A stretch of DNA of 11,477 nt from Clostridia bacterium. GTDB lineage: Bacteria > Bacillota_A > Clostridia > Oscillospirales > CAG-272. The stretch spans positions 1 through 11,477 of the forward strand of contig JAGBZZ010000045.1 of NCBI GenBank assembly GCA_017652965.1. The letters run 5' to 3'. The stretch's first letter is position 1, and every line of letters begins with the position of its first letter. This document shows positions 1-11,477 of this stretch, piece by piece. A model generated the notes under the pieces. It searched no databases. It was not told the DNA's origin and saw only the letters and a list, made by a program, of their open reading frames with translations. The position numbers and the translations under genes were made by a program.

Positions 1-84
1 AGTCATGGTAATTGCCATTGCTTTGTACCGCGGCAGTTGGCGTATGCGCAGGGGCGACTGCCGCTCCTTTCTTTCGAAGTTTAA
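1..84 (+). CDS. Possible 3' end of a rightward gene (partial, unidentified)
   Basis: Frame 1 is open from the window edge to a TAA at 82-84 and encodes 27 residues ending in LPLLSFEV. The frame-2 alternative (ATG at 5, running to 244) reads straight through a strong terminator hairpin at 95-126. Frame 1 instead stops 10 bases before that hairpin, which is the usual arrangement for a gene end. Frame 3 stops almost at once. The family is not recognisable from this fragment. The call rests on position relative to the terminator, and the fragment could also be non-coding. Confidence 0.3.
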   Translation, partial: SHGNCHCFVPRQLAYAQGRLPLLSFEV

Positions 85-94
85 AGAGGGTAGG

Positions 95-126
95 GGGGCT
101 GATGCGGGCGTGCATCAGCCCCTTTT
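95..126 (+). terminator. Rho-independent terminator for the gene entering from the left
   Basis: A perfect 11-bp stem (95-105 GGGGCTGATGC with 112-122 GCATCAGCCCC) has a 6-base loop and is followed by TTTT at 123-126. G93 and G94 could add wobble pairs. There is no T-tract on the opposite side, so it works rightward only. Confidence 0.8.
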
Positions 127-211
127 ACAGAATACCATAATTCTTTCCTTTTTTCAACAGCTTTCGTCTATTTTCCGAAAAGGCGCAAGGCGCGGCCGCG
201 CCCCTGCCGAT

Positions 212-245
212 AAAAAAGCCAAAGGCACGTTTCGGTACCTTTGAC
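212..245 (-). terminator. Terminator of the aminotransferase-GH3-phosphoesterase operon
   Basis: Read leftward, an 11-bp stem (arms 235-245 and 218-228, with T-G wobbles) has a 6-base loop and is followed by six T residues (complement of A212-217). It begins 14 bases past the stop codon of the phosphoesterase and closes the three-gene leftward operon. Confidence 0.85.
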
Positions 246-259
246 TTTATGGATCAATG

Positions 260-955
260 TTATAATTCAAATACCCAATAGGCGGCCTCGTTTTCGCACA
301 TGGCGGGGAGAGTGATATAACGAACCCCGTTGTGCACCGATTCCTGCCCAGGGTGATAATGCCCCTGAAAGACCGCCCTGACATTGCCGCTTTCCTCGAT
401 GATACGAAAAATCTCGTCACCGTTGGCAAGCCGATGATCCTCACGGATCACGGGGTCGATATTCTGATGCAGGAAAATATAGACGGGCGCGGAAAGCGCG
501 GAAAGCTCCTCCCCGAGGGCGGCGGAAAAGGGGTAATAGGTATCCTTCCAATCCGAGTCGCCGGGGGCGTAATGCACACCGCTTTTGAAGTAGCAGGCAT
601 CGAGGAACACAAGGTGCTTTCCGTCTATTTCGGTGCTCCTCGGCGGCTGTGTTCCAAGCACCGAATAGAAACGCTCGGGTGTCAGCACGAAGGCATCGTG
701 GTTGCCCATCAGGGCGAAGGTGCGAAGCGGACTTTTCTTTATAACCGCGGCGATCGCGGCGAGGTTTTCGATCTCCTTCTCTACCGTGTCCTCGGTATCG
801 ATCAGATCGCCGAGAGAGATCACGGCATCGCATCCGCTTTCCTCAAAAAACCGATAGGCCTCCCCGATCTTGCGGAGGGATTGATTATTGAAACGCCTGC
901 CGCAGGTGAGCGCCTTGCCGGAATAATGCGAATCTGTAAAAATTCCAATTTTCAC
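260..955 (-). CDS. Calcineurin-like metallophosphoesterase
   Basis: A 231-residue cytoplasmic protein of the calcineurin-like (metallophosphatase) superfamily, which hydrolyses phosphomono- or diesters using a di-metal centre. All signature blocks are present in order: D8-x-H10 in TDSH, GDLID at 49-53, GNHD at 84-87, H163 in FLHQN, and GHYH at 198-201. I chose the GTG at 953-955 because the protein then starts MKIGIFTDSH, as family members do, and a GGTGG lies about 9 bases upstream. An in-frame GTG at 977-979 would add eight non-conserved residues (PEWWCSD-like) and is the alternative start. It is the last gene of the leftward operon, 38 bases after the GH3 stop, with a terminator just downstream. 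The substrate is unknown. Its place after a glycosidase and a sugar-type aminotransferase hints at a phosphorylated sugar or nucleotide-sugar derivative, but this is inference. Confidence 0.9.
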   Translation of the reverse strand: MKIGIFTDSHYSGKALTCGRRFNNQSLRKIGEAYRFFEESGCDAVISLGDLIDTEDTVEKEIENLAAIAAVIKKSPLRTFALMGNHDAFVLTPERFYSVLGTQPPRSTEIDGKHLVFLDACYFKSGVHYAPGDSDWKDTYYPFSAALGEELSALSAPVYIFLHQNIDPVIREDHRLANGDEIFRIIEESGNVRAVFQGHYHPGQESVHNGVRYITLPAMCENEAAYWVFEL

Positions 956-993
956 GTCAGAACACCACCATTCCGGCACGCAGTTGGCCTTTT

Positions 994-2601
994 TTATTCA
1001 AAATCCACGTTGTAGGTCAGCTTGCCCTTTGGCGGGTATTCGCCCGCAAGCACCGAGAGGGCGGTATCGATGCACTCGGCCGAGACCGAGCCGACGAGGA
1101 TACGCCCCACGTGGTGCAGATACTCGAGGACGTAGGGATTACCGAAATGCACGACCGTCGAAAGCTGCCCGGAGACCAGCATCGCATCCATCAGCGACAG
1201 GATGCGGGGGGTAAAGCACTCAAACCCCGCCGAGCAGTCCTCCCCAAAGAAGGTGAAAAAGATCACGTCATCGTAATCCCGCGCCGCCTTGCAGGCCAGC
1301 CCGTTTTCCAGGGGCGAGGGGAACTGATGCACCATGTGGACGTCCGAATGCGGGAAAAGCTCCCGGATCCGCTTGGCAATGGTGCCGGGATCGTACCAGC
1401 CCTTGAATTGGGTATCCTCAATGACCTTTTCGGCATTGAGGTCGATCGAGTTATCGGTGAGGATCATAAAGAGGTGGCGTGCCTCCCTGTCGACCGCAAC
1501 CGAGACCCCCTCGTCGGTCTTCGCATAGATCGAGTCGGTATTGATCCTATGGATATTGGCCATATCCTCCTTTGTGATCTCGGCATCCTGCGAAAGCTCG
1601 AGCACCTTGTGCTGTGCCTCCAGCACGCGGCGCACCGCCTCGTTAAGGCGCTCGTCGGGGATCAGGCCGTTTTCGTAATACTCGATCATGGCCTCGTAGG
1701 CAAAGCGGGTCTCGCCCCACACAAGGGCAAGGTCGTTGCCACGGGCAACTGCCAGGCCGCGGGCCCCCTTCTGCCCGTATTTGGACACGATACCGCCCAT
1801 CGAGAGGGCATCGGTGATGGCGATGCCGTCAAAGCCAAGCTCACGGATAATGCCGATCACCTTCGGCGAAAGGGTGGCGGGGTTCTCGGGGTCGATGTTT
1901 ACGTAGCGCTTATGCTCTACCATAATGGCGTCCAGGAGGTTTTCCTTCATCAGCTCACGGTAGGGATAGAGGGCGGTTTCGATCAGCTCCTCGCGCGTTT
2001 CGATGCCGATGCCCTCGGCCATGTGCGTGTCGATCGGGCGGTTGCGCTTCTCGTTTTCGGCGGGGGCGCGGCGCTGGCTGCCGGGGTAATGCTTGCCGCA
2101 GGTCAGAACGCCGCCGTCGTGCATGCCGCGGGCAATGGCGGCGGCAAGGGCGGTCACGCGGTGCTTATCACTACCGAGCGAGCGGATGTTCTTCCCGCAA
2201 ACGCCACTGCAGTCGATCATGTCAACAAGCGGATTGCAGACCATGTTATAGCCCATCCTTCTCGCCGTGATGGCAGTCACGCGGCCAAAGGAATAGGCAA
2301 GCTCCTCGCTGTCGGTCATACCGAGCGAGTTGTGCAGGCCGATCATATAGTCGCCAAGGCCGCTTTCGGCATCGGTCAGGATCAGGATAGGGTAATCGGC
2401 CACGTCCTTGATCATTTGCATCACGTGGTGCTTCTTCTCGATCTCGGGCAGTACCCAGACAGCGCCGACCGCGTGATCACGGATAAGGTCAAGCAGGTAA
2501 CCGTATCCGTCCCCGAAGTTGACCATGGAAAAGCATGCGGACATACCAAGCTTTTGACGGACAGACAGATCCTCAAGCTTGAGCTCCTTGAGCTTTTTCA
2601 T
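994..2601 (-). CDS. Glycoside hydrolase family 3 (beta-N-acetylhexosaminidase-like) protein
   Basis: A 535-residue protein with a GH3 (beta/alpha)8 barrel at about residues 15-350 and a C-terminal alpha/beta region at about 360-530. NagZ-type landmarks are visible: KHYPG at 170-174, an Asp-Thr-His (191-193) matching the NagZ D-S-H, and D264 in ITDALSMGGI, which aligns with the GH3 nucleophile. The NagZ loop GHGDT after KH(F/Y)P, which carries the catalytic His, is replaced by GSQRRAP, so that His is missing and specificity or mechanism may differ. No signal peptide is seen, so it probably acts in the cytoplasm on imported beta-linked sugars. Its ATG overlaps the stop codon of the upstream aminotransferase by one base (TAATG) and a GAGGAGA ribosome site lies inside that gene, so the two are translationally coupled. 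The family call is firm; the substrate is not. Confidence 0.88.
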   Translation of the reverse strand: MKKLKELKLEDLSVRQKLGMSACFSMVNFGDGYGYLLDLIRDHAVGAVWVLPEIEKKHHVMQMIKDVADYPILILTDAESGLGDYMIGLHNSLGMTDSEELAYSFGRVTAITARRMGYNMVCNPLVDMIDCSGVCGKNIRSLGSDKHRVTALAAAIARGMHDGGVLTCGKHYPGSQRRAPAENEKRNRPIDTHMAEGIGIETREELIETALYPYRELMKENLLDAIMVEHKRYVNIDPENPATLSPKVIGIIRELGFDGIAITDALSMGGIVSKYGQKGARGLAVARGNDLALVWGETRFAYEAMIEYYENGLIPDERLNEAVRRVLEAQHKVLELSQDAEITKEDMANIHRINTDSIYAKTDEGVSVAVDREARHLFMILTDNSIDLNAEKVIEDTQFKGWYDPGTIAKRIRELFPHSDVHMVHQFPSPLENGLACKAARDYDDVIFFTFFGEDCSAGFECFTPRILSLMDAMLVSGQLSTVVHFGNPYVLEYLHHVGRILVGSVSAECIDTALSVLAGEYPPKGKLTYNVDFE

Positions 2602-3767
2602 TACCCGATCTCCTCAAGGGCTGCCCGGATCTTGGCGATCTTGGCATCAAGATCCGCCTCGGTGGCATCGGGGTTCAGCGAGATATATGCCGCGCGGCTC
2701 ATAATGTCAAGCGATCTCGGGCAGACCTCGGGGCCGTAGGAGGGGCGGCTGTTTTCGGGCATGTTGAAGGGGTTCTTCTTGGGGTGGAAGGCGCCGTTGT
2801 GCTTGGCAATGCAGTCCCAAGCGGTATAAACGTGCTTACCGTTGTTGATCGGACGGCCGCCGCCTACCCTCTTGGCAAAGGCATCCGCCTTTTCCGCACT
2901 GTCAAAGCGGAAGCCGAGGATGGTGGCGCAATCGCCGTCGTTATCGTTCGAGGGGAGGAAGTCGCAAAGGCCGTGGAGGGCGTTCATGATATAGCGGCGG
3001 TTCTTGCGCAGATCGGCAAGGATGCCGTCAAGGCGGGTCAGCTGTACGCGCATGATGGCCGCGGTGATATCGTTGGTGCGCACCTCGGTCCCGCAGAACA
3101 GCTCGGTAGAGAAGTCTCCGAGGTACTGGCCGAAGTAGGCGATGGCGTTACTGTCGTGATAAATGATCGACCGCTCAAAGATCAGCCTGTCATTCGTGAG
3201 AAGGGCACCGCCCTCGCCCGCGCTGATGATCTTAAACTGGTTAAAGCTGAAGGCACCGACGTCGCCGATGGTACCGAGGCGGCGCCCCTTGTACGAGCCA
3301 CCGACGGCCTGGCAGGCGTCCTCCACAACGGCAAGGTTGTGCTTCTTGGCTACCGAGAGGATCGCATCCATGTTACAGGGCAGCCCCTGCATGTGCACAA
3401 CGGCGATCGCCTTCGTTTTTTCGGTGATGCGTCTTTCCACGTCCTCGGCATCGATGGTCAGGGTCTCGTCGATATCGGCAACGATCGGGATGGCGCCCGC
3501 CTCGATCACCGCCATGGCGGTGGCAATATAGGTATATGCGGGAACAATGACCTCATCCCCGGGGCCAATGCCGAGGGCAACCATGGCCGACGTAAGGGCG
3601 GCATGACCCGAGGTCATCAGAAGGGCGTGCTTACAGTCTACCTTTTCGCAAAGCTCACGCTCAAACTGCACCGTCTCGGAAGGATTCGGGCCACCGCTTT
3701 TAAAGGCCCAGCCCGACTTAAGCACCTTGGTTACGGCATCGATCTCTTCCTGTCCTATTCTGAACAT
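2601..3767 (-). CDS. DegT/DnrJ/EryC1/StrS-family PLP-dependent aminotransferase
   Basis: A 388-residue fold-type I aminotransferase of the family that aminates keto-sugars and cyclitols, usually with glutamate or glutamine as donor. Visible features are the N-terminal GxxGGPNPSETVQFE-like segment, the PLP-phosphate region TSGHAALTSA at 52-61, PAYTYIATA at 76-84, the D150 in VVEDACQAVGG that contacts the PLP ring nitrogen, and the Schiff-base lysine K179 in SFNQFKIISAGEGG. Length is normal for the family. The ATG has a TGAGGA ribosome site 6 bases upstream. It is the first gene of the operon, under the promoter at 3824-3852, and is coupled to the GH3 gene downstream. The product could be an amino sugar or an aminocyclitol. 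Family members in Clostridia also sit in catabolic loci, so biosynthesis should not be assumed. Confidence 0.93.
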   Translation of the reverse strand: MFRIGQEEIDAVTKVLKSGWAFKSGGPNPSETVQFERELCEKVDCKHALLMTSGHAALTSAMVALGIGPGDEVIVPAYTYIATAMAVIEAGAIPIVADIDETLTIDAEDVERRITEKTKAIAVVHMQGLPCNMDAILSVAKKHNLAVVEDACQAVGGSYKGRRLGTIGDVGAFSFNQFKIISAGEGGALLTNDRLIFERSIIYHDSNAIAYFGQYLGDFSTELFCGTEVRTNDITAAIMRVQLTRLDGILADLRKNRRYIMNALHGLCDFLPSNDNDGDCATILGFRFDSAEKADAFAKRVGGGRPINNGKHVYTAWDCIAKHNGAFHPKKNPFNMPENSRPSYGPEVCPRSLDIMSRAAYISLNPDATEADLDAKIAKIRAALEEIG

Positions 3768-3823
3768 AATGATTCCTCACATTCTTGTTATCAGCATTTG
3801 CCGCATACGGCGGCACTGTATCC

Positions 3824-3852
3824 AGTATATAAAAAGTGCCTCTTTTTCGCAA
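3824..3852 (-). promoter_or_regulatory. Promoter of the aminotransferase-GH3-phosphoesterase operon
   Basis: Read leftward: TTGCGA (3852-3847), a 17-bp spacer, then TATACT (3829-3824). The predicted 5' leader is about 50 bases and contains a small GC-rich hairpin (GCCGC 3800-3804 with GCGGC 3810-3814) between promoter and ATG. The promoter is back-to-back with that of the AraC-type regulator. Confidence 0.75.
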
Positions 3853-3904
3853 GGCCATTACTTGATTGTTTCTACCCAAAAATTATCATATTTTTTTGAA
3901 AATC

Positions 3905-3933
3905 TTGCAAAAACGCAAAAATTAGGCTATAAT
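3905..3933 (+). promoter_or_regulatory. Promoter of the AraC-family regulator gene
   Basis: TTGCAA (3905-3910), a 17-bp spacer and a perfect TATAAT (3928-3933). The spacer region carries the direct repeat GCAAAAA-c-GCAAAAA (3907-3921), a possible regulator half-site. The stretch between this -35 and the divergent one (3853-3904) is AT-rich and is the likely operator zone. No palindrome in it is convincing. Confidence 0.75.
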
Positions 3934-3984
3934 CATGGTGGAAAAGCGCTTTTTGGTTACAAAAATTCTCAAACGGGGGCTGAC

Positions 3985-4806
3985 ATGATATACCAACCGC
4001 TGAACACGGGCGGCACAGACTATTCCGCCGGGATCATTACCGGCTTTTCCTCTTACCCCTTGCACCGTCACGTGGCGGTAGAGCTGATGTACGTGATGAC
4101 GGGCGAGCTTTCCATCCTGCTGGATGGGGAGAGCCACACGGCGCACGAGGGGGATCTTATCTTCGTTGGCAGCAGGATCGCACACTCTGTCACCGCGTGC
4201 CGTGAGGGCACCGTCTTTCTTCTGATCGAATTCGGCCCTACCTTTGCCCGCAACGGCTTTGAGGGGATCGCCGCCCTTGCCCCGCGGGAGCCGGTGCGGC
4301 GTGCGGATACGCATCCCGAGATGGGGGTGATCCTGCCGCTTCTTTTGGAGATCGTGCAGGAGCGGTACACCCCGACCGACGAATCCGAGCTGATCGTGGT
4401 GGGCAACATTTCCAAGACGGTGGCCTATCTCTGCCGCGCCCTTACCCCAAAGGAGAGCACCCCCCCGACGGGGCGCAGAATGTCGGCAGAGCAGGTGCTT
4501 GATTTTATTACCTATCATTATATGGAGGAGCTGAGCATCAAGGAAGCGGCCGACCGCATGGGCTACAGTGTCTGCAACTTCTGTCGGATCGTGAAAAAGG
4601 AGTTTGGCAAAAGCTTTCACGTCCTTTTGAACGAGGCACGGATCAAGCGTGCCTGCGCCCTGCTTTACGATACCGATCTTCCGATCTGCCAGATCGCACG
4701 CGAGGTCGGCTTTGCCGAGGCAAAAAGCTTTGGGCGCGTGTTCAAAAGCATGAAGGGCTGTACCCCCAGCGAGTACGTGGTAAGGCACAGGCAAGGCGGG
4801 GAATAG
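3985..4806 (+). CDS. AraC-family transcriptional regulator with N-terminal cupin domain
   Basis: A 273-residue DNA-binding regulator. The N-terminal sensor (about 1-100) shows a textbook cupin motif 1: H27-x-H29-x3-E33-x6-G40. A second block follows around EGDLIFVGSRIAH (55-67). The C-terminal AraC/XylS domain (about 168-268) has two helix-turn-helix units, SIKEAADRMGYSVCNFCRIVKKEFG and LPICQIAREVGFAEAKSFGRVFKSMKGCTPSEY, with the typical GF-x6-F-x3-F-K-x6-P signature. Start: the ATG at 3985 follows a G-rich GGGGG at 3975-3979. In-frame upstream codons would run back through the promoter (3905-3933), so a longer protein is unlikely. It is divergent from the aminotransferase operon and probably controls it in response to a sugar. 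Array A and a terminator lie in its 3' region. Confidence 0.92.
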   Translation: MIYQPLNTGGTDYSAGIITGFSSYPLHRHVAVELMYVMTGELSILLDGESHTAHEGDLIFVGSRIAHSVTACREGTVFLLIEFGPTFARNGFEGIAALAPREPVRRADTHPEMGVILPLLLEIVQERYTPTDESELIVVGNISKTVAYLCRALTPKESTPPTGRRMSAEQVLDFITYHYMEELSIKEAADRMGYSVCNFCRIVKKEFGKSFHVLLNEARIKRACALLYDTDLPICQIAREVGFAEAKSFGRVFKSMKGCTPSEYVVRHRQGGE

Positions 4807-4816
4807 CAGGATGCGC

Positions 4817-4904
4817 CCGCCTGCGGCGGAATGATGTTAGCCTTTGGCTAAATGATGCTGTGTGCGTTGCACGCAAATGATGTTGTGTCCTGCGGACACA
4901 AATG
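4817..4904 (+). repeat. Array A: four mini-hairpins joined by AATGATG linkers
   Basis: Four short stems follow one another with almost no unpaired sequence except the linker. They are CCGCC-TGC-GGCGG (4817-4829), TTAGCC-TTT-GGCTAA (4837-4851), a 7-bp stem with loop GTT (4859-4875), and TGTGTCC-TGC-GGACACA (4884-4900). AATGATG linkers start at 4830, 4851 and 4876, and a final AATGA at 4901 runs into the A-tract of the terminator. Spacing between linker starts is 21, 25 and 25 bases. The array lies in the 3' untranslated region of the AraC gene. Related copies are at 9401-9480 (same orientation) and 6721-6815 (inverted). Confidence 0.85.
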
Positions 4905-4939
4905 AAAAATCCCGAAAGCAAGGGCTTTCGGGATTTTTT
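4905..4939. terminator. Bidirectional terminator between the AraC gene and the GH-D gene
   Basis: A 15-bp perfect stem (4905-4919 with 4924-4938) has an AAGG loop, ending in TTTTTT on the right and A-rich (T-rich on the other strand) on the left. It serves the rightward AraC transcript and the leftward GH-D transcript, whose stop is at 5036. The stretch 4940-5035 shows nothing further. Confidence 0.88.
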
Positions 4940-5035
4940 GCTTTGTGCAAAACGTTGCCGCGCCTGTCGGCCGTGAGGGATGCGTGGCCAATACCGTTTT
5001 GAAAGGGCAAGCATTTTACTCGCGCCCCTTGAAAA

Positions 5036-6649
5036 TCACTTTACGGCAAAGGATCCGGTTCCGTTTTTCGGATACCAATTGTAGGTTACGGGCTTTCCGT
5101 TCAAAAGCCATCTTTCGGGACATACGTTTTCCATCCAATCAAGGGGGATCAGCTCGTCCTCTTGAACCGAATTTGCTTTGTAAGCGATCTTAAGGTCTGC
5201 TTTTTCCGTTTCACATATCACGTCGGGATCGGGGGATACGAACATGGGCGCGCCGCTGTGCGCAACAGCGTCAAGCCACTGTCTGTTGAGCTGCCAATCG
5301 ATAAGCCCCGTGATTCCGATGCAATCCACGTCGCTTTCGTAAAAGGCCTTGTGATGCAGCATTCGAAACGCCAGCGTGTTGATGCCGTATTTTCGCACCT
5401 TTTCCCAGTCCTTGCCGCTGGTATCGTCACCCGTGCGGTTAAGATGGATCATACCCGCCGCCAAATGACCGATGACGTTGCACCCCAAAACAACGGCTTT
5501 CCCTTTCGCCGCCTCGTATATGGCCTTGTTAAGAGCGATAAATATTTCCGCCGTGGTTTTACTGCGATCGTAAAAGTGCCAGCCGTCAGCGGCAAATTCG
5601 GCCTTTCTTTCAAAGCCCCAGTACCCGAGTGCGTCAAAAGTAGAAAAATCGTGCTTTATAAGCTTGTAGCCCCAGTCGCAAAGCATGCTTACGGTGTTCT
5701 TTATATAAGCAAGCGTATCGGGATGAGAAGGATCGAGGTTTTTGCCGTCGTTTGCACATCTTTGCGGCGCCCCCTCCGCAAATACCGTGTAGCGGACGTC
5801 GCGAAGCGGTCGTATCCATATTCCGGGATAGACCCCTCTGGCGGTGATCTCCGAGGCAAGCTCCTGCATGTTATAAAACCTGCCTTCTCTGAATTCCCCC
5901 CAAGGAGCGCTGAGGTGGTTCTTTTCCCAGCCCGCATCGATAACCATATACGGCTTTTCGGTATTTCCCCGGCATAGATCCGCAAGCAATTCTGCATCTC
6001 TTATGACGGCGCTGTGGGATATTTGACCGTAGGCATAGTACCAATCGTTGTTTCCGTATATCTTGTGATCTGCCTTCAGCGGGGTATCGCAAAGCAAGGA
6101 ATAATACTTTTTCAAAGCAGAAAAAGCCGATACGTCTCGGTATTCACCGAAAAGGATCTCGCATACGCCAAGCGTTCTGCCGTTCAGAACGACCCCTTCG
6201 CCTCCGCATCTCACGTCAAGCCATAAGGTGATTCCGTTTGCATCGTATTGCCAAAAGCACATAGCGGCAGGACAGGTCTTGACACCAAAGCACTCGGTAA
6301 ACCTCCCTTGTGTGTCCGCAACCCGGTCAGAGCCGTTGGAGACAGCGCAGACCCAAGGCATATAACGGTCGGGCACAATGCCGCGCCACTCTATGTCTCC
6401 GTAGCCTCTTTCCCAAGCGTCGCCGTAAACCTTTATGATGTCGGTTCGCTTTTCCTTTTCGGTGAAATTCCACCGCACCTTTAAATATTTTACGGCAGTT
6501 TCTTTGGCGAATAGCCTTATGCAAAGCGTTTTGGCATCTGTCGTGCAAATATCGCTTTTAACGTCGTCGAATGCGGCGGTATGCTCGCTTGTTTCGAAAG
6601 CTCTTGATTCACAAAAAACCGAGAAATAATCAGGGTAGCGTAATTTCAT
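5036..6649 (-). CDS. Clan GH-D glycoside hydrolase (alpha-galactosidase-like, GH36/GH27 relative)
   Basis: A 537-residue protein. The N-terminal third (about 1-190) looks like a beta-rich supersandwich domain. A (beta/alpha)8 barrel follows from about 198, opening with GNNDWYYAYG, then MVIDAGWE (235-242), YPGIWIRPL (274-282), the nucleophile motif YKLIKHDF with D334, and NRTGDDTSG (404-412), in which D408 or D409 fits the acid/base. This order is typical of alpha-galactosidase-type retaining enzymes. No signal peptide is visible, so it is probably cytoplasmic. Start: the ATG at 6647-6649 has a GAGAGG site 9 bases upstream and a near-consensus promoter at 6685-6713. It stands alone, with the bidirectional terminator at 4905-4939 downstream. 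The family is secure at clan level; substrate and exact CAZy family are not. Confidence 0.87.
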   Translation of the reverse strand: MKLRYPDYFSVFCESRAFETSEHTAAFDDVKSDICTTDAKTLCIRLFAKETAVKYLKVRWNFTEKEKRTDIIKVYGDAWERGYGDIEWRGIVPDRYMPWVCAVSNGSDRVADTQGRFTECFGVKTCPAAMCFWQYDANGITLWLDVRCGGEGVVLNGRTLGVCEILFGEYRDVSAFSALKKYYSLLCDTPLKADHKIYGNNDWYYAYGQISHSAVIRDAELLADLCRGNTEKPYMVIDAGWEKNHLSAPWGEFREGRFYNMQELASEITARGVYPGIWIRPLRDVRYTVFAEGAPQRCANDGKNLDPSHPDTLAYIKNTVSMLCDWGYKLIKHDFSTFDALGYWGFERKAEFAADGWHFYDRSKTTAEIFIALNKAIYEAAKGKAVVLGCNVIGHLAAGMIHLNRTGDDTSGKDWEKVRKYGINTLAFRMLHHKAFYESDVDCIGITGLIDWQLNRQWLDAVAHSGAPMFVSPDPDVICETEKADLKIAYKANSVQEDELIPLDWMENVCPERWLLNGKPVTYNWYPKNGTGSFAVK

Positions 6650-6684
6650 AAATAAAAGCCTCTCTATCGGTGGTTTCTGCGTTC

Positions 6685-6713
6685 AGTATAGCATAAAAGG
6701 GGCGGGGTGTCAA
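6685..6713 (-). promoter_or_regulatory. Promoter of the GH-D glycosidase gene
   Basis: Read leftward: TTGACA (6713-6708, perfect), a 17-bp spacer and TATACT (6690-6685), preceded by TG-C as an extended -10. It is the strongest promoter of the protein-coding genes here. The last hairpin of array B ends 7 bases upstream of the -35, at 6721. Confidence 0.85.
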
Positions 6714-6720
6714 TCTATTT

Positions 6721-6815
6721 GCGCGGAGCGCCACATCATTGGGCGAAGCCCACATCATTGCGAAGCACATCATTTGCGACTTGTCGCAACATCGTTTTGT
6801 GTCCGCCTGCGGCGG
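6721..6815 (-). repeat. Array B: mini-hairpins joined by AATGATG linkers, inverted orientation
   Basis: The top strand shows CATCATT linkers at 6734, 6753 and 6768 and a variant CATCGTT at 6790, so the AATGATG sense is leftward. Stems are GCGC-GGA-GCGC (6721-6731), TGGGC-GAA-GCCCA (6740-6752), TGC-GAA-GCA (6759-6767), TTGCGAC-TT-GTCGCAA (6774-6789) and CCGCC-TGC-GGCGG (6803-6815). The last stem matches the first stem of array A base for base. Spacing is shorter (19, 15 and 22 bases) and loops in the linker sense are mostly TTC, so this is a different subtype. It fills the gap between two divergent promoters. Confidence 0.8.
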
Positions 6816-6875
6816 AATTCAAGTGGCGCGAGGGAAGAATGTGCCCTGCCCGAAGGCGTTTTTTCGCATTCCCTC

Positions 6876-6904
6876 TTGCAAAAGGGGAGGATCTGTGTTA
6901 TATC
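6876..6904 (+). promoter_or_regulatory. Probable promoter of the peptidase C26-type gene
   Basis: TTGCAA (6876-6881), a 17-bp spacer and TATATC (6899-6904), with TG-T immediately before it as an extended -10. The predicted transcript would start near 6911 and include the GGAGGG ribosome site at 6923-6928. The -10 match is modest. Confidence 0.5.
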
Positions 6905-6935
6905 TATGGTAGAATTCGTTTTGGAGGGCACCGTT

Positions 6936-7670
6936 ATGCTGCTTGCGACCACCCTGCGTTATATGGATCTTCAAAAGAACACTCGCTTTGATCAGCGCTT
7001 CTTTACCACAAAGGAATACGTCACGATGGCCGAATGCTACGGCTTCGGTCTTCTTGCCGTGATGAACGAGGGGGGCGTGGCGGCGGCCGTCTCTGCCTGT
7101 GACGGGCTCCTCCTCCCCGGCTCTTCCACGCCCCATCCCAAGGAGTTTTATGAGGGTGAGCCGCCCGAGCGGCCGATCGTGTGGGATGAGTACCCCCTCG
7201 ACTCTGCCCTTGTCCGCGCCTTTTTTGAGGCGGGCAAGCCCATCCTCGGCATCTGCGGGGGGGAGCAGACCATCAACGTCGTCTTTGGCGGCACGCTCTG
7301 CCGTGTGCCCGACCTTGCGGTGCATATGGATATGACCCTGCGCAGCCATCCCATCAACATCGTGGAGGGGAGCTTCATCCACGAGGTCTTCGGTGCTACG
7401 CGCTACACGGTCAACAGCGGGCACAGCTGGCGCGTTGCCCGCCTTGCCCCGAACTTTACGGTATCCGCCACTACCGACGACGGGGTGGTGGAGGCCATCG
7501 AATGGCGTGAGCGGCACGTCTTTGGTGTGCAGTGGCATCCCGAGAAGGTGTTTGCCCCCGAGGAGGAGAAGGCAGACGGCATCCTCCTTGCCACACCCAT
7601 CGAGCGGCGGATGTTTGAGCTGTTCCTATCCGAGTGCGAGGCCTGCCGCCAAGCGGCGGGGGATCGGTAA
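6936..7670 (+). CDS. Gamma-glutamyl-gamma-aminobutyrate hydrolase-like (peptidase C26) protein
   Basis: A 244-residue class I glutamine amidotransferase fold of the PuuD/peptidase C26 group, which cleaves gamma-glutamyl amide bonds. Catalytic residues are visible: nucleophile C107 in GICGGEQTINV, and H201 and E203 in FGVQWHPE. DGLLLPGSSTPHP (56-68) matches the family's D-G-hydrophobic-PGG-D loop in altered form. The usual GICRGxQ has Gly for Arg. Start: the ATG at 6936 has GGAGGG 7 bases upstream. The in-frame ATG at 6906 lies at the predicted promoter and would give a less typical N-terminus. It is a single gene with its own promoter and terminator, flanked by unrelated glycosidases. The true substrate could be another gamma-glutamyl compound, and a link to putrescine use is not shown here because no other puu genes are present. 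Confidence 0.88.
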   Translation: MLLATTLRYMDLQKNTRFDQRFFTTKEYVTMAECYGFGLLAVMNEGGVAAAVSACDGLLLPGSSTPHPKEFYEGEPPERPIVWDEYPLDSALVRAFFEAGKPILGICGGEQTINVVFGGTLCRVPDLAVHMDMTLRSHPINIVEGSFIHEVFGATRYTVNSGHSWRVARLAPNFTVSATTDDGVVEAIEWRERHVFGVQWHPEKVFAPEEEKADGILLATPIERRMFELFLSECEACRQAAGDR

Positions 7671-7687
7671 GAGAGGGCCGGTTTTAG

Positions 7688-7734
7688 AAAAAGAGGACAG
7701 AGAAAGCCTTCAGGGCCGGTCTCTGTCCTTTTTT
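7688..7734 (+). terminator. Terminator of the peptidase C26-type gene
   Basis: GGACAGAGA (7695-7703) pairs with TCTCTGTCC (7720-7728) across a 16-base loop, followed by TTTTTT (7729-7734). Upstream A-rich bases extend the stem and give a partial T-tract on the other strand, so weak leftward termination is possible too. Confidence 0.8.
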
Positions 7735-7764
7735 GTTTGCTCTTCGGTCGTTCTTTTTCCGCCT

Positions 7765-7878
7765 TCAGCCCTCGGGCAGCACCTCGCGGAAGGTCCCGTC
7801 ACCCTCGCCAACGTGGTCACCGTCAATGGGAAAGAGAAAGCGCGTTGCGGACGCGGCATGAAAATAATCCTTTTCCAT
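7765..7878 (-). pseudogene. Truncated 37-codon remnant of a second gene in the GH39-like operon
   Basis: The ATG at 7876-7878 has a GAGGA ribosome site 8 bases upstream and lies 44 bases past the GH39-like stop, as a normal operon partner would. It encodes 37 residues (MEKDYFHAASATRFLFPIDG at the start) and stops at TGA 7765-7767. The RFLFPIDGD segment looks like the beginning of a larger protein. I have only an unverified impression of similar N-termini in carbohydrate-related proteins of gut Clostridia. Directly beyond it lies the terminator of the convergent gene, so the 3' part appears to have been deleted. The alternative is a genuine 37-residue small protein. Confidence 0.45.
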
Positions 7879-7922
7879 GATATAGTCCTCTTTCAAAAAG
7901 CGAAAATAAGCAGGGCGGCTTT

Positions 7923-9272
7923 TCAGTCCTTGACCAGCTTGAGAAGGAGCGAGGTATAGAGCGGCATCGCTACCGTAACGGTTGGCGACAACGGGTCGAT
8001 CGGCTCTCGGCACCAAAGATCGGCATTATAGGTTTCATCCAGCCGATAGATCTCAAGGTGTGCCCCCTTTGGAATATGCTTCATTTCGACCGTCACGGTC
8101 TTCTCGGGCAATTGGTCGTCATCGCTATAATAGGTGAGCATCACGGCATGACCGTCGCCCGTAGCGGCGGCGGCGTAGAGATCCTCGTCATCCGACGAAA
8201 CGGCGACCGCCGTGCCAAGGGTGTAAAGCCGATTGAACATAGCGAAGGGGTAATAGCCCTTCAGCCTGTCACAGACCATATCGGTCGAGAACAGGCAGTT
8301 CCAAGCGCTCGGGCGGGCGTCATAGTACATCAGCATATCGACGGGCTCATACTGGCTCATCAGCATCGTGGCGGCGACAAAGGCGGCGCCCTTCAGGCTC
8401 TTGATCGTGCGGAGCGACTGCACAAAGCCGTCGCCGTCCCATGCCTTTATGTAGTTCCACTCGTTGAGAATGCTTTCTGCCCCCTCGTGGCCGTGGCGCT
8501 TCATAAAGTCCTGTGCGAGGCGGATCGCATCCCGCATCTTGGCAATATCGGCACCGTAGCAATGCCAGGAGAAGAAGTCGGGGCGCAGGTCGCCAAGGGC
8601 CCGAAAGTAGCCGTCCACCCACGTGCCGCGGTGAAAGAGGGTGTTGACGGCAGGGCCGCCGATCTTCAGATGCGGAAACCTCTCCTTAAGATGGGTGAAT
8701 GCCACGCGGAAGAATTCGTAGAACTCGGCCGCAGTACCGCCCCAGGAGCATTTCTTCTCGGGGGCAGCATCGTCCTCCGCCGAGCTTGCCTCGTTCCAGA
8801 TCTCCCAGTATTCGATTCCCATATGCATACCGTCTGCCCAGCCCTCGTTATAGTGCTTTATGATATGCTCACAGACGATCGCCCACTTCCCGAAGTCCTT
8901 CGGCGGGAGGGTGTTGTATTTCTTGACCTCATGCTCAATGCGCGTGCCGAGACGGTAAAAGGGCTTGACCCCTGCCGCCTCATGGACCTTCATATAATGG
9001 TCGGTGCAGGCAAAATCGTAGGAGGCAGGATCGGTAGGGTCGGCATCGAAGTCGGGGAAGATAAAGTTGACATCCACCGTATGATTGCCGCCGTACGCGG
9101 CGCAGAAGGAGGCGTCATGGTTGCGGGCGTAAGGAATCCCCGCCTCGATAAAGGCATCAAGGTTTGAGATGCGCTGGTGAACGCTGAATTTATGGACAGG
9201 GCCGTTATTGACGGCGTGCATCGGCTTGATTTTGCCGAGCCGCTTGGAAAAATCGACGGTGATCGTACTCAT
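7923..9272 (-). CDS. Clan GH-A glycoside hydrolase, GH39-like (beta-xylosidase type)
   Basis: A 449-residue protein. A (beta/alpha)8 barrel covers about residues 15-350, with the acid/base E161 in IEYWEIWNEASS and the nucleophile E271 in ESILNEWNY, the two-glutamate layout of clan GH-A. PDFFSWHCYG (231-240) matches the GH39 strand-6 region. A C-terminal beta domain (about 350-449) ends in a typical LLKLVKD strand. Start: the ATG at 9270-9272 has AGGGGAG just upstream and a promoter at 9306-9334. The frame stays open to 9620, but that extension would pass through array C, its terminator and tRNA-Trp and cannot be coding. No signal peptide is visible. Probable substrates are xylosides or related pentosides, but GH-A families outside GH39 are possible. 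A truncated ORF follows at 7765-7878. Confidence 0.87.
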   Translation of the reverse strand: MSTITVDFSKRLGKIKPMHAVNNGPVHKFSVHQRISNLDAFIEAGIPYARNHDASFCAAYGGNHTVDVNFIFPDFDADPTDPASYDFACTDHYMKVHEAAGVKPFYRLGTRIEHEVKKYNTLPPKDFGKWAIVCEHIIKHYNEGWADGMHMGIEYWEIWNEASSAEDDAAPEKKCSWGGTAAEFYEFFRVAFTHLKERFPHLKIGGPAVNTLFHRGTWVDGYFRALGDLRPDFFSWHCYGADIAKMRDAIRLAQDFMKRHGHEGAESILNEWNYIKAWDGDGFVQSLRTIKSLKGAAFVAATMLMSQYEPVDMLMYYDARPSAWNCLFSTDMVCDRLKGYYPFAMFNRLYTLGTAVAVSSDDEDLYAAAATGDGHAVMLTYYSDDDQLPEKTVTVEMKHIPKGAHLEIYRLDETYNADLWCREPIDPLSPTVTVAMPLYTSLLLKLVKD

Positions 9273-9305
9273 GATACTCCCCTCTCTCTTCTTACTATCC
9301 CCCTT

Positions 9306-9334
9306 ATCGTAGCATACCTCCTCCCAAAAATCAA
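9306..9334 (-). promoter_or_regulatory. Promoter of the GH39-like gene
   Basis: Read leftward: TTGATT (9334-9329), a 17-bp spacer and TACGAT (9311-9306), with TG-C before it as an extended -10. It lies about 35 bases upstream of the ATG and places the real gene start well short of the open frame that continues to 9620. Confidence 0.6.
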
Positions 9335-9400
9335 TACCCGCGGAAAAATTCCGAGCATTACATGGCAAGCAACGCCCATACAACGCAAAAAAGAGAAGGC

Positions 9401-9480
9401 GGCGGAATGATGTTGAGCCAAGGCTCAAATGATGTTGCGTGCGTTGCACGCAAATGATGTTGTGCCTTGCGGCACAAATG
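9401..9480 (+). repeat. Array C: AATGATG-linked mini-hairpins, sister copy of array A
   Basis: Same unit order as array A: a GGCGG half-stem (9401-9405, left arm lost), TTGAGC-CAAG-GCTCAA (9413-9428), TTGCGTGC-GTT-GCACGCAA (9435-9453) and TTGTGCC-TTGC-GGCACAA (9460-9477). Linkers start at 9406, 9428 and 9453, and a final AATGA at 9477 runs into the A-tract of a terminator. No rightward gene precedes it. It lies between the GH39-like promoter and the tRNA-Trp terminator, so unlike array A it is not obviously part of an mRNA. Confidence 0.85.
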
Positions 9481-9512
9481 AAAAAATCCAAGCCGATTGG
9501 CTTGGATTTTTT
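9481..9512. terminator. Bidirectional terminator abutting tRNA-Trp
   Basis: A perfect 14-bp stem (9481-9494 with 9499-9512) has a GATT loop and runs of A and T at its ends. On the leftward strand it begins at the last base of the tRNA CCA end and gives TTTTTT, so it terminates tRNA-Trp. On the rightward strand it also has a T-run, after array C. Confidence 0.88.
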
Positions 9513-9587
9513 GGCAGGGGCAGAAGGACTTGAACCCACGACACCCAGTTTTGGAGACTGGTGTTCTACCGACTGAACTATACCCCT
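9512..9587 (-). tRNA. tRNA-Trp (anticodon CCA)
   Basis: A 76-base cloverleaf with encoded CCA. Acceptor AGGGGTA pairs with TGCCCCT. The D-stem is GTTC/GAAC. The anticodon arm CCAGT-CTCCAAA-ACTGG gives anticodon CCA, read as Trp. The T-loop is TTCAAGT and the discriminator is G73. The T-stem has a T-T mismatch and a G-T pair (GTGGG with CCTTC), so it is weaker than usual but the rest is regular. It has its own strong promoter and a terminator directly at its 3' end, so it is a single-gene unit divergent from asnS. Confidence 0.97.
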
Positions 9588-9605
9588 ATGTCTTGCGACT
9601 ACAGT

Positions 9606-9634
9606 ATTATACCACGCCATTTCGGGAATTGCAA
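9606..9634 (-). promoter_or_regulatory. Promoter of tRNA-Trp
   Basis: Read leftward: TTGCAA (9634-9629), a 17-bp spacer and a perfect TATAAT (9611-9606). The predicted start is about 10 bases before the mature tRNA 5' end. Confidence 0.85.
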
Positions 9635-9697
9635 GAGCTTTTTGAAAAAAATTTATAATATCTCGCCTTTTTGGACAGAATTTTATTACCTTACCCC

Positions 9698-9726
9698 TTG
9701 AAAAGCTATATTTTTAATGCTATAAT
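9698..9726 (+). promoter_or_regulatory. Promoter of asnS
   Basis: TTGAAA (9698-9703), a 17-bp spacer and a perfect TATAAT (9721-9726) preceded by TG-C (extended -10). The transcript would start near 9733, leaving a leader of about 37 bases. That is too short for the T-box riboswitch that often controls tRNA synthetase genes in Firmicutes. Confidence 0.85.
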
Positions 9727-9741
9727 ACTATAAATAGCATT
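9716..9741. promoter_or_regulatory. Inverted repeat overlapping the asnS -10 box (possible operator)
   Basis: Perfect 8-bp arms AATGCTAT (9716-9723) and ATAGCATT (9734-9741) are separated by 10 bases. The left arm includes half of the -10 box and the right arm lies at the predicted transcript start. The left arm is upstream of the start site, so the repeat cannot fold in the mRNA and fits a protein-binding site better. Chance in AT-rich DNA is possible. Confidence 0.4.
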
Positions 9742-9769
9742 TTTAACCAACTAAAAAGGAATTGCAATT

Positions 9770-11158
9770 ATGAAACACATCGACATCGCAGAGCTGCTTC
9801 GCGCTCCCGAAACATATTATGACAAAGAGGTCACCGTTTGCGGCTGGGTCCGCAATCTCCGTGACTCCAGCAACGTGCGCTTCCTCGCCGTCAACGACGG
9901 TACCGCGCTTTCCCCCATTCAGATCGTTATCGACAAGGCTCAGCTTTCCCCCGAAAGCTATGAGAATGTAAACGCTGTCGGCTGCTCTGTAAAGGTAGTC
10001 GGTAAGGCGGTAATTCCCGGCGGCGGTAAGGAGAAGATCGAGATTCTGGCGACCGATGTCGTCCTTCTCGGTGCTTGTCCTTCCGACGAGTACCCCATTC
10101 AGCCCAAGCGTCACACCATGGAGTTCCTCCGCACGCTTCCGCACCTTCGCGTCCGCACCAACATTTTCAATGCTATGCTTCGCGTTCGTTCCGAGCTTGC
10201 CGCGGCTATCCACGAGTATTTCCAGAGCCACAACTATGTATACATCAACACTCCCATCCTCACCGGCAGTGACTGCGAGGGCGCGGGCGAGGTATTCCGC
10301 GTAACCACACAGCCCTGGGACGCTCAGTACAAGAGCGCTGAGGAGTATTTTGCAGACGACTTCTTCTCCCGCAAGGCAGGACTTACCGTTTCGGGTCAGC
10401 TTGAGGGCGAGGTTGCCGCAATGGCAATGGGTAAGATCTACACCTTCGGCCCCACCTTCCGCGCAGAGTATTCCTTCACCGCACGCCATGCCGCAGAGTT
10501 CTGGCAGGTAGAGCCCGAGGTAGCGTTCGCCGAGCTTGACGACATTATCGAGATCGCCGAGGAAATGATCAAGTTCATTATCGGCAGAGTTATGGACAGA
10601 TGCAAGAGCGAGATCGAGTTCTTCGACAAATTCGTTCAGAAGGGACTCATTCAGAAGCTTGAGGGCGTTGTAAACAACAAGTTCGCAGTTGTTGACTACA
10701 CCGACGCTATCGAGATGCTGAAGAAGTCGGGCAAGAAGTTCAATTATCCCGTAGAGTGGGGACTTGACCTCCAGACCGAGCACGAAAGATATATCGCAGA
10801 GGAGATCTGCGGACGTCCCGTATTTATCACCAACTATCCCAAGCACATCAAGTCCTTCTATATGAAGCAGAATGCCGACGGCAAGACCGTTGCCGCAACC
10901 GACCTCCTCGTTCCGGGTGTCGGAGAGATCATCGGCTGCTCCTACCGAGAGGCAGATTACGACAAGCTCCTCCAGGCTATGAAGGATCGCAATATGAACC
11001 TCGACGACTACACTCACTATATGGATCTCCGCCGCTTCGGCAGCGTTCCTCACAGTGGCTTCGGTCTCGGACTCGAAAGAATTCTTATGTATATCACCGG
11101 TATCGACAACATCCGCGACGTAACTCTCTATCCGAGATGCGCGAAGGATCTGAAGTAA
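9770..11158 (+). CDS. asnS: Asparagine--tRNA ligase (AsnRS)
   Basis: A 462-residue class IIb aminoacyl-tRNA synthetase that charges tRNA-Asn with asparagine in the cytoplasm. The N-terminal OB-fold anticodon-binding domain (about 15-105) includes TVCGWVRNLRDSSNVRFLAV. The catalytic core begins at KRHTMEFLRTLPHLRVRT (113-130). Motif 1 lies around YINTPILTGSDCEGAGEVF (158-176). Motif 2 is FRAEYSFTARHAAEFWQVEPE (230-250). Motif 3 is GFGLGLERILMYITGIDNIRD near the C-terminus. The GAGEVF segment and the ending RDVTLYPR point to AsnRS rather than AspRS, which is also longer and carries an extra insertion domain. The ATG has AAAAGGA 9 bases upstream. Single gene with its own promoter; the neighbouring tRNA-Trp is divergent. 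Presence of asnS means direct Asn-tRNA charging. Confidence 0.96.
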   Translation: MKHIDIAELLRAPETYYDKEVTVCGWVRNLRDSSNVRFLAVNDGTALSPIQIVIDKAQLSPESYENVNAVGCSVKVVGKAVIPGGGKEKIEILATDVVLLGACPSDEYPIQPKRHTMEFLRTLPHLRVRTNIFNAMLRVRSELAAAIHEYFQSHNYVYINTPILTGSDCEGAGEVFRVTTQPWDAQYKSAEEYFADDFFSRKAGLTVSGQLEGEVAAMAMGKIYTFGPTFRAEYSFTARHAAEFWQVEPEVAFAELDDIIEIAEEMIKFIIGRVMDRCKSEIEFFDKFVQKGLIQKLEGVVNNKFAVVDYTDAIEMLKKSGKKFNYPVEWGLDLQTEHERYIAEEICGRPVFITNYPKHIKSFYMKQNADGKTVAATDLLVPGVGEIIGCSYREADYDKLLQAMKDRNMNLDDYTHYMDLRRFGSVPHSGFGLGLERILMYITGIDNIRDVTLYPRCAKDLK

Positions 11159-11170
11159 TATAGAAATTTA

Positions 11171-11204
11171 TGAGGGGGCGCTTTTTTGAAAAAGCGCCCC
11201 CTCA
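11171..11204. repeat. Near-perfect 16-bp inverted repeat after asnS
   Basis: TGAGGGGGCGCTTTTT (11171-11186) pairs perfectly with 11189-11204 across a 2-base centre. It starts 12 bases after the asnS stop. It lacks a T-tract after the stem on either strand, so it is not a standard terminator. It may act as an mRNA 3' end stabiliser or be a member of a dispersed palindromic repeat family. Confidence 0.6.
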
Positions 11205-11272
11205 AACTCCCCCGCAAAAACTTTTCACCCAAATGGATTTATTGTTTTATCTGACGCCCGATTTTAAAGAGG

Positions 11273-11305
11273 AAAAAGAAAGCACAGCGCACGCGCTGTG
11301 TTTTT
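11273..11305. terminator. Bidirectional terminator between asnS and the right-edge ORF
   Basis: CACAGCG (11283-11289) and CGCTGTG (11294-11300) form a 7-bp stem with a CACG loop. TTTTT follows on the right (11301-11305), and on the other strand the complement of 11273-11282 is T-rich. It would end asnS transcripts rightward and the 11307-11477 ORF leftward. The stretch 11205-11272 shows nothing recognisable. Confidence 0.7.
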
Positions 11306-11306
11306 G

Positions 11307-11477
11307 TTATATAATGTGGCGTTCATCCTTCACGATGAGACTTAAGACATCACCAATCATGTAGCGCCGGGGACCCCTTCCCCGGCTTTTGCCAGCAATG
11401 AAATATGGCTTACTATGTAGAGAGTTAAATTTTTTGCCGCAGCAAGCCGCGCTAGTCGCATATAATGTCATCAATAC
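11307..11477 (-). CDS. Possible leftward ORF entering from the right edge (partial, unidentified)
   Basis: Read leftward, one frame is open from the window edge to a TAA at 11307-11309, coding 56 residues that end IGDVLSLIVKDERHII. An ATG at 11469-11471 could be the start of a complete 54-residue protein, but its upstream region is outside the window. The stop codon is followed within 10 bases by a leftward terminator hairpin, which supports a real transcription unit. The middle is basic (GKSRGRGPRRY) and contains a GC palindrome at 11366-11386. No family is recognised. It could instead be part of a dispersed repeat rather than a gene. Confidence 0.35.
   Translation of the reverse strand, partial: VLMTLYATSAACCGKKFNSLHSKPYFIAGKSRGRGPRRYMIGDVLSLIVKDERHII

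What the first reader, a model, noticed from the sequence alone, without database searches (positions are those of the whole stretch)
4817..4939. Tandem mini-hairpins with an invariant AATGATG linker, ending at a terminator (array A)
Seen directly: four adjacent stems of 5-7 bp with 3-base loops, joined only by AATGATG-type linkers, running into the A-tract of a 15-bp terminator. The stems differ in sequence but the linker is constant, the reverse of a CRISPR or a simple tandem repeat. I know of no named element with this layout; translated forms of similar repeats may appear as spurious ORFs in gut Clostridia, but I cannot verify that here. It could be an RNA chaperone or protein-binding platform, a single-stranded DNA substrate, or a non-autonomous mobile repeat.
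Basis: partly seen in the sequence, partly recalled or inferred. Interest (0 to 1): 0.75.

Follow-up and report, generated by a model that had tools for sequence, protein, structure and literature searches.

The report
Hairpin arrays of a tRNA-linked element
The small run of hairpins is a decayed half of a repeated DNA element of gut Clostridia that often sits right behind tRNA genes and is matched, by its spacer sequence, to a family of small proteins of unknown function; it may be a new kind of mobile element.

Summary
Array A is real and not alone. The window holds three related arrays (A 4817-4903, B 6725-6817, C 9401-9479): two left halves and one right half of a compound element that is complete in many gut Clostridia genomes: terminator / about 4 hairpins / centre / 4-5 hairpins / promoter / gene. 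Stems change in compensating pairs; spacers barely change. Arrays of this design lie just upstream of PF05635 four-helix-bundle ('23S rRNA IVP') genes, a family of unknown function (49 of 75 upstream, 6 of 74 downstream; independent set 24 of 40, 2 of 40; shuffles 0 of 345), and protein subfamilies have their own spacers. In 52 of 117 cases a tRNA or tmRNA gene lies directly upstream, always in the same direction; the terminator follows the element family, not the tRNA; the same kind of tRNA gene is empty or holds another family in related genomes. Rfam's Gut-1 'RNA' is a sister array with spacer GTGAAAT. My reading: a new kind of cargo-carrying mobile element, of which the window keeps relics. 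Mobility, binding and the recombinase are inferred, not shown.

The parts
4905..4938 (-). Terminator (15-bp stem, T-tract on both strands) at the end of gene 5036-6649(-); in relatives this position is the element's own left end
   Evidence: relatives
4814..4903 (-). Array A: left half of an A1-type element, four hairpins with ATGATG spacers (CATCAT on the minus strand), ending inside the centre hairpin (CCGCC TGC GGCGG, 4817-4829)
5036..6649 (-). 537-aa gene between right half B and left half A; no match in Pfam or NCBIfam
6685..6713 (-). Promoter-like TTGACA-17-TATACT directly after right half B, pointing to gene 5036-6649 (11 of 12 consensus letters; 4 such sites found in 4600-9700, 3.3 expected by chance)
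6725..6817 (-). Array B: right half of the same element type (centre hairpin, CGATG, hairpins, three exact AATGATG spacers on the minus strand)
9390..9479 (-). Array C: left half of an A1-type element, broken off in the centre hairpin
9481..9513 (-). Terminator AAAAAATCC...GGATTTTTT starting at the CCA end of tRNA-Trp and running into array C
9512..9587 (-). tRNA-Trp (CCA anticodon), the site behind which array C lies

Best explanation
Array A is the decayed left half of a hairpin-array element (type A1, spacer ATGATG) of gut Clostridia. The complete unit reads: element-borne terminator, left half (about 4 hairpins), centre, right half (about 4-5 hairpins, mirror orientation), promoter, then a PF05635 four-helix-bundle (4HB) gene and/or a small variable gene. 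SHOWN by sequence comparison: the layout; stem covariation; spacer type going with 4HB subfamily; position directly behind the CCA end of tRNA/tmRNA genes in one direction in 52 of 117 cases; occupied and empty states of the same kind of tRNA gene in related genomes; a change to unrelated sequence right after the 4HB stop codon. INFERRED: the 4HB binds the array, perhaps as a ring-shaped oligomer with one subunit per spacer; the array works as folded single-stranded DNA (in this family it lies between a terminator and a promoter, so it is probably little transcribed); the complex steers insertion or recombination at tRNA 3' ends, the strand-exchange enzyme being a host or resident one; copies without a 4HB gene, such as those in the window, are non-autonomous relics.
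For: Layout in relatives. Covariation. Upstream association with PF05635: set 1 49 of 75 against 6 of 74 downstream, Fisher 1e-13; set 2, genomes not chosen by arrays, 24 of 40 against 2 of 40, Fisher 1.3e-7; dinucleotide shuffles 0 of 225 and 0 of 120. Spacer follows protein identity: r 0.405 over 1041 pairs, largest of 2000 permutations 0.153. tRNA/tmRNA upstream in 52 of 117, none on the opposite strand, 16 isotypes plus tmRNA. Terminator matches element family and not tRNA. Occupied/empty sites. tRNA 3' remnants ending at the junction in 4 of 23 non-first units. Same cargo behind different tRNAs or different element types.
Against: No movement seen; no recombinase found with the element. 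26 of 75 (set 1) and 16 of 40 (set 2) 4HB genes score below my threshold for an array. 65 of 117 have no tRNA upstream. ATATCG-type units have neither tRNA nor promoter. Orthology of the compared tRNA sites rests on only 23-84 nt of upstream flank. Non-array 4HB genes also show ATGA overlap (8 of 44 against 28 of 71). ATGATG arrays occur in genomes where I saw no A1-type 4HB (for example G008, G013), which may be MAG incompleteness. The window's own genome is not held, so a cognate 4HB there is untested.
Confidence: 0.65

Rival explanations
1. Integron-like cassette traffic: a resident tyrosine recombinase (phage, ICE or Xer type) uses the tRNA 3' end as attachment site; arrays are folded recombination sites or boundary marks and the 4HB is only an accessory protein or autoregulator.
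For: tRNA 3' remnants of 16-45 nt at unit junctions; partial tRNA-Asn copy before a second unit in L329; cargo change at a fixed point; tandem units behind tRNA-Gln in L232; PF00589 proteins in 14 of 15 genomes.
Against: No such gene near arrays by a motif scan of 120 loci and the window; among 30 PF00589 loci only 2 have arrays nearby; one conserved family is Xer-like, one per genome, the other goes with different inverted repeats; does not explain why spacer follows the 4HB.
Confidence: 0.25
2. Not mobile by itself: arrays are 4HB operators or transcription/supercoiling boundaries between units, copied around by ordinary homologous recombination between near-identical repeats.
For: Right halves abut promoters (19 of 23 in the ATGATG family); left halves abut terminators; ATATCG-type units sit in operons.
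Against: Precise left end at tRNA CCA ends for 16 isotypes and tmRNA; presence/absence at the same kind of tRNA gene; one direction only.
Confidence: 0.15
3. A noncoding RNA family (extended Gut-1) whose hairpins and linkers bind protein as RNA.
For: Rfam RF01706, listed as a certain RNA in PMC2864571 (passages); tandem G.A mismatches on one strand; ATATCG, CTTCAC and other types can lie in the 5' leader.
Against: Mirror halves carry opposite-strand linkers and Gut-1 matches fall on both strands of one element; terminator before and promoter after the array in the ATGATG and GTGAAAT types.
Confidence: 0.1
4. Chance hairpins or a simple tandem repeat.
For: Some pattern hits in other phyla and nearly all in viral contigs are plain repeats or chance.
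Against: (reversed-pattern control 0-3 per genome).
Confidence: 0.01

Closest known systems
Gut-1 RNA, Rfam RF01706 (Weinberg et al. 2010, PMC2864571; passages seen)
   Same: Variable hairpins with a constant linker (GUGAAAU); found behind tRNA genes in the same loci as ATGATG arrays, with the same terminator-array-centre-array-promoter layout
   Different: Window arrays have another spacer and do not reach the Gut-1 model; described there as a noncoding RNA found only in human gut
PF05635 / TIGR02436, 23S rRNA intervening-sequence protein (S23p)
   Same: Partner protein of the arrays belongs here; best solved relative 2RLD, E 4.5e-22
   Different: Classical IVS lie inside 23S rRNA; these units lie behind tRNA or protein genes. 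Papers seen in passages call the protein's function unknown (PMC4990558, PMC11270868)
REP/REPIN sequences with RAYT transposases (PMC3733652, passages)
   Same: Palindromes in mirror pairs, protein gene with its own repeat type, scattered non-autonomous copies
   Different: No GTAG or CGTC tag; partner is a 4HB, and Y1 transposases are over cut-off in only 7 of 23 genomes
Integron gene cassettes with attC sites (recalled)
   Same: Small variable genes, folded sites with conserved pairing and little conserved sequence, tandem units
   Different: No integron integrase seen near arrays; each unit has its own terminator and often promoter; sits behind tRNA genes
tRNA-targeting integrative elements (recalled)
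   Same: Junction at the tRNA 3' end, some 3' duplications
   Different: Many isotypes for one element family; no recombinase in the unit; element about 250-300 nt from tRNA to the 4HB start
Diversity-generating retroelements with Avd (PMC10053308, passages)
   Same: Avd resembles PF05635
   Different: Reverse transcriptase (PF00078) in only 5 of 23 genomes

Membership tests
Gut-1 RNA (RF01706) | Match to the covariance model at or above 50 bits | tested here: not met
   Window scanned at E up to 0.5, no Gut-1 match; met by other loci
Gut-1 RNA (RF01706) | Constant linker between variable hairpins | tested here: met
   Same layout, different linker
Gut-1 RNA (RF01706) | Expressed as RNA | not testable with these tools
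   No RNA-seq at hand
23S rRNA intervening sequence | Encodes a PF05635 protein | tested here: inconclusive
   Met by related units; window ORFs tested show none and its genome is not held
23S rRNA intervening sequence | Lies inside a 23S rRNA gene | tested here: not met
   No rRNA match in the window; units lie behind tRNA or protein genes
REP/RAYT | GTAG or CGTC tag at the palindrome foot | tested here: not met
   Spacers are ATGATG and others
REP/RAYT | Associated Y1 transposase | tested here: not met
   Over cut-off in 7 of 23 genomes; none adjacent to arrays was looked for beyond that
Integron | Integron-type tyrosine integrase next to the array | tested here: not met
   Motif scan of 120 loci and window empty; PF00589 loci rarely near arrays. 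Integron-specific models not run
Diversity-generating retroelement | Reverse transcriptase | tested here: not met
   PF00078 in 5 of 23 genomes
CRISPR | Constant repeats with variable spacers | tested here: not met
   The variable parts are self-complementary stems

The most novel reading that the evidence does not exclude
A new class of cargo-carrying mobile element: a ring-shaped four-helix-bundle protein reads a row of spacers between single-strand hairpins as its own recognition code and steers the unit to the CCA end of almost any tRNA gene, without a transposase or reverse transcriptase of its own. Spacer code and protein diversify together, so several families share one genome; Gut-1 'RNA' is one of them.
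Probability: 0.4. Interest if true: 0.93.

Novelty: categorically new. Interest (0 to 1): 0.85.

Why it matters
It would give PF05635, a widespread protein family with no known function, a nucleic-acid partner and a testable role; turn an orphan Rfam RNA family into part of a DNA element; and expose a system that shuffles small genes behind tRNA genes in uncultured gut Clostridia. The matched spacer-protein pairs make the proposed code directly testable by swapping partners.

Tried and rejected
Rejected or set aside: an element-borne tyrosine recombinase, a reverse transcriptase, a Y1 transposase. My first idea that the 4HB genes were mere cargo was dropped. Close relatives of the A1-type 4HB in IMG/VR: 16 pattern stretches, none confirmed.

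Led nowhere or weak: viral pattern scan (120 stretches, one with palindromic units); GH39 search for a close relative of the window's host (99 of 246 genomes match, best 61% identity); structure prediction and fold search not run; the C-terminal motif count used a wrong expression and is void; the hairpin register was wrong for inner hairpins and was redone; one search ended with an error after its first count (tRNA 3' repeat of 13 nt or more downstream in 3 of 50, control 0 of 50). One opaque translation was out of frame and unused.

Left and right halves were picked by fixed expressions (51 and 32), not exhaustively. Of 84 PF05635 matches in set 1, 78 were fetched and the 6 weakest or shortest dropped; of 77 in set 2, the 40 best-scoring were fetched. 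L370 (its highest-scoring array belongs to the preceding element) and L378 (too short) were left out of the Mantel test, which used set 1 only. Of 44 4HB genes below the array threshold, 14 have a tRNA upstream and several show weaker arrays by eye. Of 15 Bacteroidota PF05635 matches only 4 were scored; none had an array. The 4HB tree has few columns for its rows.

Full report
WHAT IS THERE. Array A consists of four hairpins joined by ATGATG spacers beside a 15-bp terminator. AATGATG is enriched in the window (9 against 1.88 expected, 0 of 200 shuffles reach 9). Two more arrays lie in the window: C (9401-9489), 83% identical to A over 63 nt, and B (6725-6817), in mirror orientation and sharing the centre-hairpin sequence with A. 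Read on the minus strand, C follows tRNA-Trp and its terminator, B stands before a promoter-like site and gene 5036-6649, and A follows that gene's terminator. Neighbouring genes are ordinary: AraC-type regulator, C26 peptidase, GH39-like, AsnRS, aminotransferase, GH3.

THE COMPLETE ELEMENT. Several of the other groups show plain tandem repeats instead of hairpins. In 26 genomes reached from these loci the two-spacer pattern gives 3 to 71 matches each; the reversed-pattern control gives 0 to 3. Many loci hold a complete compound element: terminator AAAAAATCC-stem-GGATTTTTT, left half with CATCAT spacers, centre hairpin, right half with ATGATG spacers, ACGGA, then promoter and RBS (TATAAT...AGAAAGGCGGTG) before a gene. 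I extracted 51 left halves (A and C among them) and 32 right halves by fixed expressions and aligned 48 and 32. Covariation: left hairpin 2 pairs in 316 of 323 cells (232 after shuffling arms), left hairpin 3 in 271 of 321 (206); right hairpins 192 of 198 (155), 127 of 136 (87), 174 of 181 (119). 22 of 49 third hairpins keep a tandem G.A/A.G mismatch on the terminator-to-gene strand, which hints that this strand is the folded one (inference).

SISTER FAMILIES. Rfam's Gut-1 RNA matched three loci where a second type of array sits: spacer GTGAAAT in L127 and L158, GTTATAT/GTGATAT in L179, with the same terminator-array-centre-array layout before a 4HB gene. In L127 and L179 it lies behind a tRNA gene called by ARAGORN; in L158 behind a tRNA-like 3' end at the contig edge. 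Gut-1 matches fall on both strands of single elements. The window itself does not match Gut-1. In the 2010 paper (passages) Gut-1 is listed as a noncoding RNA found only in human gut; a text search for RF01706 returned that paper alone.

THE PROTEIN PARTNER. Genes behind the arrays were often four-helix-bundle proteins. PF05635 occurs in 23 of 26 array genomes (84 matches) and in 34 of 59 genomes of one family (two of these 59 were array genomes), and in 0 of 14 control genomes. I scored, without choosing a spacer beforehand, the best six-base word recurring between hairpins in 420 nt up- and downstream. Four or more copies: set 1 upstream 49 of 75, downstream 6 of 74; set 2 (40 genes from genomes not chosen by arrays) upstream 24 of 40, downstream 2 of 40; shuffled upstream 0 of 225 and 0 of 120. 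The spacer differs between 4HB subfamilies: ATGATG, GTGAAAT, ATATCGC, ATATCGA, ATATCAT, ACTTCAC, ATTCCAT and others. Spacer similarity follows protein identity: 47 proteins, 1041 between-genome pairs, r 0.405, best of 2000 permutations 0.153; identical spacers in 39% of 138 pairs at 60% identity or more, 4% of 576 at 45-60%, 0 of 327 below. Halves most often hold 4 spacers on the left (31 of 59) and 4 or 5 on the right (48 of 59). Basal 4HB genes (L301-L309, L322) score no array.

THE SITE. A tRNA or tmRNA ends within 460 nt upstream of 52 of 117 4HB genes (38 of 73 with a scored array, 14 of 44 without), never on the opposite strand. The terminator begins right at the CCA and resembles that of other members of the same element family behind other tRNAs; five families behind tRNA-Trp have five different terminators. 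With 750- and 745-base probes ending in a tRNA, tRNA-Arg(ACG) carries an ATGATG element in G009 and a Gut-1-type element in G023, and no array in G008 and G013; tRNA-Val(GAC) carries three families in G008, G009 and G024, and no array directly behind it in G011 and G013. Outside the tRNA the matching flank is only 23-84 nt, so strict orthology is not proven, and some sites (G010, G013 tRNA-Val) show other tRNA 3' duplications. Among 47 A1 left halves with enough flank, 24 directly follow an intact tRNA. Of the other 23, 5 gave a tRNA match, 4 of them ending at the junction; in the control window 2 of 20 matched, both from L161 and L196, whose intact or partial tRNA lies there. Window array C is one of the tRNA cases.

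THE CARGO. Similarity ends at the 4HB stop codon. In 28 of 71 array units the stop is the TGA of an ATGA, against 8 of 44 without array; in 23 of 58 array units with a downstream ORF of 40 aa or more the longest ORF starts at that overlap. Of ten cargo or accessory proteins tested, four have a Pfam match above cut-off: DUF4279, MazG, DUF6678, TMEM164. Among 55 cargo proteins compared, one lipoprotein-like protein (96% identical over 204 aa) sits behind tRNA-Arg in G009 and tRNA-Val in G008, and another is shared by a GTGAAAT-type and two CTTCAC-type units. Other A1 elements drive small genes directly and stand in tandem behind tRNA-Gln in L232.

HOW IT MAY WORK. The Xanthomonas homologue of the 4HB is a homopentameric ring (PMC4990558, passage). 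I infer that such a ring holds the spacers while hairpins project. In the ATGATG family a promoter follows the last spacer in 19 of 23 units (38 of 73 over all families), and a T-tract directly precedes the first exact spacer in 13 of 23 (25 of 73), by crude tests. So for this family a DNA form is likelier than RNA. ATATCG-type units lack tRNA and promoter and may live inside operons. The cutting and joining enzyme is unknown: RT in 5 of 23 genomes, Y1 over cut-off in 7 of 23, tyrosine recombinases in 14 of 15 but rarely near arrays.

LIMITS AND NOVELTY. Two unverified human-faecal phage records carry 4HB genes with arrays visible by eye, one behind a tRNA-like sequence, although my exact-word score gave only 2 for each, so a viral vehicle is possible. 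I found no description of this pairing in searches of an open-access library; subscription papers and preprints were not searched.

Noticed in passing
L254, L266 (also L252, L261, L262): A 280-295-aa tyrosine recombinase family (47-62% identical) followed by ACATAA...TTATGT-type inverted repeats; in L254 and L266 these flank a stretch before a signal-peptide gene, which looks like an invertible promoter.
   Followed up: no
L478 2501-2842: A PF05635-type gene lies between hsdS and hsdR of a type I restriction system in Monoglobus pectinilyticus, without an array.
   Followed up: partly
L479, L480: Two human-faecal phage-labelled records (Mexico) carry a 4HB gene with hairpin arrays before it.
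   Followed up: partly
L218 3920-4420: A third array family stands in four tandem copies of about 125 bp in one MAG (SIG378), whose genome has the most pattern matches, 71.
   Followed up: no
L458, L468, L477: Other tRNA 3' ends with their terminator are duplicated a few hundred bases downstream, as left by ordinary tRNA-targeting elements.
   Followed up: no
L224 downstream of 1214: A right half is followed directly by a tRNA-Gln gene in place of a protein gene.
   Followed up: no
L238 6165-6235: A hairpin array with ATGATG spacers in a cultured strain of Faecalibacterium prausnitzii.
   Followed up: no
window 6774-7670 and 7923-9620: The longest ORFs start inside arrays B and C; the true starts of the C26 peptidase and GH39-like genes are probably further inside.
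   Followed up: no
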